DNA of 64,000 bases, taken from NCBI RefSeq assembly GCF_000023985.1, contig NC_013156.1:1290363-1354362 (forward strand). The letters run 5' to 3'. The notes under the pieces are model-generated. The model was given only the letters and a program-made list of their open reading frames with translations. It had not been told where the DNA came from and did not search any database. Source of the stretch: Methanocaldococcus fervens AG86 (GTDB taxonomy: Archaea > AGJL01 > Methanococci > Methanococcales > Methanocaldococcaceae). Position numbers and translations under genes: made by a program. Positions 1 through 64,000 of this stretch are shown here, one piece after another. Positions within the stretch are counted from its first letter, which is position 1; every line of letters begins with the position of its first letter.

Positions 1-850
1 TCCATTATTTGCCAGTATTTACAAAAGGGGGGCTGGAATAGGACCGGCAACAACATTCTTGTTTTCTGGACCAGCAATTAATGTTTTGGCAATATTTTAC
101 TCAGCAGCATTACTTGGTTGGGATATTGGATTTTTAAGAGCTGTTTTTGCAGTAATTGTTTCCATATTTATAGGTTTAGGTATGGAATTAATTTTTAGAG
201 AACATGAGAAAAAAAGAGCTTTGAGAGTCCCAAAGGCAGATAAGATATCAGATAGACCATTATATCAAACAATAACATTCTTTGGATTGCAGTTTGTCAT
301 GCTACTTGTAATCACCGCTTCACCTAAGCTATTCCCAACATTATCAACACCAATATACGGCGGATTTTTATTGAAACACTTGCTGTTCATAATATTTGGG
401 GCCATATTAATTATAACAACAAAAATGTGGTTTAAAAAAGAAGAAATAAAAAACTGGCTTAGAGAGAGCTTTGCATTATTAAAAATTGTCTTTCCACTGC
501 TAATTATTGGAGTTGCAATAGCGGGAGCTATTAAAGCTATTATCCCACCAATCTATATAGCAACGTACGTAGGTGGAAACTCCATAACCGCCAACTTTAT
601 AGCCTCGTTTATTGGAGCTTTGATGTATTTTGCCACATTGACAGAAGTTCCTATTATAAAGGCGTTAATGGAGCTCGGTATGGGTGTGGGGCCGGCAATG
701 GCTTTGTTGTTGGCAGGACCAAGTTTAAGTATTCCTACAGTTTTAACAGTCTCAAAAATATTGGGTAAGGTAAAAGCAGTGACTTATTTAACTTTGGTCG
801 TTATATTCTCAACTATTTGTGGTTATTTAGCTGGAATAATTCTTGGATAA
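1..850 (+). CDS. Membrane permease, ArsP/DUF318-like family (5' end outside window)
   Basis: This integral membrane protein looks like the permease family PF03773 (DUF318/ArsP), whose members export arsenicals or other small solutes; the substrate here is unknown. The reading frame is open from base 2, before any start codon, and the first residues (PLFASIYKRGAGIGPA) look like normal family sequence, so the gene begins left of the window and the TTG at 59 is not a real start. At least six hydrophobic segments are visible. A polar loop (REHEKKRALRVPKADK) separates the two halves, and the second half has the glycine-rich GPAMALLLAGPSLSIPT motif seen in this family. The stop is TAA at 848-850. 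The 56-aa gene that follows is convergent. Confidence 0.7.
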   Translation, partial: PLFASIYKRGAGIGPATTFLFSGPAINVLAIFYSAALLGWDIGFLRAVFAVIVSIFIGLGMELIFREHEKKRALRVPKADKISDRPLYQTITFFGLQFVMLLVITASPKLFPTLSTPIYGGFLLKHLLFIIFGAILIITTKMWFKKEEIKNWLRESFALLKIVFPLLIIGVAIAGAIKAIIPPIYIATYVGGNSITANFIASFIGALMYFATLTEVPIIKALMELGMGVGPAMALLLAGPSLSIPTVLTVSKILGKVKAVTYLTLVVIFSTICGYLAGIILG

Positions 851-854
851 GTTT

Positions 855-1025
855 TTAAAGCTCTTTTTTAACCTTTTCATTTAACTCCTTTAATTTGTTA
901 TATAACTCTTCATATTCCTTAGTTTCTAATCCAAGTTCTTTTAATTGGTTTATTATGGCTTCAAAGTGCTCTTCTGTATGCTTTAAAGTATGAAGAAGCT
1001 TTTTTATCAACTTTTCTTTTTCCAT
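855..1025 (-). CDS. 56-aa charged coiled-coil-like small protein
   Basis: A short gene with a good ribosome binding site (GGTGG six bases before the ATG at 1025) and a clean stop at 855-857. The product is almost entirely charged alpha-helix, rich in Lys, Glu and Leu (starts MEKEKLIKKLLHTLKHTEEH, ends KVKKEL). Leucines at heptad-like spacing suggest a coiled coil or helical hairpin. No enzyme motif is visible and I do not recognise a family. It is convergent with the permease and divergent from the MBF1-like gene, with about 90 bases holding both promoters. Codon use and strong RBS support a real gene. Confidence 0.6.
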   Translation of the reverse strand: MEKEKLIKKLLHTLKHTEEHFEAIINQLKELGLETKEYEELYNKLKELNEKVKKEL

Positions 1026-1115
1026 AGTTCCACCAGTTAGTTATTTATACCCAACGATTATAAACTAATGTTATCAAACTATATAAATGTTATTAAATTT
1101 TTGAGGGATAGTAAT

Positions 1116-1613
1116 ATGCAAATGTGTGAGTTGTGCGGAAAGCTAACAAATAAGCTTTACAAGGTAATAATTGAAGGTTCTGAAATGCAAGTTTGTAAAG
1201 AGTGTGCAAAATTTGGAAAAAGCCCAAAGACATATTCAAGATTAGGTAAAAAACCAACAATAATTGGAAGAGGAACATCAACCAACATGCAAACTAAAAA
1301 ACCTGCAAAAAGAAGAAGGGATATATTTGATACCTTACCAATGTTAAGAGAAGATTATGGGGATGTTATTAGAGAGGCGAGGGAGAAGAGAGGTTTATCA
1401 ATAGAAGATCTTGCTAAAAAACTTAAAATGAAAGCTTCAACATTACAAAAATTTGAAAGGTATGAATTGGAGCCAAATGAGAGAGAAATTAAGATATTGG
1501 AAAAAGAGTTAAAAATTAATTTAACTGAGAGTGCTGGAGAAGAAAGCCCATACTACGCTGGAGGAGATGAAGAAGGCTTTACTTTAGGAGATTTCATTAA
1601 AATTAAGAAATAA
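1116..1613 (+). CDS. MBF1-like transcription factor (zinc ribbon plus HTH)
   Basis: A 165-aa archaeal multiprotein-bridging-factor-1 type protein. The N-terminus carries a zinc ribbon (MCELCGK with a second CKEC about 28 residues later). A basic linker (KKPAKRRRD) follows, then a Cro/cI-type helix-turn-helix ([34 protein letters not shown]), which is the most conserved part of MBF1. Family members bridge TBP and other factors or bind the ribosome. An in-frame ATG at 1068 exists, but the ATG at 1116 is preceded by GAGGGATAG and begins directly at the zinc ribbon, so I use that. The gene is monocistronic, facing the convergent truD gene. Confidence 0.85.
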
Positions 1614-1633
1614 GTTATTTATTAATTTTATTT

Positions 1634-2926
1634 TTATTTTTTCTTCTCTATAAATTCCCTTAAAACAGATGTTGCATAGTTTCCTTTTTTTAAGCAGAAC
1701 TGTAATACATAGCTACCATCTTCAATCCAATATTTCATATTGTATATTTTTCCAATCATTGCCCTTCTATCTCCAATAAATGAACCAAATTCTCCAATTT
1801 TGAAATCTTCGGGGCTTAGATTTTCTCTTTCATAGATTTCTTTCTCAATCTCTCCCTGTATTCCAGAGGCAAATTTTGTTTTATATCCAAATAACGCTCC
1901 ACTTGGAACACCATCAATTAAAATATCTCCTTCCATAGGTTCAAAGCCATATTCAAACCTTCTATTAATTATCTCATTGAATAGATAGGATTGATAGGCG
2001 TTTATAAACATACACCTTAAATGTGGGGGGAGAATCATAAATGCCTTTTGATAGCTTCCAGTTTCTATATATGCCTTAATCATCCTCCTTTCATAAAAGA
2101 AAGCCTTAGGGAATTTTTTATATGCCTCTTTAAAGTTTTCTTCATCAACGAGTTCCCTCGCTAACGTTGATTTTTTGTCATCATAGGGAAGAGGAGTTCC
2201 ACAGTATGCATGAAAAGCTCCTTCCCAATCTCTTTCTATAATAAGCCTTCCTACAATATGCGTTATCGGTCTTGTAGTTCCAAACCTCTGAATGCCATAA
2301 TAATTTAAAAAATATTTCAGTTTGCATAACTTGTTTAAAACCTCTTCTAATTCTTTTCCTTTAATTTCTGGTTCTCTAACCCTTATGGTGAATCTATTCC
2401 CCCACAAATCACCTAATCTTATTTTTCTATTTGTTTTTTGAAAATCTCTCAATACAATGCCTTTAATTTTAACTTTCTTTAGGTCTTCCAACTTTACATT
2501 AAAGCAACCAACTCTTTGAGTTGTTATGGCATGTTTATCTTTATTTCCAGCAAATCCAAAATGCTTTCTCTGCTTACCTACCCTATTTGCTATTTCCCTA
2601 ATAGCATCTAAGGTTGTCCAATTTCTTTTTTCTAAAGTGAAATGTATAAAATTTCCTTTCCAATTTTCTTCGTCTTTAAATTCTATGCTCTTTCCCACCT
2701 CTAAAATTATTCCTTCTGGAGTTATCTCCTCAACTATAAAATCCTCAGGATATTTTTTTATAATCCCTCCTGTGTATGCATCTGTTAAGTATTTATTCAT
2801 GTTTAAGGGCATTTCTTTTAATTTTTCTTTGATTCTGCTTTCTCTCAATTTTTTTCTGTATCTTTTTAATTTTTCCTTTAAATTTTTTTCACTTTCTTCT
2901 TTTCTCTGCTGAATCAAAAAATACAT
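1634..2926 (-). CDS. truD: tRNA pseudouridine synthase TruD
   Basis: A 430-aa TruD-family enzyme that converts uridine to pseudouridine in tRNA (position 13 in the bacterial enzyme). The signature region GFAGNKDKHAITTQRV contains the catalytic Asp of NKDKHA; GDLWGNRFTIRVRE and the late NAYQSYLFNEIINRR motif are also typical. The first 40 residues (QQRKEESEKNLKEKLKRYRKK) form a very basic helix ahead of the conserved start (DAYTGGIIKKYPEDFIVEE) and may help bind RNA. The start ATG at 2926 has AGGTGATTAT before it. It is divergent from the next gene with only 53 bases between them. Confidence 0.9.
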   Translation of the reverse strand: MYFLIQQRKEESEKNLKEKLKRYRKKLRESRIKEKLKEMPLNMNKYLTDAYTGGIIKKYPEDFIVEEITPEGIILEVGKSIEFKDEENWKGNFIHFTLEKRNWTTLDAIREIANRVGKQRKHFGFAGNKDKHAITTQRVGCFNVKLEDLKKVKIKGIVLRDFQKTNRKIRLGDLWGNRFTIRVREPEIKGKELEEVLNKLCKLKYFLNYYGIQRFGTTRPITHIVGRLIIERDWEGAFHAYCGTPLPYDDKKSTLARELVDEENFKEAYKKFPKAFFYERRMIKAYIETGSYQKAFMILPPHLRCMFINAYQSYLFNEIINRRFEYGFEPMEGDILIDGVPSGALFGYKTKFASGIQGEIEKEIYERENLSPEDFKIGEFGSFIGDRRAMIGKIYNMKYWIEDGSYVLQFCLKKGNYATSVLREFIEKKK

Positions 2927-2979
2927 ATAATCACCTTAACAACTTTAATAGTAATTAAATCTTAATTTTAGGTGAGAGT

Positions 2980-3291
2980 GTGAGAGCTAAGGAAGTGTGG
3001 AGAGAGTTAGTAGAGATTGCGAAAAGCTGTTATGATGAAGACAAAATTTTTTACTCAAAAACTAAAAGAGGAGTTTATAAGATAAAAAGCTTTAGTAAAG
3101 ATAAGATAGTTATTGAAAAATTGAGAGGAAAATTAGATGAAGTTTTAGGAAAAAAGAGGTTTGTTGAGAATTGGGATAAGCTTATTCATGGGGTCGAATG
3201 GAATCTTCCTCCTGCAATAAAGTCTTTTTTAAAACTCCATCCAAAAATAGTGGAAGATGAGAACGGAAATTTAATCTATAAAGAAGAATAA
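2980..3291 (+). CDS. Conserved 103-aa protein of unknown function
   Basis: A small soluble alpha/beta protein with no motif I recognise. It starts at a GTG preceded by GGTGAGA; the start at 2980 is the only good in-frame choice. The sequence is balanced in charge and ends with the acidic tail DENGNLIYKEE. Features worth noting are RELVEIAKSCYDEDKIFY near the N-terminus and HGVEWNLPPAIKSFLKLHP near the C-terminus, the latter resembling a short conserved domain. It shares a divergent promoter region with truD and is convergent with the zinc-finger gene, whose stop lies 16 bases away. Confidence 0.7.
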   Translation: MRAKEVWRELVEIAKSCYDEDKIFYSKTKRGVYKIKSFSKDKIVIEKLRGKLDEVLGKKRFVENWDKLIHGVEWNLPPAIKSFLKLHPKIVEDENGNLIYKEE

Positions 3292-3306
3292 ATAGTTAAT
3301 TTTTAA

Positions 3307-3447
3307 TTATTTTTTAAATAGGTGGCTGTGGGCTCTATTTACATGTTTTGTGTAATCTTTTGAGTATCTAAATACTCTTCCACATCTTGGGCATTTAAAG
3401 AATGTTTCTCCATCTCTACTTGTTATTTTTATTGCTTTTAATCTCAT
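3307..3447 (-). CDS. 46-aa single C2H2 zinc-finger protein
   Basis: A tiny protein whose core, [22 protein letters not shown] split as C19-x2-C22-x12-H35-x4-H40, is a textbook C2H2 zinc finger with the hydrophobic residues (Phe26, Tyr32) in place. Single-finger C2H2 proteins of 40-60 residues occur in archaea and are thought to bind nucleic acid. A strong RBS (AGGAGGTGAG) sits four bases before the ATG at 3447. The RBS is one arm of a perfect inverted repeat and a TATA box abuts the other arm, so autoregulation is plausible. It is too short for most gene callers. Confidence 0.85.
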
Positions 3448-3450
3448 AAG

Positions 3451-3496
3451 CTCACCTCCTATAATTGTTGTTGATGAGGAGGTGAGTTATATATAA
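3451..3496 (-). promoter_or_regulatory. Palindromic operator and TATA box of the zinc-finger gene
   Basis: The 10-base arms CTCACCTCCT (3451-3460) and AGGAGGTGAG (3477-3486) are perfect inverted complements separated by 16 bases. On the minus strand the downstream arm contains the Shine-Dalgarno of the zinc-finger gene. TTATATATAA at 3487-3496 is an excellent archaeal TATA box directly next to the upstream arm. Archaeal transcription normally starts about 22-27 bases from the box, which would be inside the loop near 3465, so the transcript would lack the upstream arm. This favours a DNA operator around the start site over an mRNA hairpin that hides the RBS; a more upstream start would give the hairpin. 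Confidence 0.6.
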
Positions 3497-3573
3497 CTTG
3501 AAAATAGATATTAATCTTGTGTAATATTAAAATGCATATAAAAATTTTTCTCTAAAAAGATGTGGGGGAGATA

Positions 3574-5673
3574 ATGAGCTTAAAATATATTTTTTATCCA
3601 AAATCAGTGGCAGTTATAGGAGCTTCAAATAAGGAGGGAAAAGTTGGATATGCAATAATAAAAAACTTAATGGACTTCAATGGAAAAATCTATCCCATAA
3701 ATCCAAAATATGATAAGGTTTTAGGATTAAAATGTTACAAATCAGTTTTAGATGTTGAGGATAATATAGATTTGGCAGTTATAGTTGTTCCAAATGTTGC
3801 AGTTCCAAAGGTATTGGAAGAGTGTGGAGAAAAGGGAGTTAAAGGGGCTGTAATCATAACAGCTGGGTTCTCAGAAGTTGGAAATTATGAGTTAGAGGAA
3901 AAGATTAAAGAGATAGCAAAAAAATACAACATAAGAGTTATAGGACCTAACTGCTTAGGTATAATGAACACACATATAAACTTAAATGCCACATTTGCAA
4001 AGGTATTTCCTCCAAAAGGAGGGGTTTCAATAATCTCACAAAGTGGGGCTGTTTTAAATGCCATATTAGATATAGCTCCTTTATTAAACATTGGCTTTTC
4101 TAAGGTTGTTAGCATTGGAAATAAGGCAGATATTCAGGAAAGCGATTTATTAGAGTATTTTTTAAATGATGAAGACACTAAAATAGTTGTTTTATACATA
4201 GAGGGGTTGAAGGACAAGAGATTCTTAAAAGTGGCTAAAAAACTATCTAAGAAAAAGCCAATAATTGCATTAAAATCTGGAAGAACTGAAGTTGGAAAGA
4301 AAGCGGCAAAATCTCATACTGGCTCATTAGCTGGGGAAGATGTTATCTATGAAGCTGCATTTAAAGAAGCTGGAATAGTTAGGGCTTATACTTTTGAAGA
4401 GTTAGTTGATTTAATCCATCTTTTTTCAACTCAGCCAACGATGAACTCAAATGAAATTGGAATTATTACAAATGCGGGAGGGTTTGGAGTCTTAGCTGCA
4501 GATAGCTGTGTCGATTATAATATGAAGCTCCCTAATTTTGAAGAATCAACTGTGGAGAAGCTTAAAAACATCCTCCCAAAAACTGCAAATATATCAAATC
4601 CATTGGATATTATAGGGGATGCTACACCAGAAAGATATAAAAAGGTTATAGAGGTTTTGGCTGAAGATAGCGTTTTAAAAGGACTTTTAGTTATATTAAC
4701 TCCACAGGAGATGACAAAACCGTTAGAAGTGGCTAAATCCATCATAGAGGTTAGAAATTCTCATAAGGAGTTTAAAAATAAGCCATTAATTACTTCATTT
4801 GTTGGAGGAGTCTCAGTTAAAGGGGCTAAGAGTTTTTTAAGAAAGCATGGAATTCCTTCATATATAACGCCAGAGAATGGAGTTAAGGCATTATCCCATC
4901 TTTATAAATACAGCCTAATGAAAGTTAAAGAGGACTATGACGAATATTTAGAAAAAGTTAAAGAGGAGTTTTTAAAGATAACTGAGAAGAATAAAGAGAT
5001 TATTAAAGAGTTGTTATCAAATCCGAATGAATATAAAGCTAAAAAACTACTTGCCATTTATGGATTTCCAGTTCCTGAAGGGTATTTAGCTAAGAATGAA
5101 GATGAAGCTTTAAATTATGCTAAAAAATTAGGAAAATGTGTAATGAAAATTGTATCTCCTCAAATAATCCATAAGACAGAGGCGGGAGGGGTTGCAATAA
5201 ATCCAGAGAATCCTAAAGAGGCGTTTAAAATATTAATTGAAAACGCCAAAAAATACGCTGAAAAAATTGGTATTGATGATTTAATTATAGAGGGGGTTTT
5301 AGTTGAGGAGTTCATTGAGAGAGATAAGATGGAGATTATCATTGGAGCTAAGAGGGATGAGATTTTTGGCTCTGTAGTTATGGTTGGGTTGGGAGGGGTC
5401 TTTGTTGAAGTTTTAAAAGACGTTTCCTTTGGAATTTCACCAATAACGAGAGAGTTTGCCCACGAGATGTTAAAAGAATTAAAATCGTATAAGGTTTTGG
5501 AAGGTGTTAGAGGTAGAGCTAAGAGAGATATTGAGTTTATTGTTGATTGCTTAATAAAAATTGGTGTGTTTATGGATATTCATAAAGAAATTAAAGAAAT
5601 GGATCTAAATCCAGTATTTGTCTTTAATGATAAAGAAGGAGGATGTATTGGAGACGCGAGAATTATAAAATAA
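3574..5673 (+). CDS. acd: Acetyl-CoA synthetase (ADP-forming), fused alpha-beta
   Basis: A 699-aa enzyme that converts acyl-CoA, ADP and phosphate to the acid, ATP and CoA, giving substrate-level ATP. The order is: CoA-binding Rossmann domain (PKSVAVIGASNKEGKVGY near residue 10), CoA-ligase domain (VIGPNCLGIMN; ISQSGAV; the phosphohistidine loop KSHTGSLAGED near residue 250), a linker, then an ATP-grasp domain starting near residue 480 (YGFPVPEGYLAKNEDEA; KIVSPQIIHKTEAGGV; DLNPVFV). Alpha and beta parts are fused as usual in methanogens. The GTG at 3562 is less likely than the ATG at 3574, which has GGGGGAG at proper spacing. It stands alone in the plus direction. Confidence 0.88.
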   Translation: MSLKYIFYPKSVAVIGASNKEGKVGYAIIKNLMDFNGKIYPINPKYDKVLGLKCYKSVLDVEDNIDLAVIVVPNVAVPKVLEECGEKGVKGAVIITAGFSEVGNYELEEKIKEIAKKYNIRVIGPNCLGIMNTHINLNATFAKVFPPKGGVSIISQSGAVLNAILDIAPLLNIGFSKVVSIGNKADIQESDLLEYFLNDEDTKIVVLYIEGLKDKRFLKVAKKLSKKKPIIALKSGRTEVGKKAAKSHTGSLAGEDVIYEAAFKEAGIVRAYTFEELVDLIHLFSTQPTMNSNEIGIITNAGGFGVLAADSCVDYNMKLPNFEESTVEKLKNILPKTANISNPLDIIGDATPERYKKVIEVLAEDSVLKGLLVILTPQEMTKPLEVAKSIIEVRNSHKEFKNKPLITSFVGGVSVKGAKSFLRKHGIPSYITPENGVKALSHLYKYSLMKVKEDYDEYLEKVKEEFLKITEKNKEIIKELLSNPNEYKAKKLLAIYGFPVPEGYLAKNEDEALNYAKKLGKCVMKIVSPQIIHKTEAGGVAINPENPKEAFKILIENAKKYAEKIGIDDLIIEGVLVEEFIERDKMEIIIGAKRDEIFGSVVMVGLGGVFVEVLKDVSFGISPITREFAHEMLKELKSYKVLEGVRGRAKRDIEFIVDCLIKIGVFMDIHKEIKEMDLNPVFVFNDKEGGCIGDARIIK

Positions 5674-5696
5674 AAAATAAAAAATTAATAAAAAAA

Positions 5697-5728
5697 GCTA
5701 ACCGGTCCCAAACGGGTTCCCGGTTAAC
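5697..5728 (-). promoter_or_regulatory. Archaeal SECIS element
   Basis: On the minus strand this reads as a hairpin: a lower stem UUAACCGG/CCGGUUAG, an internal loop with GAA on the 5' side and a single A on the 3' side, an upper stem CCC/GGG and a GUUU apical loop. The GAA/A internal loop under a short three-pair GC stem is the hallmark of archaeal SECIS elements, which sit in the 3' UTR and direct UGA decoding as selenocysteine. It lies directly after the HesB-like gene with an in-frame UGA; the stop codon UAA (5724-5726) is part of the 5' strand of the lower stem. Confidence 0.88.
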
Positions 5729-6011
5729 ACTCACCACTACCTTTTATCTTTAGATACTTTCCAAATATTGACTTTCTTAATGAGATATTGACCTCATCAA
5801 GCCATTGATCTGCTATAGGGTCGATGTAGATTTTAAATTCATTGTCATAGATTAATTTATCATTTTCACTTGGTTGAGCTATTGCAACTCCAAACTTAGG
5901 TCCTCCTCACCCAAATCCATCGAAGTGTATAACTATCTTATCTTCATTAGCTTTCTTTAATTTTTCTAAGATGAATTCTTTAGCCTCATCAGATATGATG
6001 ACTTTCTTCAT
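5724..6011 (-). CDS. HesB/IscA-like selenoprotein (in-frame UGA = Sec35)
   Basis: A 95-aa HesB-like protein invisible to ordinary gene finding because codon 35 is TGA (5907-5909). Reading through gives HFDGFG-U-GGPKFGVA, where selenocysteine replaces the cysteine of the HesB glycine-rich motif, and the frame continues cleanly to TAA at 5724. The ATG at 6011 follows AAGGTGATAC. Family proteins are linked to iron-sulfur cluster handling; a HesB-like selenoprotein is known from M. jannaschii. Only one further Cys is present, at the very C-terminus (GSGEC), so the metal site must differ from classical IscA. An archaeal SECIS overlaps the stop codon. A truncated 34-aa product without selenocysteine is the alternative, but conserved coding beyond the TGA argues against it. 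Confidence 0.88.
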
Positions 6012-6225
6012 CGTATCACCTTCTACATTTATTATTGGGGATGTCCTATATATAATTTGTGGTTATGACAATATTTAACACAACCACAATAAACAATGAA
6101 CTACAAAAGAAATAAAAAAGGATAAAAATAATATAAAATAATATAATTAATTTTTATAATAGAATAATTAGAGAACATCAAAAGCTGATGTTTATTAAAA
6201 TTATTATAATTTTGGAGGGAAAGTT
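6012..6225. other. Divergent promoter region between selenoprotein gene and psmA
   Basis: About 210 very A+T-rich bases between two genes pointing away from each other. For the minus-strand selenoprotein gene, TATATATA-like sequence at about 6049-6056 is a TATA candidate. For psmA, TTTTTATAAT at 6152-6161 is at a suitable distance from the start. No ORF or stable hairpin was seen. Confidence 0.4.
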
Positions 6226-7011
6226 ATGCAAATGGTACCACCAAGCGCTTACGATAGGGCTATTACAGTATTTAGCCCAGAAGGAAGATTATATCAAGTT
6301 GAATATGCAAGAGAGGCAGTGAGAAGAGGGACAACAGCAGTAGGTATTGTCTGTAAAGATGGTGTTGTATTGGCAGTTGACAGAAGAATAACAAGTAAGC
6401 TCGTAAAAATTAGGTCAATAGAAAAAATATTCCAAATAGATGACCACGTTGCTGCTGCTACATCTGGATTAGTTGCTGATGCAAGAGTTTTAATTGATAG
6501 AGCGAGATTGGAAGCTCAGATTTACAGATTAACTTATGGGGAAGAAATATCAATTGAAATGTTAGCTAAAAAGATTTGTGATATTAAGCAGGCATATACA
6601 CAACACGGGGGAGTTAGGCCGTTTGGAGTTTCATTATTAATTGCTGGTATTGATAAAAATGAAGCAAGATTATTTGAAACAGACCCAAGTGGGGCCTTAA
6701 TTGAATATAAGGCAACAGCAATAGGTAGTGGAAGACCAGTAGTTATGGAATTATTAGAAAAGGAATATAAAGATGATATGACATTAGAAGAGGGCTTAGA
6801 GTTGGCTATAACTGCATTAACAAAAGCAAATGAGGATATAAAACCTGAAAATGTAGATGTTTGTGTTATAACAGTAAAAGATTCACAATTTAAAAGAATC
6901 CCTACAGAAGAGGTAAAAAAATTTATAGAAAAAGTTAAAAAGAAATTAAATGATGAAAATAAAAAAGAGGAAGGGAATAAAGAAGAAGCTGAAGAAAAAC
7001 AAGAGGAATAA
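6226..7011 (+). CDS. psmA: Proteasome subunit alpha
   Basis: A 261-aa subunit of the outer rings of the 20S proteasome, controlling entry to the proteolytic chamber and docking the PAN ATPase. The N-terminal gate sequence [21 protein letters not shown] is the proteasome alpha signature (residues 8-28). The core runs to about residue 225 and ends in a long Lys/Glu-rich tail ([16 protein letters not shown]). The HbYX pocket lysine region and GAxxEYKAxAIGSGR loop are present. The ATG at 6226 follows TGGAGGGAAAGTT. It heads a cluster with SBDS, L37Ae, RpoP and other translation genes, an arrangement widespread in archaea. Confidence 0.96.
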
Positions 7012-7148
7012 ATCATAGAAAAATTTTTAAATCCAACTATTTTAAATTATCTTTTGTTAATAAAAATAACGGTCATTTTCGTTATTTAAATAACTTTTAT
7101 AAATCATGGCTTTTAGCGAAAGATTTATATAATGTGGGGAGGGATATT

Positions 7149-7856
7149 ATGGTGTCCTTAGAAGAGGCAGTAATTGCAAGATATAGTTCACACGGAGAAA
7201 AGTTTGAAATCCTGGTAGATCCATACTTAGCAGCTAAACTTAAAGAAGGTCAAAATGTAGATATGGATGAACTTTTAGCCATTGAGGTAGTATTTAGAGA
7301 TGCAAGTAAAGGGGAAAAAGCCCCTGAAGAACTTTTATCAAAAGTCTTTGGAACAACAGATGTTAAAGAAATTGCTAAAAAAATTATATTAAAAGGTCAA
7401 GTTCAATTAACTGCTAAGCAGAGAGAAGAAATTAGAGAACAAAAGAAAAGACAAATTATAACCATAATTAGTAGAAACACTATAAATCCACAAACTGATA
7501 CTCCACATCCACCACATAGAATTGAAAAGGCAATGGAAGAATTAAAAATCAATATAGATATTTACAAAAGTGCTGAAGAGCAAGTTCCTGAAATTGTTAA
7601 AAAGCTTAAAAGAGTTCTACCTATTAGATTTGAAAAAAGAGATATTGCTGTTAAAATCCCAGCAGAATTTGCTTCTAAGGCATATAATGCTTTGTATCAA
7701 TTTGGAGCTGTTAAGCAGGAAGAATGGACATCCGATGGTTCATTAATTGTATTAATTGAAATACCAAGTGGTATTGAAGCAGAGTTCTATGCTCATTTAA
7801 ACAAAATAACCAAAGGTAACGTTCAAACAAAAGTTGTTAAGAAGTATAGTGAATAA
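7149..7856 (+). CDS. Ribosome maturation protein SBDS
   Basis: A 235-aa archaeal SBDS orthologue. The eukaryotic protein removes the anti-association factor from nascent 60S subunits. Visible regions are the N-terminal FYSH domain ([23 protein letters not shown]), the conserved [23 protein letters not shown] motif written here in two parts ([22 protein letters not shown]), and the C-terminal ferredoxin-like domain ([17 protein letters not shown]). The ATG at 7149 is chosen over the upstream 7134 because GGGGAGGG sits just before it. It is followed after 16 bases by the L37Ae gene, so the two are probably co-transcribed. Confidence 0.95.
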
Positions 7857-7872
7857 TTTGAGGTGAGAGGAT

Positions 7873-8151
7873 ATGTTCAGCCACACAAAGAAAGTAGGTC
7901 CAACAGGAAGATTTGGAGCAAGATATGGTTTAAAAATAAGAGTTAGAGTTAGAGATGTTGAAATTAAAGCTAAAAAGAAATACAAATGCCCTGTTTGCGG
8001 ATTTCCAAAATTAAAGAGAGCTTCAACATCAATATGGGTCTGCGGAAAGTGTGGAGCTAAGATAGCTGGTGGAGCATATACACCAGAAACAGGAGCAGGA
8101 AAGGCAGTTATGAAGGCTATTAGAAGAATAGTTGAAAGAAAAGAAGAATAA
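7873..8151 (+). CDS. rpl37ae: Large-subunit ribosomal protein L37Ae (eL43)
   Basis: A 92-aa ribosomal protein with the zinc ribbon CPVCGFPKL...WVCGKCGAK (CxxC-x14-CxxC), typical of the long archaeal L37Ae. The basic N-terminus (HTKKVGPTGRFGARYG) and the end GGAYTPETGAGKA are diagnostic. RBS GAGGTGAGAGG precedes the ATG. It is in the SBDS-L37Ae-RpoP cluster. Confidence 0.96.
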   Translation: MFSHTKKVGPTGRFGARYGLKIRVRVRDVEIKAKKKYKCPVCGFPKLKRASTSIWVCGKCGAKIAGGAYTPETGAGKAVMKAIRRIVERKEE

Positions 8152-8215
8152 TTCCGAACTCTTTATATATTTCAATTTTTCTTTTTAATTTTAATAATAT
8201 TATTGGGGATAGATC

Positions 8216-8356
8216 ATGGTTGAATATAAATGTTTAAACTGTAAAAAAATCATAAAATTTGAGGAGTTAGGAAATAGGGCAAGATGTCCATATTGTAGTT
8301 ATAAAATATTGGTTAAGCTTAGACCAAAAGTAGTTAAACATGTAAAGGCGAGGTAA
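8216..8356 (+). CDS. rpoP: DNA-directed RNA polymerase subunit P
   Basis: A 46-aa zinc-binding subunit of archaeal RNA polymerase, equivalent to eukaryotic Rpb12. The zinc ligands are C6, C9, C24 and C27 (YKCLNCKK and [11 protein letters not shown]), and the basic C-terminus ([12 protein letters not shown]) is typical. The ATG at 8216 has TTGGGGATAG upstream. The stop at 8354-8356 is one base before the next start, so it is surely co-translated with the Brix gene. It is short and easily missed. Confidence 0.95.
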
Positions 8357-8357
8357 A

Positions 8358-8867
8358 ATGATCATTACAACCTCAAGAAAACCCTCCCAAAGAACAAGAA
8401 GTTTTGTTAGAGATTTAGAAAGAACGTTAAATTTACCTTATGTTCAAAGAGGTAAGCTTTCATTAAAAGAGATTTTTGAGATGGATAAGCATATTCTTTT
8501 AATTGGTGAATTTAAAGCTAATCCTGGAACTTTAGTTGTTTATGATGTTGAGAATGAGAGAAGGTTGTCAAGCTTTATCTCTGTTAAGTTGCAGAGAGAA
8601 ATTTGTGGAGAGAAAATATACAACGATGATGGAATAAGAATAAAAATAAGTAAAGAACTTAAAGATAATGAAGAGTTCCAAAAATATTATGAGATTTATG
8701 ATGAATTTTTATTCCAACACTTAAACGTTGATGAAGATAGCGATATAACATTAAGATTAGAAAAAGATCCAAAATATCTATTTGCTATGCAGTTTTATAA
8801 GGGAAGGGTTAAGATAGGTCCTTTAATTAGGGTAAAATCCATCAAGCTGTTTGACAGCCTCATATAA
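8358..8867 (+). CDS. Brix-domain ribosome-biogenesis protein (Imp4-like)
   Basis: A 169-aa single Brix domain protein. It opens with the classical Imp4/Brix start ([22 protein letters not shown]) and ends with a hydrophobic beta strand pattern ([13 protein letters not shown]). Eukaryotic relatives Imp4, Rpf1 and Ssf1 are needed for rRNA processing, and the archaeal protein is inferred to do a simpler version of this. It starts one base after rpoP. Confidence 0.88.
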
Positions 8868-8882
8868 ATATAAGGGATTTTT

Positions 8883-9125
8883 ATGAATTCTTTTGAGTTA
8901 ATATTAGAGTTTGATAGTGAGGAGGAGGCAGAGGTTATTTATAAATCCATATTTTTAGAACATTTAACTTCTCAAATAAAGTCCTCTGCCAAAATGGAAA
9001 TAAATAAAAATATAATAAGAATAAATGTTAAAGCTGAAGACATCTCCATACTAAAGGCATCTATCTACTCTTACTTAAGATGGATAGGTGTGGCACAAAA
9101 CATTTATAAAATTTGTAAAGAATAA
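8883..9125 (+). CDS. pcc1: KEOPS complex subunit Pcc1
   Basis: An 80-aa protein matching archaeal Pcc1 in length and pattern: ILEFDSEEEAEVIYKSIFLE at the start, then basic central strands, then ISILKASIYSYLRWIGVAQNIY at the end, where the SxYSYLRW pattern is typical. Pcc1 dimerises the KEOPS complex (Kae1, Bud32, Cgi121) that makes threonylcarbamoyl-adenosine in tRNA. The neighbouring Brix and ribosomal genes fit a translation cluster. Small size leaves some room for doubt. Confidence 0.8.
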   Translation: MNSFELILEFDSEEEAEVIYKSIFLEHLTSQIKSSAKMEINKNIIRINVKAEDISILKASIYSYLRWIGVAQNIYKICKE

Positions 9126-9149
9126 TAAACTCTTTTAGGAGGTGGTAAT

Positions 9150-9377
9150 TTGGCTAAGATATTTAGAATAACAGGGCAAATATTAAGAAAAGGAGAACCT
9201 ATGTTCTTTAGAAAAGAATACAAAGCTTTAAAACCAGAACATGCTTTAGAGATTTTATACTCTGAGTTTGGAGGAAGGTACAAAGTTAAAAGAAGTAGAA
9301 TAAAAATCTTAAATGTTGAAGAGATAAGCCCAGAAGACGTTACAGATCCAGTATTAAAAAGATTGGTTGCTGCTTAA
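9150..9377 (+). CDS. rplX: Large-subunit ribosomal protein L18Ae/LX (eL20)
   Basis: A 75-aa archaeal LX protein (AKIFRITGQILRKGEPMFFRKEYKA; second half SEFGGRYKVKRSRIKI). It begins at TTG at 9150, with AGGAGGTGG nine bases upstream; the start is fixed because the MAKIFR N-terminus is conserved. It is the last gene of the cluster before a T-rich stretch. Confidence 0.94.
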   Translation: MAKIFRITGQILRKGEPMFFRKEYKALKPEHALEILYSEFGGRYKVKRSRIKILNVEEISPEDVTDPVLKRLVAA

Positions 9378-9425
9378 ATCTCTCGTTTAATTCTTTTTTA
9401 TCTTTTTTTATTTTTTATGGATTTT
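9378..9425 (+). terminator. Oligo-T terminator after the ribosomal cluster
   Basis: Three consecutive T-runs (TTCTTTTTTATC, TTTTTTTATT, TTTTTTATGG) directly follow rplX without a hairpin. Archaeal RNA polymerase stops at such oligo-T tracts. This likely ends the SBDS-to-LX transcript. Confidence 0.55.
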
Positions 9426-9456
9426 ATTATTTTTTAAAACTTATTTTGGTGAGATT

Positions 9457-9871
9457 GTGGAAGATAAAATTGAGTTTATGGCGAAGCATAAAAAATGGTT
9501 CGTAGTGAAAAAATTAAAAATAGATGAAAATACTGAAGATATTGAGATAGCTCGGCTGTTGGCATCAATAGATGAGACGGTTTTAAATAAAATAACTGAA
9601 TACTTACCTTTTGATATGAATAAGTTATATGAAATTGCAGATAATATATACCAAAAGAAAAAGGGAAGAATTACTGAAGAGGAGATTGCTGAAGTTTTGA
9701 AAAAATTAAAATCTCCAGCAACGACAAGAAAATTAAATGAAATTACAGAATCAAAGGAAGGTAAGGAAATATTAAAGGTTATTTTAAATAACATAATATT
9801 AGAGAGGTTGGGCATTCAAACAAGAATCTCCCCTAAAATTATTGAGAAATATATTGAGAAGGAGAGAGAAA

Positions 9872-9882
<11 letters not shown>
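9457..9882 (+). CDS. Conserved 141-aa protein, unknown function
   Basis: A highly charged, mostly helical protein starting at GTG (9457) preceded by TTGGTGAGATT. It begins EDKIEFMAKHKKWFVVKKLK and ends IIEKYIEKERENEC. I recognise no family or catalytic motif. Its last 11 bases overlap the start of the radical-SAM gene (stop TGA 9880-9882, next ATG 9872), so the two are translationally coupled and probably work together with the following thi4 gene. Confidence 0.75.
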
Positions 9883-11709
<1,827 letters not shown>

Positions 11710-11725
11710 ATAAAATAATGAACAA

Positions 11726-12511
11726 TTAATTTTTTATGCTCTCTTTCAATAAAACAATCTTCTCTCTCAATTTATGATTTCCTACTTTTCTCGCAATACT
11801 TAAAATCGATTCAAGTTCTTCATCAAAATTTTTTAAAATCCCTTCTTCAATTCTATGAATCTTTAAATTTATTAAGAAGAGGGCTTCATAATCAAAGGGT
11901 GATTTATATTCCTTTTTATCTATAAAATCCTTAACCATCTCTAAAATCTCTATAACTGATAATCTCTTCTGTATAAATTCCTCAGTTAATTTTCTCCTTT
12001 TTCTTCCAGTTAAAAGTAGCTCAATCTCCCTCTTTAGTTCATAACTCCCAACTCTTAAAGCCATATTGGTTAAACTCCTAACTTCAGATTTATAATCTAA
12101 AACAATTCCCTCATCCAATCTTAAAATTTTTAAACCAATTAAGTTTAGAATATGTCTATCTTCATAAGATTTGTATGGCTTTTTTTCTATATAGCCTCGC
12201 AAATACTCTAAAATTTCAATAATTCTCTTTATTTTATTTTTTTGAGATTTTGTTAATCTTGTCTTATCCCCAAACAGTAAAAGATTTATTTCTCTCTTCA
12301 TATCAAAGCTACCAACTTTTTTGGCTATCTCCGAAATCTTACTTGCTATTGGCAATATATCCTCATCTAAAAGCTGTCCTTTTTCAAGATAATTTAACAT
12401 TAACCTTATAATTGCCTTTTCATCACTTCCTTCCTTTGCATACATATCCAAAATCTCTAAAATATATATAAATTGCTCTATAATTTCTATTCTACTTTTT
12501 TCTAGTAGCAT
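11726..12511 (-). CDS. Triplicated helical-repeat protein, unknown function
   Basis: A 261-aa all-helical protein made of three copies of a unit of about 80 residues. The unit ends are visibly related: ISEIAKKVGSFDMKREINLL, NMALRVGSYELKREIELLL and LSIARKVGNHKLREKIVLL; each is preceded by an L-x-R/K-x-DEG/EEG-like segment (LEKGQLLDED, ILRLDEGIVLDY, IHRIEEGILKNF). The unit resembles the small UPF0147-type helical proteins, but I am not sure of this. No catalytic residues are apparent. The ATG at 12511 is preferred over the GTG at 12520, which lies inside the RBS AAGTGATT. It is downstream of hemL in the same direction with a 50-base gap. Confidence 0.65.
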   Translation of the reverse strand: MLLEKSRIEIIEQFIYILEILDMYAKEGSDEKAIIRLMLNYLEKGQLLDEDILPIASKISEIAKKVGSFDMKREINLLLFGDKTRLTKSQKNKIKRIIEILEYLRGYIEKKPYKSYEDRHILNLIGLKILRLDEGIVLDYKSEVRSLTNMALRVGSYELKREIELLLTGRKRRKLTEEFIQKRLSVIEILEMVKDFIDKKEYKSPFDYEALFLINLKIHRIEEGILKNFDEELESILSIARKVGNHKLREKIVLLKESIKN

Positions 12512-12561
12512 TTGAATCACTTTTATTAGAAATTAATTAAAAAATTAATTGAGTGTAAAAT

Positions 12562-13842
12562 TTACTCTAAACTTCTAAATACATCTTCCATAGCATTTAT
12601 TGTTTTATCGATAACTTCATCATCGTGCTTTATTGATGTGAAGCAACATTCAAACTGTGATGGGGGAACAAAAACACCTCTCTCCAACAGTCCCCAGAAG
12701 TATTTCATAAATTTGTTAACATCACTCTGTTTAGCAATCTCATAATTTACAACGTCCTTGTCATTGAAATATATTTGGAACATTGATGCAATGTTATAAA
12801 CTTTAGCTTTAATGTTGTATTTATCAGCCAACTCTCTCAAAGCATCTGCCAATATTTTAGCTGTTCTTGACGTTTCTTTATAGAATTTGTCATCCAACTG
12901 CTCAAGTGTTGCAATTCCAGCAGTTATTGATATTGGATTACCATTAAAAGTTCCTGCTTGATAGATAGCCCCTAATGGGGAGAAGTTCTCCATAATTTCT
13001 CTTTTACCAACTATAGCACCAATTGGGAATCCTCCACCCAAAATTTTACCTAAAGTGGCAATATCTGGAACCACATCAAAATATTCCTGAGCTCCTCCTT
13101 TAGCCAATCTAAATCCTGTTATAACTTCATCAAATATTAATAAAATGTCATTTTCTTCAGCAATCTCCCTTAAAAACTTTAAATATCCTTCTTTTGGTAA
13201 GATACATCCAACGTTTCCCATAACTGGCTCAACTATGACACAGGCAATTTCATCTTTATTTTCATTTATAGCTCTTTTAACAGCATCTTCATCATTAAAT
13301 GGAACTAAAATGGTATTTTTTGTTGTTTCTTCTGGAATTCCTGGAGAATTTGGATGTCCATGAGTTAAGGCTCCACTTCCACTCTTAACTAAAACGTAAT
13401 CATGTGCTCCATGATAAGCTCCATCAAACTTAATAATCTTTTTTCTTCCAGTAACCCCTCTTGCCAATCTTATAGCAGACATTGTTGCCTCTGTTCCAGA
13501 ATTGACGAATCTAACCATTTCAGCACATGGAACTCTTTTAACCACTTCTTTAGCTAATATAATCTCTTTCTCTGTTGGACATCCATAAGCACTTCCAAGC
13601 TCAAGCTGTTTTTTTACAGCTTCAACTATCTTTTCATTTGCATGACCCAAAACCATTGGACCATAAGCTAAACAGTAATCAATGTAGCAGTTTCCATCAA
13701 CATCATATAAATAGCAATCTTTAGCTTTTTTAACAAAGAATGGATATGGTTTAAAGTACCTAACTGGGCTGTTAACTCCTCCAACTAAGTATTTTTTTGC
13801 CTCCTCAAACAATTCTTTTGATTTATCCATTTTTAAGCTCAT
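12562..13842 (-). CDS. hemL: Glutamate-1-semialdehyde 2,1-aminomutase
   Basis: A 426-aa PLP enzyme that makes 5-aminolevulinate from glutamate-1-semialdehyde, the C5 route into tetrapyrroles including coenzyme F430. Typical motifs are [17 protein letters not shown] at the start, [59 protein letters not shown] and the Schiff-base lysine in [15 protein letters not shown]. The ATG at 13842 has GGTG six bases ahead; the GTG at 13851 overlaps this RBS. The same window holds cfbD, another F430 gene. Confidence 0.95.
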
Positions 13843-13929
13843 AATTTTCACCTTAATTTCTTTAACGATTAAGAAAGTTGTTATAATACCTTATTTATTC
13901 ATCATATTAAAATTTTGATATTTGGAAAA

Positions 13930-13940
13930 AACTATTTATA
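13930..13940 (+). promoter_or_regulatory. BRE/TATA promoter of the guide RNA
   Basis: A-rich BRE-like GAAAAAAC followed by the TATA box TATTTATA (13933-13940). The expected start 22-27 bases on coincides with the first base of the GC-rich RNA (about 13961). No ORF follows within 130 bases, so this promoter serves the RNA. Confidence 0.65.
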
Positions 13941-13960
13941 TGAAAAAATTCAAAATTTTT

Positions 13961-14033
13961 AATCCCCTCGGGCCCACGCTCTCGACATGGCGGAGCCAAG
14001 GATGAGAGAGGGTAGGATGGAGGGGGAACAGCC
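13961..14033 (+). ncRNA. H/ACA-type guide RNA
   Basis: A GC-rich island of about 73 bases in A+T-rich intergenic DNA. It folds as one H/ACA hairpin: lower stem UCCCCUC (13963-13969) with GAGGGGG (14020-14026); a pocket with GGGCCCAC on the left and about GGGUAGGAU on the right; an upper CUCUC/GAGAG stem; a kink-turn-like GA-rich loop (GACAUGGC, GGA, GCCAAGGAUGA) of the kind bound by L7Ae; and box ACA at 14028-14030 three bases before the 3' end. The lower stem ends one base before the ACA. A TATA box and a T-rich 3' flank fit an independent gene. By the H/ACA rule the target would be two segments complementary to the right then left guide around UN. Target not determined. Confidence 0.75.
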
Positions 14034-14093
14034 TTTTATAATTAATTTTAGCTATTTTATCAAAATTTAAATTTACTCTAAATGGTGACTAAC

Positions 14094-14738
14094 ATGAAAA
14101 TTGTGGGGATCACTGATTTGCATGGAAAGTTACCTCCAGCAGTTAGGGAATTTAAAGATTTTGCTGATGTTTTAGTTGTTTGTGGGGATATAACACACTT
14201 TGGTAGGGGCATTGAAATTATAGAAAAATTGGCTGAGTTATCAGATTATATGGAAGTTCTCTGCGTTCCTGGAAATTGTGATAACAAAGATGTTATAGAT
14301 GAATTGAATAGCTTCAAATTAAATATAGATGGGAAAGTGAAAAAGATAGGAAATATAAATTTTGTTGGAGTGGGGGGGAGTAATAAAACACCATTTAACA
14401 CTCCAAACGAATACACTGAAGAAGAAATATACAATAAGGTAATAAATTTAGTTAAAAACCTAAAAAACGTATTTTTAGTTACCCATGCTCCACCATACAA
14501 TACAATGGCTGATATTGTTGATTTAGATAAAGATATTCACGTTGGAAGTAAAGCAATTAGGAAAATTATTGAAGATTTCAATGAAAATATAATACTCTGT
14601 GCTTGTGGGCATATACATGAAAGTAGGTGTATAGATAAAATTGGAAAAACTATAATTGTTAAACCATCTCCAAAGAGTTATTTTGTCTATGATACAAAAA
14701 AGAACATGGTTGTTTTAGAGGATTTTAATGGGTTATAA
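14094..14738 (+). CDS. Calcineurin-like metallophosphoesterase
   Basis: A 214-aa metallophosphoesterase. Metal-binding motifs are DLHG (about residue 8; D-x-H), VVCGDITHFGRG (GD), VPGNCDN (GNCD), VTHAPPYN (TH) and CACGHIHESRC (GHIH). The family covers nucleases, cyclic nucleotide phosphodiesterases and protein phosphatases; no substrate can be assigned. ATG at 14094 is preferred over 14082 because GGTGACT lies just ahead of it. It shares the intergenic region with the guide RNA. Confidence 0.85.
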   Translation: MKIVGITDLHGKLPPAVREFKDFADVLVVCGDITHFGRGIEIIEKLAELSDYMEVLCVPGNCDNKDVIDELNSFKLNIDGKVKKIGNINFVGVGGSNKTPFNTPNEYTEEEIYNKVINLVKNLKNVFLVTHAPPYNTMADIVDLDKDIHVGSKAIRKIIEDFNENIILCACGHIHESRCIDKIGKTIIVKPSPKSYFVYDTKKNMVVLEDFNGL

Positions 14739-14760
14739 AAATAAAAAATAATTATTAAAT

Positions 14761-16065
14761 TTACTGCATGGCTTTTTCAAATGCAATCATTGCACTTAAA
14801 ACCTTCTCATCTTCAAATGGTTTTCCTTGAATCTGTAAGCCAACAGGAATGCCGTTTATATCCCCACATGGAACTACTCCAGCACATAAACCACAAATAT
14901 TAGCTGGAACTGTTAAAACGTCGTAGCTATACATTTCCATTGGGGTTAATTTTTCTCCCAATTTATGTGGTAATTTAGGAACTGTTGCCCCTACTATGAT
15001 ATCAACATCTTTCATAATCTTAATCATCTCGTTTTTCATCAAATTCCTTGCTTTTAAAGCGTTTTTGTAGTATTTACCACTATATTCTTTCTGACTAATC
15101 ATTGAACCAATCATAATTCTTCTTAAAACCTCTTCTCCACAAACTTCTTCTATTTTATACCCATATTTTCTTCCATCGTATCTTCTCGTTGCTGAGAAGA
15201 ACTCAACGTAGTTAATTAAATAGTAGGTTGGTAAAGCTAAATCAATATATTTATAGCTTAATTCAACGATTTCACAGCCTAAATCTTTAAAGACTTCAAT
15301 GCCATTCTCTATTTTATCCCTAATCTTTTCGTCGGTAACTTCCATAAACTCCTTAACAACTCCAACTTTAAAGCCCTTAATATCTCTCTTTACAAATTCT
15401 TCTGTTTCCACTGTTGTTGTGTCTCTAACATCTTTTCCTTTAATTACATTTGTTAATAATAAAGCATCTTCAGCTGTTTTTGTTAAAGGACCTATTTGGT
15501 CAAAACTCATTGCCAAATCGCACAATCCATACCTACTAACAACTCCATAACTTGGCTTAAAACCTACAACTCCGCAGTGTGAAGCAGGGTTTCTTATACT
15601 TCCTCCAGTATCGCTACCTAAAGCCATATCGCATAAATCAGCAGCAACGGCAGCGGCACTTCCTGAAGAGCTACCTCCAGGTATTCTGTCTTTTGCTCTT
15701 GGGTTTTTTGTAGGCCCAAAATAAGATGTTTCTCCACTACTTCCACATGCAAATTCATCCATATTAGCAATGCCTATAATTAAACCGCCATTTTCCTTTA
15801 TTTTTTCTATAACTGTAGCATCGTAAGGGGCTACATAGTTTTCTAAAGTTTTTGATGCACATGAGATTGTATAATCTTCAACGTTTATGTTTGCCTTGAC
15901 TGCAATAATCTTTCCATATAATGGTTTTTTCTTAGCTTTTTCATCTTTTTCTAATTTTTTTGCCTCTTCTAAAACTTTTTCTGGCTTTACCTCAATTAGA
16001 GCGTTTATATCTTTGTTAATTTTTTCTATTCTATCTAAATATTCTTCTACTTTTTCAACAATCAT
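14761..16065 (-). CDS. gatA: Glutamyl-tRNA(Gln) amidotransferase subunit A
   Basis: A 434-aa amidase-signature subunit of GatCAB, which turns Asp-tRNA(Asn) and/or Glu-tRNA(Gln) into the amidated forms using ammonia from glutamine. The Ser-cisSer-Lys triad regions are the Lys in GKIIAVKANI, GGSSSGSAAAVAADL and LGSDTGGSIRNPASHCG. Length is a little shorter than bacterial GatA, as normal for methanococci. ATG at 16065 follows GGTGATGCG. Methanogens lack asparaginyl-tRNA synthetase, which explains why it is needed. Confidence 0.93.
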   Translation of the reverse strand: MIVEKVEEYLDRIEKINKDINALIEVKPEKVLEEAKKLEKDEKAKKKPLYGKIIAVKANINVEDYTISCASKTLENYVAPYDATVIEKIKENGGLIIGIANMDEFACGSSGETSYFGPTKNPRAKDRIPGGSSSGSAAAVAADLCDMALGSDTGGSIRNPASHCGVVGFKPSYGVVSRYGLCDLAMSFDQIGPLTKTAEDALLLTNVIKGKDVRDTTTVETEEFVKRDIKGFKVGVVKEFMEVTDEKIRDKIENGIEVFKDLGCEIVELSYKYIDLALPTYYLINYVEFFSATRRYDGRKYGYKIEEVCGEEVLRRIMIGSMISQKEYSGKYYKNALKARNLMKNEMIKIMKDVDIIVGATVPKLPHKLGEKLTPMEMYSYDVLTVPANICGLCAGVVPCGDINGIPVGLQIQGKPFEDEKVLSAMIAFEKAMQ

Positions 16066-16153
16066 CGCATCACCGTAATTTTTTAATTATATTATAAAAA
16101 TAAAAATAGATAGTTAAAATTTTCCATTAAACTTAATAATCTTTTTGGTTGAA

Positions 16154-16642
16154 TCAACCTTTAAAGTTCCAAATCTTGTCTCCTACATAGTGAAGGTTTT
16201 TGATGGCTTTACCTTTATCAGCTTCTTTCATCTCTTTTCCATCCATTAAGGCAATGCCAATACATATTGGTTTTTTGTGATTTTCATCTACAACAAAAAC
16301 TACATCTCCTTCATTAATGTTTTCATCTGCATCTACAATTCCAGGAGCCATAACATCTGCTCCATTTATCAAAAATTTTATTGCCCCCATATCAACAACA
16401 ACTAAATTCCTGTTTGGGAGTTTTTTTAGCAACAACTTTAATGTTGGAATTATTTTATCCTCTTTTTTAAATGCAACTGGCTCTTTATCAACTAATATTA
16501 TCTCAAAATCATCTGTTATGGCTATCTCTACATTACTCTTTTTTGGAATAATCTCATCAACATCTTCAAAAAATTCATTTAATTCATTTTTTATTTTTTT
16601 AACATCTTTCTTACTTAAAAAGTATCTTTTCCTTATCTCCAA
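16154..16642 (-). CDS. PUA-domain RNA-binding protein (MCT-1/Tma20-like)
   Basis: A 162-aa protein with an N-terminal pre-PUA domain (MEIRKRYFLSKKDVKKIKNEL) and a C-terminal PUA domain (NLVVVDMGAIKFLINGADVMAPGIVDAD; GDVVFVVDENHKKPICIGIA). It belongs to the archaeal group related to MCT-1/Tma20, which acts in translation re-initiation or ribosome recycling in eukaryotes. The start is TTG at 16642, with AGGTGGTAGG ahead. It is immediately downstream of cofH. Confidence 0.8.
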   Translation of the reverse strand: MEIRKRYFLSKKDVKKIKNELNEFFEDVDEIIPKKSNVEIAITDDFEIILVDKEPVAFKKEDKIIPTLKLLLKKLPNRNLVVVDMGAIKFLINGADVMAPGIVDADENINEGDVVFVVDENHKKPICIGIALMDGKEMKEADKGKAIKNLHYVGDKIWNFKG

Positions 16643-16654
16643 CCTACCACCTTT

Positions 16655-17734
16655 TTAATCTAAAATTTTATACAATGTAGTTCTTTGCTTGGGAATCAAT
16701 CCAACTCTTTCAATCATATCCCTGATCTCCTCAACGCTCATATAAACGCCATGCTCAGCTCCAGCACTTCTTGATATGTTTTCCTCTATTAAAGTTCCTC
16801 CAACGTCGTTAGCTCCACATCTTAGAGCAACTTGGACCATCTTTTTACCTAATTTAACCCACGAAGCTTGGATATTTTTTATTAAGCCTTTGAATATTAT
16901 CCTACTAACTGCAAAAACCTTCAAATCTTCAATACCTGTAGCCCCTGCCTTAGCTCGTCCATCTCTATAAATTGGAGCTAATTTGTGCATAAATGAAAGT
17001 GGAACGAATTCTGTAAAGCCGTTGGTTTCTTCCTGAATTTCTTTTATTATAAATAGATGATTTACCCAATGCTTGTAGTTGTCAATATGCCCATACATCA
17101 TGGTTGCAGTTGTTGGTATTCCCAATTTATGAGCCTCTTTAATTATGTAAATCCATTCTTTAGTTTTTATTTTATGTGGGCAGAGTTCTGCCCTAACTTC
17201 ATCGTCTAAAATCTCAGCTGCAGTTCCCGGCATGGAGTTGAGACCATTCTCCTTTAAAATTTTTAAGGCTTCTTTTATTGTTAAGCCGGCATTTTCAGCT
17301 CCAAAATATACTTCCATTGGTGAGAATGCATGTATGTGTATATCTCCATAAGGTTTTGTTGCCTCATGAACTGCCTTTAAAATCTCTGCCTGATAATAAG
17401 TGTCTATTTTCGGATGTAAGCCACCTTGAATACAAACTTCAGTACATCCAAATTTCTTTGACTCTACAGCTCTTTTGGCAATTTCATCTATATCTAAAAA
17501 ATAAGCATGTTTGTCATTTTCATTAGCCCTAAAAGCGCAAAATTTGCAATTTCCAACACATATGTTTGTGAAGTTTATGTTTCTATTAACTACATATGTA
17601 ACAACATCCCCAACTTCTTCTTTTCTCAAAGCATCGGCAAATTTAAACAACTCAAATATATTTTCGTTATCTTCAAATAACTCTAAAGCTTCTTTTTTTG
17701 AGATTTCCTTTTCTTTGAACTTTTCAATGTCCAT
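16655..17734 (-). CDS. cofH: FO synthase subunit 2 (radical SAM)
   Basis: A 359-aa radical SAM enzyme of coenzyme F420 synthesis. CofH makes the tyrosine-derived adduct that CofG closes to the deazaflavin FO. The cluster motif is CVGNCKFCAF (CX3CX2C) after VVTYVVNRNINFTNI, and EVCIQGGLHP, IHAFSPMEVYFGAENAGL and MMYGHIDNYKHWVNHL are characteristic of CofH rather than CofG. The ATG at 17734 follows GATGAGAGC. It begins 4 bases after hisI stops and is probably co-transcribed with it. Confidence 0.93.
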   Translation of the reverse strand: MDIEKFKEKEISKKEALELFEDNENIFELFKFADALRKEEVGDVVTYVVNRNINFTNICVGNCKFCAFRANENDKHAYFLDIDEIAKRAVESKKFGCTEVCIQGGLHPKIDTYYQAEILKAVHEATKPYGDIHIHAFSPMEVYFGAENAGLTIKEALKILKENGLNSMPGTAAEILDDEVRAELCPHKIKTKEWIYIIKEAHKLGIPTTATMMYGHIDNYKHWVNHLFIIKEIQEETNGFTEFVPLSFMHKLAPIYRDGRAKAGATGIEDLKVFAVSRIIFKGLIKNIQASWVKLGKKMVQVALRCGANDVGGTLIEENISRSAGAEHGVYMSVEEIRDMIERVGLIPKQRTTLYKILD

Positions 17735-17738
17735 GCTC

Positions 17739-18128
17739 TCATCTCTTGTAATGTTCTTCAGTTACTTTCAGCTCTTCATCCTCTATTTTATAATGGAAGC
17801 ATGAATAGTAGCCTTCGTGACACGCAACTCCTTTCTGTTCAACTATAAATAATAAGGCATCTCCATCACAATCTCTATAAAATCTTATTAACTTTTGTGT
17901 ATTTCCACTTTCCTCTCCTTTTTTCCACAATTTTTTCCTACTTGTTGAATAATAGTGCATATATCCCGTTTCCAATGTCTTTTTTAAAGCCTCTTCATTC
18001 ATAAATGCTGTCATCAACACATTTTTATTTTCATCACATGTTATTGCTAAAATCAACCTCTCTCCTTCTATATTTCTAAATTTTAAATTTAATCTCTCGA
18101 TTATTTTATCTATATTATTTTTATCCAT
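17739..18128 (-). CDS. hisI: Phosphoribosyl-AMP cyclohydrolase
   Basis: A 129-aa enzyme of histidine synthesis, hydrolysing the adenine ring of PR-AMP. Diagnostic stretches are [40 protein letters not shown] and the zinc ligands in [27 protein letters not shown]. No HisE domain is fused. ATG at 18128 has GGTGGC before it. Confidence 0.96.
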
Positions 18129-18191
18129 ATTGCCACCAATTATTTAAGAATTGTTATTTATGATTGAATGGAACATTTAATCGCTCCTTTA

Positions 18192-19919
18192 TTATACAAT
18201 ATATCCAAATTTCATAAGCTCTTTTTTGCACAATTCCACGAGCTCTTTGTTCGGTTTGTAATTTTCTGGAGATTCACAGTATTTATACATTTCAGCAGGG
18301 AGCTTTCTCTTTAACTCCTTAAGAAGTTCATTTATTGTTTTTAACTTTTCTTCATCATTAATATATTCAAGTATGTCTGAATTCTCAATGAAATGGAGGT
18401 ATATAAAAGCCCCTATTGGATTTACATTTACGTATTTGTAGAGGTTAGCAAGATAATACTGGACGTGATCTATTTTATAATACATTACTGGAGGATTTTG
18501 TAGTGGAGAAGGAATTTCCAAGTCTTTTATCTCATTATTCATCAATTTTTTGAATATTTCATCTGCTTCATCATTTTTTAAAACATTCTTTAACTTCGTG
18601 GTTGCTGAAATAACGTCATCATATTTACCTGCTTTTTCATATACAATTATTGAATATTTCATTATGTCAATGTCATTTGGATTTAATCTTAAGGCATTTG
18701 TAAAGCATTCATTAGCTTCTTTATAATTTTTTAGTTTGTAAAGTAGATAGCCTTTAATTTTCCATAATTCGCTATTTCTTATATCTTTCTCTAATAATTT
18801 ATTTACATGTTGTAGTGCGCCCTCATAATATTTTTCAATTCCAGTAGTTTCTGCTTTTCCAATTAAAGAGTAGATTATAAAGATATCCATCTCATTTTTT
18901 AAGAAATCATCTACATATATTTCCAAAACCTTATCAAAGAAATTGGATGCTTTTTTAATATTCCCATTTCTGTAATAATAGATTGCCAAGCCAAAATATG
19001 CATAAGGATTTGGATATATCTCTATAGATTTGTTATACATTTCCACAGCTTTTGAATGTCCAATTTTAGTTAAAATATCTCCAATCTTGGAGTAGTGAAT
19101 GCTCCTCTCAAATATTGATGTCACTTTATATATGGATTCAAGAGCTTTTTGATAATCTTCAAATATCTCAGACACCACGCTTTTGTAATAATGGGCAATA
19201 TCGTTATCTTCATCAATTTGAATAACCTTATTAAAAAATTTTAGTGCATTTACATAATCTTTACTTTCCAACAATTTAATTCCGTTGTATATATCCCCAT
19301 AAACATTTTTTTCAATACTTTCAACAATCTTATCCATGAATTCAACAATCTCTTTACAACTATGCTCAGGCTCTTCTTTCAAAAGTTTTTTAAATAATTC
19401 GTAAGCCCGGTCTAAATTACCAAATAACAAATAAATCTTTCCAGCCACAAATAATGCGTTAGTATTATTTTTATTCAATCTATAAGCTTTTAAATAGCAA
19501 TCTAAAGCTTTTTTGTATTTTTTGTATTTTAATGAAATTTCCCCCAATATTTCGTATAAATCTCCTTTTTTAATTTTCTCCGACGCTTTAATAAGGCACT
19601 TGTATGCCTCATCAAAATTCTCAAGCTTGTAAAGTATAGGCCCCTTTAAATATAAAAATTCTGGATTTTCTGGAGAGAATGATAGGGCTTTATTTATGGC
19701 TTCAAGAGCATTTTTGTAATCTCCCAACTGGTAATAAGCATAAGAAAGATTAGCCCAATCAACATCCCTACCTTTATTTTCTTTAAAAGCTTGTAGATAG
19801 CATTCTATAGCTTTTTCATGATCTTTTTCATTCAAATAACGCTCTGCTTCTGAAATCAAATTATAATAAGAGCTATCCCCCGATATTAATTTATTTAAAA
19901 GTTTTTTAATCAAATCCAT
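18192..19919 (-). CDS. Tetratricopeptide-repeat protein
   Basis: A 575-aa protein built largely of TPR units, for example YYNLISEAERYLNEKDHEKA, WANLSYAYYQLGDYKNALEA, LYEILGEISLKYKKYKKALD, ALFVAGKIYLLFGNLDRAYE and LWKIKGYLLYKLKNYKEANE. TPR proteins act as scaffolds for protein-protein contacts; no enzymatic domain is present. The last 110 residues leave the TPR pattern. It follows the beta-RFA-P synthase gene by 6 bases and is likely co-transcribed with it, hinting at a link that I cannot specify. Confidence 0.85.
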   Translation of the reverse strand: MDLIKKLLNKLISGDSSYYNLISEAERYLNEKDHEKAIECYLQAFKENKGRDVDWANLSYAYYQLGDYKNALEAINKALSFSPENPEFLYLKGPILYKLENFDEAYKCLIKASEKIKKGDLYEILGEISLKYKKYKKALDCYLKAYRLNKNNTNALFVAGKIYLLFGNLDRAYELFKKLLKEEPEHSCKEIVEFMDKIVESIEKNVYGDIYNGIKLLESKDYVNALKFFNKVIQIDEDNDIAHYYKSVVSEIFEDYQKALESIYKVTSIFERSIHYSKIGDILTKIGHSKAVEMYNKSIEIYPNPYAYFGLAIYYYRNGNIKKASNFFDKVLEIYVDDFLKNEMDIFIIYSLIGKAETTGIEKYYEGALQHVNKLLEKDIRNSELWKIKGYLLYKLKNYKEANECFTNALRLNPNDIDIMKYSIIVYEKAGKYDDVISATTKLKNVLKNDEADEIFKKLMNNEIKDLEIPSPLQNPPVMYYKIDHVQYYLANLYKYVNVNPIGAFIYLHFIENSDILEYINDEEKLKTINELLKELKRKLPAEMYKYCESPENYKPNKELVELCKKELMKFGYIV

Positions 19920-19925
19920 GATTAT

Positions 19926-20912
19926 TCACCAAATTTTATATCCAACGTTATTTGCTTTAGTTACAATTATGTCTCCACTAATTCCATGTTCATCAAAAAT
20001 TTCATTGGCTTTATCAATGATTAGCTTTTTTTCTCCAAATGCATAGATTGTTGGACCAAAACTTGAAAGTCCTGCATATGCATCTTTATGTAACTCCCTA
20101 ATTAAATCTTTAACAATATCTGATTGCAAAGAGACTTCAACTTTTTTAAATCCTAAGTATTGAAGTTTATTAACTACCTCTCCAAAATCTTTTAAATTTT
20201 TTTCAACAACTGCGGGCATCATCTTCATTAAAACGAGATGGCAGATTTTTTCAACTTCATTTAACGGAACTGGGCAGTATTTTTTAAATATATCAACCTC
20301 TTTTTTTCCATAAACATGCTCTCCTTTCGGAATTATTAAAACAACTTCCCAATCAAAGTCATGCCTAAATATTATTGGTGCTGGTTTAACACCTTTTGAA
20401 GCAGATGATGGTCTAAAATCCTCTTTATCTTTTCCTTTACCAAAACTATGCCCCCCATCAATCAAAAATCCGCCATATTCAAAAGCCCCAACGCCAATAC
20501 CTGAAGTTCCTCCTCTTCCAGTAATTTTAGCTATTTCATAGGTATTTAGCTCTTTGCCATATATCTTTGATATCAATTTACCTACAGCTAACGATAGTTG
20601 AGTTCCACTGCCAAGACCAGAATGAGCTGGGAATAATGATAGGATTTTTAATTCAGCACCTTCTCCATCAACAGCCTTTAAAACCTTATTGGCAGTGTCA
20701 TATGCTCTATCTTTAATAGATTTTAAAAAATCTTCCCCAAAACTTTCAATTAATTTTTTATCAAACTCAATAACTATTTCATCACTTTCTTTCCCTTTAA
20801 TTTTTATATTTGGATTTTCTAAAGCCAACCCTATGCCCCCATCTACTCTCCCAATAGAACCATTTAAGTCTATCAACCCCATGTGAATTCTTGAGGGTGT
20901 TTGAATTATCAA
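19926..20912 (-). CDS. Beta-ribofuranosylaminobenzene 5'-phosphate synthase
   Basis: A 328-aa GHMP-superfamily enzyme that condenses PRPP with 4-hydroxybenzoate/p-aminobenzoate releasing CO2, the first committed step in building the arylamine part of methanopterin. It has the GHMP loop FPAHSGLGSGTQLSLAVG, the start TPSRIHMGLIDLNGSIGRVDGGIG, and GRGGTSGIGVGAFEYGGFLIDGGH. Start is TTG at 20912 with AGGTGAG ahead. It lies in a run with CBS, comC and endA genes. Confidence 0.9.
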   Translation of the reverse strand: MIIQTPSRIHMGLIDLNGSIGRVDGGIGLALENPNIKIKGKESDEIVIEFDKKLIESFGEDFLKSIKDRAYDTANKVLKAVDGEGAELKILSLFPAHSGLGSGTQLSLAVGKLISKIYGKELNTYEIAKITGRGGTSGIGVGAFEYGGFLIDGGHSFGKGKDKEDFRPSSASKGVKPAPIIFRHDFDWEVVLIIPKGEHVYGKKEVDIFKKYCPVPLNEVEKICHLVLMKMMPAVVEKNLKDFGEVVNKLQYLGFKKVEVSLQSDIVKDLIRELHKDAYAGLSSFGPTIYAFGEKKLIIDKANEIFDEHGISGDIIVTKANNVGYKIW

Positions 20913-20939
20913 AATCTCACCTTAATTTTAAAAAATTTA

Positions 20940-21404
20940 TTAAATTAATGCCTCAATCAAATCTCCTCTCGTAACAATTCCAATTAAATTTCCTTCGTCA
21001 TCAACTACTGGTAATCTTTTAATGTTATGTTCAACCATCAACTTCGCCGCATCGTTGACTGTCATATCTGGCTTAGCAACAATAACCTTTTTTGTCATCA
21101 TATCTTTAACTTTTGTTTTTAATGCCTTCTTCAGATCTTCCATAAATTCTTCTATCTTTAATGCTGTTTTTAAAGGTAACTCTATTAAATCTAACGGGGA
21201 GGGTAGGATGAGGTTTAAATCTTCATCATGTGTAACAATGGTTTTTATTATATCACTTTCAGATATTATACCAACTAGTTTTCCATCTTTATTTAAAACT
21301 GGAGCACCACTTATCTTATTTTCCCTAAATATTTTTATAACATCTTCTAAATCATCGTCTTCATAAACTACAATAGGTTTTTTCATTACATCTTTTATCA
21401 ACAT
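20940..21404 (-). CDS. Double CBS-domain protein
   Basis: A 154-aa protein of two CBS domains forming one Bateman module: VMKKPIVVYEDDDLEDVIKI...GAPVLNKDGKLVGIISESDI and VKDMMTKKVIVAKPDMTVND...RLPVVDDEGNLIGIVTRGDL. CBS pairs bind AMP, ATP or SAM and act as energy or ligand sensors. A 40-residue helical segment separates the domains. The ATG touches the stop of the comC gene upstream (TAAATG), so they are translated from one mRNA. Confidence 0.9.
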   Translation of the reverse strand: MLIKDVMKKPIVVYEDDDLEDVIKIFRENKISGAPVLNKDGKLVGIISESDIIKTIVTHDEDLNLILPSPLDLIELPLKTALKIEEFMEDLKKALKTKVKDMMTKKVIVAKPDMTVNDAAKLMVEHNIKRLPVVDDEGNLIGIVTRGDLIEALI

Positions 21405-22442
21405 TTATTTCACCACGTAATCTTCAATATTTAATCCTAACTCATTGCAAATCTCTTTTAATTGATCATATAGCTTTTCATCAATTTCAAATCCATTTTC
21501 TCTTTTCATCTTATTTCTCTCCTCTATTTCTCCTGGGATTAATATTTCAAAACCTTCTGCTGGTTCTGAATTTTTAATCTCTTCCAAAAGCTCATCAACT
21601 TTTTCTTTGAACTTATCTTTACCCATAAAAAATTCTGGATTTATTGCTATAAATAAATCCCCTTTGGTGCATCTTTCCTTTGGATTTGCTGTTCCTCTGA
21701 CCTTAGTTCCTACTTCAGTCCCTCCAATAGCAGAAAGCATTTCAATAGCCAACGCTAAACCATATCCCTTTGGTCCTCCAAATGGTAGTATACATCCCTC
21801 TAATGCTTTTGCAGGGTCTGTTGTTAGTTTTCCATCTTTATCCACTGCACAACCTTCAGGAATTTTCATTTTTTTCCTTAAAGCTTCTAAAATCTTACCT
21901 CTTGCTATTGATGCCGTAGCCATATCTAATGAGAATTTATATTTATTCCCTTTAAAAGCTATCGCAATAGGGTTTGTTCCTAAAATTTTCTCTTTTCCTC
22001 CAAAAGGAGCCATTGCCGGTTCTGTGTTTGTTATGGTAATGCCGATCATATCGTTGTTCATAGCCAACTCTGAATAATAGCCAGCAATGCCAAAATGATT
22101 GGCATTTCTTGTAGCAACTGCCCCAATTCCAACATTTTTTGCCTTTTCTATAGCCAACTCCATAGCTTTTTTTCCAACAACTTGCCCTAATCCTAAATCT
22201 CCATCTACAACTGCTGTTGCTAAGCTCTCTTTAACTACTTTTATATTCGGATTTGGGTTTATATTTCCAGATTTTAAGCCAATTATATATTGTGAGAATC
22301 TTCCAATTCCATGAGATGTGAAGCCCTTTAAATCAGCATCAACAAAAACATCGGCAGTTATTTCAGCATCTTCTTCTGGGATACCAAATTTTTTCAACAC
22401 GTCGATTATAAGCTTTTTTTCACTCTCTGGCGTTAAAATCAT
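21405..22442 (-). CDS. comC: L-sulfolactate / malate dehydrogenase
   Basis: A 345-aa member of the LDH2/MDG family of NAD(P)-dependent 2-hydroxyacid dehydrogenases. Characteristic parts are ADLKGFTSHGIGRFSQYI, GLGQVVGKKAMELAIEKA, VATRNANHFGIAGYYSELA (catalytic His) and LGTNPIAIAFKGNKYKFSLD. The M. jannaschii homologue has been shown to oxidise (S)-sulfolactate and malate, a step toward coenzyme M. ATG at 22442 follows GAGGGATATT. A plain malate dehydrogenase role is the alternative. Confidence 0.87.
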   Translation of the reverse strand: MILTPESEKKLIIDVLKKFGIPEEDAEITADVFVDADLKGFTSHGIGRFSQYIIGLKSGNINPNPNIKVVKESLATAVVDGDLGLGQVVGKKAMELAIEKAKNVGIGAVATRNANHFGIAGYYSELAMNNDMIGITITNTEPAMAPFGGKEKILGTNPIAIAFKGNKYKFSLDMATASIARGKILEALRKKMKIPEGCAVDKDGKLTTDPAKALEGCILPFGGPKGYGLALAIEMLSAIGGTEVGTKVRGTANPKERCTKGDLFIAINPEFFMGKDKFKEKVDELLEEIKNSEPAEGFEILIPGEIEERNKMKRENGFEIDEKLYDQLKEICNELGLNIEDYVVK

Positions 22443-22463
22443 AATATCCCTCTTAAATTTAAT

Positions 22464-22985
22464 CTATGGTTTTACATAAGTCATGTTGTAATAAACGATA
22501 TCTCCATCTGCATCAACTATAGCTATTAACAACTTTTTCCTAACAGAATGGGCAACTCTAACAAAGCCAGTTAGCTCATTTAATAAGAAAGAGCTATCTT
22601 CGGTAAATACCTTAACCAAATAAACGGAGTGTTCTTTATCAATGTTTGCTCCTCTCTCATAAAGCCTAAAATCAGCTCCATACTTTAAACCTGTTTTTAC
22701 TATATAGCCTCTACTTCTTAAATCTTTATAAACTAAATATTTTAGACATAGCCGCTCTTCAATATTTTTTGCGTATTCATACAACTCCTCAAAACTTAAA
22801 ATTTTGTTGTTGTCTTTAACTGCCAACCATCCTAAATTTGTTAAATATAGAGCTTCAACTAAAGATAACGATAAAAAATTCCCTTCAACGTTTCCATAAT
22901 GCTTTGATGATAGCTTAGATATTCCATTCTTGTCAAATACTATAACCCTATCTCCATCCAACGATCCAATTATTTTTTTGCCCAT
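22464..22985 (-). CDS. endA: tRNA-splicing endonuclease
   Basis: A 173-aa homotetrameric-type archaeal endonuclease that cuts bulge-helix-bulge motifs at intron borders. The catalytic triad is visible as Y109 (DFRLYERG), H119 (DKEHSVYLV) and K150 ([10 protein letters not shown]), spaced exactly as in the M. jannaschii enzyme. The ATG at 22985 is chosen because GGTGAGAG lies just upstream; the TTG at 23000 would overlap this RBS. It shares a divergent promoter with cfbD. Confidence 0.94.
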
Positions 22986-23096
22986 TTTATCTCTCACCAA
23001 TTATTTTATAATCTCCAAACTTTAAACATATTGTTGGCGGTAAATAAATATTGTTATGGTTTAAGTTATCCAAATGAATCAATACGAGGTGGGTAA

Positions 23097-24173
23097 ATGA
23101 TATATCATCCAAGACCTTCACCAATAGCCGCTGCCATGTATCAACTTAGGGATTTAGGGGTTGATGCTATAATTTTACACGGTCCAAGTGGATGCTGCTT
23201 TAGAACAGCAAGATTATTGGAGTTAGATGGTGTCAGAGTATTTACAAGTAATATAGATGAAAACGCCATTGTTTTTGGAGCTTCAGAAAATTTAAAAAGA
23301 GCTTTGGATTATGCAATCAACTATTTAAAAAATGAGTTGAAGAAAGAAAAGCCAATGATTGGCATTGTTGGGACGTGTGCAAGTATGATTATTGGTGAAG
23401 ATTTATGGGAATTTGTAAATGACGATAGGGCCATAATCATCCCAGTTGAAGTGCATAGTGGTAGTGGAGACAACACCGTTGGTGCAATAAAAGCTATGGA
23501 ATCAGCTTTAAAATTGGGAATAATCGATGAAAAAGAATTTGAAAGGCAGAAGTTTTTATTAAAGAAGGCAACAGAAATTGAAAAAACGAGAGGTATGGCA
23601 AAGAAAGAGTATATAAAGCCAACGTATGATGATGATTTAAATGAAGCCATAAAAGCTTTAAAAGGTTTGAAAAAGAAAAATGCAAAAATAGCCTGTGTTT
23701 TAAATGCTAAAAAAGAAACTGCCTATTTGTTTGCTCATCCTTTAATTGTGTTGAATAAGTATTTTAATTGCGTAAATATAGCCAATTTAGATACAAATAA
23801 AGGACTTCCAAAAATAAGAAGGGATGCAAAAAATATATTAAATAGATTTAAGGCAGATTATATTACAGGAGGTTTAGATGAATATCCAATAACTGGAGAG
23901 AAAGCGGTTGAGATATTAAATGATTTAGATGTTGATGCTGTTGTTGTCTCTGGCGTTCCTCATGCTTTACCAATAGAAAAAATAGATAAAGATGTAGTAA
24001 AAATTGGTATAAGTGATGGGCCAAGAACTTATCATCCAATAAAGGAGATTTACAATTATGCAATTGTTGAGCTGGATGCCCACGCAAAGGTTTTAGGAAA
24101 AAGAGATATTGTTAAATCGAGATTCGGGGAGATTTTAGATTATACGCTAAGAGACGCCGTTCAGCCCCTCTAA
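23097..24173 (+). CDS. cfbD: Ni-sirohydrochlorin a,c-diamide reductive cyclase subunit CfbD
   Basis: A 358-aa NifD/BchN-like protein of coenzyme F430 synthesis. With the NifH-like CfbC it reduces and cyclises Ni-sirohydrochlorin a,c-diamide. Family features are the start YHPRPSPIAAAMYQLRDLG, the cluster-binding GPSGCCFRTARLL, GIVGTCASMIIGED and IIPVEVHSGSGDN. ATG at 23097 follows GAGGTGGGTAA. The C-terminus (FGEILDYTLRDAVQPL) is odd: the last codons are written again, diverged, at 24297-24332 after a structured repeat, so the present 3' end may have been supplied by an insertion. Confidence 0.9.
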   Translation: MIYHPRPSPIAAAMYQLRDLGVDAIILHGPSGCCFRTARLLELDGVRVFTSNIDENAIVFGASENLKRALDYAINYLKNELKKEKPMIGIVGTCASMIIGEDLWEFVNDDRAIIIPVEVHSGSGDNTVGAIKAMESALKLGIIDEKEFERQKFLLKKATEIEKTRGMAKKEYIKPTYDDDLNEAIKALKGLKKKNAKIACVLNAKKETAYLFAHPLIVLNKYFNCVNIANLDTNKGLPKIRRDAKNILNRFKADYITGGLDEYPITGEKAVEILNDLDVDAVVVSGVPHALPIEKIDKDVVKIGISDGPRTYHPIKEIYNYAIVELDAHAKVLGKRDIVKSRFGEILDYTLRDAVQPL

Positions 24174-24296
24174 ATTAAGAGGCATTATGAAGGGTTGAAA
24201 GCCCTTCCTTAATGTATCCGTTTTGATGAAATGGAAAGCCTTTGCTTTCCAGCTATGAAAATCCATGATTTTCATTCAACTTTTACTAAAAGGTTG
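24167..24296 (+). repeat. Structured interspersed repeat, copy 1 (inserted at cfbD 3' end)
   Basis: A run of consecutive hairpins: CCTCT/AGAGG (24167-24182); GCATTA+GAAGGG paired with CCCTTC+TAATGT (about 24183-24216); TGGAAAGC/GCTTTCCA (about 24232-24252); ATGAAAATC/GATTTTCAT (about 24255-24275); and a CAAC-TTTTACTAAAAGGTTG end. The blocks AATTAAGAGGCATT, TAATG(T/C)ATCCGTTTTGAT and TAAAAGGTTG recur at 46646-46715, so this belongs to a dispersed family. The base of the second stem is the same in both copies while the upper part differs, which points to selection on structure. It encodes no protein. Confidence 0.75.
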
Positions 24297-24332
24297 TTCG
24301 GGGAAATCTTAGACTATGCGTTGAAAGAATGA
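24297..24332 (+). pseudogene. Displaced duplicate of the cfbD 3' end
   Basis: Translates as FGEILDYALKE then stop, and matches the end of cfbD (FGEILDYTLRD, from base 24123) exactly 174 bases upstream. The two stretches differ mostly at synonymous positions (GAG/GAA, ATT/ATC, GAT/GAC, CTA/TTG) plus T/A and R/K changes. It has no start codon or RBS and is too short to be a gene. It looks like the original cfbD end, pushed away when the repeat inserted. Confidence 0.7.
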
Positions 24333-24347
24333 TAATGTGGTGACAAA

Positions 24348-25298
24348 ATGGACAAACCATGGGTAGAGAAGTATAGACCAAAAACATTAGATGAGATTGT
24401 TGGACAAGATGAAATTGTAAAAAGATTAAAAAAATATGTTGAAAAAAAGAGTATGCCACATTTGTTATTTAGCGGACCTCCAGGGGTTGGAAAAACCACC
24501 GCTGCCTTGTGTTTAGCAAGGGACTTGTTTGGAGAAAATTGGAGAGAGAACTTTTTAGAGCTAAACGCCAGCGATGAAAGGGGGATAGATGTTATTAGAA
24601 CAAAAGTAAAGGATTTTGCAAGAACTAAGCCGATTGGAGATGTGCCATTTAAAATCATATTCTTAGATGAGAGTGATGCATTAACCCCAGACGCGCAGAA
24701 CGCTTTAAGAAGAACTATGGAAAAATATTCAGATGTTTGTAGATTTATTTTGAGCTGTAATTACCCAAGTAAAATTATTCCTCCAATTCAATCAAGATGT
24801 GCTATATTTAGGTTTTCACCATTAAAGAAAGAAGATATAGCTAAAAAATTAAAAGAGATTGCTGAGAAAGAAGGATTAAAATTGACTGAGAGTGGTTTAG
24901 AGGCAATAATTTATGTTTCAGAAGGGGATATGAGGAAGGCAATAAATGTTTTGCAAACAGCAGCAGCTTTAAGTGAGGTTATAGATGATGAGATTGTTTA
25001 TAAAGTATCTTCAAGGGCAAGACCTGAAGAAGTTAAGAAGATGATGGAGTTAGCCTTAGAAGGAAAGTTTGTAGAGGCGAGAGATTTGCTATACAAGTTA
25101 ATGGTTGAGTGGGGAATGAGTGGAGAGGATATATTGAACCAAATGTTTAGGGAAATAAACAACTTAGATATTGATGAGAGGAAGAAGGTTGAGTTAGCAG
25201 ATGCCATTGGTGAAACTGACTTTAGAATAGTTGAAGGAGCTAATGAGAGAATTCAGTTGAGTGCTTTATTAGCTAAGATGGCACTAATGGGAAAATAA
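24348..25298 (+). CDS. rfcS: Replication factor C small subunit (intein-free)
   Basis: A 316-aa AAA+ clamp-loader subunit that loads PCNA on primed DNA. RFC boxes are visible: [17 protein letters not shown], Walker [21 protein letters not shown], Walker [12 protein letters not shown] (DESD rather than DEAD), sensor 1 [20 protein letters not shown] and the SRC motif. The M. jannaschii gene is interrupted by three inteins; here the protein is continuous at all those places. ATG at 24348 follows GGTGACAAA. Confidence 0.96.
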
Positions 25299-25370
25299 TC
25301 TAAACTCTCATCTAAAAAAGTTTTAGAAATAATTTAAAAAGCTGTTTTAAAAATTTTTAAATAAAAAGAG

Positions 25371-25640
25371 TTATAATTCATCAACTAATTTAATTATTTC
25401 CTTAACTCTGTCGTCAACTATATAATAGAAGTTCCATGTTCCTTCTTTTCTTGCTTTAACAATTCCTGCTTTCTTTAAAATATTTAAGTGGTGTGAAATT
25501 GTTGGTTGTGGCTTTTTTAATTCATCTATTATCTTACAAACGCACATGCTTCCATTCTCTGACAATAACTTTAAAATCATTAATCTTGTTGGGTCTCCAA
25601 ATGCTTTAAATATTTCAGCTGCTTTTTCGTATTTTTCCAT
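25371..25640 (-). CDS. ArsR-family transcriptional regulator
   Basis: An 89-aa winged-helix regulator: FKAFGDPTRLMILKLLSENG, then the recognition part KKPQPTISHHLNILKKAGIV and wing KARKEGTWNFYYI. The CVCKI motif at the start of helix 3 matches the ELCVCD metal-binding box of ArsR/SmtB sensors, so it may sense As, Sb or another thiophilic metal. ATG at 25640 has GCGAGGGAGATC ahead; TATA-like ATATAAAAATATA is just upstream. No obvious target gene is adjacent. Confidence 0.87.
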   Translation of the reverse strand: MEKYEKAAEIFKAFGDPTRLMILKLLSENGSMCVCKIIDELKKPQPTISHHLNILKKAGIVKARKEGTWNFYYIVDDRVKEIIKLVDEL

Positions 25641-26014
25641 GATCTCCCTCGCTATATTTTTATATGTTTATCTATGACTATTGAAACATTTATAAATATG
25701 GCTAAATCTATATTCTTTCATATTGATGTTTAAATCGCAACTAACTTTACTATAATACATTACTCATATTTAAATATTTTGGTCTTATTGGTCATAACCG
25801 ATTATTTAAGGCTAAAATTGTTATAAAATAGTTAAATATGCATAAAAGAATTCTTAATAACTCGGAGATGTTTCTGCTATCACTTATCCCATTAGATATA
25901 CTTAAACTTTTAGCTCCAAGGTATGAATTATAATTTCACAAATATTATTTAGGCAAACCTTTTTATACTATAAACCTATAGTCATAAAGATTGATTTATT
26001 AGGAAGTGGAATAT
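25641..26014. other. Long divergent intergenic region (arsR-type regulator / DEAD-box helicase)
   Basis: About 370 bases holding two divergent promoters. TATA-like TTATAAATA at 25693-25701 and TTTTTATACTATAAA at about 25961-25975 are the clearest elements. A 31-codon open frame from ATG 25840 has no RBS and I do not count it. The long untranslated stretch before the helicase start could host temperature-dependent control, as DEAD-box helicases of this group are cold-inducible, but I see no defined structure. Confidence 0.35.
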
Positions 26015-27103
26015 ATGAGTTTTAGTGAATTGAATTTGTCAGAAAATGTGTTAAACGCTATTAAGAATAAAGGTTTTGAAAAACCAACAGATATTCAGAT
26101 GAAAGTTGTCCCACTATTTTTAAATGAAAGTTGCAATATTGTTGCTCAAGCAAGAACTGGTAGCGGGAAAACTGCTTCATTTGCAATTCCATTAATTGAG
26201 CTTATTGATGAAGATAGTGGGATAGAAGCTATTATTTTAACTCCAACAAGAGAACTGGCTATTCAAGTGGCTGATGAGATAGACTCATTAAAAGGTAACA
26301 AAAATTTAAAGATAACTAAAGTTTATGGAGGAAAAGCAATTCATCCTCAAATTAAAGCTTTAAAAAAAGCTAATATAGTTGTCGGAACACCTGGAAGAGT
26401 TTTAGACCATATAAATAGAGGAACTTTAAACTTAAAGAATGTTAAATACTTTATATTAGATGAAGCGGATGAAATGCTTAATATGGGATTCATTGAAGAT
26501 GTTGAGAAGATTTTAAACGCATGTAATAAAAATAAAAGGATTCTGTTATTCTCTGCCACCATGCCAAAGGAGATACTAAATTTGGCTAAAAAATATATGG
26601 GAGATTATGAGTTTGTAAAAGCTAAGATAAATGCAAATATTGAGCAGAGTTATATTGAGATAAATGAAAATGAAAGATTTGAAACTTTATGTAGAATTTT
26701 AAAAGATAGAGAGTTTTATGGATTAGTTTTTTGTAAAACAAAGAAGGATACTAAAGATTTGGCAAATATGTTGAGAGATATTGGATTTAAAGCAGGAGCA
26801 ATTCATGGAGATTTGAATCAATCTCAGAGGGAGAAGGTTATAAGGCTGTTTAAACAAAAGAAAATTAAGATTTTAATAGCAACCGATGTTATGAGTAGAG
26901 GAATAGATGTAAATGATTTAAACTGTGTAATTAATTATCATCTCCCACAAAATCCTGAATCTTACATGCACAGGATTGGAAGAACAGGAAGAGCTGGAAA
27001 GAAAGGAATGGCGATATCAATTATTAATAGGAGAGAGTATAGGAAATTAAAACATATAGAGAGAAAAATGAAATTAAAAATTAGAAAATTAAAAATTAAA
27101 TGA
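26015..27103 (+). CDS. deaD: DEAD-box ATP-dependent RNA helicase
   Basis: A 362-aa minimal DEAD-box helicase. Motifs in order: Q motif (GFEKPTDIQ), I (ARTGSGKTAS), Ia (PTRELAIQ), Ib (TPGR), II (LDEADEML), III (FSATMP), IV (GLVFCKTK), V (ATDVMSRGIDV) and VI (YMHRIGRTGRAG). The M. jannaschii counterpart gave an early DEAD-box crystal structure. It likely unwinds structured RNA in ribosome assembly. The ATG at 26015 is preceded by AGGAAGTGG; the GTG at 26006 lies within this RBS. Confidence 0.94.
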   Translation: MSFSELNLSENVLNAIKNKGFEKPTDIQMKVVPLFLNESCNIVAQARTGSGKTASFAIPLIELIDEDSGIEAIILTPTRELAIQVADEIDSLKGNKNLKITKVYGGKAIHPQIKALKKANIVVGTPGRVLDHINRGTLNLKNVKYFILDEADEMLNMGFIEDVEKILNACNKNKRILLFSATMPKEILNLAKKYMGDYEFVKAKINANIEQSYIEINENERFETLCRILKDREFYGLVFCKTKKDTKDLANMLRDIGFKAGAIHGDLNQSQREKVIRLFKQKKIKILIATDVMSRGIDVNDLNCVINYHLPQNPESYMHRIGRTGRAGKKGMAISIINRREYRKLKHIERKMKLKIRKLKIK

Positions 27104-27306
27104 TCTTAACATATTATATTTGATTTTTTGCTATCTATTTTATTTGGTTTCATAATGAACCTACATATATACATGTAGAAACGCATACCAAAAATTTATA
27201 AATATCAGCATCCATAAATTGTAAGTTAACTAAATACGGAGGGTGAATTTTTTAATTTCAATATTTTTGTATTGTTGTTTTTTATTTTATTATTTTTGGT
27301 GAGACT
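27104..27306. other. Promoter region of the 70-aa gene
   Basis: TATA box ATTTATAAATA at about 27194-27204 and a weak palindrome CTACAT-N6-ATGTAG at 27161-27178 upstream of it, which could be an operator. A GGAGG at 27239 is followed only by a 19-codon hydrophobic frame starting at GTG 27243. Confidence 0.35.
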
Positions 27307-27519
27307 ATGAAAAATGACGAAATTGAAAAAATAATAAATGATTTGGAAGTTATTAACAACAATCTAAAATCTGAAGGTATTAAAATTATTATGGCACAAA
27401 ATCGCATTAAACCTCATATACACAACGAAGAAATGATGAACAAAATATTAAACTCCATTAAGGATAATAAATTATATAATTTAGTTCTAATAGCATTGGA
27501 AATGTTAAAAAAAGTTTAG
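27307..27519 (+). CDS. 70-aa helical protein, unknown function
   Basis: A small charged helical protein (MKNDEIEKIINDLEVINNNL; ends ALEMLKKV). The ATG at 27307 follows TTGGTGAGACT. No recognisable domain. Its last bases overlap the stop of the convergent AMP phosphorylase gene by 4 bases. Length and RBS suggest a real gene. Confidence 0.6.
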   Translation: MKNDEIEKIINDLEVINNNLKSEGIKIIMAQNRIKPHIHNEEMMNKILNSIKDNKLYNLVLIALEMLKKV

Positions 27520-29027
27520 AATCTTGAAATTTTTTGAAGCAACATACCCTCAACTTTCACCGGATATAATATTCTCGCTAACTTAGCAGCTGATTTTAAC
27601 CTTTCTTCTGAATCAGAGTATATTGTGTATAAAACATCTCCTTTTTCAACTTTATTTCCAACTTTTACATTTAAATAGACACCAGCTTTTTTATCATTTG
27701 GAGCTCCAGCCTCTTTAGCAATTCTTGTAATTCCAGCATTTGATATTCTTGTAACATACCCATCAATTGGTGAATGGATATCCACCTTATATTTTCCTAA
27801 TTCAATCTCATCAGAGCTAACTTCTTTTCCCCCCTGAGCTATTATAATTTCCATAAATTTATCATGTGCTTTTCCACTTGCCAATAAATCCTCTGCCATG
27901 TATTTTCCTTCTCCAGTAGGAGCTACTCCACCCATCTCTAATAAAATTCCAGCCAAAGATAAAGATTTCTCTATCAAACTCGTTGGAGCTTGTTTATAAT
28001 CTTCTAAAGCTAATAAAGCTTCTCTTGCCTCTAAGGCTGGACCAATTGCCCTGCCAATTGGCTGACCTCCGTAGGTTATAGCACATTCAGTAACTATCCT
28101 CAATCTATCACTCAGTTCAATAAACTTTCGTGCCAAGCTTGAAGCTTCCTTTATGGATTTAACTTTCGCCCCGTATCCTGTTGGTATATCAATTAAAAGC
28201 TTATTAACGCCCATAGCCAATTTTTTTGCCATAACACTTGATAACAGTAATGGCTCAGGGTCTATACCAAGAGGTCTTTCAACATTTATTGTTATGTCAT
28301 CTGCTGGAGCTAAATCTAAAGCCCCTCCCCACACCATACAACCGTTTGTCTCTTTAACAACCTTTTTTATCTCTTCGACAGTTAAATCTACTCTTGTTAA
28401 AACCTCTACAACGTCTGCAGTCCCTGCCGCCGAAGTTATTGCTCTCGATGATGTTTTTGGTATCTTCAATCCTGCAGAGGCAACTATTGGCACAACTAAT
28501 AAAGCGTATTTATTCCCAGGAACCCCTCCAATTGAATGCACATCAAATATATGTCCTTCCCAATCGACCATCTCTCCAGTTTCAGCCATTCTAATGGTCA
28601 TCGCTTCAATTTCATCCATATCCATTCCATTTATATATAAGGAGGTAACAAAGGCAGATATTTCAATATTTGTTAGATTTCCATTAATCATCTCATCTAT
28701 AATTGCAAAAATCTCCTCTTTTTTTAATTTATTACCGTCCATCTTTTTTCTTATGTATGGGAGGGATTTTGGTTTTTCAGCATGCCTTATTGTAACTACG
28801 TCCCCTTCCTTAACTCCCAATTCTTTAACCAACTTTTGAGGTAGTCCTATCTCTCCCCTATTTATCAATGTAGTTGATGAATATAAAACCCCAATAACCT
28901 TTTTTCCTTTAAATTCAATAACCACTCTATCTTGAGAAAAATACTGGGAATTTTTCAAATCTTCAGAGTTAATTAAAGCTAAATTTTCCAAATTGATATC
29001 TAAAACCCTAACTTTTAGAAACAGCAT
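27516..29027 (-). CDS. deoA: AMP phosphorylase
   Basis: A 503-aa archaeal thymidine-phosphorylase-like enzyme. With ribose-1,5-bisphosphate isomerase and type III RuBisCO it turns AMP into 3-phosphoglycerate. It has an archaeal N-terminal extension of about 85 residues (KVRVLDINLENLALINSED), the family body (EIFAIIDEMINGNLTNIEIS; DVHSIGGVPGNKYALLVVPIVAS; SSRAITSAAGTADVVEVL) and the C-terminal barrel-sandwich domain (VDIHSPIDGYVTRISNAG). Distinction from thymidine phosphorylase rests on the archaeal extension. Confidence 0.92.
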   Translation of the reverse strand: MLFLKVRVLDINLENLALINSEDLKNSQYFSQDRVVIEFKGKKVIGVLYSSTTLINRGEIGLPQKLVKELGVKEGDVVTIRHAEKPKSLPYIRKKMDGNKLKKEEIFAIIDEMINGNLTNIEISAFVTSLYINGMDMDEIEAMTIRMAETGEMVDWEGHIFDVHSIGGVPGNKYALLVVPIVASAGLKIPKTSSRAITSAAGTADVVEVLTRVDLTVEEIKKVVKETNGCMVWGGALDLAPADDITINVERPLGIDPEPLLLSSVMAKKLAMGVNKLLIDIPTGYGAKVKSIKEASSLARKFIELSDRLRIVTECAITYGGQPIGRAIGPALEAREALLALEDYKQAPTSLIEKSLSLAGILLEMGGVAPTGEGKYMAEDLLASGKAHDKFMEIIIAQGGKEVSSDEIELGKYKVDIHSPIDGYVTRISNAGITRIAKEAGAPNDKKAGVYLNVKVGNKVEKGDVLYTIYSDSEERLKSAAKLARILYPVKVEGMLLQKISRF

Positions 29028-29125
29028 CTAAATCACCATTCCTTTTTATACATTATTAAAATTTTTATATCTCTTAACTTTACTTTATATAATTTCTCTA
29101 TTAAAGCATAACTTTTGGTGGGAGT

Positions 29126-30337
29126 ATGAAGCTAATAAGAAAGTTAATGCCACTAAATGATGCCCAAAAAATTGTTTTTGAAAGGTTATCAAACTATTTA
29201 ATTAAAAATAACAAAATTAAAAAAGTTGGAATTATTGGAGCGTTAAATAGAATATCTGCTGAAGATATTAAATCTCCAATTGATTTACCATATTTTAATA
29301 AAGCAGCAATGGACGGGTATGCTGTTAAAGCTGAAGACACTTTTGGAGCTTCTGAAACAAATCCAATAATATTAAACCTTGTTGATGGGGATGAAATATT
29401 TCCAGGAGAGGCTAAAAAGGTATTTACTGGAGAAGAATTGCCAAAAAACACAGATGCTGTTGTAATGAAAGAATTTTGTAATGAAGTTGATGATTTTGTT
29501 GAAATTTATAAATCAGTTCATCCAAATGAAAACGTCTCGAGAATTGGAGAAGATGTTAAAAAAGGAGAGGTAATTTTAAAAAAAGGAGATGTTATAAATC
29601 CATATCATCTAAATATGCTTGCATCTTTGGGAATTAAAGAAGTTAAAGTTTATAATTTAAGTTTTGGTATAATTGCTACAGGAGATGAGCTTATAAGCTT
29701 AAATGAAATTAAAAATATTGAAAAAGATATTAAAAAAATAAAAGGGAAAATTATAAATTCTAATTCTTATATGCTATATGGGTTAGTAAAAAACCTTGGG
29801 TTCAATGCAAAAATCTATGGTATTATTGAAGATGACAAAGAAAAGCTAAAAAAAGCCATTAAAACAGCTTTAAATGAAAATGACATCCTACTAATAACTG
29901 GAGGGACCTCCGTTAGTGAGAGAGATATAACGGTAGAGACAGTTAAAGAAATTGGTGATGTTTTAGTTCATGGTGTAAATATTAGACCTGGAAAACCGTT
30001 TGGTTTTGGAATGGTTAATGGTAAGCCAGTATTTATGTTATCTGGATATCCTGTAGCTTCAGCTGTCCAATTTGAGTTATTTATTCAAAGATTTTTTGTT
30101 AAAAGGAAGAAAATTATACTGCCTTTGAAGAGAAACATAGCTTCTGAACTCGGTAGAGTTGATTTTGTTAGGGTTAGGGTAGATAAAGAAGTGGAGCCAA
30201 TAAGAATAACTGGAAGTGGAGTTATCTCCTCACTAATAAAAGGTGATGGCTATATTTTGATTCCTGAAAATGTTGAAGGTTATGAAAAAGGAGAGTTTGT
30301 AGATGTTTACTTGACTAAAATAATATCAAGTGGGTGA
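29126..30337 (+). CDS. moeA: Molybdopterin molybdenumtransferase MoeA
   Basis: A 403-aa MoeA that inserts Mo or W into molybdopterin, needed for formylmethanofuran dehydrogenase and formate dehydrogenase. Motifs are DLPYFNKAAMDGYAVKAEDT, GEELPKNTDAVVMKE, GIIATGDELISL and the MPT-binding DILLITGGTSVSERD, then GVNIRPGKPFGFG and MLSGYPVASAVQFE. The stop overlaps the start of the following gene. Confidence 0.94.
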   Translation: MKLIRKLMPLNDAQKIVFERLSNYLIKNNKIKKVGIIGALNRISAEDIKSPIDLPYFNKAAMDGYAVKAEDTFGASETNPIILNLVDGDEIFPGEAKKVFTGEELPKNTDAVVMKEFCNEVDDFVEIYKSVHPNENVSRIGEDVKKGEVILKKGDVINPYHLNMLASLGIKEVKVYNLSFGIIATGDELISLNEIKNIEKDIKKIKGKIINSNSYMLYGLVKNLGFNAKIYGIIEDDKEKLKKAIKTALNENDILLITGGTSVSERDITVETVKEIGDVLVHGVNIRPGKPFGFGMVNGKPVFMLSGYPVASAVQFELFIQRFFVKRKKIILPLKRNIASELGRVDFVRVRVDKEVEPIRITGSGVISSLIKGDGYILIPENVEGYEKGEFVDVYLTKIISSG

Positions 30338-31362
30338 TTGGTTTGGATGTGTGGATTGATTTAACAAATGCACCACATGTGCATTATTTCTGCCAACTGA
30401 TAAAAAAATTTGAAAAAGACGGAATTGAATATCTATTAACTTTTAGAGATTCACGAAATTTAGTCAAATTAGTCAAAATTTACAATTTTGTTGGGAAATG
30501 TATAGGAAAGCATGGAAACACATTGAAAGACAAATTAATTTTTTATGCTGAGAGAGTTATTGGCTTAGCTGAGTTAATATCCAATATAAAACCAAAAGTG
30601 GCTATAGCTAAACATTCTGTTGAACTGCCAAGAGTTGCTTTTGGTTTAAATATCCCAGTAATCTTTGTTGTAGATAATGAGCATGCAGAGGCTCAAAATA
30701 GATTAACTCTCCCTTTAGCAGATGAAATTATAAAACCGGTAGCAACAGATGAAAATAAATTGAGGAATTTTGGGGGAAGAAACTTTATAAGTTTTGATGG
30801 AACTTGTGAAGTGGCTAATGTAAATTCAAGGTTGAAGGGTTATTATCCAATGGATAATGAAATTTTAAAAAAATTGGGAATTTTTAATGAAAATCCAACA
30901 ATAGTTATGAGACCTTGCCCAAACTCTTCGTATTGCAATGGGCATAAGGACATTTTGCCAGATGTTATTAAAAAGATTAAAGAAAAGATTGATTGTAATA
31001 TTGTTGTATTTCCAAGGGATGAACAACAAAAAGAAATATATGGGGAGCTTGATGTTATCGTCCCAAAAGAAACAATAGATGCTCTCTCTTTATTGTATAA
31101 TTCTGATTTCATGATTGGTGCTGGAGGAACGATGAATAGGGAGAGCGCAATCCTCGGAATTCCTACAATATCCTGTTATCCTCAAGAGTTACTTGGAGTT
31201 GACAAATACCTTATCGAAAAAAATAGGATGATTCACACAAACGATATTGGGGAAATAATAAACTATGTTGAAGATAATTTAGGAAAAAGGCAGGGGGTTA
31301 TTGAGTTAGAAGATCCAACTGATTTGATGTTTGAGAGGGTTTGTAGTTATTTAAAAAAATAG
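30334..31362 (+). CDS. DUF354-family glycosyltransferase-like protein
   Basis: A 342-aa protein of the archaeal DUF354 family (PF04007), predicted to have a GT-B-type fold. Typical parts are WIDLTNAPHVHYFCQLIKKF near the N-terminus, AKHSVELPRVAFGLNIPVIF, FVVDNEHAEAQNRLTLPLAD and MIGAGGTMNRESAILGIPTI near the C-terminus, the last resembling a UDP-sugar binding loop. No acceptor is known. The start is uncertain: GTG at 30334 overlaps the moeA stop, and TTG at 30343 is possible. The degraded methyltransferase begins right after. Confidence 0.75.
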   Translation: MIGLDVWIDLTNAPHVHYFCQLIKKFEKDGIEYLLTFRDSRNLVKLVKIYNFVGKCIGKHGNTLKDKLIFYAERVIGLAELISNIKPKVAIAKHSVELPRVAFGLNIPVIFVVDNEHAEAQNRLTLPLADEIIKPVATDENKLRNFGGRNFISFDGTCEVANVNSRLKGYYPMDNEILKKLGIFNENPTIVMRPCPNSSYCNGHKDILPDVIKKIKEKIDCNIVVFPRDEQQKEIYGELDVIVPKETIDALSLLYNSDFMIGAGGTMNRESAILGIPTISCYPQELLGVDKYLIEKNRMIHTNDIGEIINYVEDNLGKRQGVIELEDPTDLMFERVCSYLKK

Positions 31363-31369
31363 GGGATAA

Positions 31370-32295
31370 ATGATGAGTGTTGATATAACAACTAATCACA
31401 AGATAATTTTTGGCGACTCAAGAAGAATGAATGAGATAGAGGATGAGAGTATTCATTTGGTTGTTACTTCTTCCACCATACCCAATGATAGAAATGTGGG
31501 ACGAATTATTTAAAAACTAAATCCAAAAATAAACGAACTTTGGATAAAAATGGAAAATGAAGAAGATGAAAAGAAAAAAGAAAAACTCATTATGCAAATC
31601 TACAATTCAATGCACCAAACATTATACCCAGTTGGGAGGAAGTTTATAGGGTTTTAGTTCCTGGAGGTATTGCATGCATAAACATAGGAGATGCTACAAG
31701 AAAAATTAACGGAGTTTTTAGATTATTCCCAAATCATTCCAAACTTATAGAAAACTTTGAAAAAATTGAGTTTATCACACTCCCATACATACTATGGAAA
31801 AAGCCATCAAACAAGCCAAATGCTTTTTTAGGCTCTGGATTCCTCCCACCAAATGCTTATGTAACTTTGGATGTAGAGTATATTCTAATATTTCGAAAGG
31901 GAAAACCGAGAAGGTTTAGACCAAAAGACCCGTTGAGATATGCGAGTGCATACTCTAAAGAGGAGAGAGACGTGTGGTTTTCTCAAATATGGGAGATTGT
32001 TGGAGATAAGCAAACACATCCAAAAATAGAGAGGAGAACAGCATCATTTCCTGAAGAAATTCCAAGAAGATTGATAAGAATGTTCTCCATAATTGGAGAC
32101 ACCGTCTTAGACCCTTTCTTAGGAACTGGAACAACAATCTGCTATTGATTGAATTTTATGGGATGGTAAAAGATTAGTAGAGTTCATTAATCGTGAGTAA
32201 TTACTTTTTAATTTGAAATTGATAAATCTCTAGGTTATATCAAGCCAGTAATTGAAGAGAAATTGGTATTTAAACAAAATAACAACTCAGAGTAA
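31370..32295 (+). pseudogene. Decayed DNA methyltransferase (M.MjaI-like, N4-cytosine type)
   Basis: Pieces of one methyltransferase in different frames. Frame A runs from ATG 31370/31373 (MSVDITTNHKIIFGDSRRMN, HLVVTS); one extra T near 31471 breaks the catalytic TSPPY motif, which reads TSPPYPMIEMWDELFKK only after removing it. A lost A near 31512 and a lost T near 31633 shift it again ([20 protein letters not shown]). A long intact stretch 31675-32146 holds [15 protein letters not shown] and the SAM motif [11 protein letters not shown], followed by more breaks and the end EIDKSLGYIKPVIEEKL to TAA at 32293. Several indels make it non-functional. Position beside a convergent MjaI-type nuclease fragment suggests CTAG specificity. 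Confidence 0.85.
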
Positions 32296-32912
32296 TCAAC
32301 AACAATTTTATTTTTCTTCTTTTCATAAATAATAAATATCCTCTAAATTCTTCAGACAAGTGTTTTTCTTGCATAATATATGTTTTAGATTTAATTGATA
32401 CAGGAATTTCTTTATCATCAATAATAATTACTCCATCAATACCCTTAGATTCTTCTTCTATAGTAGCAGGGCGATAATTTCCACCAAGTTCCTCTGCAAC
32501 TTTTTTCAAAATAGCATCCTGCAACATAAGACCTTCGTAAGTTTTTATAAGGACTAAATCCTCAACCCATTTTCTTACATCATCTCTTTCCAACTGTTCT
32601 AAGGTTTCTTTAAAGTTATTAATCATATTCCAAATTTTTTCAGTAGCTTCATCAATTGTATTGGGGTATTTTTGCAGATACCATTTCTTCCAATCTTCAA
32701 ATGTTCTACCTCCACTTTTTCTAAATTCTTTAATTAGCTCACTCATCTGACCAACAACTTTTGGACGAGTGCCTTGTGAAAATATATTTGCAAGATTAAT
32801 AAGTTGAGAAGCATATTTTGGTAATTCAGGTTTTGGAGGCAACTCTAAGATTTCTCTTTCTTCTTCAAACGTAATTTCTATAATTCCTTTTTTTATCTTC
32901 CAATTTTTTCAT
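32235..32912 (-). pseudogene. Decayed type II restriction endonuclease (MjaI-like)
   Basis: The ATG at 32912 with RBS GGTGAAACTT starts MKKLEDKK, then a seven-T run at 32888-32894 (one base too many) shifts the frame; correcting it gives KGIIEITFEEEREILELPPK, continuous with the long open frame 32270-32842. That frame has the PD-(D/E)xK-like core (ATIEEESKGIDGVIIIDD, then IPVSIKSKTY). Near 32335 a second shift diverts the end; the other frame reads YEKKKNKIVVDYSELL and stops at 32235. The body resembles the MjaI (CTAG) enzyme family. It overlaps the tail of the convergent methyltransferase fragment. Both being broken fits loss of the whole system. Confidence 0.8.
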
Positions 32913-33055
32913 AAGTTTCACCACAATCTACTTGTGATTACAACTTTTCAAATAACCGTTAAATTAATATAATAGTTGTTGATAGTTATTTACTCTAAAG
33001 TTTTTATAACAAAGGGGATGTGGCGTAAAGGCTGAACCCTTAAAAGAGGGATAGA

Positions 33056-33640
33056 ATGGGAATCTACAAGTATATAAGAGAGGCATGGAAAAGACCAAAA
33101 GACAGCTACGTTAGACAGTTATTATGGGAGAGATTACAACAATGGAGAAGAGAACCAGCTGTTGTTAGGATTGAGAGGCCAACAAGGTTAGATAGAGCAA
33201 GAGCTTTAGGATACAAACCAAAACAAGGAATTATAGTTGTTAGGGTAAGAGTTAGAAGAGGAGGTTTAAGAAAACCAAGACCAAAGAACTCAAAGAAGCC
33301 AGCTACATTAGGGGTTAACAAGATAACAATGGGTAAATCAATTCAAAGAATTGCTGAAGAGAGAGCAGCAAGAAGATATCCAAACATGGAAGTTTTAAAC
33401 TCATACTGGGTTGGAGAAGATGGAAAACACAAGTGGTATGAGGTTATATTGGTAGACCCATACCACCCAGCTATTAAAGCTGATCCTCAACTCAACTGGT
33501 TATGCACTGGAAAACACAGAGGAAGAGCATTCAGAGGTTTAACATCAGCTGGTAAGAAAGGTAGAGGATTAAGAAACAAGGGTATTGGAGCTGAGAAGGT
33601 TAGACCAAGTATAAGAGCTCATGGAAGAAGAGGTAAGTAA
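33056..33640 (+). CDS. rpl15e: Large-subunit ribosomal protein L15e
   Basis: A 194-aa very basic ribosomal protein: start [20 protein letters not shown], then [20 protein letters not shown] and [20 protein letters not shown], ending [20 protein letters not shown] plus HGRRGK. TATA TTTTTATAA at 33001-33009 and RBS AGAGGGATAGA are upstream. Length is normal. Confidence 0.97.
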
Positions 33641-33753
33641 GTTGATAAAATTTATATATTCCTTCTATCATTTTCATCTTTGGGGTAACAACCACTAATT
33701 TTTAAACCCCGACAATATTTGAAAAACAACAACTATTTTTAAAGGTGGAAAAT

Positions 33754-34422
33754 ATGAGTGAGAAGGAGCTGTTAGTACCATTAGATACATACTTAGCTTC
33801 AGGTATTCACATAGGGACACAGCAAAAAACAAAGGACATGGAAAAGTTTATTTACAGAGTAAGAAGTGATGGGTTATATGTTTTAGATGTTAGAAAAACT
33901 GATGAGAGATTAAGAATAGCTGCTAAATTCTTAGCAAGATATGAACCAGAGGATATATTGGCTGTTTCAAGGAGAATCTATACAATGGGACCATTAGAAG
34001 AATTTGGAAAATACACAGGAATTAGAACAATCCCAGGAAGATTTGTCCCTGGAACATTAACAAACCCTGCATACAAAGGGTTTATGGAGCCAGAAGTTGT
34101 ATTTATCAGCGACCCAAGAGTTGATAGGCAGGCATTAAAAGAAGCGACAGAGATTGGAGTTCCTATCGTTGGTTTGTGCGATACAGAGCATTTAACCTCA
34201 TTTATCGACTTAGTAATTCCAACAAACAACAAAGGTAAGAAGGCAGTTGCTTTAATCTACTACCTATTAACAAGAGAATACCTCAAAAACAGAGGAGTTA
34301 TATCAGACGATACAAACTTACCATTCACATACGAAGAGTTCTTAGAGAAGGCTGCAAATCCAAAATACAGGGTAATCATTCAGCCAAAAGACAAGAGAAG
34401 AAGAAGGAGAAAAAGAAAATAA
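33754..34422 (+). CDS. rps2: Small-subunit ribosomal protein S2 (uS2)
   Basis: A 222-aa archaeal S2 ([70 protein letters not shown]), with a basic tail [11 protein letters not shown]. The ATG at 33754 has AGGTGG in front; the GTG at 33745 is part of that RBS. It is followed by the zinc-ribbon gene and S3Ae in the same direction. Confidence 0.96.
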
Positions 34423-34447
34423 ACAAAATACTTAGAGGTTTTTGAAG

Positions 34448-35056
34448 ATGAGTGAAAAGATATACTTGGAATGCGAGAATTGTGGCTATGAAGAGCAAGA
34501 GGTATTAAAGAAAAAGATTTATAATAAATCTTCTTATTATTTAGTTAGATGTCCAAGGTGTGGAGCTGTAAGGGAGATCGTTGATAAGGTTAAATTAAGC
34601 CAGGCAAAGCTGATTATCAGCAGATATGACATCTCAGAATCTAAAATAATCAACATCCCAGAAGATGAAGAGTATAAGGTTGGAGATACAATTGAGGTAG
34701 ATGGAGAAGAGATTGAGATAACAAAAATTGAAATACCCGAACCAGTAAAATCTGCTTTGGGTAGGGATATTAAAGTTATTTGGGGGAAATCTTTATCCAT
34801 ACCTAAAAAATTAGGGATATCAATTAATGACAGAAGTAAAACTTATGGAATCTACATTTATGTTCCAAATGATTTTGAATTTGAAGTGGATAAAGTTTAT
34901 AGAATAAATGATGGGTTCTTTAGGTTAAAGAGGATAAAAACTGAAAAAGGAATGGCTAAAAAAGCAAAGGCTAAAGATATAAAAAGATTGTATGGAGATG
35001 TAACAAGGCCTACAAGGAACTATGTTGATTTAACTGAGTTCTACAAAGTGTTATAA
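34448..35056 (+). CDS. Zinc-ribbon protein of unknown function in ribosomal operon
   Basis: A 202-aa protein with an N-terminal zinc ribbon (LECENCGYEEQ and VRCPRCGAVRE), a middle beta-rich part (YKVGDTIEVDGEEIEITKIE) and a C-terminal part resembling an OB or SH3-like fold (EVDKVYRINDGFFRLKRIKT). The position between S2 and S3Ae suggests a role in translation or RNA binding; I do not know a function. ATG at 34448 is preferred to the TTG at 34442, with GAGGT at 34433 as RBS. Confidence 0.78.
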   Translation: MSEKIYLECENCGYEEQEVLKKKIYNKSSYYLVRCPRCGAVREIVDKVKLSQAKLIISRYDISESKIINIPEDEEYKVGDTIEVDGEEIEITKIEIPEPVKSALGRDIKVIWGKSLSIPKKLGISINDRSKTYGIYIYVPNDFEFEVDKVYRINDGFFRLKRIKTEKGMAKKAKAKDIKRLYGDVTRPTRNYVDLTEFYKVL

Positions 35057-35079
35057 ATTAAACTTTTTAAGGTGAAAAG

Positions 35080-35745
35080 ATGGCTACCGCAAGGAGTGCA
35101 AGATCAAGAAGAAAAGTAAGAAGAGTAAAAGATAAATGGAAAGAGAAAGTATGGTATGAAATCTATGCCACTCCAGAATTTGGAGGAGTATTTATCGGCT
35201 ACACTCCAGCAAGTGATCCAAGCTTAGTTTTAGGAAGAGTAGCTGAGACAAGCTTAAGAGATTTGACAGGAGACCCAACAAAACACATGCATAGGATATA
35301 CTTCAAAATCTTTGGAGTTACTGGAAATAAAGCAATAGCTCAATACTATGGGCATGATACAACAAGAGAATTTATGAAATCACAAATTAGGAGAAGAAGA
35401 AGTAGAATTGACGCTATCCTCGATGTAACAACCCAAGATGGTTATAAGATAAGAACAAAGGCAATGGTTTTAACTGCTTACAGAGCTAATACAAAACAAA
35501 AATCAGACATTAGAAAGAAAATGGAAGAAATTATAAAGACAATGGCTAAAGAGAAGACATTCCCACAGTATGTTCAGGCAATGTTATTTGGAGAGATGGC
35601 TGAGAAAATAAAAAATGAATGTAAAAAGATATTCCCAATTAGAAACGTTATTATCTACAAATCAGAAGTTTTATCATTAGCTAAGAAAGAAGAAAATGAA
35701 GGATTTGTAAAAGAAGCTGAAGAAACAGCTGAAGCACAAGAGTAA
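35080..35745 (+). CDS. rps3ae: Small-subunit ribosomal protein S3Ae (eS1)
   Basis: A 221-aa archaeal S3Ae/eS1 (RKVRRVKDKWKEKVWYEIYA; VLGRVAETSLRDLTGDPTKH; FMKSQIRRRRSRIDAILDVT; DGYKIRTKAMVLTAYRANTK). The C-terminal acidic tail ends KEAEETAEAQE. ATG at 35080 follows AAGGTGAAAAG. Confidence 0.97.
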   Translation: MATARSARSRRKVRRVKDKWKEKVWYEIYATPEFGGVFIGYTPASDPSLVLGRVAETSLRDLTGDPTKHMHRIYFKIFGVTGNKAIAQYYGHDTTREFMKSQIRRRRSRIDAILDVTTQDGYKIRTKAMVLTAYRANTKQKSDIRKKMEEIIKTMAKEKTFPQYVQAMLFGEMAEKIKNECKKIFPIRNVIIYKSEVLSLAKKEENEGFVKEAEETAEAQE

Positions 35746-35752
35746 GCCATAA

Positions 35753-35789
35753 TTTTATTTTTTTATTAATTTTTATTTTTTATTTTTTG
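35753..35789. terminator. T-rich bidirectional terminator region
   Basis: Five T-runs (TTTTATTTTTTTATTAATTTTTATTTTTTATTTTTTG, read in pieces) fill the 44 bases between the end of S3Ae and the stop of the convergent pfpI gene. Oligo-T without a hairpin is the typical archaeal stop for the plus-strand transcript. Confidence 0.5.
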
Positions 35790-36404
35790 TTATCCACTTT
35801 TTTCTATCGCTTTTAACACTTCTAAACCAAATAACCTTGCATAGTCAGGTGATTTTGCAGTAACCACATTACCATCAACTACAACCCTTCTATCTTCATA
35901 AATTGCACCAGCCTTTTTTAACTCCTCTATAGCTTCTTTGGCAGGATATACTGTAGCTTTTTTTCCTTCTAATACTCCAGCTTTCGCTAAAACTACCGGA
36001 GATAAACAGATTGCGGAAACAACCTTATCTTTATTGTAAAATTCTTTAACCAATTCAATTAGCTTTGTGTTGTTCCATAAATACTCTTTTGAACCAACCC
36101 CTCCCACAATAACTATAGCCACATACTCATCAGGATTTACATCGTAGATGGTTTTTTCAACGTTTATTTTATTTCCTAACATCCCTACACATTCTCCTTT
36201 TGTTGTTGAGACAACATCAACCTTAAACCCGTTAGATTCAAATACCGCCATTGGTTCAAATAACTCCTCATCTCTAAAATCTTTTGGAGCGATAACCATT
36301 AAAACTTTTTTATTTTCCATATTTTCCCCTTTTTCTTTATTTACACACATTGAGAACGTTAAAGCTAATACTATAGCTATTATTGCTATAACTGATTTCT
36401 TCAT
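35790..36404 (-). CDS. PfpI/DJ-1 family protein with signal peptide
   Basis: A 204-aa DJ-1/PfpI protein (glutamine-amidotransferase-like fold). The core VLMVIAPKDFRDEELFEPMA, AIVIVGGVGSKEYLW and nucleophile elbow SAICLSPVVLAKAG (Cys133) are clear. Members are proteases, glyoxalases or chaperones. Unusually it has a 20-residue hydrophobic leader ending in Cys (MKKSVIAIIAIVLALTFSMC), like a lipoprotein-type or other signal peptide, implying export. An internal Met29 has its own AAGGGGAAAAT in front, so a cytosolic form could also be made. ATG at 36404 follows GTGAGAGT. The HAD gene is divergent. Confidence 0.85.
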   Translation of the reverse strand: MKKSVIAIIAIVLALTFSMCVNKEKGENMENKKVLMVIAPKDFRDEELFEPMAVFESNGFKVDVVSTTKGECVGMLGNKINVEKTIYDVNPDEYVAIVIVGGVGSKEYLWNNTKLIELVKEFYNKDKVVSAICLSPVVLAKAGVLEGKKATVYPAKEAIEELKKAGAIYEDRRVVVDGNVVTAKSPDYARLFGLEVLKAIEKSG

Positions 36405-36457
36405 ACTCTCACATTAATTCTTTATATCTGAAGATATATATTAAATTATGTGATATT

Positions 36458-37267
36458 ATGAAATTGGCAGTTGTTTTTGACAGTGCAGGAACACTTGTAA
36501 AGATAATGAGAGCTATTAAAGATTTAAAGAAAAATAAGTTTATCTGCAATAGGCAGACTGTTGATATTGTAGATGAAAAAAATGGAAGGGCTTTAGTTAT
36601 TATCAAAGAAAACCCGTTGAAAGTTGTTGATAAAGAAGATCCTGAAAAATTAATATCTGATTTATTAAAAGAAGTTGAAATTGGCATCTCTTATTGCAAT
36701 CCACCAATAAATAAGGAAGGAATTTACAAGGATAGAAAAACAAGAGTAAAGGAGTTGCAAGATCCATTAAACCTCCTAAAAAAGTATGAAGTAGAGACTG
36801 GATACGGCAGTGCTCTAATAATAGATACTCATGCTGGAGAGGTTGAATACACGATAGCTACTGCTGGCTGTTTGTTTCCTGAAGTTAAAGAAACTATTAA
36901 GCAGTTAAAAGATTTAGGAGTTAAGGTTTTTATCGCCTCTGGAGATAGAAAAGGATTTATAAAAAGGTTAGCTGAGCTTACTGGAGTTGATGAAAAATAC
37001 ATAATGCCTGAAGCTCATCAAGAGCAAAAGAGAGATCTGGTTGTAAATCTAAAAAAAGAAGGTTACTTTACAATAATGGTTGGGGATGGAGCTAATGATG
37101 TTCCGGCAATGATTGAGAGTGATTTAGCTATTGCAACATTACAAAATGGAAATGTCTCAAAGAAAGCTCTCGAAGCTGCTGATATAAAAATATATAACAT
37201 AAAAGAAATAGTTGATGTTTGTAAAAAAGTGATAAATGGAGAGATTAAAAGTAAATGGCAAAAATAA
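36458..37267 (+). CDS. HAD-family hydrolase (soluble P-type-ATPase-like)
   Basis: A 269-aa haloacid-dehalogenase phosphatase with the P-type ATPase P-domain pattern: N-terminal VVFDSAGTLVK (D-x-A variation of the DxDGT motif: DSAGT), TATAG region (ATAGCLFPEVKETIKQLKDL), IASGD with following Arg-Lys, and MVGDGANDVPAM. The nucleophile motif is DSAGT, with Ser in place of the usual second acid (DxD/DKTGT), so the catalytic acid/base may differ. Related free-standing P-type ATPase-like proteins from M. jannaschii have phosphatase activity. Confidence 0.82.
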   Translation: MKLAVVFDSAGTLVKIMRAIKDLKKNKFICNRQTVDIVDEKNGRALVIIKENPLKVVDKEDPEKLISDLLKEVEIGISYCNPPINKEGIYKDRKTRVKELQDPLNLLKKYEVETGYGSALIIDTHAGEVEYTIATAGCLFPEVKETIKQLKDLGVKVFIASGDRKGFIKRLAELTGVDEKYIMPEAHQEQKRDLVVNLKKEGYFTIMVGDGANDVPAMIESDLAIATLQNGNVSKKALEAADIKIYNIKEIVDVCKKVINGEIKSKWQK

Positions 37268-37298
37268 TTTAAGAGTTTAATAAAATCTAAATTCCATT

Positions 37299-37400
37299 TT
37301 AGTTATTTTTACTCTTCATAGCTCTCCATGTGAAGTAGGCTGCTCCACCCCATAAGATTGTAGCACCGAATATGAACATTACAATTGCTCCAATGTTCAT
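37299..37400 (-). CDS. 33-aa single-span accessory subunit of NSS transporter (MetS-like)
   Basis: A tiny membrane protein (MNIGAIVMFIFGATILWGGA, then AYFTWRAMKSKNN) with one transmembrane helix and a basic C-terminus. It matches the pattern of MetS, the small subunit found with NSS-family methionine/alanine importers. ATG at 37400 has GAGGTGATATC, and it starts 10 bases after the transporter stops. It is intact although the transporter next to it carries an amber codon. Confidence 0.78.
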   Translation of the reverse strand: MNIGAIVMFIFGATILWGGAAYFTWRAMKSKNN

Positions 37401-37410
37401 GATATCACCT

Positions 37411-38880
37411 CTATTCTATATTTGTAGTTTTTATTTTTTGAAGGATCATACTTAAAATAAATGCCAATGGAATGATTGAAGCTCCTAACAGGACGTAGGT
37501 CATATTGTATCCTCCATAACCAGTCGTTAAAACATTGAAGGCATCTAACAACACGACGATAGCCAATATTATTGGGGAAAATACTCCAGTTATGTATTTC
37601 CACCAAGCTCCAATCTTTATTTCTGAAAGCTTATTTATATACTCTCTAAGTTTATCTCCACCAAACAACCATATAGCCACTATAATCTCTAAAATTGCAG
37701 CTATTGGGAGGAGATAACCAGAGGCAAAGTGGTCAATGATATCTAAATAATAAAGCCCTGCTCCAGTTGTGAATATTAGCGAAACTAGAACAGATAGGGA
37801 TAAAACACAACTTAGAGCTTTTTTCCTACTTAATGAGAACTTATCCATAACTGCTGAGACACATGCTTCTACAAGTGAAATAGCTGATGACACTCCAGCA
37901 AAGACAAGGGACAAGAAGAACATAACTCCAAAAATTTTACTTCCGAATGGCAATAAGGACAATGCCTCAGGGAATGTAACAAAAGCTAGTCCAACTCCTT
38001 GAGAGACGACTTCACTTAATGGAACTCCACTTGTATAACTCATATATCCAAGGGTTCCAAACACTGCAAAACCAGCTAAAAATGAAAATCCACAGTTTAA
38101 TAAAGATACTGTAAATGCATTTGTTGTTATATCACTTTTTTTAGGAAGGTAACTTGCGTAGGCAATTAAAATTCCAAATCCTAAAGATAATGTAAAGAAG
38201 ATTTGTGAAAATGCACTTAACCATACTTTATAGTCAAGTAATGCTGAGAAATCTGGAGTTAAATACTACTCAATCCCAGTTGAAGCTCCTGGCAGTGTTA
38301 AAGCGTTCAACGCCAATATAACTACCAAAACAAAAAGAGTAGGCATCATTATTTTATTTGCTTTTTCTAAACCGTTTTTAACTCCTGCACTAATAATTGC
38401 TGCTATAGTTCCCCAAATTATTAGGGTAGATGCTAAAACTCCGTAGGCGATTCCACCAACGTTTTCTACACCAGATGACAAGTGTAAAATATCATTGAAG
38501 AAATAAGCGTTAGGATCTGCTGGGTAACCACCAATAATTAACATTATCAAATAGTAGAAACACCACGCAATAATAACAGTGTAATAACTTGTTATAATAA
38601 ACCCTGAAATAACTGCAAACCATCCAGCCCATTCTGAACCTCTATATAATTTTTCTAAAGCTAAAGGAGCAGATTTCCTTGTGTAGTGTCCTACACCGAA
38701 TTCGAGAATCATCAAAGAAATTCCCACACAGAAAAGAGCAATGATATATGGAATTAAAAAAGCTCCTCCACCATTTGTGTAAGCCATGTATCCAAATCTC
38801 CATATATTTCCTAATCCAATAGCCGATCCAACGCTTGCTAGTATGAACCCCAAGTTAGAACTCCAGCTTTCCCTTTTCAT
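37411..38880 (-). pseudogene. Sodium-dependent NSS transporter interrupted by an in-frame amber codon
   Basis: One continuous reading frame of about 490 codons for a neurotransmitter:sodium symporter-type transporter (start SNLGFILASVGSAIGLGNIW, the sodium/substrate-binding signature). It contains a single TAG at 38266-38268, between LPGASTGIE and YYLTPDFSALLDYKVWLSAF, and the frame on both sides matches the family well. Both halves keep good coding character down to the normal end, so the mutation is recent or read through. I start it at the ATG at 38880 (RBS GTGAGAGT), not the upstream ATG at 38895. Without readthrough, the product would be about 204 residues with only the first 5-6 helices. 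Organisms of this genus are not known to have pyrrolysine. Confidence 0.8.
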
Positions 38881-38973
38881 ACTCTCACACTCCATATTTT
38901 AAAATTTTTATGCTAGCCTAATTATTTAAATATTATGGTTGTAAAGTAGTTTATTAAAAGTTGGAGGGAGAAT

Positions 38974-40758
38974 ATGAAAAAAATTCTTGCAGCGCTTTTA
39001 ATAACTTTTCTATTAAATTCTGCCTTTGCAGTTGTTATAAAAGCTCCAGCAGTGTCTTTAACAGATTATGGATATGTTGGTGTTCCAGTAAATATTCAAA
39101 TAAATGTTACAAAGGGAGATGGGCACGTTTTTATGGACACTCTACCATTAACTGAATTAGATATGCAAGGTTCTGCAAGAATCGCTTCAAAGGTTGCTGG
39201 AGAGATAACTGGAAAGGATATGGGCAACTATAATGTATATATCACTGTTAGAAGTGATGTTCCAGTTGTTGGGGGGCCGTCAGCTGGAGCCACAATGACC
39301 ATTGGCATTATATGTGAGTTGATGAATTGGAGTTTAAATAAGGATGTTATGATGACTGGGACCATAAACCCTGATGGTAGCGTAGGGCCAGTTGGGGGGA
39401 TATTGGAAAAGATTGAAGCAGCTAAAAAAGCCAATTGTACAGTTATGTTAATTCCAAAGGGACAGAGATTTGTTAATGAAGGGGACAATAATATAGATGC
39501 AGTAGAATTTGGTGAAAAATTAGGGGTTAAAGTTATAGAGGTTGGAAGTATATATGAGGCCATTCCCCACTTCACAGACAAAAAAATTGTTATAAAGGAT
39601 TATCCTGAAAATTACATTGTTGAAGAAAGATACAAAACAATTATGAAACAATTGAATGATAATGTTACAAAATTAGCTAACAAAAAATATGAAAACTTAT
39701 CTAAAGAATTGGAAAATAGTTATTTTGGTTATGAATATCAAAAAATGCTTCTATCTGAACTAGAATCTTCAAAAAGTTTATTGGAAGAGGCTAATCAAGA
39801 ATATATGGATGGTAAATACTACTCTGCAACATGTTCTGCATTCAACGCTTTAATTAAATTAGAAACTATCGAACACACATTAAAATACTTAAAAGGGGAG
39901 GAAGATGTTAAATCTTACTTATTTGAGGTTCAAAATGAAATTAATGATGATAAAAAAACTGTTTATTCAAAAAACTTAACTTTGGACAATTTTGAAGAGA
40001 TATTGGCTGGAAGGGTTAGAATTTCTGAAGCTGAAGAGCTTTTAGATAATGCATGGAAATCTTATTATTTAGGCAAATATGATGAGGCAATAAAATACGG
40101 AAGCTTTGCAAAGCTAAGGGGAGAGAGTGCAGTCTGGTGGGTGTCCTTATATAATGATAATGACGGCAAGATAATAAATGAATCCAAATTAAAGCCATTA
40201 GCTCAGCAGTATTTAGATAATGCCGAAACAATTTCAACTTATGTAGAAACTTTATTCCCAGGTTTGGTTGCCAATAGTTTTGAAAATGATTTAGATAATG
40301 CAAAAAAAGCTTACGAGGATGGGGATTATTTATTGGCAATAGCTAAGAGTTTAGATACATGCGTAAAGGCAGAGATTCCACTTGTTATGTTTGGGGATAT
40401 TGATTATTTAAAAAAATATTCAAGGAATAAAATAAATTTAGCTGAGAGCTTAGGGGTAACACCAATTTCAGCTTTAGGATATTATGAATATGCAGAGAGT
40501 TTAGATGACAACATATCAAAAATAATGTATTATAAATACAGCTCTTACTATGCTCAAATGGATATTGATGTGATGAAGGAGTTGAATAAAAGTAACAAAA
40601 TTGAAATTACTGAGGTTGAGATAGTTCCAAATGAAAATGAGAAAGGTAAAGAAATTGTTAATGCTAAAGAAGATAATAATGTTGGTGTAATTACCTCTGC
40701 GTTAATTGCTGGATTAGTAGGATTTGTAGGAGGATACTTTGCAAGAGCCCGAACTTAA
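38974..40758 (+). CDS. Secreted/membrane-anchored Lon-like (S16) protease
   Basis: A 594-aa protein with a signal peptide ([20 protein letters not shown]), a Lon-type proteolytic domain and no ATPase. The catalytic dyad is Ser103 in [11 protein letters not shown] and Lys146 in [28 protein letters not shown] is diagnostic. Residues about 200-560 are long helices (coiled-coil-like, with [37 protein letters not shown] repeat-like units). A C-terminal transmembrane segment ([20 protein letters not shown]) followed by RART anchors it. So the protease faces outside. It works without ATP; substrates are unknown. RBS GGAGGGAGA; MFS gene follows after 21 bases. Confidence 0.85.
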
Positions 40759-40779
40759 TCAATTTTTAGGTGGGGAGTT

Positions 40780-41964
40780 ATGATTAAAGATAATGAAAAT
40801 AGTAAAAAAGAATTGTCTAAAAACGTCTATTTATTGGGATTTACAAGTTTTTTGAATGATATGAGTAGTGAGATGATAATGCCAATTTTACCAATGCTTA
40901 TTACAAGTTTTGGAGGGGGTAGCTTATCCATTGGTTTAGTTGGAGGGTTGAGGGATTTAATATCAAATATTTTAATGGTTTTAGTTGGTTATTATTCGGA
41001 TAAAATAAGAAAAAGGAAGATTTTTGTAGTTTTAGGTTATTTAACATCCTCAATTTTCAAATTACTGTTAGGTTTATCAAAAACGTGGTTAGAGGCTGTT
41101 ATCTATTCCTCTCTTGAAAGAATGGGAAAAGGGATAAGAACAGCTCCAAGGGATGCAATAATATCAGAAAGCATGCCAAAAACTTTAGGTAAAGGTTTTG
41201 GAATACAGAGGGCTTTTGATACGGCGGGGGCTATATTGGGCTCTACCTTAGCACTATTATTTGTGTTGTATTTACAGTATAGCCTTAACCAAATAGTTTT
41301 GATAGCTGCAGTAATAGGATTTTTAACGATTCTTCCTTTATATTTTGTTAAAGAAAAAGAATCTTCTCAAAAACCTGCTGAGATAAGTTTTAAATTTGGA
41401 ATTAAAAATCTATCAAAGGATTTAAAGTTATTTATTTTAATTTCAGGAATATTTACATTGAGTAATTTCAGTTACATGTTCTATATTTTAAGAGCTCAGG
41501 AGTTTTTAATGATAATGGATGAAAGAATGGCTATTGTTATTCCAATAGCTTTATACATTTTATACAACATCTTCTATACTTTATTTTCAATTCCATTTGG
41601 AATTTTATCTGATAAAATTGGAAGAAGAAAAGTATTAACTTTGGGATATATGCTTTACGGTATAGTCTCTTTAGGATTTGCATACTTTATCTCTCAAAAA
41701 AGCTTAATATTGCTGTTTGCTTTGTATGGTATCGCTTATGCATCATTTGCTGGAAATCAAAAGGCATATGTCTCTGATTTGTCATCAGAAGATATTAGAG
41801 CAACTGCTTTAGGGCTGTTTTATACTGTAGTTGGATTAACAAGTTTGCCAGCAAGTTTAATAGCCGGCTATCTCTGGAAAATAAGCCCAGAAATAACGTT
41901 TTTGTATGGAGGAGTTTTGGCAATTATCTCAAGTTTATTATTGCTTTTGTTTTTGAAAGATTAG
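40780..41964 (+). CDS. Major facilitator superfamily transporter
   Basis: A 394-aa, roughly 12-helix MFS permease. Motif A appears twice as DLISNILMVLVGYYSDKIRKRK and FGILSDKIGRRKVLTLGYML, supporting the two six-helix halves. FLNDMSSEMIMPILP at the start is typical of the archaeal/bacterial drug-efflux-like subgroup. Substrate unknown. ATG at 40780 follows AGGTGGGGAGTT, and it probably shares a transcript with the Lon-like protease. Confidence 0.88.
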   Translation: MIKDNENSKKELSKNVYLLGFTSFLNDMSSEMIMPILPMLITSFGGGSLSIGLVGGLRDLISNILMVLVGYYSDKIRKRKIFVVLGYLTSSIFKLLLGLSKTWLEAVIYSSLERMGKGIRTAPRDAIISESMPKTLGKGFGIQRAFDTAGAILGSTLALLFVLYLQYSLNQIVLIAAVIGFLTILPLYFVKEKESSQKPAEISFKFGIKNLSKDLKLFILISGIFTLSNFSYMFYILRAQEFLMIMDERMAIVIPIALYILYNIFYTLFSIPFGILSDKIGRRKVLTLGYMLYGIVSLGFAYFISQKSLILLFALYGIAYASFAGNQKAYVSDLSSEDIRATALGLFYTVVGLTSLPASLIAGYLWKISPEITFLYGGVLAIISSLLLLLFLKD

Positions 41965-41972
41965 GACTTTTA

Positions 41973-42200
41973 TTATTTTTTATATAAAATTTCTCCAGTT
42001 TTTTTGTTTCTAATTTCCAATATTCTGTGAAGTGGGATGTGGGTATCAAAATAAACCAAATAGTTCCCTTCAATCTCCACATCTTCTAAAGGAATTACTT
42101 TTTTATTTCCTTCAGCTCCTCTATGCAATATAACAACTTCAAAATCTTCTTTTTTATAGTTGGGATGCCAAAAAATCTTATTCAATATTTCTTTAAGCAT
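41973..42200 (-). CDS. MJ1316-family RNA-end-recognition domain protein (UPF0248)
   Basis: A 75-aa single-domain protein of the MJ1316/DUF504 type (PF04457). Conserved parts are FWHPNYKKEDFEVVILHRGA and IPLHRILEIRNKKTGEILY. The domain has been proposed to recognise RNA with cyclic phosphate ends. It lies directly behind the Clp1/Grc3-type polynucleotide kinase (11 bases), strengthening an RNA-end repair or processing role. ATG at 42200 follows AGTGATATC. Confidence 0.82.
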   Translation of the reverse strand: MLKEILNKIFWHPNYKKEDFEVVILHRGAEGNKKVIPLEDVEIEGNYLVYFDTHIPLHRILEIRNKKTGEILYKK

Positions 42201-42211
42201 GATATCACTTT

Positions 42212-43285
42212 TTATATTAAATCCCTATCCAACAATCCAAGTTCTTCTCCATTTTCATCAACTTTTATCCTTCCGATTCTTATCTCTTTAATGTTTTTAA
42301 TTTCATCCTCGCTTATTGGGGATAAAATTTCCAACCTCTCATTTTCAAAATCAATAGATTTTAAAATTCCCAATCCAATACAAAAGCCTTCTTCATCAAT
42401 CAATCCAACGATTAAATTGTTAAATCTTTCTGGTTCAATGTAGTAGAGCACATTTTTATCTATCTGTTTTGGGATATTGATTAAATCTTTTTTTATTATT
42501 GTGTATCTTCCTTCACACTTACTGCCATACAATACTTTCCACTTAAAAATTGACTCTAACAAATATCTTTCATCTTCAGAAATTTTTTCTCCTTGAAACA
42601 CCCTACTCCCGCTGATAAATACCTCATTAAATCCAATAACATAAATTTTTGAGTTTTTAAAATATTGTTTCCATTTTTCTACTCTGATTTCTCTCCTCTC
42701 ATCTCTGTTAAATGATTTTGCATATTCATAGACTTTTAAGTAAAATATTTTAATTTTATTTTCAAATGGCTTTAATATATGGTTGAGTTCATTTCTTTTT
42801 TGTAGTGCAATCACAATATCTGGCTTAACAGCTTCTATTTTCATCCTCTTTAAATCAGCTCCAGAATTGGAGATTAATCCAGTTGTGTCAATAATAATTA
42901 CATCTGCCTTATCTTCTGCATAGTCACATAGCAATTTAGTTCCGGTAATCATCTCTCCAAAAAATTGAATTGGGGAAGTTGAACCAACAAAATAACTTTT
43001 ATGTGGTTTAATTTCACATAAATTACTGAAATTTTCTTCTAAAAATGCCAAGCTTATGGTTGCTGGAGGTAAAATACTCTTCTGCCCAATATCGCAGTCA
43101 ATTATCGCCACTTTAAATCCTAAATTTAAAAGTTCATTTGCTAAAAAAGTGGTTAAAGTGGTTTTTCCACTATCAATTCCCCCAACGATTAAAATTTTAA
43201 GAGGTTTTTCAATATCCCTAAGGTTATTTAGAACTTCAAATCTATCCCTTGGGACTTCTATAGTATAATAAGCTTTATTCATCAT
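42212..43285 (-). CDS. Polynucleotide 5'-kinase, Clp1/Grc3 family
   Basis: A 357-aa RNA/DNA 5'-hydroxyl kinase. Walker A is IVGGIDSGKTTLTTFLANEL, the lid/Walker B region has AIIDCDIGQKSILPPATISL (the DxDxGQ motif of the Clp1 family), and DVIIIDTTGLISNSGADLK follows. The C-terminal half is a Grc3-like beta-rich domain. It phosphorylates RNA 5' ends in tRNA splicing or rRNA maturation. Start ATG at 43285 overlaps the cobD stop by 4 bases (ATGA); the extended frame to 43336 has no good RBS. Confidence 0.86.
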   Translation of the reverse strand: MMNKAYYTIEVPRDRFEVLNNLRDIEKPLKILIVGGIDSGKTTLTTFLANELLNLGFKVAIIDCDIGQKSILPPATISLAFLEENFSNLCEIKPHKSYFVGSTSPIQFFGEMITGTKLLCDYAEDKADVIIIDTTGLISNSGADLKRMKIEAVKPDIVIALQKRNELNHILKPFENKIKIFYLKVYEYAKSFNRDERREIRVEKWKQYFKNSKIYVIGFNEVFISGSRVFQGEKISEDERYLLESIFKWKVLYGSKCEGRYTIIKKDLINIPKQIDKNVLYYIEPERFNNLIVGLIDEEGFCIGLGILKSIDFENERLEILSPISEDEIKNIKEIRIGRIKVDENGEELGLLDRDLI

Positions 43286-44205
43286 AATATCAGCCAAATT
43301 ATTGTATATAAGATTATAAAGGCAAAAACTACACAATCTACTGCCTTAAATGCATTTAATGATTTTTCAACGTCTATTTTTCCACTACCAAGTTTATAAT
43401 ATCCAATCTTTTCCAAGGTTATATTTAAAGCATTTGCCAATGTAGCCATCGTATAGCCGGAGTTTGGAGAAGGAACTTTTCCTCCCTCTTTAAAAAATCC
43501 ATATACTGCCTTTTTAACACTACCTCCATAAACTGGGGCTGTAATAATTAACAAAATCCCTGCCAACCTCGATGGTATAAAATTAGCTACATCATCCAAC
43601 CTCGCCGCTAATCTACCATAATACAAATATTTTTCATTTTTATATCCAATCATTGCATCTAATGTATTTATCGCCCTATATGTAAAAGCTCCAGGCAATC
43701 CAAAAATAACTGCATAAAATAAAGCTCCTATTATGGCATCGGTTATATTTTCAGATAAACTTTCAACAGCAGCTGAGAGTATATGCTCTTTATCCAATTT
43801 TGATGCATCTCTACTAACAATGTGTTGAACTGCCTTTCGTGCATTTTCAATCTCTCCATTTTTTATAAATTCAATAGGTTTTTTGCAAAAATTAAATAAT
43901 GATTTATAACCAATGATTGTTGATAATAAAAAAGCGTAGACAAGATAATTCAAAGGAAATAGCAAAAGCATTATATATTTTTCAACATAAAAAGCTACAA
44001 CTCCTACAACAAATATTGTAATTATTGTATTTAGCGAGCCAAATAAAAAATCTCTATACTTATTCTTACAATTTGTAGATTTGAATATATTTTCTAAAAA
44101 ACTTATCAGCTTCCCTATCCAAACTGTTGGATGTACCTTCTCTGGCAATTCTCCAATAATCCTATCAAAGATAATTGTTAAAATCAAAATTATCGGATTT
44201 AGCAT
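43282..44205 (-). CDS. cobD: Adenosylcobinamide-phosphate synthase
   Basis: A 307-aa multi-pass membrane protein of corrinoid synthesis that links the aminopropanol arm to adenosylcobyric acid (CobD/CbiB). Signature stretches are DRIIGELPEKVHPTVWIGKLI near the start, LSENITDAIIGALFYAVIFGLPG, TYRAINTLDAMIGYKNEKY and KVPSPNSGYTMATLANAL. At least five hydrophobic helices are seen. It starts on the last base of the aconitase X stop (TAATG) and overlaps the kinase gene, so all are on one mRNA. Confidence 0.92.
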   Translation of the reverse strand: MLNPIILILTIIFDRIIGELPEKVHPTVWIGKLISFLENIFKSTNCKNKYRDFLFGSLNTIITIFVVGVVAFYVEKYIMLLLFPLNYLVYAFLLSTIIGYKSLFNFCKKPIEFIKNGEIENARKAVQHIVSRDASKLDKEHILSAAVESLSENITDAIIGALFYAVIFGLPGAFTYRAINTLDAMIGYKNEKYLYYGRLAARLDDVANFIPSRLAGILLIITAPVYGGSVKKAVYGFFKEGGKVPSPNSGYTMATLANALNITLEKIGYYKLGSGKIDVEKSLNAFKAVDCVVFAFIILYTIIWLIL

Positions 44206-45416
44206 TATCTCCCTTTTATTATCTCATCAACATCTCCAAAGATTACTTCACTTTTACAAAAGCTTGGTAGATAAACAGCTGCCTTTCCAGAATTTGTTGC
44301 TACATTTTTATAGCCTAAATCCTCAATTGGTGAGACAACCATACATGTATCTTTAACAACTCTTCCTCCAGCCTTTTCAATAATCTTTGTATATCCCATT
44401 CTATCTGCCATTGCTTTTATATGCAGAGAGCAGCAAACCCATAAATCAGCATCTAATTTTTTATCTTTTAAAATTTCAGCTATTTTTTTAATTTCTATTA
44501 AACTGCAGTGGGGACAGCCAATGCAAATTAAATCTGGCTCATCGTTTGTTGTGTTTAGATTTTCATAAGCTTCTTTTATATCTTCAACTCCAACGATTAT
44601 TTTTTCAACCTTATCATCAACGACATCTTTAACTTTACACTCAGCAGTTAATTCCTCTGCATGATATAACGCTACTCCACCACTAGCCGCCATTGCCGCT
44701 CCTAAAGATTTCAAATCATCATTTTTTGGATTTAATTGGTAAAGATTTTTAAAATATGGGACGCCATTTTTTACGATTTTTCCAACCAAATATCCCAAAG
44801 CCCCATAGAAACTCTCTTTATATTTAAAGTTTGATATTAAATTTTCATCTAACTCAATAATATGCGTTGTTCTCCTATTCTCATCTAAATGATAACCGTA
44901 ATAGGGTGTTTTACCAATAATAGCTGATGCCAACGCAGCTGGTCCTCCTTCTCTATTTGTCTTAGCTCCTAAAACAGAGTTTGCAAAGCTCACAGCAGAG
45001 CTTTCAGCCCAACTTATATGTTCACCAAATTTTGGGAGATTTCCAGTTAAGTAAGGTGTGCAAGTGCAGCCAATCTCAATACCCATTTTTTTAAATGCGT
45101 CAATAATCCTTAACTGTTTTTTAGCAAACTCCTCATTTATTCCAAGCTCTTTCCATAAATCTAAATCCATTCCAGCTGGATTTAAAGTAGAGTAAACTTT
45201 AACTTTAACATCTTCTTTAGCTAAATCCTCTAAAAACTCTAATCCAATATCTTTAATGGTTTTATATGAAACCCCAGATATCTGAGCTGAGCTTATAGGG
45301 ATTAGTTTTTCAGCTCCATAAATGTCTCCCAAAGAAACCAATAAATTTATACATCTTCTTAAAACTTCTCCATACTCTCCATCCAATATTTTTTCCTCTT
45401 CATTAGTTAGATACAT
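44205..45416 (-). CDS. Aconitase X; phosphomevalonate dehydratase large subunit
   Basis: A 403-aa aconitase X (DUF521) protein. In archaea this large subunit works with a small swivelling-domain subunit to dehydrate mevalonate 5-phosphate in the modified mevalonate route to isoprenoid lipids. Cys ligands for a 4Fe-4S cluster are in IEIGCTCTPYLTGNLP and CIGCPHCSLIEI, plus CCSLHIKAMADRMG. Motifs AESSAVSFANSVLGAKTNRE and GGPAALASAIIGKTPYYG are typical. The small subunit is not in this window. ATG at 45416 follows TTGGTGAAAA. Confidence 0.87.
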   Translation of the reverse strand: MYLTNEEEKILDGEYGEVLRRCINLLVSLGDIYGAEKLIPISSAQISGVSYKTIKDIGLEFLEDLAKEDVKVKVYSTLNPAGMDLDLWKELGINEEFAKKQLRIIDAFKKMGIEIGCTCTPYLTGNLPKFGEHISWAESSAVSFANSVLGAKTNREGGPAALASAIIGKTPYYGYHLDENRRTTHIIELDENLISNFKYKESFYGALGYLVGKIVKNGVPYFKNLYQLNPKNDDLKSLGAAMAASGGVALYHAEELTAECKVKDVVDDKVEKIIVGVEDIKEAYENLNTTNDEPDLICIGCPHCSLIEIKKIAEILKDKKLDADLWVCCSLHIKAMADRMGYTKIIEKAGGRVVKDTCMVVSPIEDLGYKNVATNSGKAAVYLPSFCKSEVIFGDVDEIIKGR

Positions 45417-45522
45417 TTTTTCACCAATTTAGCTAATAGGTTAAGTTATAAATCATAAGCTTTAAAAATTGATTTCTATTTTTTAGCAATTTATTTTTAA
45501 TAATAACCTTTAGAGTCAACAC

Positions 45523-45534
45523 AAACTATATATA
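45523..45534 (+). promoter_or_regulatory. TATA promoter of SRP RNA
   Basis: AAACTATATATA at 45523-45534, with the TATA centre about 27 bases before the first base of the SRP RNA at 45558, a normal archaeal distance. Confidence 0.65.
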
Positions 45535-45557
45535 GCCATTTATACTATATGATAATT

Positions 45558-45882
45558 GGTGTGCATGGCTAGGCCGGGGGGTTGGGCGTCCCCTGTAACC
45601 CGAAATCGCCCTTATGCGGGGGCCGAAAACTTGGGGGCGGTATGTTGTTTGGCCCCCTCTTCCCAGATTCCTCGATGATGCCTCGTCCCGTGGGGCTCGG
45701 CGGTGGGGGAGCATCTCCTGTAGGGGAGATGTAACCCCCTTTGCCTGCCGAACCCCGCCAGGCCCGGAAGGGAGCAACGGTAGGCAGGACGTCGGCGCTC
45801 ACGGGGGAAGCGGGGCTGAGAAGGAATCTGGGGGCGAGAGGGGGCTAGACAACATACCCACCCCAAGGAAGCCATGCACACC
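45558..45882 (+). ncRNA. Signal recognition particle RNA (7S RNA)
   Basis: A GC-rich RNA of about 325 bases, the scaffold of the SRP for SRP19 and SRP54. The ends pair perfectly (GGTGTGCATGGCT with AGCCATGCACACC), forming helix 1 found in archaeal SRP RNAs. The S domain is seen at about 45744-45790: the GGAA tetraloop in CCCGGAAGGG, the asymmetric loop GGAGCAACGG and the closing GCCTGCCG/GGTAGGC-type stem of helix 8. A T-run (TATTTTTTGAG) follows. Open frames on the minus strand here are artefacts of the high GC. A TATA box at 45523-45534 drives it. Confidence 0.95.
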
Positions 45883-45931
45883 ACTATTTTTTGAGTTCTT
45901 TTTTATATATCTTAATTTTTAGGTGGGGATT

Positions 45932-46408
45932 ATGCTTATAGGTGTTATCTCTGACACTCATCTCTATGATAGAGCTTTAGAACTGCCAAAAGCTGTTTTT
46001 GATGAATTTTCCAATGTTGATTTAATTATCCACTGTGGAGATGTAACTGATAAAGAAATTTTAGATTTATTAAATGATTTAGCTGAGGTTGTAGCTGTTA
46101 GAGGAAATATGGACTATCTCGACTTACCAAAAAAAGAAATTTTAAATATAAATGATATAAAAATAGGAGTGATACATGGGAATATTATTTATCCAAGAGG
46201 AGATAGGTTAAAATTAAGGTTGTTGGGAAAGGAGATGGGAGTTGATATATTAATCTCCGGACACACCCACACACCATTTATAGATGATTGTGGAGATATT
46301 TTATTGTTAAATCCTGGCTCACCAACAGTTCCAAGATGCCCTATAAAATCAATTATGAAGTTGAATGTTGAGGATAAAGTAGATGTTAAGTTAATTCCAA
46401 TAGAATGA
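45932..46408 (+). CDS. YfcE/MJ0936-type metallophosphodiesterase
   Basis: A 158-aa metallophosphoesterase. Motifs: VISDTHLYD (D-x-H), LIIHCGDVTDKE (GD), RGNMDYLD (GNMD), VIHGN and ILISGHTHTPF (GHTH), then NPGSPTVPR. Length and motifs fit the MJ0936 family, whose M. jannaschii member is a phosphodiesterase with nickel/manganese at the site. ATG at 45932 has AGGTGGGG just upstream. Confidence 0.88.
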   Translation: MLIGVISDTHLYDRALELPKAVFDEFSNVDLIIHCGDVTDKEILDLLNDLAEVVAVRGNMDYLDLPKKEILNINDIKIGVIHGNIIYPRGDRLKLRLLGKEMGVDILISGHTHTPFIDDCGDILLLNPGSPTVPRCPIKSIMKLNVEDKVDVKLIPIE

Positions 46409-46423
46409 GTTTTGGTGCTGAAT

Positions 46424-46582
46424 ATGGAAGTTTTAGAAAAATGTGTTGGATGTGGGAATTGTGTTGTATTCTGCCCAAAAAAAGCAATAAAAACCTATGG
46501 TGTTGCAATAGTTGATAAAAATAAATGCACAAATTGTGGAATTTGCGCAAGATATTGTCCAATTGATGCTATAAACCCATAG
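46424..46582 (+). CDS. 52-aa 2x[4Fe-4S] ferredoxin
   Basis: A small electron carrier with two clostridial-type cluster motifs: CVGCGNCVVFCP (C7, C10, C13, C17) and CTNCGICARYCP (C35, C38, C41, C45). The short loop (KKAIKTYGVAIVDKNK) between is typical. It starts ATG 46424 with a weak upstream RBS (TTGGTGCTG) and follows the phosphodiesterase by 15 bases. The stop TAG lies within the first arm of an 11-bp hairpin. Partner enzyme unknown. Confidence 0.9.
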   Translation: MEVLEKCVGCGNCVVFCPKKAIKTYGVAIVDKNKCTNCGICARYCPIDAINP

Positions 46583-46603
46583 AGGGGGCGGAGCCCCCTC
46601 TAT
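46579..46603 (+). repeat. GC-rich perfect hairpin over the ferredoxin stop codon
   Basis: ATAGAGGGGGC and GCCCCCTCTAT are perfect complements separated by GGA, an 11-bp stem in A+T-rich DNA. The TAG stop of the ferredoxin is in the left arm. There is no T-run, so it is not a classical terminator. Together with the repeat at 46646-46715 it looks like part of a dispersed palindromic element. Confidence 0.65.
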
Positions 46604-46645
46604 TGGTATACTCCCCCAAGTTTTGATGAAACTTTACTTAATTAA

Positions 46646-46715
46646 AAATTAAGAGGCATTGCCGAGCGTAGCGAGGTAATGCATCCGTTTTGATCAACCT
46701 TTTAGTAAAAGGTTG
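46646..46715 (+). repeat. Structured interspersed repeat, copy 2
   Basis: Shares with copy 1 (24167-24296) the blocks AATTAAGAGGCATT, TAATGCATCCGTTTTGAT and TAAAAGGTTG. The first stem is GCATTGCC/GGTAATGC with a GAGCGTAGCGA loop, and CAACCTTTT-AGT-AAAAGGTTG is a perfect 9-bp hairpin at 46695-46715. Between copies, the stem base is kept while its upper part is exchanged and two further hairpins are present only in copy 1. Confidence 0.7.
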
Positions 46716-46741
46716 TATAAAAAAAGCTCGGAGGTTTTAAA

Positions 46742-47356
46742 ATGTATATTGGAAGATTTTTGGTAGTTGGGAAGACTAAGGAAGGAAAGCCATTTGCAGC
46801 ATATAGAGTTTCAAGTAGAAGCTTTCCAAATAGGGAAGCAAGAAAAATAGATGAGAATACGGTGGCCATTATTCCAAAAGACTTAAATGAGATATTTAAA
46901 AACCCTTACATAACATACAACTGCATAAAAGTTGTTGATAATGTTGTAGTTGCATCTAACGGCTCACATACTGATTTCATAGCTGAAAAATTAAATTTTG
47001 GTAAGAGGGATGCATTGGCTTATGTGTTGGCAGTTATGGATTATGAAAAGGATAACTATAAAACTCCAAGAATTGCGGCTGTTTTGGATAAGAATGAATG
47101 CTATATGGGATATGTTGCTTATGATGAAATTAGAGTTAAGAAAGTTGAGCTAAAAGATGGAAAAGGTTATTATTTGGGGGTTTATAACGCCTGTAAAATA
47201 GATGAAAATCAAGTTATAGAAATTGAAGGAGAGAATCCAGAAGAGATAGCTGAATATATTTTAAATTATGAGGAGTTTGAACATCCTGTTGCATGTGCTG
47301 TAGCTGTTATTGACAAAGATGGAATAAAAATAGCAACTAAGAGCAGAATAATTTGA
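46742..47356 (+). CDS. purO: Archaeal IMP cyclohydrolase
   Basis: A 204-aa PurO, closing FAICAR to IMP in methanogens, unrelated to bacterial PurH. The start [20 protein letters not shown], the central [20 protein letters not shown] and the end [19 protein letters not shown] are typical (Ntn-hydrolase-like fold). ATG at 46742 follows CTCGGAGGTTTTAAA. It lies right after the repeat, whose insertion may affect its promoter. Confidence 0.93.
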
Positions 47357-47403
47357 TAATTTTTTTAATTTTGATTTTTATTTAAAAATTAAAAAGTGAG
47401 ATT

Positions 47404-48033
47404 ATGTCCATTTTTTTGTTTGAAAGGGATGATGAAAAGAACATAATTGACAACCTAAGATTATTAATTGAGATGTCTTTAAAGAGTATTGAGCTTTTAA
47501 AGGAATATATGGATTCTAAAGATGAAAAAATACTAAAGGAGATTATAAAAATAGAAGATGAGGGGGATGAGGTAACAAAGAATATAAGAATAAATTTAGA
47601 AAGTGCTTTTTTACCAAATATGAGGAGGGAGTTATCAGCCTCTGCAGAACTTTTGGATGAAACGTTAGATAGCTTAAAACATGCTGCTATGTTATATGAG
47701 CTGTTGAAAGAAGAGCTTGATAGCTATTTAAAAGGGGAGATAGAGCTCGTTTTAATGATTACAGTAGATATGTTTGAGCATTTAAATAGGGTTTTGGATG
47801 TTATTGAAAAAGGAGGGGATTTAGACCCAATTATTAAGGAGATTAAAGATAAGGAGAAGTTTATTGATGATATCTACCAAAACAGAATTTATAAATACTT
47901 AATAAATCTGGAGGTTTCAACATTCTGGGAAGGGAAAATTTTGTGTGATTTTATAGATAACATTGTTAATATCAGCGATTATATAGAGGATGTTGCCGAT
48001 GAGTTACACATTATTTACCTCCATGCAAAATAA
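47404..48033 (+). CDS. DUF47/PhoU-like regulator of phosphate transporter
   Basis: A 209-aa all-helical PhoU-like protein (DUF47). Acidic helices with conserved EDEGDEVTKNI and DNIVNISDYIEDVADELHII resemble the metal-binding helices of PhoU. It sits immediately upstream of a PiT-type phosphate permease (15 bases), the standard arrangement in which DUF47 proteins control uptake. ATG at 47404 follows AGTGAGATT. Confidence 0.85.
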   Translation: MSIFLFERDDEKNIIDNLRLLIEMSLKSIELLKEYMDSKDEKILKEIIKIEDEGDEVTKNIRINLESAFLPNMRRELSASAELLDETLDSLKHAAMLYELLKEELDSYLKGEIELVLMITVDMFEHLNRVLDVIEKGGDLDPIIKEIKDKEKFIDDIYQNRIYKYLINLEVSTFWEGKILCDFIDNIVNISDYIEDVADELHIIYLHAK

Positions 48034-48048
48034 ACCTGTAATGTTTAG

Positions 48049-48945
48049 GTGGTTGTTATAGAGCTTTCTATAAATTTAGAGCTAATAATAGGTTTTTATC
48101 TATTGTTTATTCTCGGGGCTAATAATGTTGCCAATGCTATAGGAACAGCTTACGCGTCAAGAGCAACAACATATAGAAATCTATTGATTTTATTTAGTGT
48201 TTGTGTTATAATTGGATCTTTTTTTGCTAAAAATGTTGGAAATACAGTTAATAGCTTATCCTCTGATGCATTAACCGCCTTAATCATCTCAGCATTGGTT
48301 ATGAGCCTCTCAACATATAAAAAAGTGCCTGTATCACTACATACAATTATTGTCTGTTCACTAATTGGATTAAACCTTAGCCCCTCAAACTTGGCTAAAT
48401 TTGGTAAGATACTATTAAGTTGGTTAATATCCCCAGTTATAGCAGTTATTTTAGCTTATGTATTGTATTTAACTTATGAGAGGATAGAAATTCCAATATT
48501 GAAGAGGATAGCAATAATTAGGTATCTTTTATTAATCAGTGCTGGAGTTGTTGCTTTTAATTTGGGAAGTAATGATTTACCAACAGTTTTAGGAACATTC
48601 ACGACCTCTCAAATAATTTATACCATTGGAGCTATTTTTTTATGTTTAGGAGCTTATTTATATGGAAATAGAGTTTCAGAAACGCTGTCTATGATAACAA
48701 ATTTGAGTGTAAGCTCTGCATTTATAGCCCAACTCTCTGGAGGTTTGGCAGTTACAATATTCACAGCTTTAGGTATGCCCGTCTCAACAACTCAGGCAAT
48801 AGTTGGTGGGATTTTAGGAGTTGGTTTAACTAAAGGGATAAAAACAGTGAGATGGAAAACTTTAAGGCATATAGTATTTTGGTGGATTGTAGCTCCAATA
48901 ATAGCATTAACAATTGGTTTTATAATAAGCAGGATGATAAAATGA
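48049..48945 (+). CDS. PiT-family inorganic phosphate transporter
   Basis: A 298-aa membrane permease with about nine helices. The PiT signatures FILGANNVANAIGTAYASR (N-terminal GANDVANA-type) and the late GLAVTIFTALGMPVSTTQAI / VGGILGVGL are present. It is shorter than bacterial PitA. The start is unclear: the in-frame GTG at 48049 overlaps the likely SD (AGGTGG, 48047-48052), and no other start lies before residue 6. The last 4 bases overlap the next start (ATGA). Confidence 0.88.
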   Translation: MVVIELSINLELIIGFYLLFILGANNVANAIGTAYASRATTYRNLLILFSVCVIIGSFFAKNVGNTVNSLSSDALTALIISALVMSLSTYKKVPVSLHTIIVCSLIGLNLSPSNLAKFGKILLSWLISPVIAVILAYVLYLTYERIEIPILKRIAIIRYLLLISAGVVAFNLGSNDLPTVLGTFTTSQIIYTIGAIFLCLGAYLYGNRVSETLSMITNLSVSSAFIAQLSGGLAVTIFTALGMPVSTTQAIVGGILGVGLTKGIKTVRWKTLRHIVFWWIVAPIIALTIGFIISRMIK

Positions 48946-49451
48946 AAAAAATGTTGTTGGCTAAATTAAAGGGATGTAAAAAGTTAGTTGTTATGGGAAT
49001 TGGGAATGAGTTGAAAGGAGATGATGCTATAGGCATCTACATAGTTAAAAAATTGATGAAGCATTTTAATGAAGATGGGGAGTTCGTAAACATTAAAAAC
49101 CTCTATTTAATAAATGCTGGGACTGTTCCTGACTTTTTTACAGATATTTTAAAGGAAATAAATCCTACACACATCTTAATAATTGACTGTGCATTGATGG
49201 ATAAGGAGGTTGGAGAAGTTAAGGTTATAAAAGAGGATGAAATAATAAATTACAGTTTCTCAACTCACACACTACCATTACCTATAATAATTAAATATTT
49301 AAGAAAATTTATAAATGCGGAAATGATTATTTTGGGTATTCAACCAAAGATTATTGATTTTTGCCCAATATCTGAAGAGGTTAAGTTATCCGGGGATAAA
49401 TTGGTAGATACGCTTATCGAAATTATAAGAGAACTAAAACTAACGGAATAA
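48942..49451 (+). CDS. hycI: Hydrogenase maturation protease (HycI/HyaD family)
   Basis: A 169-aa endopeptidase that trims the C-terminus of a [NiFe]-hydrogenase large subunit after nickel insertion. The start GCKKLVVMGIGNELKGDDAIG contains the conserved GNELxxDDGxG motif (nickel-binding Glu and Asp), and THILIIDCALMDKEVGEV plus SFSTHTLPLPIIIKYL (second Asp/His region) follow. ATG at 48942 overlaps the PiT stop; the longer open frame from 48852 lies inside PiT. Which hydrogenase it serves cannot be told. Confidence 0.87.
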   Translation: MKKMLLAKLKGCKKLVVMGIGNELKGDDAIGIYIVKKLMKHFNEDGEFVNIKNLYLINAGTVPDFFTDILKEINPTHILIIDCALMDKEVGEVKVIKEDEIINYSFSTHTLPLPIIIKYLRKFINAEMIILGIQPKIIDFCPISEEVKLSGDKLVDTLIEIIRELKLTE

Positions 49452-49453
49452 GT

Positions 49454-49660
49454 TTATATATCAAATTCCTCTTTCTTTACTTTTCTAACTTTTACTTCTA
49501 AGATGTTTCCATATTTTATATCTCCCAATTCAGATATTTCTTTAGGAATCATTATAAAAAGACATTTATATTTCTTTAGTTCTTCAATATCTGAATTATA
49601 TTCGGCATTGTATACTTTAGCAAAAAATGATATTTCATTCTTTTTCTCATCCTTTTCCAT
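49454..49660 (-). CDS. AbrB/SpoVT-like small protein
   Basis: A 68-aa protein whose second half (IPKEISELGDIKYGNILEVK) fits the swapped-hairpin AbrB pattern, typical of antitoxins and transition-state regulators. The N-terminal third is polar. ATG at 49660 follows GGTGGAAAT. It is convergent with hycI. No toxin gene is adjacent, so it may be a stand-alone DNA-binding protein. Confidence 0.6.
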   Translation of the reverse strand: MEKDEKKNEISFFAKVYNAEYNSDIEELKKYKCLFIMIPKEISELGDIKYGNILEVKVRKVKKEEFDI

Positions 49661-49833
49661 ATTTCCACCTTTACCTTTAATAGCTTTGGAGTTAATTAGA
49701 TATATATTGGAATATACATTTATAATTTATATTTTACTATTTGGGCTAATATTCAAATTCTAAGAAAAGCAATCTTTTTATACATTTACTGTTTTTAATA
49801 GAATTAGAACAAAAATATAGCACAGGGATGATT

Positions 49834-52650
49834 ATGATTGACTTTAAGGAAATAGAGAAAAAATGGCAAAAAAGATGGGAAGAGGCAAAGATATTTGAAG
49901 CTAATCCCGATGATAGAGAGAAGTTCTTTATAACTGCAGCATTTCCATATTTAAATGGAGTTTTGCATGCTGGGCATTTAAGAACCTTCACAATTCCAGA
50001 GGTCGTTGCAAGATTCCAAAGAATGAAAAATAAAAACGTCTTATGGACTTTTGGTTATCATGTCACTGGGACTCCAATCTTAGGTTTAGCTGAGCTAATA
50101 AAAAATAGAGATGAGAGGACTATATGGGCATACACAGAATTGCATGGCATTCCAAAGGAGGAGTTGTTAGAGCTAACTACACCGGAGAAGATTGTTGAAT
50201 ACTTCTCAAAGAAAGCTGAAGAGGCATTTAAGAGGATGGGGTTTAGTTTAGATTGGAGAAGGAATTTCAAAACAGATGATGAAGTTTTCAACAAATTTAT
50301 TGAATGGCAGTTTCACAAATTGAGAGAAAAGGGGTTAATTGTTAAAGGTTCTCACCCGGTAAGATACTGTCCAAGATGTGACAACCCAGTTGAAGACCAC
50401 GATATATTGGTTGGGGAAGAAGCAACATTGGTTGAATACATTTTAATAAAATTCACAACAGAAGACGGCTGTATAATGCCAATGGCTACCTTAAGACCAG
50501 AGACTGTATTTGGAGTTACAAACGTTTGGGTTAATCCAGAAGCAACTTATGTTAAGGCGAAGGTTTATTTGGAGAAAGAAACTGAGGAAGGAGTTGAGTT
50601 AATTGATAATGGCATTTGGATAATGGCAAAGGAATGCGCTGAAAAGTTACAACACCAAGATAGGAAGATAGAAATTCTTGAGGAGTTTAAAGGGGGGGAA
50701 TTATTAAATAAAAAGGTAAGAAATCCAGTAACAGGAAAAGAAGTTCCAATACTACCAGCTAAGTTTGTAAAAACAAATATTGGAACTGGCTGTGTTATGT
50801 CAGTTCCTGCTCATGCTCCTTATGATTACATAGCGTTAAGAGATTTGGGATTGGTTGATGAAATTGGATTAATCCCATTAATTAAAGTTCCAGGTTATGG
50901 GGAGTATCCTGCAAAGGAAATAGTTGAAAAGATGGGAATTAAGAGCCAAGAAGAAGAGGATAAGTTAGAGGAGGCAACTAAAAAAATCTACAAGGATGAA
51001 TTCCACAAAGGAGTTTTAAATGAAAACTGCTTAGATTATGAAGGAATCCCTGTTAGAGAAATTAAAGAAAAATTAACTAAGGATTTAATTGAGAAAGGTT
51101 TAGCAGAGGTTATGTATGAATTTAGTGAGGAAAAGGTTATCTGCAGGTGTGGAACACCATGTATAGTTAAAATGGTTAAAGGGCAGTGGTTTATTAAATA
51201 TTCCGATGAAAAATGGAAAGAATTAGCTCACAAGTGTGTAGATAGAATGAAATTCATCCCAGAGAATCTAAGACAGGTATTCCATGAGAAAATTGATTGG
51301 ATGAAGGATAAGGCATGCGTTAGGAGAAGAGGTTTAGGAACTAAGTTTCCATTTGAAGAAGGTTGGGTTATTGAATCTCTATCTGACTCAACAATTTATC
51401 CAGCATATTACACAATTGCAAAATACATTAATGAACACAACATAAAACCGGAGCAGTTAACTTTGGAGTTGTTTGATTACGTATTCTTAGGAAAAGGAAA
51501 CGCTGATGAAATTGCTGAAAAGACAGGTATTCCAAAGGATATTGTTGAAGGTATGAGAAAGGAGTTTATTTACTACTATCCAGTAGATTGGAGATGTTCA
51601 GCTAAAGATTTGATTCCAAACCATTTAACCTTCTATATCTTCAACCATGTAGCAATATTCCCAGAAGAGTTTTGGCCAAGAGGTATTGTAGTTAATGGTT
51701 ATGTCACAATTGAAGGTAAAAAGCTATCTAAATCAAAAGGTCCTGTATTGCCTGTCTTAGAAGTTGCCGAGAAGTTTGATGCTGATGTTGGTAGATTCTA
51801 CATAACAACTTGTGCTGAGTTGCCACAAGATGCTGATATCAAGTTTAAAGAAATGGAAAATACAAAGAAGGTTTTAGAGAGGTTTTATTTATTTGCTAAA
51901 GAAGTTGCTGAAAGAAAAGGGGAAAAAGCTGAGCTAAACTATATTGACAAATGGCTGTTAAGTAGATTGTATAGGTCTGTTAGGCAGTATGATGAGTATA
52001 TGGAAAACTTTGAGCTAAGAAAAGCTGGAATATTGCTCTATCAATTGTTGGATGACTTAAGATGGTATAGAAGAAGAGGAGGAAATAATATAGGAGTTTT
52101 AGAAGAGTTTTTAGAGGTTATGATAAAATTGATGTCTCCATTTACACCTCATTTATGTGAAGAGATGTGGGAGATGTTAGGAAAAGAAGGCTTTGTTTCA
52201 ATTGCCAAGTTCCCAGAGGTTAAAGAGGAGCTTATAAATGATGAGATTGAGAAGGGAGAGGAGTATCTAAAATTAGTTATGGAGGATATAAAGGAAATTA
52301 TAAACGTTGCAAAGGTTCAGCCAAAGAGAATCTACCTATATACTGCAGATGATTGGAAATATGAGATATTAAAGATTATTAAAGAAAATGAAGGAAAATC
52401 AGTTAAGGAGTTAATGCCAATAATAATGAAGAATCCAGAATTTAGAAAGTATGGTAAGGAGATTCCAAAGTTGGTTAATCAATTAATAAAGATTAATGCA
52501 GATGTTATTAATGAGGTTAATGTCTTAGAAAATGCCAAAGAGTTCTTAAAGAAAGAGTTTGATGTTGAGGAAGTTATAATTAATGGGGAAGATAAGGCAA
52601 ATAAAAAGAGGTTTGCTATTCCATTTAAACCAGCTATCTATTTGGAATAA
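49834..52650 (+). CDS. leuS: Leucyl-tRNA synthetase
   Basis: A 938-aa class I synthetase. HIGH motif HAGHLRTF (after FPYLNGVLHAGH), zinc-binding CPRCDNPVEDHD, the CP1 editing domain with the conserved TLRPETVFGVTNVW, second zinc site CRCGTPCIVKMVKGQWFIKY and KMSKS variant KKLSKSKGPVLP. The C-terminal part is the archaeal type, with the ending DKANKKRFAIPFKPAIYLE. Start at 49834 or the ATG at 49828; the GGGATGATT before 49834 looks like the RBS. Confidence 0.96.
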   Translation: MIDFKEIEKKWQKRWEEAKIFEANPDDREKFFITAAFPYLNGVLHAGHLRTFTIPEVVARFQRMKNKNVLWTFGYHVTGTPILGLAELIKNRDERTIWAYTELHGIPKEELLELTTPEKIVEYFSKKAEEAFKRMGFSLDWRRNFKTDDEVFNKFIEWQFHKLREKGLIVKGSHPVRYCPRCDNPVEDHDILVGEEATLVEYILIKFTTEDGCIMPMATLRPETVFGVTNVWVNPEATYVKAKVYLEKETEEGVELIDNGIWIMAKECAEKLQHQDRKIEILEEFKGGELLNKKVRNPVTGKEVPILPAKFVKTNIGTGCVMSVPAHAPYDYIALRDLGLVDEIGLIPLIKVPGYGEYPAKEIVEKMGIKSQEEEDKLEEATKKIYKDEFHKGVLNENCLDYEGIPVREIKEKLTKDLIEKGLAEVMYEFSEEKVICRCGTPCIVKMVKGQWFIKYSDEKWKELAHKCVDRMKFIPENLRQVFHEKIDWMKDKACVRRRGLGTKFPFEEGWVIESLSDSTIYPAYYTIAKYINEHNIKPEQLTLELFDYVFLGKGNADEIAEKTGIPKDIVEGMRKEFIYYYPVDWRCSAKDLIPNHLTFYIFNHVAIFPEEFWPRGIVVNGYVTIEGKKLSKSKGPVLPVLEVAEKFDADVGRFYITTCAELPQDADIKFKEMENTKKVLERFYLFAKEVAERKGEKAELNYIDKWLLSRLYRSVRQYDEYMENFELRKAGILLYQLLDDLRWYRRRGGNNIGVLEEFLEVMIKLMSPFTPHLCEEMWEMLGKEGFVSIAKFPEVKEELINDEIEKGEEYLKLVMEDIKEIINVAKVQPKRIYLYTADDWKYEILKIIKENEGKSVKELMPIIMKNPEFRKYGKEIPKLVNQLIKINADVINEVNVLENAKEFLKKEFDVEEVIINGEDKANKKRFAIPFKPAIYLE

Positions 52651-53042
52651 ATTACTTTTTATATTATAATTGTATTTATCTCGCTGAAATGATTTTATTT
52701 TTAAATAAAGATTTTTTATAACTTATTTTTTGATTTTAAGGATTTTTATTTAATTTCGAAGGGTGGGTTATTTTTAAAATTTTAAGTATTTAGATTAATT
52801 AAATTATATGGAATTTTTAAAAGATTTTAGTTAATTATCTTTTAAGGCATAATTTCCACAACAAATAAGTTATATTTTAAAAAATGATTGTTTTAAAATT
52901 ATTTTTTAAGTCTAAAAAGTAAAATTTATATGGGTAAGAAGGTATATAAATGAATGGGGTTAACCACACTTCGACTTATAAAGTAGCGTAAAGTATATAT
53001 ATTAATAATGCTAAAAATATACTTGTCTAGAATTATCGCCCT
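52651..53042 (+). promoter_or_regulatory. CRISPR leader
   Basis: About 390 bases without genes, very A+T-rich with T-runs and A-runs, next to the first repeat. A TATA box GTATATATATT at 52993-53003 puts a transcription start near 53028, just before the array; another TATA-like TATATAAA at 52950 may be used. Repeats that end in GAAAT on this strand and this promoter both say the array is read rightwards. Confidence 0.65.
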
Positions 53043-53341
53043 GTTAAAATCAGACCGTCTCGGTATGGAAATTTGTGGGATTTAATAACATTGGCAAAAA
53101 AAATTATGTTAAAATCAGACCGTCTCGGTATGGAAATTCTGTATCTGGTTCTATTCTGGCTTTTATAGGTATGTTAGTTAAAATCAGACCGTCTCGGTAT
53201 GGAAATCTTAGATGGCGGCCTTTCTTTCAGCTCAGCTATTGCCGTTAAAATCAGACCGTCTCGGTATGGAAATTACGTTGAATTATCATAGACTTCAATT
53301 GTTATAACGTGGTTAAAATCAGACCGTCTCGGTATGGAAAT
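53043..53341 (+). CRISPR. CRISPR array: five 30-nt repeats, four spacers
   Basis: Five identical repeats of 30 bases, beginning GTTAAAATCAGACCGTCT and ending CGGTATGGAAAT, at 53043, 53108, 53177, 53244 and 53312. Spacers are 35, 39, 37 and 38 bases. The GAAAT end is the 8-nt crRNA tag typical of archaeal I-A/I-B repeats, and the repeat resembles the M. jannaschii repeat with a few changes. Five identical copies with no degenerate last repeat suggest a short or recently shortened array. No spacer matches anything else that I can see in the window. Confidence 0.98.
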
Positions 53342-53411
53342 AATTCCCCATGTGTTATGAAAATTTAGATTTAATTTAAAAATTTTAAAGAATGATATTT
53401 TTGATGATACT

Positions 53412-53675
53412 ATGTATGTCATTATTGTTTATGATGTAAATGTTGCAAGAGTAAATAAGATAAAAAGCTTTTTAAGAAAGCATTTAAATTGGGTCCAAAA
53501 TAGTGTATTTGAGGGGGAAGTTACAAAGGCAGAGTTTGAAAGGATAAAAGACGGAATTTTAAGGATTATTGATGAGGATGAAGATTCAGTTATTATCTAT
53601 AGATTTCCATTGGATTTTGTTCCAAAAAGAGAGATTTTGGGCATTGAAAAGAATCCAATTGATGATATTATTTAA
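53412..53675 (+). CDS. cas2: CRISPR-associated protein Cas2
   Basis: An 87-aa Cas2, the dimeric partner of Cas1 in spacer integration. It starts MYVIIVYDVNVARVNKIKSF (the conserved Asp8 of the YD motif) and continues LRKHLNWVQNSVFEGEVTKA, with a ferredoxin-like fold. It lies 70 bases after the last repeat, in the same orientation, with only a weak own promoter, so the array transcript may supply its mRNA. It is separated from cas1, which is 6.5 kb away on the other strand. Confidence 0.95.
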   Translation: MYVIIVYDVNVARVNKIKSFLRKHLNWVQNSVFEGEVTKAEFERIKDGILRIIDEDEDSVIIYRFPLDFVPKREILGIEKNPIDDII

Positions 53676-53683
53676 ATTTTATT

Positions 53684-54304
53684 TTATTCATAAAGCTCTA
53701 AATAGAGTTTTCCAGATTCAGTTAAATTGAATTCTTTATCAACAAGCCCTAACTCTTGAAGTTTTTTAACTTCTCTACTAACTGTTGCTGGAGATAAGCC
53801 GAGATTTTTTGCCGTCTCTCTAACTCCACAACCATTATAAAGAGATTTTAATATTTTAACCCATCTATCATTTTCTGGAACTAAAAATGCTTTTATAGGT
53901 ATTTCAGCATAGCCCTCAAAGTTTTCAAACTCAACCTCCACCCTTACATCAAGATTCTTCAATAATAAAAGTGCCGAAACTACAAGTAAAATTAAAATTC
54001 TCATACCTCCAGAGAGATTTGCATATATTGAATTTTCTTCACTCTCCAAAATTTTCTGCTTTATTTTTTTGACATTTGTAAGTACTGAATCTTTTACATC
54101 AACCTCAAGTATAGAGATGTTTTCTTTTTTAACAAGATTATCTAAGAGGGATAGAATATTATTTAACGCATTTTGGACTTTTTGATTGTTATTTAAATCA
54201 TCTGGCAAGATTATGAGAACTTTATCATCCCTCTTAATTCCATGCCTAAGTAAAAACCTAATGGCAAATTTTTCATCAAATCCCAAAGTTATTATGTATA
54301 GCAT
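53684..54304 (-). CDS. csa3: Csa3-type CRISPR transcription regulator (CARF + HTH)
   Basis: A 206-aa two-domain regulator. The N-terminal CARF domain (YIITLGFDEKFAIRFLLRHG; central NLSGGMRILILLVVSALLLL, with the ligand-binding SGG) probably senses a cyclic oligoadenylate or nucleotide. The C-terminal winged helix (CGVRETAKNLGLSPATVSRE, KKLQELGLVDKEFNLTESGK) binds DNA. ATG at 54304 follows TTGGAGATAGCC and overlaps the end of cas3''. It is the last gene of the I-A operon, and its likely site is the palindrome upstream of csa5. Confidence 0.88.
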   Translation of the reverse strand: MLYIITLGFDEKFAIRFLLRHGIKRDDKVLIILPDDLNNNQKVQNALNNILSLLDNLVKKENISILEVDVKDSVLTNVKKIKQKILESEENSIYANLSGGMRILILLVVSALLLLKNLDVRVEVEFENFEGYAEIPIKAFLVPENDRWVKILKSLYNGCGVRETAKNLGLSPATVSREVKKLQELGLVDKEFNLTESGKLYLELYE

Positions 54305-54983
54305 GGCTATCTCCAAGATACTTTTTGTAGATGTTGTAAATCTCTATAACCTCCCTACCCAAAACTCCCAAATTTTCATTAGCATTTTTTCTATTTAAAA
54401 TTGCTGAAATATTGTCTGCAACCATTAAAGGCACTAAAATTAAATATATCCCTTTAAAAATTTCATCGCTATTTGTAAAAAGGTCCATAATGCTATGCTC
54501 AATGTTACTTATAATTTCGTTAGGGATATTAATCTCAATTGGGGAGTATTTTTTAACAACCTCAATACCATCATCACATAATTTTAATTTTGATGAATCT
54601 TCTATTAAGTTAAACCTATTCACCATAGTATGATGATGTAATGCAATTGCACAAGCTATGGCTTTTCTAATCTTTTTATCCTTATTTTCATCTCCAGTGA
54701 GTGTAGTTATTGAGTTATGGGCAATGTATGCAGAATAAAATTCATGCCCACGAAACGTTTTCTTATCTTGATAATATTTTAAATTCTTAGCAACATCATG
54801 TAATACATAAGACACCTCTAATATAATCTTTCCAACTTTATTATCAACATTTAAACATTTGGCAACCTTTTTATGATAATTTCTTTTAATGTAAAAATCT
54901 ATTACCTCCAAACCCTTTTTAATATGCTCTTCCATTGTTTCTAATCCTCTCCCATCCTTATCAAAGAAAGCATAACACATCAT
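54276..54983 (-). CDS. cas3'': Cas3'' HD nuclease
   Basis: A 235-aa free-standing HD-domain nuclease, the nuclease half of the split Cas3 in type I-A. The HD motif is VSYVLHDVAKNLKY (His62, Asp63), and metal-ligand histidines follow in FRGHEFYSAYIAHNS and ACAIALHHHTMVN. The M. jannaschii Cas3'' is a well-studied 3'-5' exo/endonuclease. Start ATG 54983 overlaps the cas3' stop by 4 bases. It ends within the csa3 start region. Confidence 0.92.
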   Translation of the reverse strand: MMCYAFFDKDGRGLETMEEHIKKGLEVIDFYIKRNYHKKVAKCLNVDNKVGKIILEVSYVLHDVAKNLKYYQDKKTFRGHEFYSAYIAHNSITTLTGDENKDKKIRKAIACAIALHHHTMVNRFNLIEDSSKLKLCDDGIEVVKKYSPIEINIPNEIISNIEHSIMDLFTNSDEIFKGIYLILVPLMVADNISAILNRKNANENLGVLGREVIEIYNIYKKYLGDSHAIHNNFGI

Positions 54984-56629
54984 AATACAAGCCCCCTCTC
55001 TTTGTCATACCCATTTAGAAGCTTAACCTCTATAGGTTTTCCACAGGTAATAGCTATTGCTACCTTATACGCTTCATCTTCATCTTTTACTTCTAATTTT
55101 TCTTCTACAATATTATTTCCAATCTTTTTTATTTCAATAACATCAACTTTTTCCAATTTACAGAGTTTAAACAACTCCTTTGGAGTAATTAAAACTACAT
55201 CATTTTCAACTTCAACTGGTATTAAAAAATCTCTTAAAAATGCATGTCCTTCAGAAATATATTTAGTTATTATTTCGTAGATTTCAAAACTCCTTGTTCT
55301 AAACTCTCTTAGTTTTTCAATTAGAATATTTGTTATTTTTTTGTGCTTTCCAATTTTAGCTTCGGCATTAGCCAACCTTTTTCCATGAACTTCATCAATC
55401 CATTCTTGATAGGTCTTAGAGAATCTTGGATGAATATCTACATTGCTTTCAAGATATCTCCAAGTTTTTTCAATCTTTTCCTTATTGTATGGCTTTCCAT
55501 CTGATTTTAAAACGATTATTTTTCCTTCTCTTTCATTATACCTTGCCACCCTACCAAATCTCTGAATTAACGAATTTGGTGGAGCAATTTCTGTAACCAT
55601 TATATCTGATGAAATATCGACTCCCGCTTCGATAACTTGAGTTGAAATTATTAAAAACTCTTTCTCATTTTTTAGGTCTCTAATTTTTTCAACAATCTTT
55701 TTTCTGTGGTTGTAAGTCATCTTTCCATGAATTAGTAGTATATTATCAAATCCACTATCTTGCAAGGCAATATCGTAGATTTTCACACATTTTTTTGGAC
55801 TATTTACAACAACGATATTTCTCTTTCTCTCTTCAACATATTTTAAGTAATTATTTACAGAATTTTCGTTAAATACTGAGATTTTGAAGTCCTTTTTCAT
55901 TTCTCTTTCTAAAAACTCTTTATCCTCCACAAATATATGTGATTTTGAAGATTTCCCATTTTCATCGGATAGTTCGTAAATTTTAAAATCATACTTTTTT
56001 GGTATTGCATATCTTTTAAAAAGCTCTTCGTATCCCTTTGAAAGTGTTGCAGTTAGTATTAAAATAGGAACATCATTTTCAAGTAAAAATTTTAAAACAC
56101 AGAGAAATACGCTCTTTAACTTATCATCCTCTAAAATAAAATGGGCTTCATCAAAAATAAGCATTGAATTCAATATCGATGCTTGGGTAAAAAAATCATA
56201 CCCAAATTCTTTTCCATCCTTTATTCTGCTGAATTTTTTAGTATTTAGTTTTAAAACGTCCCAAATAAATGTGTCAATTGTTGTAAAGTTTAGAGGAAAG
56301 AGATGAAAGACCTCTTCACTAACTCCCATCATCTTTGCCCTTGAAAAATCAAAAAGTTCTTTTGCTGACATTGATAAATCTTCAACTATTGAACGCATAG
56401 GCAGTATATGGATTACTTTATCAAACCTTTCCGCATTATAAAGAGAGTATAAAGCTAAGGTATAGCTTATGGTGGTTTTTCCATATCCAGTAGGTGCTTT
56501 AACAATAAAAAAAGGTTTTTCAGAACTTTCAATGTCCTTCAACACCCTTTCAATTAAGGGTCTTCTTTTTGGCTTAAATCCTTTTATTTCTCCAAGTTTT
56601 TTAAGGATTGAGTTATAATATCTAATCAT
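54980..56629 (-). CDS. cas3': Cas3' helicase
   Basis: A 549-aa superfamily 2 helicase, the motor half of the split type I-A Cas3. Motifs: I FIVKAPTGYGKTTISYTLAL, II LIFDEAHFI (DEAH), III LTATLS, V STQVIEAGVDISSDIMV and VI LIQRFGRVARY. No HD domain is attached; it is in the next gene. The ATG at 56629 overlaps the cas8a stop by 4 bases. Confidence 0.93.
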   Translation of the reverse strand: MIRYYNSILKKLGEIKGFKPKRRPLIERVLKDIESSEKPFFIVKAPTGYGKTTISYTLALYSLYNAERFDKVIHILPMRSIVEDLSMSAKELFDFSRAKMMGVSEEVFHLFPLNFTTIDTFIWDVLKLNTKKFSRIKDGKEFGYDFFTQASILNSMLIFDEAHFILEDDKLKSVFLCVLKFLLENDVPILILTATLSKGYEELFKRYAIPKKYDFKIYELSDENGKSSKSHIFVEDKEFLEREMKKDFKISVFNENSVNNYLKYVEERKRNIVVVNSPKKCVKIYDIALQDSGFDNILLIHGKMTYNHRKKIVEKIRDLKNEKEFLIISTQVIEAGVDISSDIMVTEIAPPNSLIQRFGRVARYNEREGKIIVLKSDGKPYNKEKIEKTWRYLESNVDIHPRFSKTYQEWIDEVHGKRLANAEAKIGKHKKITNILIEKLREFRTRSFEIYEIITKYISEGHAFLRDFLIPVEVENDVVLITPKELFKLCKLEKVDVIEIKKIGNNIVEEKLEVKDEDEAYKVAIAITCGKPIEVKLLNGYDKERGLVL

Positions 56630-57813
56630 AAGATTCCCTCCAATATGGAAATGATATTTCCTTCCTTAGCAAAGCTTTTAAAGGTTTTTTCCAAGTTTAG
56701 TTTTGATTTACTACTGCTTTTTGATGATAAAATAGAATGTCCCTTTCTAAGCAACAAGTAGAGAGTATTTTCCAAAATCTCAACTTTACCGGAATTTATT
56801 GCCCTATACAAATCTTTAACCATGATATAGGCAAGATTTTCGTTATCTTCATTTATTGGGTTTTTAAGTTCTTTTAATGCCAAATATAACAGTTCTTCAA
56901 GAGGAATTTTTGCATCAGAGGATTCAAACATGGAATAGTTTTTAATTCTATCAATATATTTCTTCATAAAGTTCAAGCTATTTCTTAAATCAAGTTCAAG
57001 GACATTTTTTGCAAGATATACATTGCCACTAAGTTCAATAACATACAAAGTTATAGGAAACACCTTGCCAGAAGCTTTTTTCTTTGCAAGTTCCATTGAT
57101 AACAATAGCTCATAAATCTCCTCAACTTCAAGTGAGAACCTTTTTTGTATATTTATGTCTGTTAATATTTCTAAATCCTCTAAGATTTCTAACAACTCAT
57201 ATTTTTCCTCTTCCATACCGTATTTTATTGCCAAATAGTACCTTTCAATATCATTTTTCAGCATTAAATAGTATTTCCCTCCATAATATCCAGCAAAGCA
57301 TGTCAAAAATCCAATAGCTAATATACTAAACCAAATTGGGTCAAGGTTTATCATAGATTTTTTTCCAGTGGTTGGTGTTAAAAACTCACTTAAAAACTCA
57401 TAGTATTCAACTTGCTTTATGATTGCTGGTAGGATTGCGTAACTCCCATTGTATGGAATTCCAAAATCAACAGAATTTTTTCCAACTTTTATAGCTCTTA
57501 AAGATTTTTTTGCATCAATTTTATTACCTTCCAATAAATTTATGGTCTTTTCAATAATATCAAGCATTAAAGATGTATATTCTTCTGGTGGGATTGTGTT
57601 AAACCAATTTTGATATGTTTTTTTATATGACTCTTTATCATTTCTTGATAACTTACTTGAACCAGCATTTTTGAGTTTTTCTTTAAAACCATAAACATAA
57701 TTTTTGAAAATCTCTGCCAAAGTAGTGTTGTCAATCTCATCAAAATCTTCAACCATTATTCGAGATAGCCCATGCATTAAAATCTCTTTTGTGAAACCAT
57801 CTATTGGAATCAT
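56626..57813 (-). CDS. cas8a: Putative Cas8a large subunit of type I-A Cascade
   Basis: A 395-aa protein lying where Cas8a (large subunit, PAM recognition) is expected, between cas5 and cas3'. It begins IPIDGFTKEILMHGLSRIMV, typical of archaeal Csa4/Cas8a. One hydrophobic stretch (PIWFSILAIGFLTCFAGYYG) occurs at residues 165-190. Sequence is otherwise poorly conserved, so the call depends on gene order. Start overlaps the cas5 stop by 4 bases. Confidence 0.7.
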   Translation of the reverse strand: MIPIDGFTKEILMHGLSRIMVEDFDEIDNTTLAEIFKNYVYGFKEKLKNAGSSKLSRNDKESYKKTYQNWFNTIPPEEYTSLMLDIIEKTINLLEGNKIDAKKSLRAIKVGKNSVDFGIPYNGSYAILPAIIKQVEYYEFLSEFLTPTTGKKSMINLDPIWFSILAIGFLTCFAGYYGGKYYLMLKNDIERYYLAIKYGMEEEKYELLEILEDLEILTDINIQKRFSLEVEEIYELLLSMELAKKKASGKVFPITLYVIELSGNVYLAKNVLELDLRNSLNFMKKYIDRIKNYSMFESSDAKIPLEELLYLALKELKNPINEDNENLAYIMVKDLYRAINSGKVEILENTLYLLLRKGHSILSSKSSSKSKLNLEKTFKSFAKEGNIISILEGIL

Positions 57814-58532
57814 AATAGAATCACCTCTCCATTAGCATCAATAAATCTCAAATCTCCAAAAATCTTCACTTTACCAATCGGATAGACAACAACCATCTTC
57901 TTTGCGTTGGTGTAGTTCGTTAGCTCCTCTCTCCAATCAACCACTGCTTGTAACAAACCCCTCCCCTCATAATCAGATATATTTTTAAATTCAAATGAAT
58001 ATTCAGTTTCAACTTCGTCCCCTTCTTTAATCTCACTTTTTCCAGTAACGACATTCTCAACAGAAACAACAGATTCTCTTGAACCAATCCTTACAATTCC
58101 CCATCCTGCCCTTTTAAAATCTTTTATTGTGTATTCTGAACTTTCCAAGATCTCATCGTTAAATATGTATGCAATTTTTATTTTGAAATCTTTCTCCCCA
58201 TACATTATGCTCATTGGTAGAGATGTGATTGCACTTTCTACTTCTTTCCTATGGAACCTGTTAATTCTCAATATTGAACCATAAATCACTGGATTCCCTT
58301 CAACTTTCACAGCAACTGTTTTAAACAAATTTCTTAGTATCTCAACAGAGCATCTATCTCCATCTATAACCTCCTTACGCAATCCCTTAACATGAAAGAG
58401 AGGGTAGCTTATTGCCCCAATTAAAGATGTTGGAGTAGGATATCTAAATGCTGAACGCATCTTACTCTGTGGAGATGAACGTAGAGATAAGATACCACTT
58501 GGTTTTGCCTCAATAATTAAAAAGTAGGGCAA
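57810..58532 (-). CDS. cas5: Cas5 subunit (I-A Cascade)
   Basis: A 240-aa Cas5a RAMP protein that caps the 5' end of the crRNA in Cascade. The N-terminal SGILSLRSSPQSKMRSAFRYP contains the typical Cas5 pattern with YPTPTSLIGAISYPLF. Beginning is TTG at 58532 with AGGTGATTTT; the gap to cas7 is 11 bases. Confidence 0.88.
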   Translation of the reverse strand: MPYFLIIEAKPSGILSLRSSPQSKMRSAFRYPTPTSLIGAISYPLFHVKGLRKEVIDGDRCSVEILRNLFKTVAVKVEGNPVIYGSILRINRFHRKEVESAITSLPMSIMYGEKDFKIKIAYIFNDEILESSEYTIKDFKRAGWGIVRIGSRESVVSVENVVTGKSEIKEGDEVETEYSFEFKNISDYEGRGLLQAVVDWREELTNYTNAKKMVVVYPIGKVKIFGDLRFIDANGEVILL

Positions 58533-58543
58533 GGAAAATCACC

Positions 58544-59491
58544 TCAGATGATATTTTTGTCCTTTATGTAGTTAATCATCTCTGCTAAACATTCTTCTGA
58601 TGTTTTTTCATCATTTGTTGTTATGAACTTCGTATCCTCTCCAAATGTATTTGCAACAACTTTCAATCTCTTTTCAGTTTTTTCTATGTAGTTGTCGTAT
58701 ATTGGTGATGTTACACTAAATGGATGCTCAGTTATTGCTATTGCAACTTCCATTATGTTTCCAACTGGGAAAAACCTTGAAAGTTTTGCCCCAAATTGTT
58801 GAGAAGATAGCATTCTAAATATTGCCTTTAAAGATGCCTCTCTTCTTTTTTTAATACTCTCTTCATCAACTACTGGTTTATTTGTCAAACCACTTATTCC
58901 AATGGCATCTAAGTCAATGTTAAATGTAAAACCATAGATTGCTGTTCCTGTCTCTACATAGTAAATCATCTGCTCAGAGGCCCCTTCTTTCTTCTCTCCT
59001 ACAGTTTGTGCATGTCTTGCATGGAGTTGAGGTTCCGTTGTTGCATAAATGGCTATAGATTTTATTGGTAGTGCATAGCTAAACTGGAATGCTGATGTTC
59101 TTTTTACTGGAGGCTTTTCAGCATATAAAAAGCCACCAATATCCTCAATAACACATGATTTTATTATGGCTTCTTCTATCTTCTCTCTGTCTTTTGGTAT
59201 TGGTTTTATTTTTTTCTCCAAGTGCTTCTTGTTCATTGATTTAAAGAACTCAAATTTTTCACAATCTTCACAAACTGGAAGATTTAAAGCTTTACTTTCT
59301 TTGACTAATAACTCTTGATATGCATGACCCAAGCTTTCTCCACTCATTGCTGGGACATAGATGGTTTTTAACTTTCCATCTTCCTCTATGATGTATGGCA
59401 CTCTTCTATGCTTTGAGTAATTTCCAGCCGTCTCAACCATATTCAAAGCTTCAACGTTTGCCTCAAATCTAACGCCAATACTTACGAACAT
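58544..59491 (-). CDS. cas7: Cas7 (Csa2) backbone subunit
   Basis: A 315-aa Cas7/Csa2 protein that polymerises along the crRNA spacer. It opens SIGVRFEANVEALNMVETAG (Csa2 pattern), has NYSKHRRVPYIIEEDGKLKT and IYVPAMSGESLGHAYQELLV, and a thumb-like region (AIYATTEPQLHARHAQTVGE). ATG at 59491 shares a base with the csa5 stop (TAATG). Confidence 0.92.
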   Translation of the reverse strand: MFVSIGVRFEANVEALNMVETAGNYSKHRRVPYIIEEDGKLKTIYVPAMSGESLGHAYQELLVKESKALNLPVCEDCEKFEFFKSMNKKHLEKKIKPIPKDREKIEEAIIKSCVIEDIGGFLYAEKPPVKRTSAFQFSYALPIKSIAIYATTEPQLHARHAQTVGEKKEGASEQMIYYVETGTAIYGFTFNIDLDAIGISGLTNKPVVDEESIKKRREASLKAIFRMLSSQQFGAKLSRFFPVGNIMEVAIAITEHPFSVTSPIYDNYIEKTEKRLKVVANTFGEDTKFITTNDEKTSEECLAEMINYIKDKNII

Positions 59492-59841
59492 TACTCTTCA
59501 CCTCCTTTCTGTGGAATTGTTAAGGCAAAGATTGCCAACTTTCTTGCATAGCTGATATCTTCCTTAGCTTTTTTTAAGAATGCTTCAACTTCTTCTGAAC
59601 TTGGAATACTTGGTAAATATATTGGTTTATTTGTCTCTTTGTCATAGATGACTTTTTTTCCATCTTCAATTTTTGCACTGTTGTGTATTGATTGAAAATC
59701 CCTCAACGCATCTTTTATTGCCACTTCAACTGGTTCATAGGTTAGAGCATTTCCTATTCTATCGATATAGCTAAAATTCTTCGTTCTTACAAAGAATCTC
59801 AGCATCTTTATTAACCCATTAAACTCTTCTATGAATTTCAC
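59491..59841 (-). CDS. csa5: Csa5 (Cas11a) small subunit
   Basis: A 116-aa helical small subunit of type I-A Cascade (Csa5/Cas11a). The second half EVEAFLKKAKEDISYARKLA is typical, and the place at the head of the operon before cas7 fits. Begins at GTG (59841), chosen since GGAGGTGAGAAT lies before it. Confidence 0.82.
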   Translation of the reverse strand: MKFIEEFNGLIKMLRFFVRTKNFSYIDRIGNALTYEPVEVAIKDALRDFQSIHNSAKIEDGKKVIYDKETNKPIYLPSIPSSEEVEAFLKKAKEDISYARKLAIFALTIPQKGGEE

Positions 59842-60153
59842 ATTCTCACCTCCGATAACTATATTGGAATATTGAGTATATAAAGCTTTTGATTTCTATC
59901 GGCAAATTTGATTCATAAAGAATTGAATAATGTTTCATAATAATGAAACAAAAATAAATTAGTCCCAGCTTTTAAAATTTTATCAAATCTAATAGGCAAA
60001 ACAATTTTACAAATTTGAAAATATAGAACATAACATAGAGCCTTTAAAATAAAAAAGATGATAAAAATCAAATTACCTTCAAAAATAGGTAGATTTTAAT
60101 TGTTTTAGTATTAAGTTATTCACTATAATAAAACATCTTACTTAGTTGTTTCA
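59842..60153 (-). promoter_or_regulatory. Promoter and operator region of the I-A cas operon
   Basis: About 310 A+T-rich bases before csa5. TATA box (TTTATATAC, about 59876-59885 read on the minus strand) lies about 40 bases before the GTG start. About 50 bases further upstream is a perfect palindrome with arms TGTTTCAT and ATGAAACA around AATA (59931-59950). A further half site TGTTTCATTA sits at 60147-60156, over the cas1 stop. These are candidate binding sites for the Csa3 regulator. No gene is seen in it. Confidence 0.6.

Positions 60154-64000
<3,847 letters not shown>

Follow-up and report, generated by a model that had tools for sequence, protein, structure and literature searches.

The closest described relatives of the gene analysed here are the HesB-like selenoproteins of M. 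jannaschii and M. maripaludis, for which NCBIfam holds the family model TIGR01911. A first-pass annotation of this DNA, made from the letters alone, had noted that such a protein is known in M. jannaschii, and it is indeed present in selenoprotein lists from 2005 and 2010 (PMC1242214, PMC2933860). In M. maripaludis, mutagenesis and 75Se labelling are reported to have identified the protein, and a mutant disrupted in the hesB-like gene showed normal nitrogen fixation (PMC11097638). For the HesB protein of M. fervens, neither selenium labelling nor a selenium-containing peptide was found in the openly readable literature. The gene described here lies in a stretch of 64,000 nucleotides, referred to as the window (G000:C1:1290363-1354362, from a genome whose contigs sum to 1,507,251 bases), and is orthologous to these genes, having the same UGA codon, the IscA fold and a 3' SECIS; it shows no difference in kind from the other TIGR01911 selenoproteins.

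The same fold is found in the A-type Fe–S proteins IscA and SufA, at an identity to the window protein of about 20%. IscA ends in a CxC tail, whereas the window protein ends in one Cys only and carries Sec at residue 35.

The recoding element is of the methanogenic (euryarchaeal) KTL type, with which it shares the GAA/A loop, the 3-bp C–G upper stem, the GC-clamped lower stem and the location at the 3' end; it differs in that its lower stem takes in the end of the final Cys codon together with the stop. A selenoprotein stop codon within its own SECIS-like element has likewise been described for Lokiarchaeia, where the stop often overlaps the SECIS core, as cited in PMC11227280. In those archaea the UGA stop coincides with the AUGA core of a eukaryote-like SECIS, whereas in the window the stop is a UAA and the part of the euryarchaeal SECIS in which it falls is the variable lower stem. 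The overlap had been put forward in the first-pass annotation as its own observation; it is real in the window, but as a phenomenon it is not new, going by what PMC11227280 cites. A search of openly accessible papers, without their supplementary tables, found none that describes a stop–SECIS overlap in hesB.

Our reading, to which we give a probability of about 0.9, is that this is an ordinary Methanocaldococcus hesB-like selenoprotein gene, in which UGA is read as Sec by means of a canonical 3' SECIS and the overlap reflects a compact 3' UTR and is dispensable.

The hesB-like gene and its UGA codon

Re-reading of the window sequence upheld the positions first given for the minus-strand frame, for its TGA at codon 35 and for the hairpin (Table 1). 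With TGA taken as Sec, the frame 6011-5724 reads MKKVIISDEAKEFILEKLKKANEDKIVIHFDGFG-U-GGPKFGVAIAQPSENDKLIYDNEFKIYIDPIADQWLDEVNISLRKSIFGKYLKIKGSGEC*. Its identification as a HesB-like selenoprotein is borne out by a TIGR01911 score of 128.3 bits (E 1.3e-37; cut-off 66.35), and all 23 aligned homologues match the same model; the match to PF01521 (Pfam Fe-S_biosyn, HesB/IscA superfamily) is marginal, at 26.8 bits against a gathering cut-off of 26.3. The gene had been called hidden, which is true of an open reading frame list made with table 11 only, as NCBI has a dedicated family model. A PDB sequence search with the window protein found no relative, so a structure model was used for the comparison. 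The AlphaFold2 model (pLDDT 93.6) gave IscA and SufA as its best matches in a structure search (PDB 1x0g, 1r94, 2d2a), and the predicted IscA fold is confirmed by this model search.

Table 1. Features of the hesB-like locus in the window, and the three SECIS-less hesB genes of related genomes
Feature	Position	Strand	Details and basis
hesB-like selenoprotein gene	5724..6011	minus	95 codons + UAA, UGA = codon 35; family matches, homologues, AlphaFold2 IscA fold
In-frame UGA (Sec, U35), codon 35	5907..5909	minus	context GFG-U-GGP; kept in 33/33 homologues
Start and stop of hesB-like gene	ATG 6011-6009, TAA 5726-5724	minus	
Putative ribosome-binding site	6015..6020	minus	GGTGAT 5' of ATG
Likely promoter of a single-gene transcript	6045..6060	minus	TATA-like AAATTATATATA
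Archaeal SECIS	5697..5728	minus	sequence, fold, covariation, model R1
SECIS lower stem	5728-5720/5705-5697	minus	9 bp, GUUAACCGG/CCGGUUAGC
UAA stop within SECIS lower stem	5724..5726	minus	pairs 3-5
SECIS internal loop	GAA 5719-5717 opposite A5706	minus	
SECIS upper stem	5716-5714/5709-5707	minus	CCC/GGG
SECIS apical loop	5713-5710	minus	GUUU
Likely transcription terminator	5661..5696	minus	T-rich stretch directly after SECIS
SECIS-less hesB L011	G013:C1:1606570-1606854		
SECIS-less hesB L012	G007:C41:31695-31979		
SECIS-less hesB L005	G006:C1:1532287-1532571		

The window gene carries the motif GF(G/A)-U-xGP with an in-frame UGA, and the proposal that this codon stands where HesB proteins have a Cys is supported. 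An in-frame TGA is present in all 33 homologues from a set of 36 Methanococcales genomes; among these 33 there is no Cys version, and none that ends before the TGA, a case that had been named in advance as one that would count against the gene. Cys directly precedes the stop in 32 of the 33, with Tyr in its place in L010. When wider genome contigs were scanned, the single extra locus was L006, from a MAG, which was already in the set.

The UGA is followed immediately by GGAGG (window 5902-5909), which is Shine–Dalgarno-like and codes for Gly-Gly, and which is absent where Gly is encoded by different codons, as in L026.

Under table 11 the UGA is read as a stop, and on this basis the product would be only a peptide of 34 residues, with the downstream frame a relic. 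The differences that have accumulated beyond the UGA run against this, being 19 synonymous and 7 nonsynonymous for L002-L004 and 25 against 11 for L002-L007; nonsynonymous sites are about four times more numerous, and dN/dS is low on both sides of the UGA. Such purifying selection on the downstream frame already refutes the reading as a true stop, to which the full-length TIGR01911 match, the confident IscA fold and the covarying SECIS are also opposed, and we give it practically no credence.

The genome has a tRNA-Sec (71.6 bits) and further selenoprotein genes, as is expected of one that decodes Sec. Other canonical SECIS elements follow a VhuD-like gene, a VhuU-like gene and selD, these being names that we assume from sequence and cluster position. 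The complete genome G014 has a UGA hesB with a SECIS, but a tRNA-Sec over the Rfam cut-off is not among the matches listed for it, which is possibly a miss. Elsewhere in the window, the Rfam scan gave an archaeal SRP RNA at 45562-45878 and five CRISPR-DR13 repeats at 53043-53341.

As a selenoprotein gene, hesB would be transcribed as a short, probably single-gene, mRNA with the UGA at codon 35; a motif like the TATA-like sequence also lies upstream of hesB in L004, L005, L011 and L012. The canonical SECIS about 180 nt downstream would direct delivery of Sec-tRNA, and the UGA would be read as Sec. The predicted product is an IscA-fold protein of 95 residues with U35 and a C-terminal Cys95, probably with a role in Fe–S or metal chemistry, and we infer that Sec is inserted at U35 in M. 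fervens AG86.

The SECIS and the stop codon within its stem

The hairpin had been described as an archaeal SECIS with a GAA/A internal loop and a CCC/GGG upper stem, and this description stands. The 91-nt region folds with −28.2 kcal/mol (z = −4.4), and none of 200 shuffles folds equally well. Across 25 distinct SECIS sequences, two-sided changes are seen at 11 of 13 pairs, 91.7% of the cells in the alignment pair, and covariation scores 0.70, compared with 0.23 for shuffles; the signal is gone when the partners are slid, which together with the covariation means that the structure is real and under selection. The features that define a methanogenic KTL SECIS are all found, namely three strong upper-stem pairs (CCC/GGG, kept in 25/25), GAA opposite A with both invariant adenines, and a conserved, covarying lower stem. 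Our covariance model R1 finds the window element in its own genome with 38.4 bits, the window sequence being among those from which R1 was built. An Rfam scan of the window gave no archaeal SECIS match at the gathering score, and the loose pattern GAACCN{5,14}GGA proved too frequent to be useful.

A SECIS is present at 30 of the 33 hesB loci, and its stem starts at the latest 17 nt past the stop's first base. The hairpin is therefore kept in most relatives, but it is absent from three Methanocaldococcus genomes, so that its conservation in close relatives, on which the first-pass annotation had staked its claim, is good without being complete, and the link between gene and SECIS is not absolute. 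The hesB SECIS of L021 (G017; L021:1786-1821) has AAA/A in place of GAA/A, a variant that is active elsewhere (PMC11881835).

Overlap between stop and stem was scored by contiguous stem pairs in the 30 SECIS-bearing homologues, that of L018, which has one stem mismatch, being read by hand. The stop lies wholly within the stem in 16, comprising all 11 SECIS-bearing Methanocaldococcus homologues, the window gene included, together with L019, L020, L024, L028 and L029. It lies partly within the stem in two (L021 and L030) and outside it in 12, and the UGA is kept in every one of these 14; where the stop is outside, the stem begins 3-17 nt after its first base (11 measured of 12). For groups g2 and g3, which we take to be Methanococcus and Methanothermococcus, the stop is mostly just before the stem, whereas in the window gene it is inside. 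Within the window's own genome, the stop of the VhuD-like gene is 24 nt before its SECIS stem and that of selD about 51 nt. The stop of the VhuU-like gene overlaps its own SECIS stem by one base (L141, around base 4977).

It had been suggested that, with the UAA inside the lower stem, the terminating ribosome must melt the SECIS and so could couple termination to Sec decoding; such coupling might act, for instance, as a timer or as feedback on recoding. The overlap on which this rests is real and is present in 11/11 SECIS-bearing Methanocaldococcus homologues and the five others; its conservation throughout those 11 is compatible with a lineage-specific role. Against coupling, the overlap is not kept wherever the UGA gene is kept, since in 14 of the 30 homologues all or part of the stop falls outside the stem. 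Where the stop is outside, the stem is only 3-17 nt from its first base, so that the terminating ribosome would disturb nearly every one of these SECIS elements, overlapping or not, and for any element within about 15 nt of the stop the overlap itself would add little. The UGA, moreover, is 175-206 nt upstream of the stem, beyond the reach of the same ribosome, and in M. maripaludis a SECIS relocated directly after the coding region caused no apparent impairment (PMC9622424). Coupling is possible in principle, but it is not supported here, and we consider it very improbable.

Judged from these comparisons, the overlap is common but dispensable, as in other genera the UGA persists although the stop is not in the stem. 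It looks like a result of tight packing in a very short 3' UTR: the UAA would lie in the stem because so little sequence follows the gene, the Cys–stop sequence UGYUAAC doubling as the 5' arm of the SECIS stem.

Relatives with a UGA but no canonical SECIS

The three Methanocaldococcus genomes with a UGA hesB and no canonical SECIS are G006 (L005), G013 (L011) and G007 (L012). L005 has lost the apical half of its SECIS, and the KTL with it, by deletion; what remains is the lower stem, CTAACTGGAAAGTTAGC, which folds into 7 bp capped by a GGAA loop. In L011 and L012 all sequence after the stop has been replaced by a different, convergent gene of flavoprotein/ferredoxin type; the proteasome gene upstream of hesB is kept in G013. 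The gene's strand was searched over 12-14 kb around the gene for NAA/A hairpins of any kind with five or more lower pairs. G013 and G006 have none and G007 has only one weak match, an AAA/A 5.9 kb away, whereas in the control G003 the gene's own SECIS was found at once. Canonical GAA/A hairpins are absent from both strands of the same 12-14 kb in all three genomes, no SECIS came out of a full covariance scan of the 3.3-kb loci either, and neither a bacterial-type SECIS after the UGA nor a 5' SECIS was found in these loci. Translation from an internal start after the UGA was also considered and rejected, there being no in-frame ATG, GTG or TTG in L005, L011 or L012.

By every other sign in their sequences, these genomes appear still to decode Sec. 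Each has a tRNA-Sec (70-72 bits), a canonical SECIS at the VhuD-like gene and sites with the selD-type SECIS sequence, and G006 and G013 also have canonical elements at the VhuU-like gene and at one further gene, the third, in that cluster.

Over the 60 codons that follow the UGA, L011 and L012 differ at seven places, all synonymous (dS 0.23, dN 0), and the part before the UGA has 6 synonymous and 3 nonsynonymous differences. Seven randomly placed changes would leave the amino acids untouched with a probability of about 1e-4 or less. Because the SECIS-less junction is common to L011 and L012, the loss most likely preceded their split. On the L005 branch there are 7 synonymous and 2 nonsynonymous changes after the UGA, which do not fix the date of its SECIS loss. 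The case for selection on the downstream frame after SECIS loss is strong, for one genome pair and one short gene, and is silent on the mechanism of decoding.

A possibility, which we think somewhat less likely than not, is that hesB in these genomes has begun to decay since the SECIS was lost, or that its UGA is weakly suppressed independently of any SECIS. The lack of a SECIS within 12-14 kb and the deletion in G006 would fit either version, and SECIS-independent reading of UGA is known from M. maripaludis, at <1% of the wild-type level (PMC9622424); the wholly synonymous divergence of L011 and L012 and the missing start codon after the UGA do not fit. Rather doubtful, in our estimate, is productive decoding of the hesB UGA, as Sec or as another residue, in G006 and, independently, in the lineage of G013 and G007, whether through recoding that needs no SECIS, through a cis element of unrecognised type or through a SECIS that acts in trans. 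M. voltae fdhA, which appears to have no SECIS, poses a similar puzzle (PMC11881835). No paper describing a SECIS-less hesB was found in the same search of openly accessible papers, without supplementary tables.

Meaning for archaeal Sec recoding

The window gene itself is a standard case of archaeal Sec recoding, in a selenoprotein that was already known. Compared across relatives, the hesB SECIS may overlap the stop, abut it or lie at a distance to which it has moved, and it has been lost on two occasions (once by 3' replacement and once by internal deletion), with the UGA frame still under selection. We know of no archaeal SECIS-binding factor, and natural selenoprotein genes without a SECIS in genomes that decode Sec would for this reason be a direct test of whether the element is always needed in cis. 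The SECIS-less hesB genes of the G013/G007 lineage and of G006 are the lead worth following: productive decoding there, if true, would be an exception to the rule that archaea insert Sec only with a KTL SECIS in cis.

Follow-up and report, generated by a model that had tools for sequence, protein, structure and literature searches.

Coding-like duplicates of gene edges flank a dispersed palindromic repeat in Methanocaldococcus fervens and other Methanococcales

Integrative elements that use gene 3′ ends as attachment sites leave the target gene intact and place a second copy of the gene end at their far end, and the Rickettsia palindromic elements (RPE) insert in frame within genes and add codons to their hosts. 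The hairpin repeat found at the end of a cfbD-like gene in Methanocaldococcus fervens AG86 resembles the first of these in the intact gene, the second copy at the far end, and the possibility of synonymous differences between copies, but it belongs to elements of only 30–270 bp that occur at many target genes, including gene starts, and with which no integrase was identified. It resembles the RPE in adding codons (i.e., the DAVQPL tail of CfbD), whereas insertion here occurs at gene edges with a duplication rather than internally and in frame. In Yersinia, YPAL/RU-2 is a small palindromic mobile element with internal inverted repeats, target duplications of 3–26 bp, and both empty and filled sites (PMC2229807). 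The palindromic form, the internal inverted repeats, the variable length of the duplications, and the occurrence of empty and filled sites are common to both systems; unlike in YPAL/RU-2, the duplications described here are longer (24–70 bp or more), the copies are coding-like, and they occur in an archaeal host.

Palindromic repeats with coding potential have been described from M. jannaschii (Suyama, Lathe and Bork 2005, FEBS Lett 579:5281, as cited in PMC2229807 and PMC2996958) and, as portrayed in these citing papers, they are like the present repeat in genus, palindromic form, dispersal, and occasional position within coding sequence. Likened through these citing descriptions, the element analyzed here is likely the same family. 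Dispersed palindromic repeats, as expected of that family, are present in genome G003 (14 matches to the model described below), which is presumed to be M. jannaschii; the other presumed identities are M. vulcanius (G013), M. bathoardescens (G001), strain FS406-22 (G006), and Methanotorris igneus (G035). To our knowledge, neither gene-end duplication nor synonymous-biased divergence of copies has been described for the Suyama repeats, and no description of either was found for these archaeal repeats in the literature searched, subscription papers aside.

The window, a stretch of 64,000 nucleotides, comes from the M. fervens AG86 genome (1,507,251 bases in total, with a main contig of 1,485,061 bases), and all features of the cfbD locus lie on its plus strand. 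The cfbD-like gene (23097..24173) is an open reading frame of 358 amino acids with orthologues in 14 of the 14 genus genomes. Its end runs into a hairpin repeat element of ~140 bp (24156..24296), recognized by folding, by genome repeat matches, and by a covariance model. The element consists of a first hairpin identified by folding (24182..24215, GCATTATGAAGGGTTGAAAGCCCTTCCTTAATG) and a conserved two-hairpin-plus-tail unit (24221..24296), which matches covariance model R1 with E = 5.7e-15, the site being itself a member of the seed alignment. Its folding is unusually favorable on both strands (z −4.2 and −3.6). A known RNA family was rejected as its identity, as no Rfam covariance model matched positions 23900–24600 of the window even at E up to 1. 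Downstream is an rfcS-like open reading frame of 316 amino acids (24348..25298). It is free of an intein in M. fervens, and relatives at loci L010, L011, L018, L025, and L026 carry an intein-like insertion in rfcS right after GPPGVGK.

The codons at the end of cfbD occur twice, with the hairpin repeat between them. An attached copy, FGEILDYTLR, occupies 24124..24155 (TTCGGGGAGATTTTAGATTATACGCTAAGAGA, approximately the last 32 nt being duplicated) as defined by alignment of both copies, and a loose copy, FGEILDYALKE-stop, occupies 24297..24332, as defined by the same alignment and by the cfbD ends of relatives; it comprises TTCGGGGAAATCTTAGACTATGCGTTGAAAGA at 24297–24328 followed by A and a TGA stop. 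The arrangement had been recognized in the preliminary description, in which the attached copy was placed at 24123 and the spacing given as 174 bp; the start is 24124 and the spacing 173 bp. The two copies are identical at 25 of 32 positions, and the seven differences are all transitions and synonymous in four of the six changed codons. The full end of the gene reads FGEILDYTLR-DAVQPL-stop, in which the tail codons (24153–24173, DAVQPL and the stop) are encoded by the repeat. The left end of the element is diffuse, such that TAAGAGAC at ~24149 may already be element, and the right end is sharp: the covariance model places the end of the tail at 24296 and the loose copy starts exactly one base past it, as at most duplicated sites.

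Among relatives, most cfbD ends read FGEILDYALK/E, FGEILEHELK, or FGEILDYALR. A single normal end without the repeat is found in G006 (YALK-stop), G003 (YALE-stop), and G001 (YALE-stop), and these ends, FGEILDYALK-stop and FGEILDYALE-stop, match the loose FGEILDYALKE-stop of M. fervens, the stop included. The closest relative, G011, has a single end with an altered tail (YMLSKI-stop), which is possibly a scar of the element. The proposal that the repeat is an insertion is upheld: none of these repeat-free relatives carries two copies, and the downstream match is present at other cfbD ends. G013 carries its own, different repeat in the cfbD end together with a loose copy (DIVKSRFGEILDYALE and a stop), the duplication being identical at 41 of 42 positions. 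Within M. fervens, both copies share TTC GGG and TTA, which are mostly absent from the relatives checked, and therefore the copies look sister to each other. Divergence in the last 27 bp of cfbD is not clearly higher than in the rest of the gene, and thus this site supports duplication strongly and exchange weakly.

Dozens of partial matches to the repeat occur in the M. fervens genome and in five relatives. In an alignment of 29 copies of the two-hairpin-plus-tail unit, 9 of 15 pairs show compensatory changes, and model R1, built from the alignment of this unit, was used for genome searches. Within the genus, M. fervens (G000) has 15 matches, G001 18, G006 21, G011 10, and G013 two, besides the 14 of G003; two other genera have 16 (G035), four (G033), and one (G034), and at the cut-off there were no matches in 19 genomes of two further genera. 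The window itself holds a second copy of the family at 46646–46723 (locus L057, GTTTTGATCAACCTTTTAGTAAAAGGTTG type). The elements hold no integrase-sized gene and have the tail hairpin on one side only. A SINE-like origin by reverse transcription, which would produce a fixed 3′ end and a diffuse 5′ end, was rejected because RVT_1 had no match in the 14 genus genomes, while three control genomes did match.

The analysis covered sequence surrounding the repeat copies and the corresponding orthologous positions. Duplications were sought at 81 model matches in nine Methanococcales genomes by comparing two segments at each match, namely 70 bases downstream of the tail and 420 bases upstream of the unit. 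A duplication with a score of at least 30 was detected at 31 of the 81 repeat copies, compared with 0.9% of mismatched locus pairs (a control that includes some orthologous loci) and 3 of 300 random positions drawn from the same loci; a detectable duplication was absent at 50 copies. The true number is somewhat below 31, since the high scores of L069, L070, L114, and L117 stem from CRISPR or internal repeats, and the counts are not fully independent because several occupied sites are orthologous across species. The expectation that other copies of the repeat would be flanked by duplicated gene ends is nonetheless borne out. In most cases the base directly following the tail is the first of the duplicate, which is 24 to ~75 bp long and specific to each locus, matching the local gene, with more than 20 different target genes involved. 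Gene ends are duplicated at atpD-like, argF-like, and rpl39e-like genes (names that reflect a reading of the predicted peptide ends), gene starts at L107, L056, L115, L066, and L111, overlapping gene junctions at L102, L088/L085, and L084, and a tRNA-like 3′ end at L082. At some loci the duplicate agrees with the local target at every position (L073, 34/34; L061, 25/25). As 3′ ends, starts, and junctions are all affected, each with its own local sequence, the pattern is one of target duplication and not of a fixed 3′-end replacement, and the earlier comparison to elements carrying a portable replacement 3′ end for one target gene is not supported in that form.

Orthologous sites were found both empty and occupied. 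The atpD-like gene has one copy of its end in G000, G011, and G005 and two in G001, G003, G006, G007, and G013, and in four of these last five genomes the site holds only a minimal hairpin of ~28 nt plus a linker. Unoccupied sites at which the gene end is single were found for the argF-like gene in G006, G000, and G001 and for the rpl39e-like gene in G013. Empty and occupied orthologous sites and direct duplication of the target are both hallmarks of MITE-like elements, and insertion of the element with duplication of its target is well supported. In single-gene cases the affected gene and the tail are on opposite sides of the element (15/15), and in the remainder seven duplications serve both sides and six are of unassigned side. 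An absolute polarity was rejected, as comparison to orthologues indicates that a duplication can serve both of its neighboring genes (L100, L088, and L063). The polarity would follow if the left end favored AT-rich gaps between genes.

The claim that the copies at cfbD differ mainly at synonymous sites applies to the family as a whole. Of the 87 codons that changed across 23 loci or insertions, 70 still specify the original residue, among them TTA to CTC and TCA to AGT; at L086 both copies read LKPQSFLIWNAI despite such a serine codon switch (TCA to AGT). Counted as changes in 29 coding pairs, 100 are synonymous and 21 nonsynonymous. A neutral loose copy opposite a constrained attached copy would be expected to give ~41% synonymous and ~59% nonsynonymous changes, and the observed nonsynonymous share is 17% (P ~1e-20 against neutral decay, before correction for shared ancestry). 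Such P values are optimistic, because the pairs were hand-picked from detected duplications and a few orthologous pairs were kept, but the effect is large. Pure neutral target duplication was rejected on the basis of this silent bias. Read in the frame of its gene, L127 has two changed codons, one of them silent. Some loose copies have decayed, as at L094, which has lost its start codon. Across species, loose copies keep their stop codon and peptide. For the atpD-like gene, synonymous and nonsynonymous differences between species are 8.5 and 2.1 for the loose copies and 8.4 and 1.2 for the functional copies. The atpD-like loose copies are closer to their own attached copy than to others (rank 6 of 120), and copies within a genome share species-specific ends (ETV, EAV, or EAL). 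Between G007 and G013, one mismatch is found in ~375 bp of gene body, compared with 7/75 in the attached copy and ~10/75 in the loose copy.

Further patterns that fit recombination accompany the repeats. A 5′UTR variant (L066/L162) is in the attached copy in G003 and in the loose copy in G006, and the same sites are patchily occupied across species. At L056/L072, an element orthologous between M. fervens and G011, divergence between the two genomes falls from 10–19% to a few percent at a point ~150 bp ahead of the element and does not rise again across the following gene, and this drop is a recombination breakpoint beside the element.

The reading that appears probable is that a mobile palindromic element makes a long target duplication, and that through later recombination the gene can end in one copy or the other. 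The element, which is dispersed, structured, and non-coding, would have moved among hyperthermophilic Methanococcales, and its insertion at a gene boundary duplicates ~24–75 bp of adjacent target, with the duplicate following the sharp tail hairpin. A disturbed gene, or a pair of overlapping genes, remains whole because adjacent target is duplicated on insertion. Later exchange of the copies may proceed when the direct repeats recombine and excise the element, when it re-inserts, by gene conversion, or with the alleles of other strains. Each copy would thus function in the gene for part of the time, and the changes that build up would be mostly synonymous, as the substitution patterns suggest. 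At cfbD, the attached copy would have run into the repeat and gained a new, repeat-encoded CfbD tail, and the original end would have been left beside rfcS. Exchange with diverged lineages must be assumed in this scheme, because local conversion that protected the loose copy would also erase the synonymous differences. Weighing against the scheme are the 50 copies with no duplication detected, the decay at L094, and the lack of a clear excess of divergence at the end of cfbD; in addition, neither excision products nor circles were observed, and a mobilizing enzyme was not found. Alternation of both copies as gene ends through recombination is favored here from sequence comparison, and would account for the silent bias, the similarity within genomes, the variation focused on the copies, the swapped 5′UTR variant, the patchy occupancy, and the L056/L072 breakpoint. 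As a tentative extension, a hairpin as small as ~30 nt could act like an integrative element that carries or borrows a gene end as portable homology and cycles across the orthologous genes of different species, with two synonymously recoded ends persisting side by side.

It is possible, but unlikely, that the logic of integrative elements applies more strictly and the element brings its own att-like copy of the gene end, supplying a new end while the native end remains as the loose copy. Mostly synonymous differences, as between alleles, would fit such an origin, as would the constant side on which the intact gene lies (15 single-gene cases against none), the patchy occupancy, and the breakpoint beside L056/L072. 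An imported end is difficult to reconcile with more than 20 different target genes, gene starts included, with the lack of any integrase identified with elements of this size, and with the sister-like cfbD copies of M. fervens. It is improbable that the loose copy results from an ordinary long target-site duplication and has merely decayed since insertion. Site-specific duplicates of 24–70 bp, the perfect identity at L073 and L061, the sharp element end, the empty sites of relatives, and the decay at L094 are all consistent with this, but simple decay predicts a nonsynonymous share of ~59%, against the 17% observed, and does not explain the stop codons and peptides retained by loose copies across species. 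More improbable still is that the loose copy is conserved in place for signals of the downstream gene (e.g., a ribosome site or an overlapping stop and start). The duplications at L102, L088/L085/L080, L084, and L107 do span overlapping or abutting genes, with both copies used, but at the atpD-like site the next gene starts ~60 bp past the loose copy and the silent bias still holds, and such signals would not protect codon meaning. Finally, chance similarity at cfbD has a negligible probability: the alignment score of 29 is borderline alone (scores of at least 28 occur in 1.6% of mismatched locus pairs and at 4 of 300 random positions, i.e., ~1–2% of controls), but the pair is firm because the loose copy matches the real, single cfbD ends of relatives, stop included, and starts at the element tail, in keeping with the family-wide pattern.

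Duplication of the gene edge on insertion lets the repeat spread in a compact genome with overlapping genes while none is broken. Under the favored alternation of copies, the coding-like second copies would be fossils of recombination that document exchange among vent archaea directly and in testable form. Should recombination be active at these sites, they would offer a natural system in which to study how short direct repeats around hairpins undergo excision and conversion in a hyperthermophile.

Several observations concern the structure of the elements themselves. At the atpD-like site, four genomes have one short hairpin (L129–L132), and in G003 (L099) this hairpin is expanded by two more hairpin pairs inside it, which suggests growth by internal insertion. 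In the L056/L072 element, the tip of the first hairpin is inverted between the two genomes (CTGAGCGTAGCGAAG compared with its reverse complement) while the flanks match, a configuration that resembles the outcome of strand switching at hairpin tips. At L086, L062, and L111, in G003, G006, and G011, the hairpin repeats contain or adjoin another small element, which is distinct from them and has the inverted ends TAACCAATTATCAAAG...CTTTGATAATTGGTTA. Further, at L069 and L070 in G011 the hairpin repeats adjoin CRISPR-like arrays (ATTTCCATACCGAAACGGTCTGATTTTAAC).
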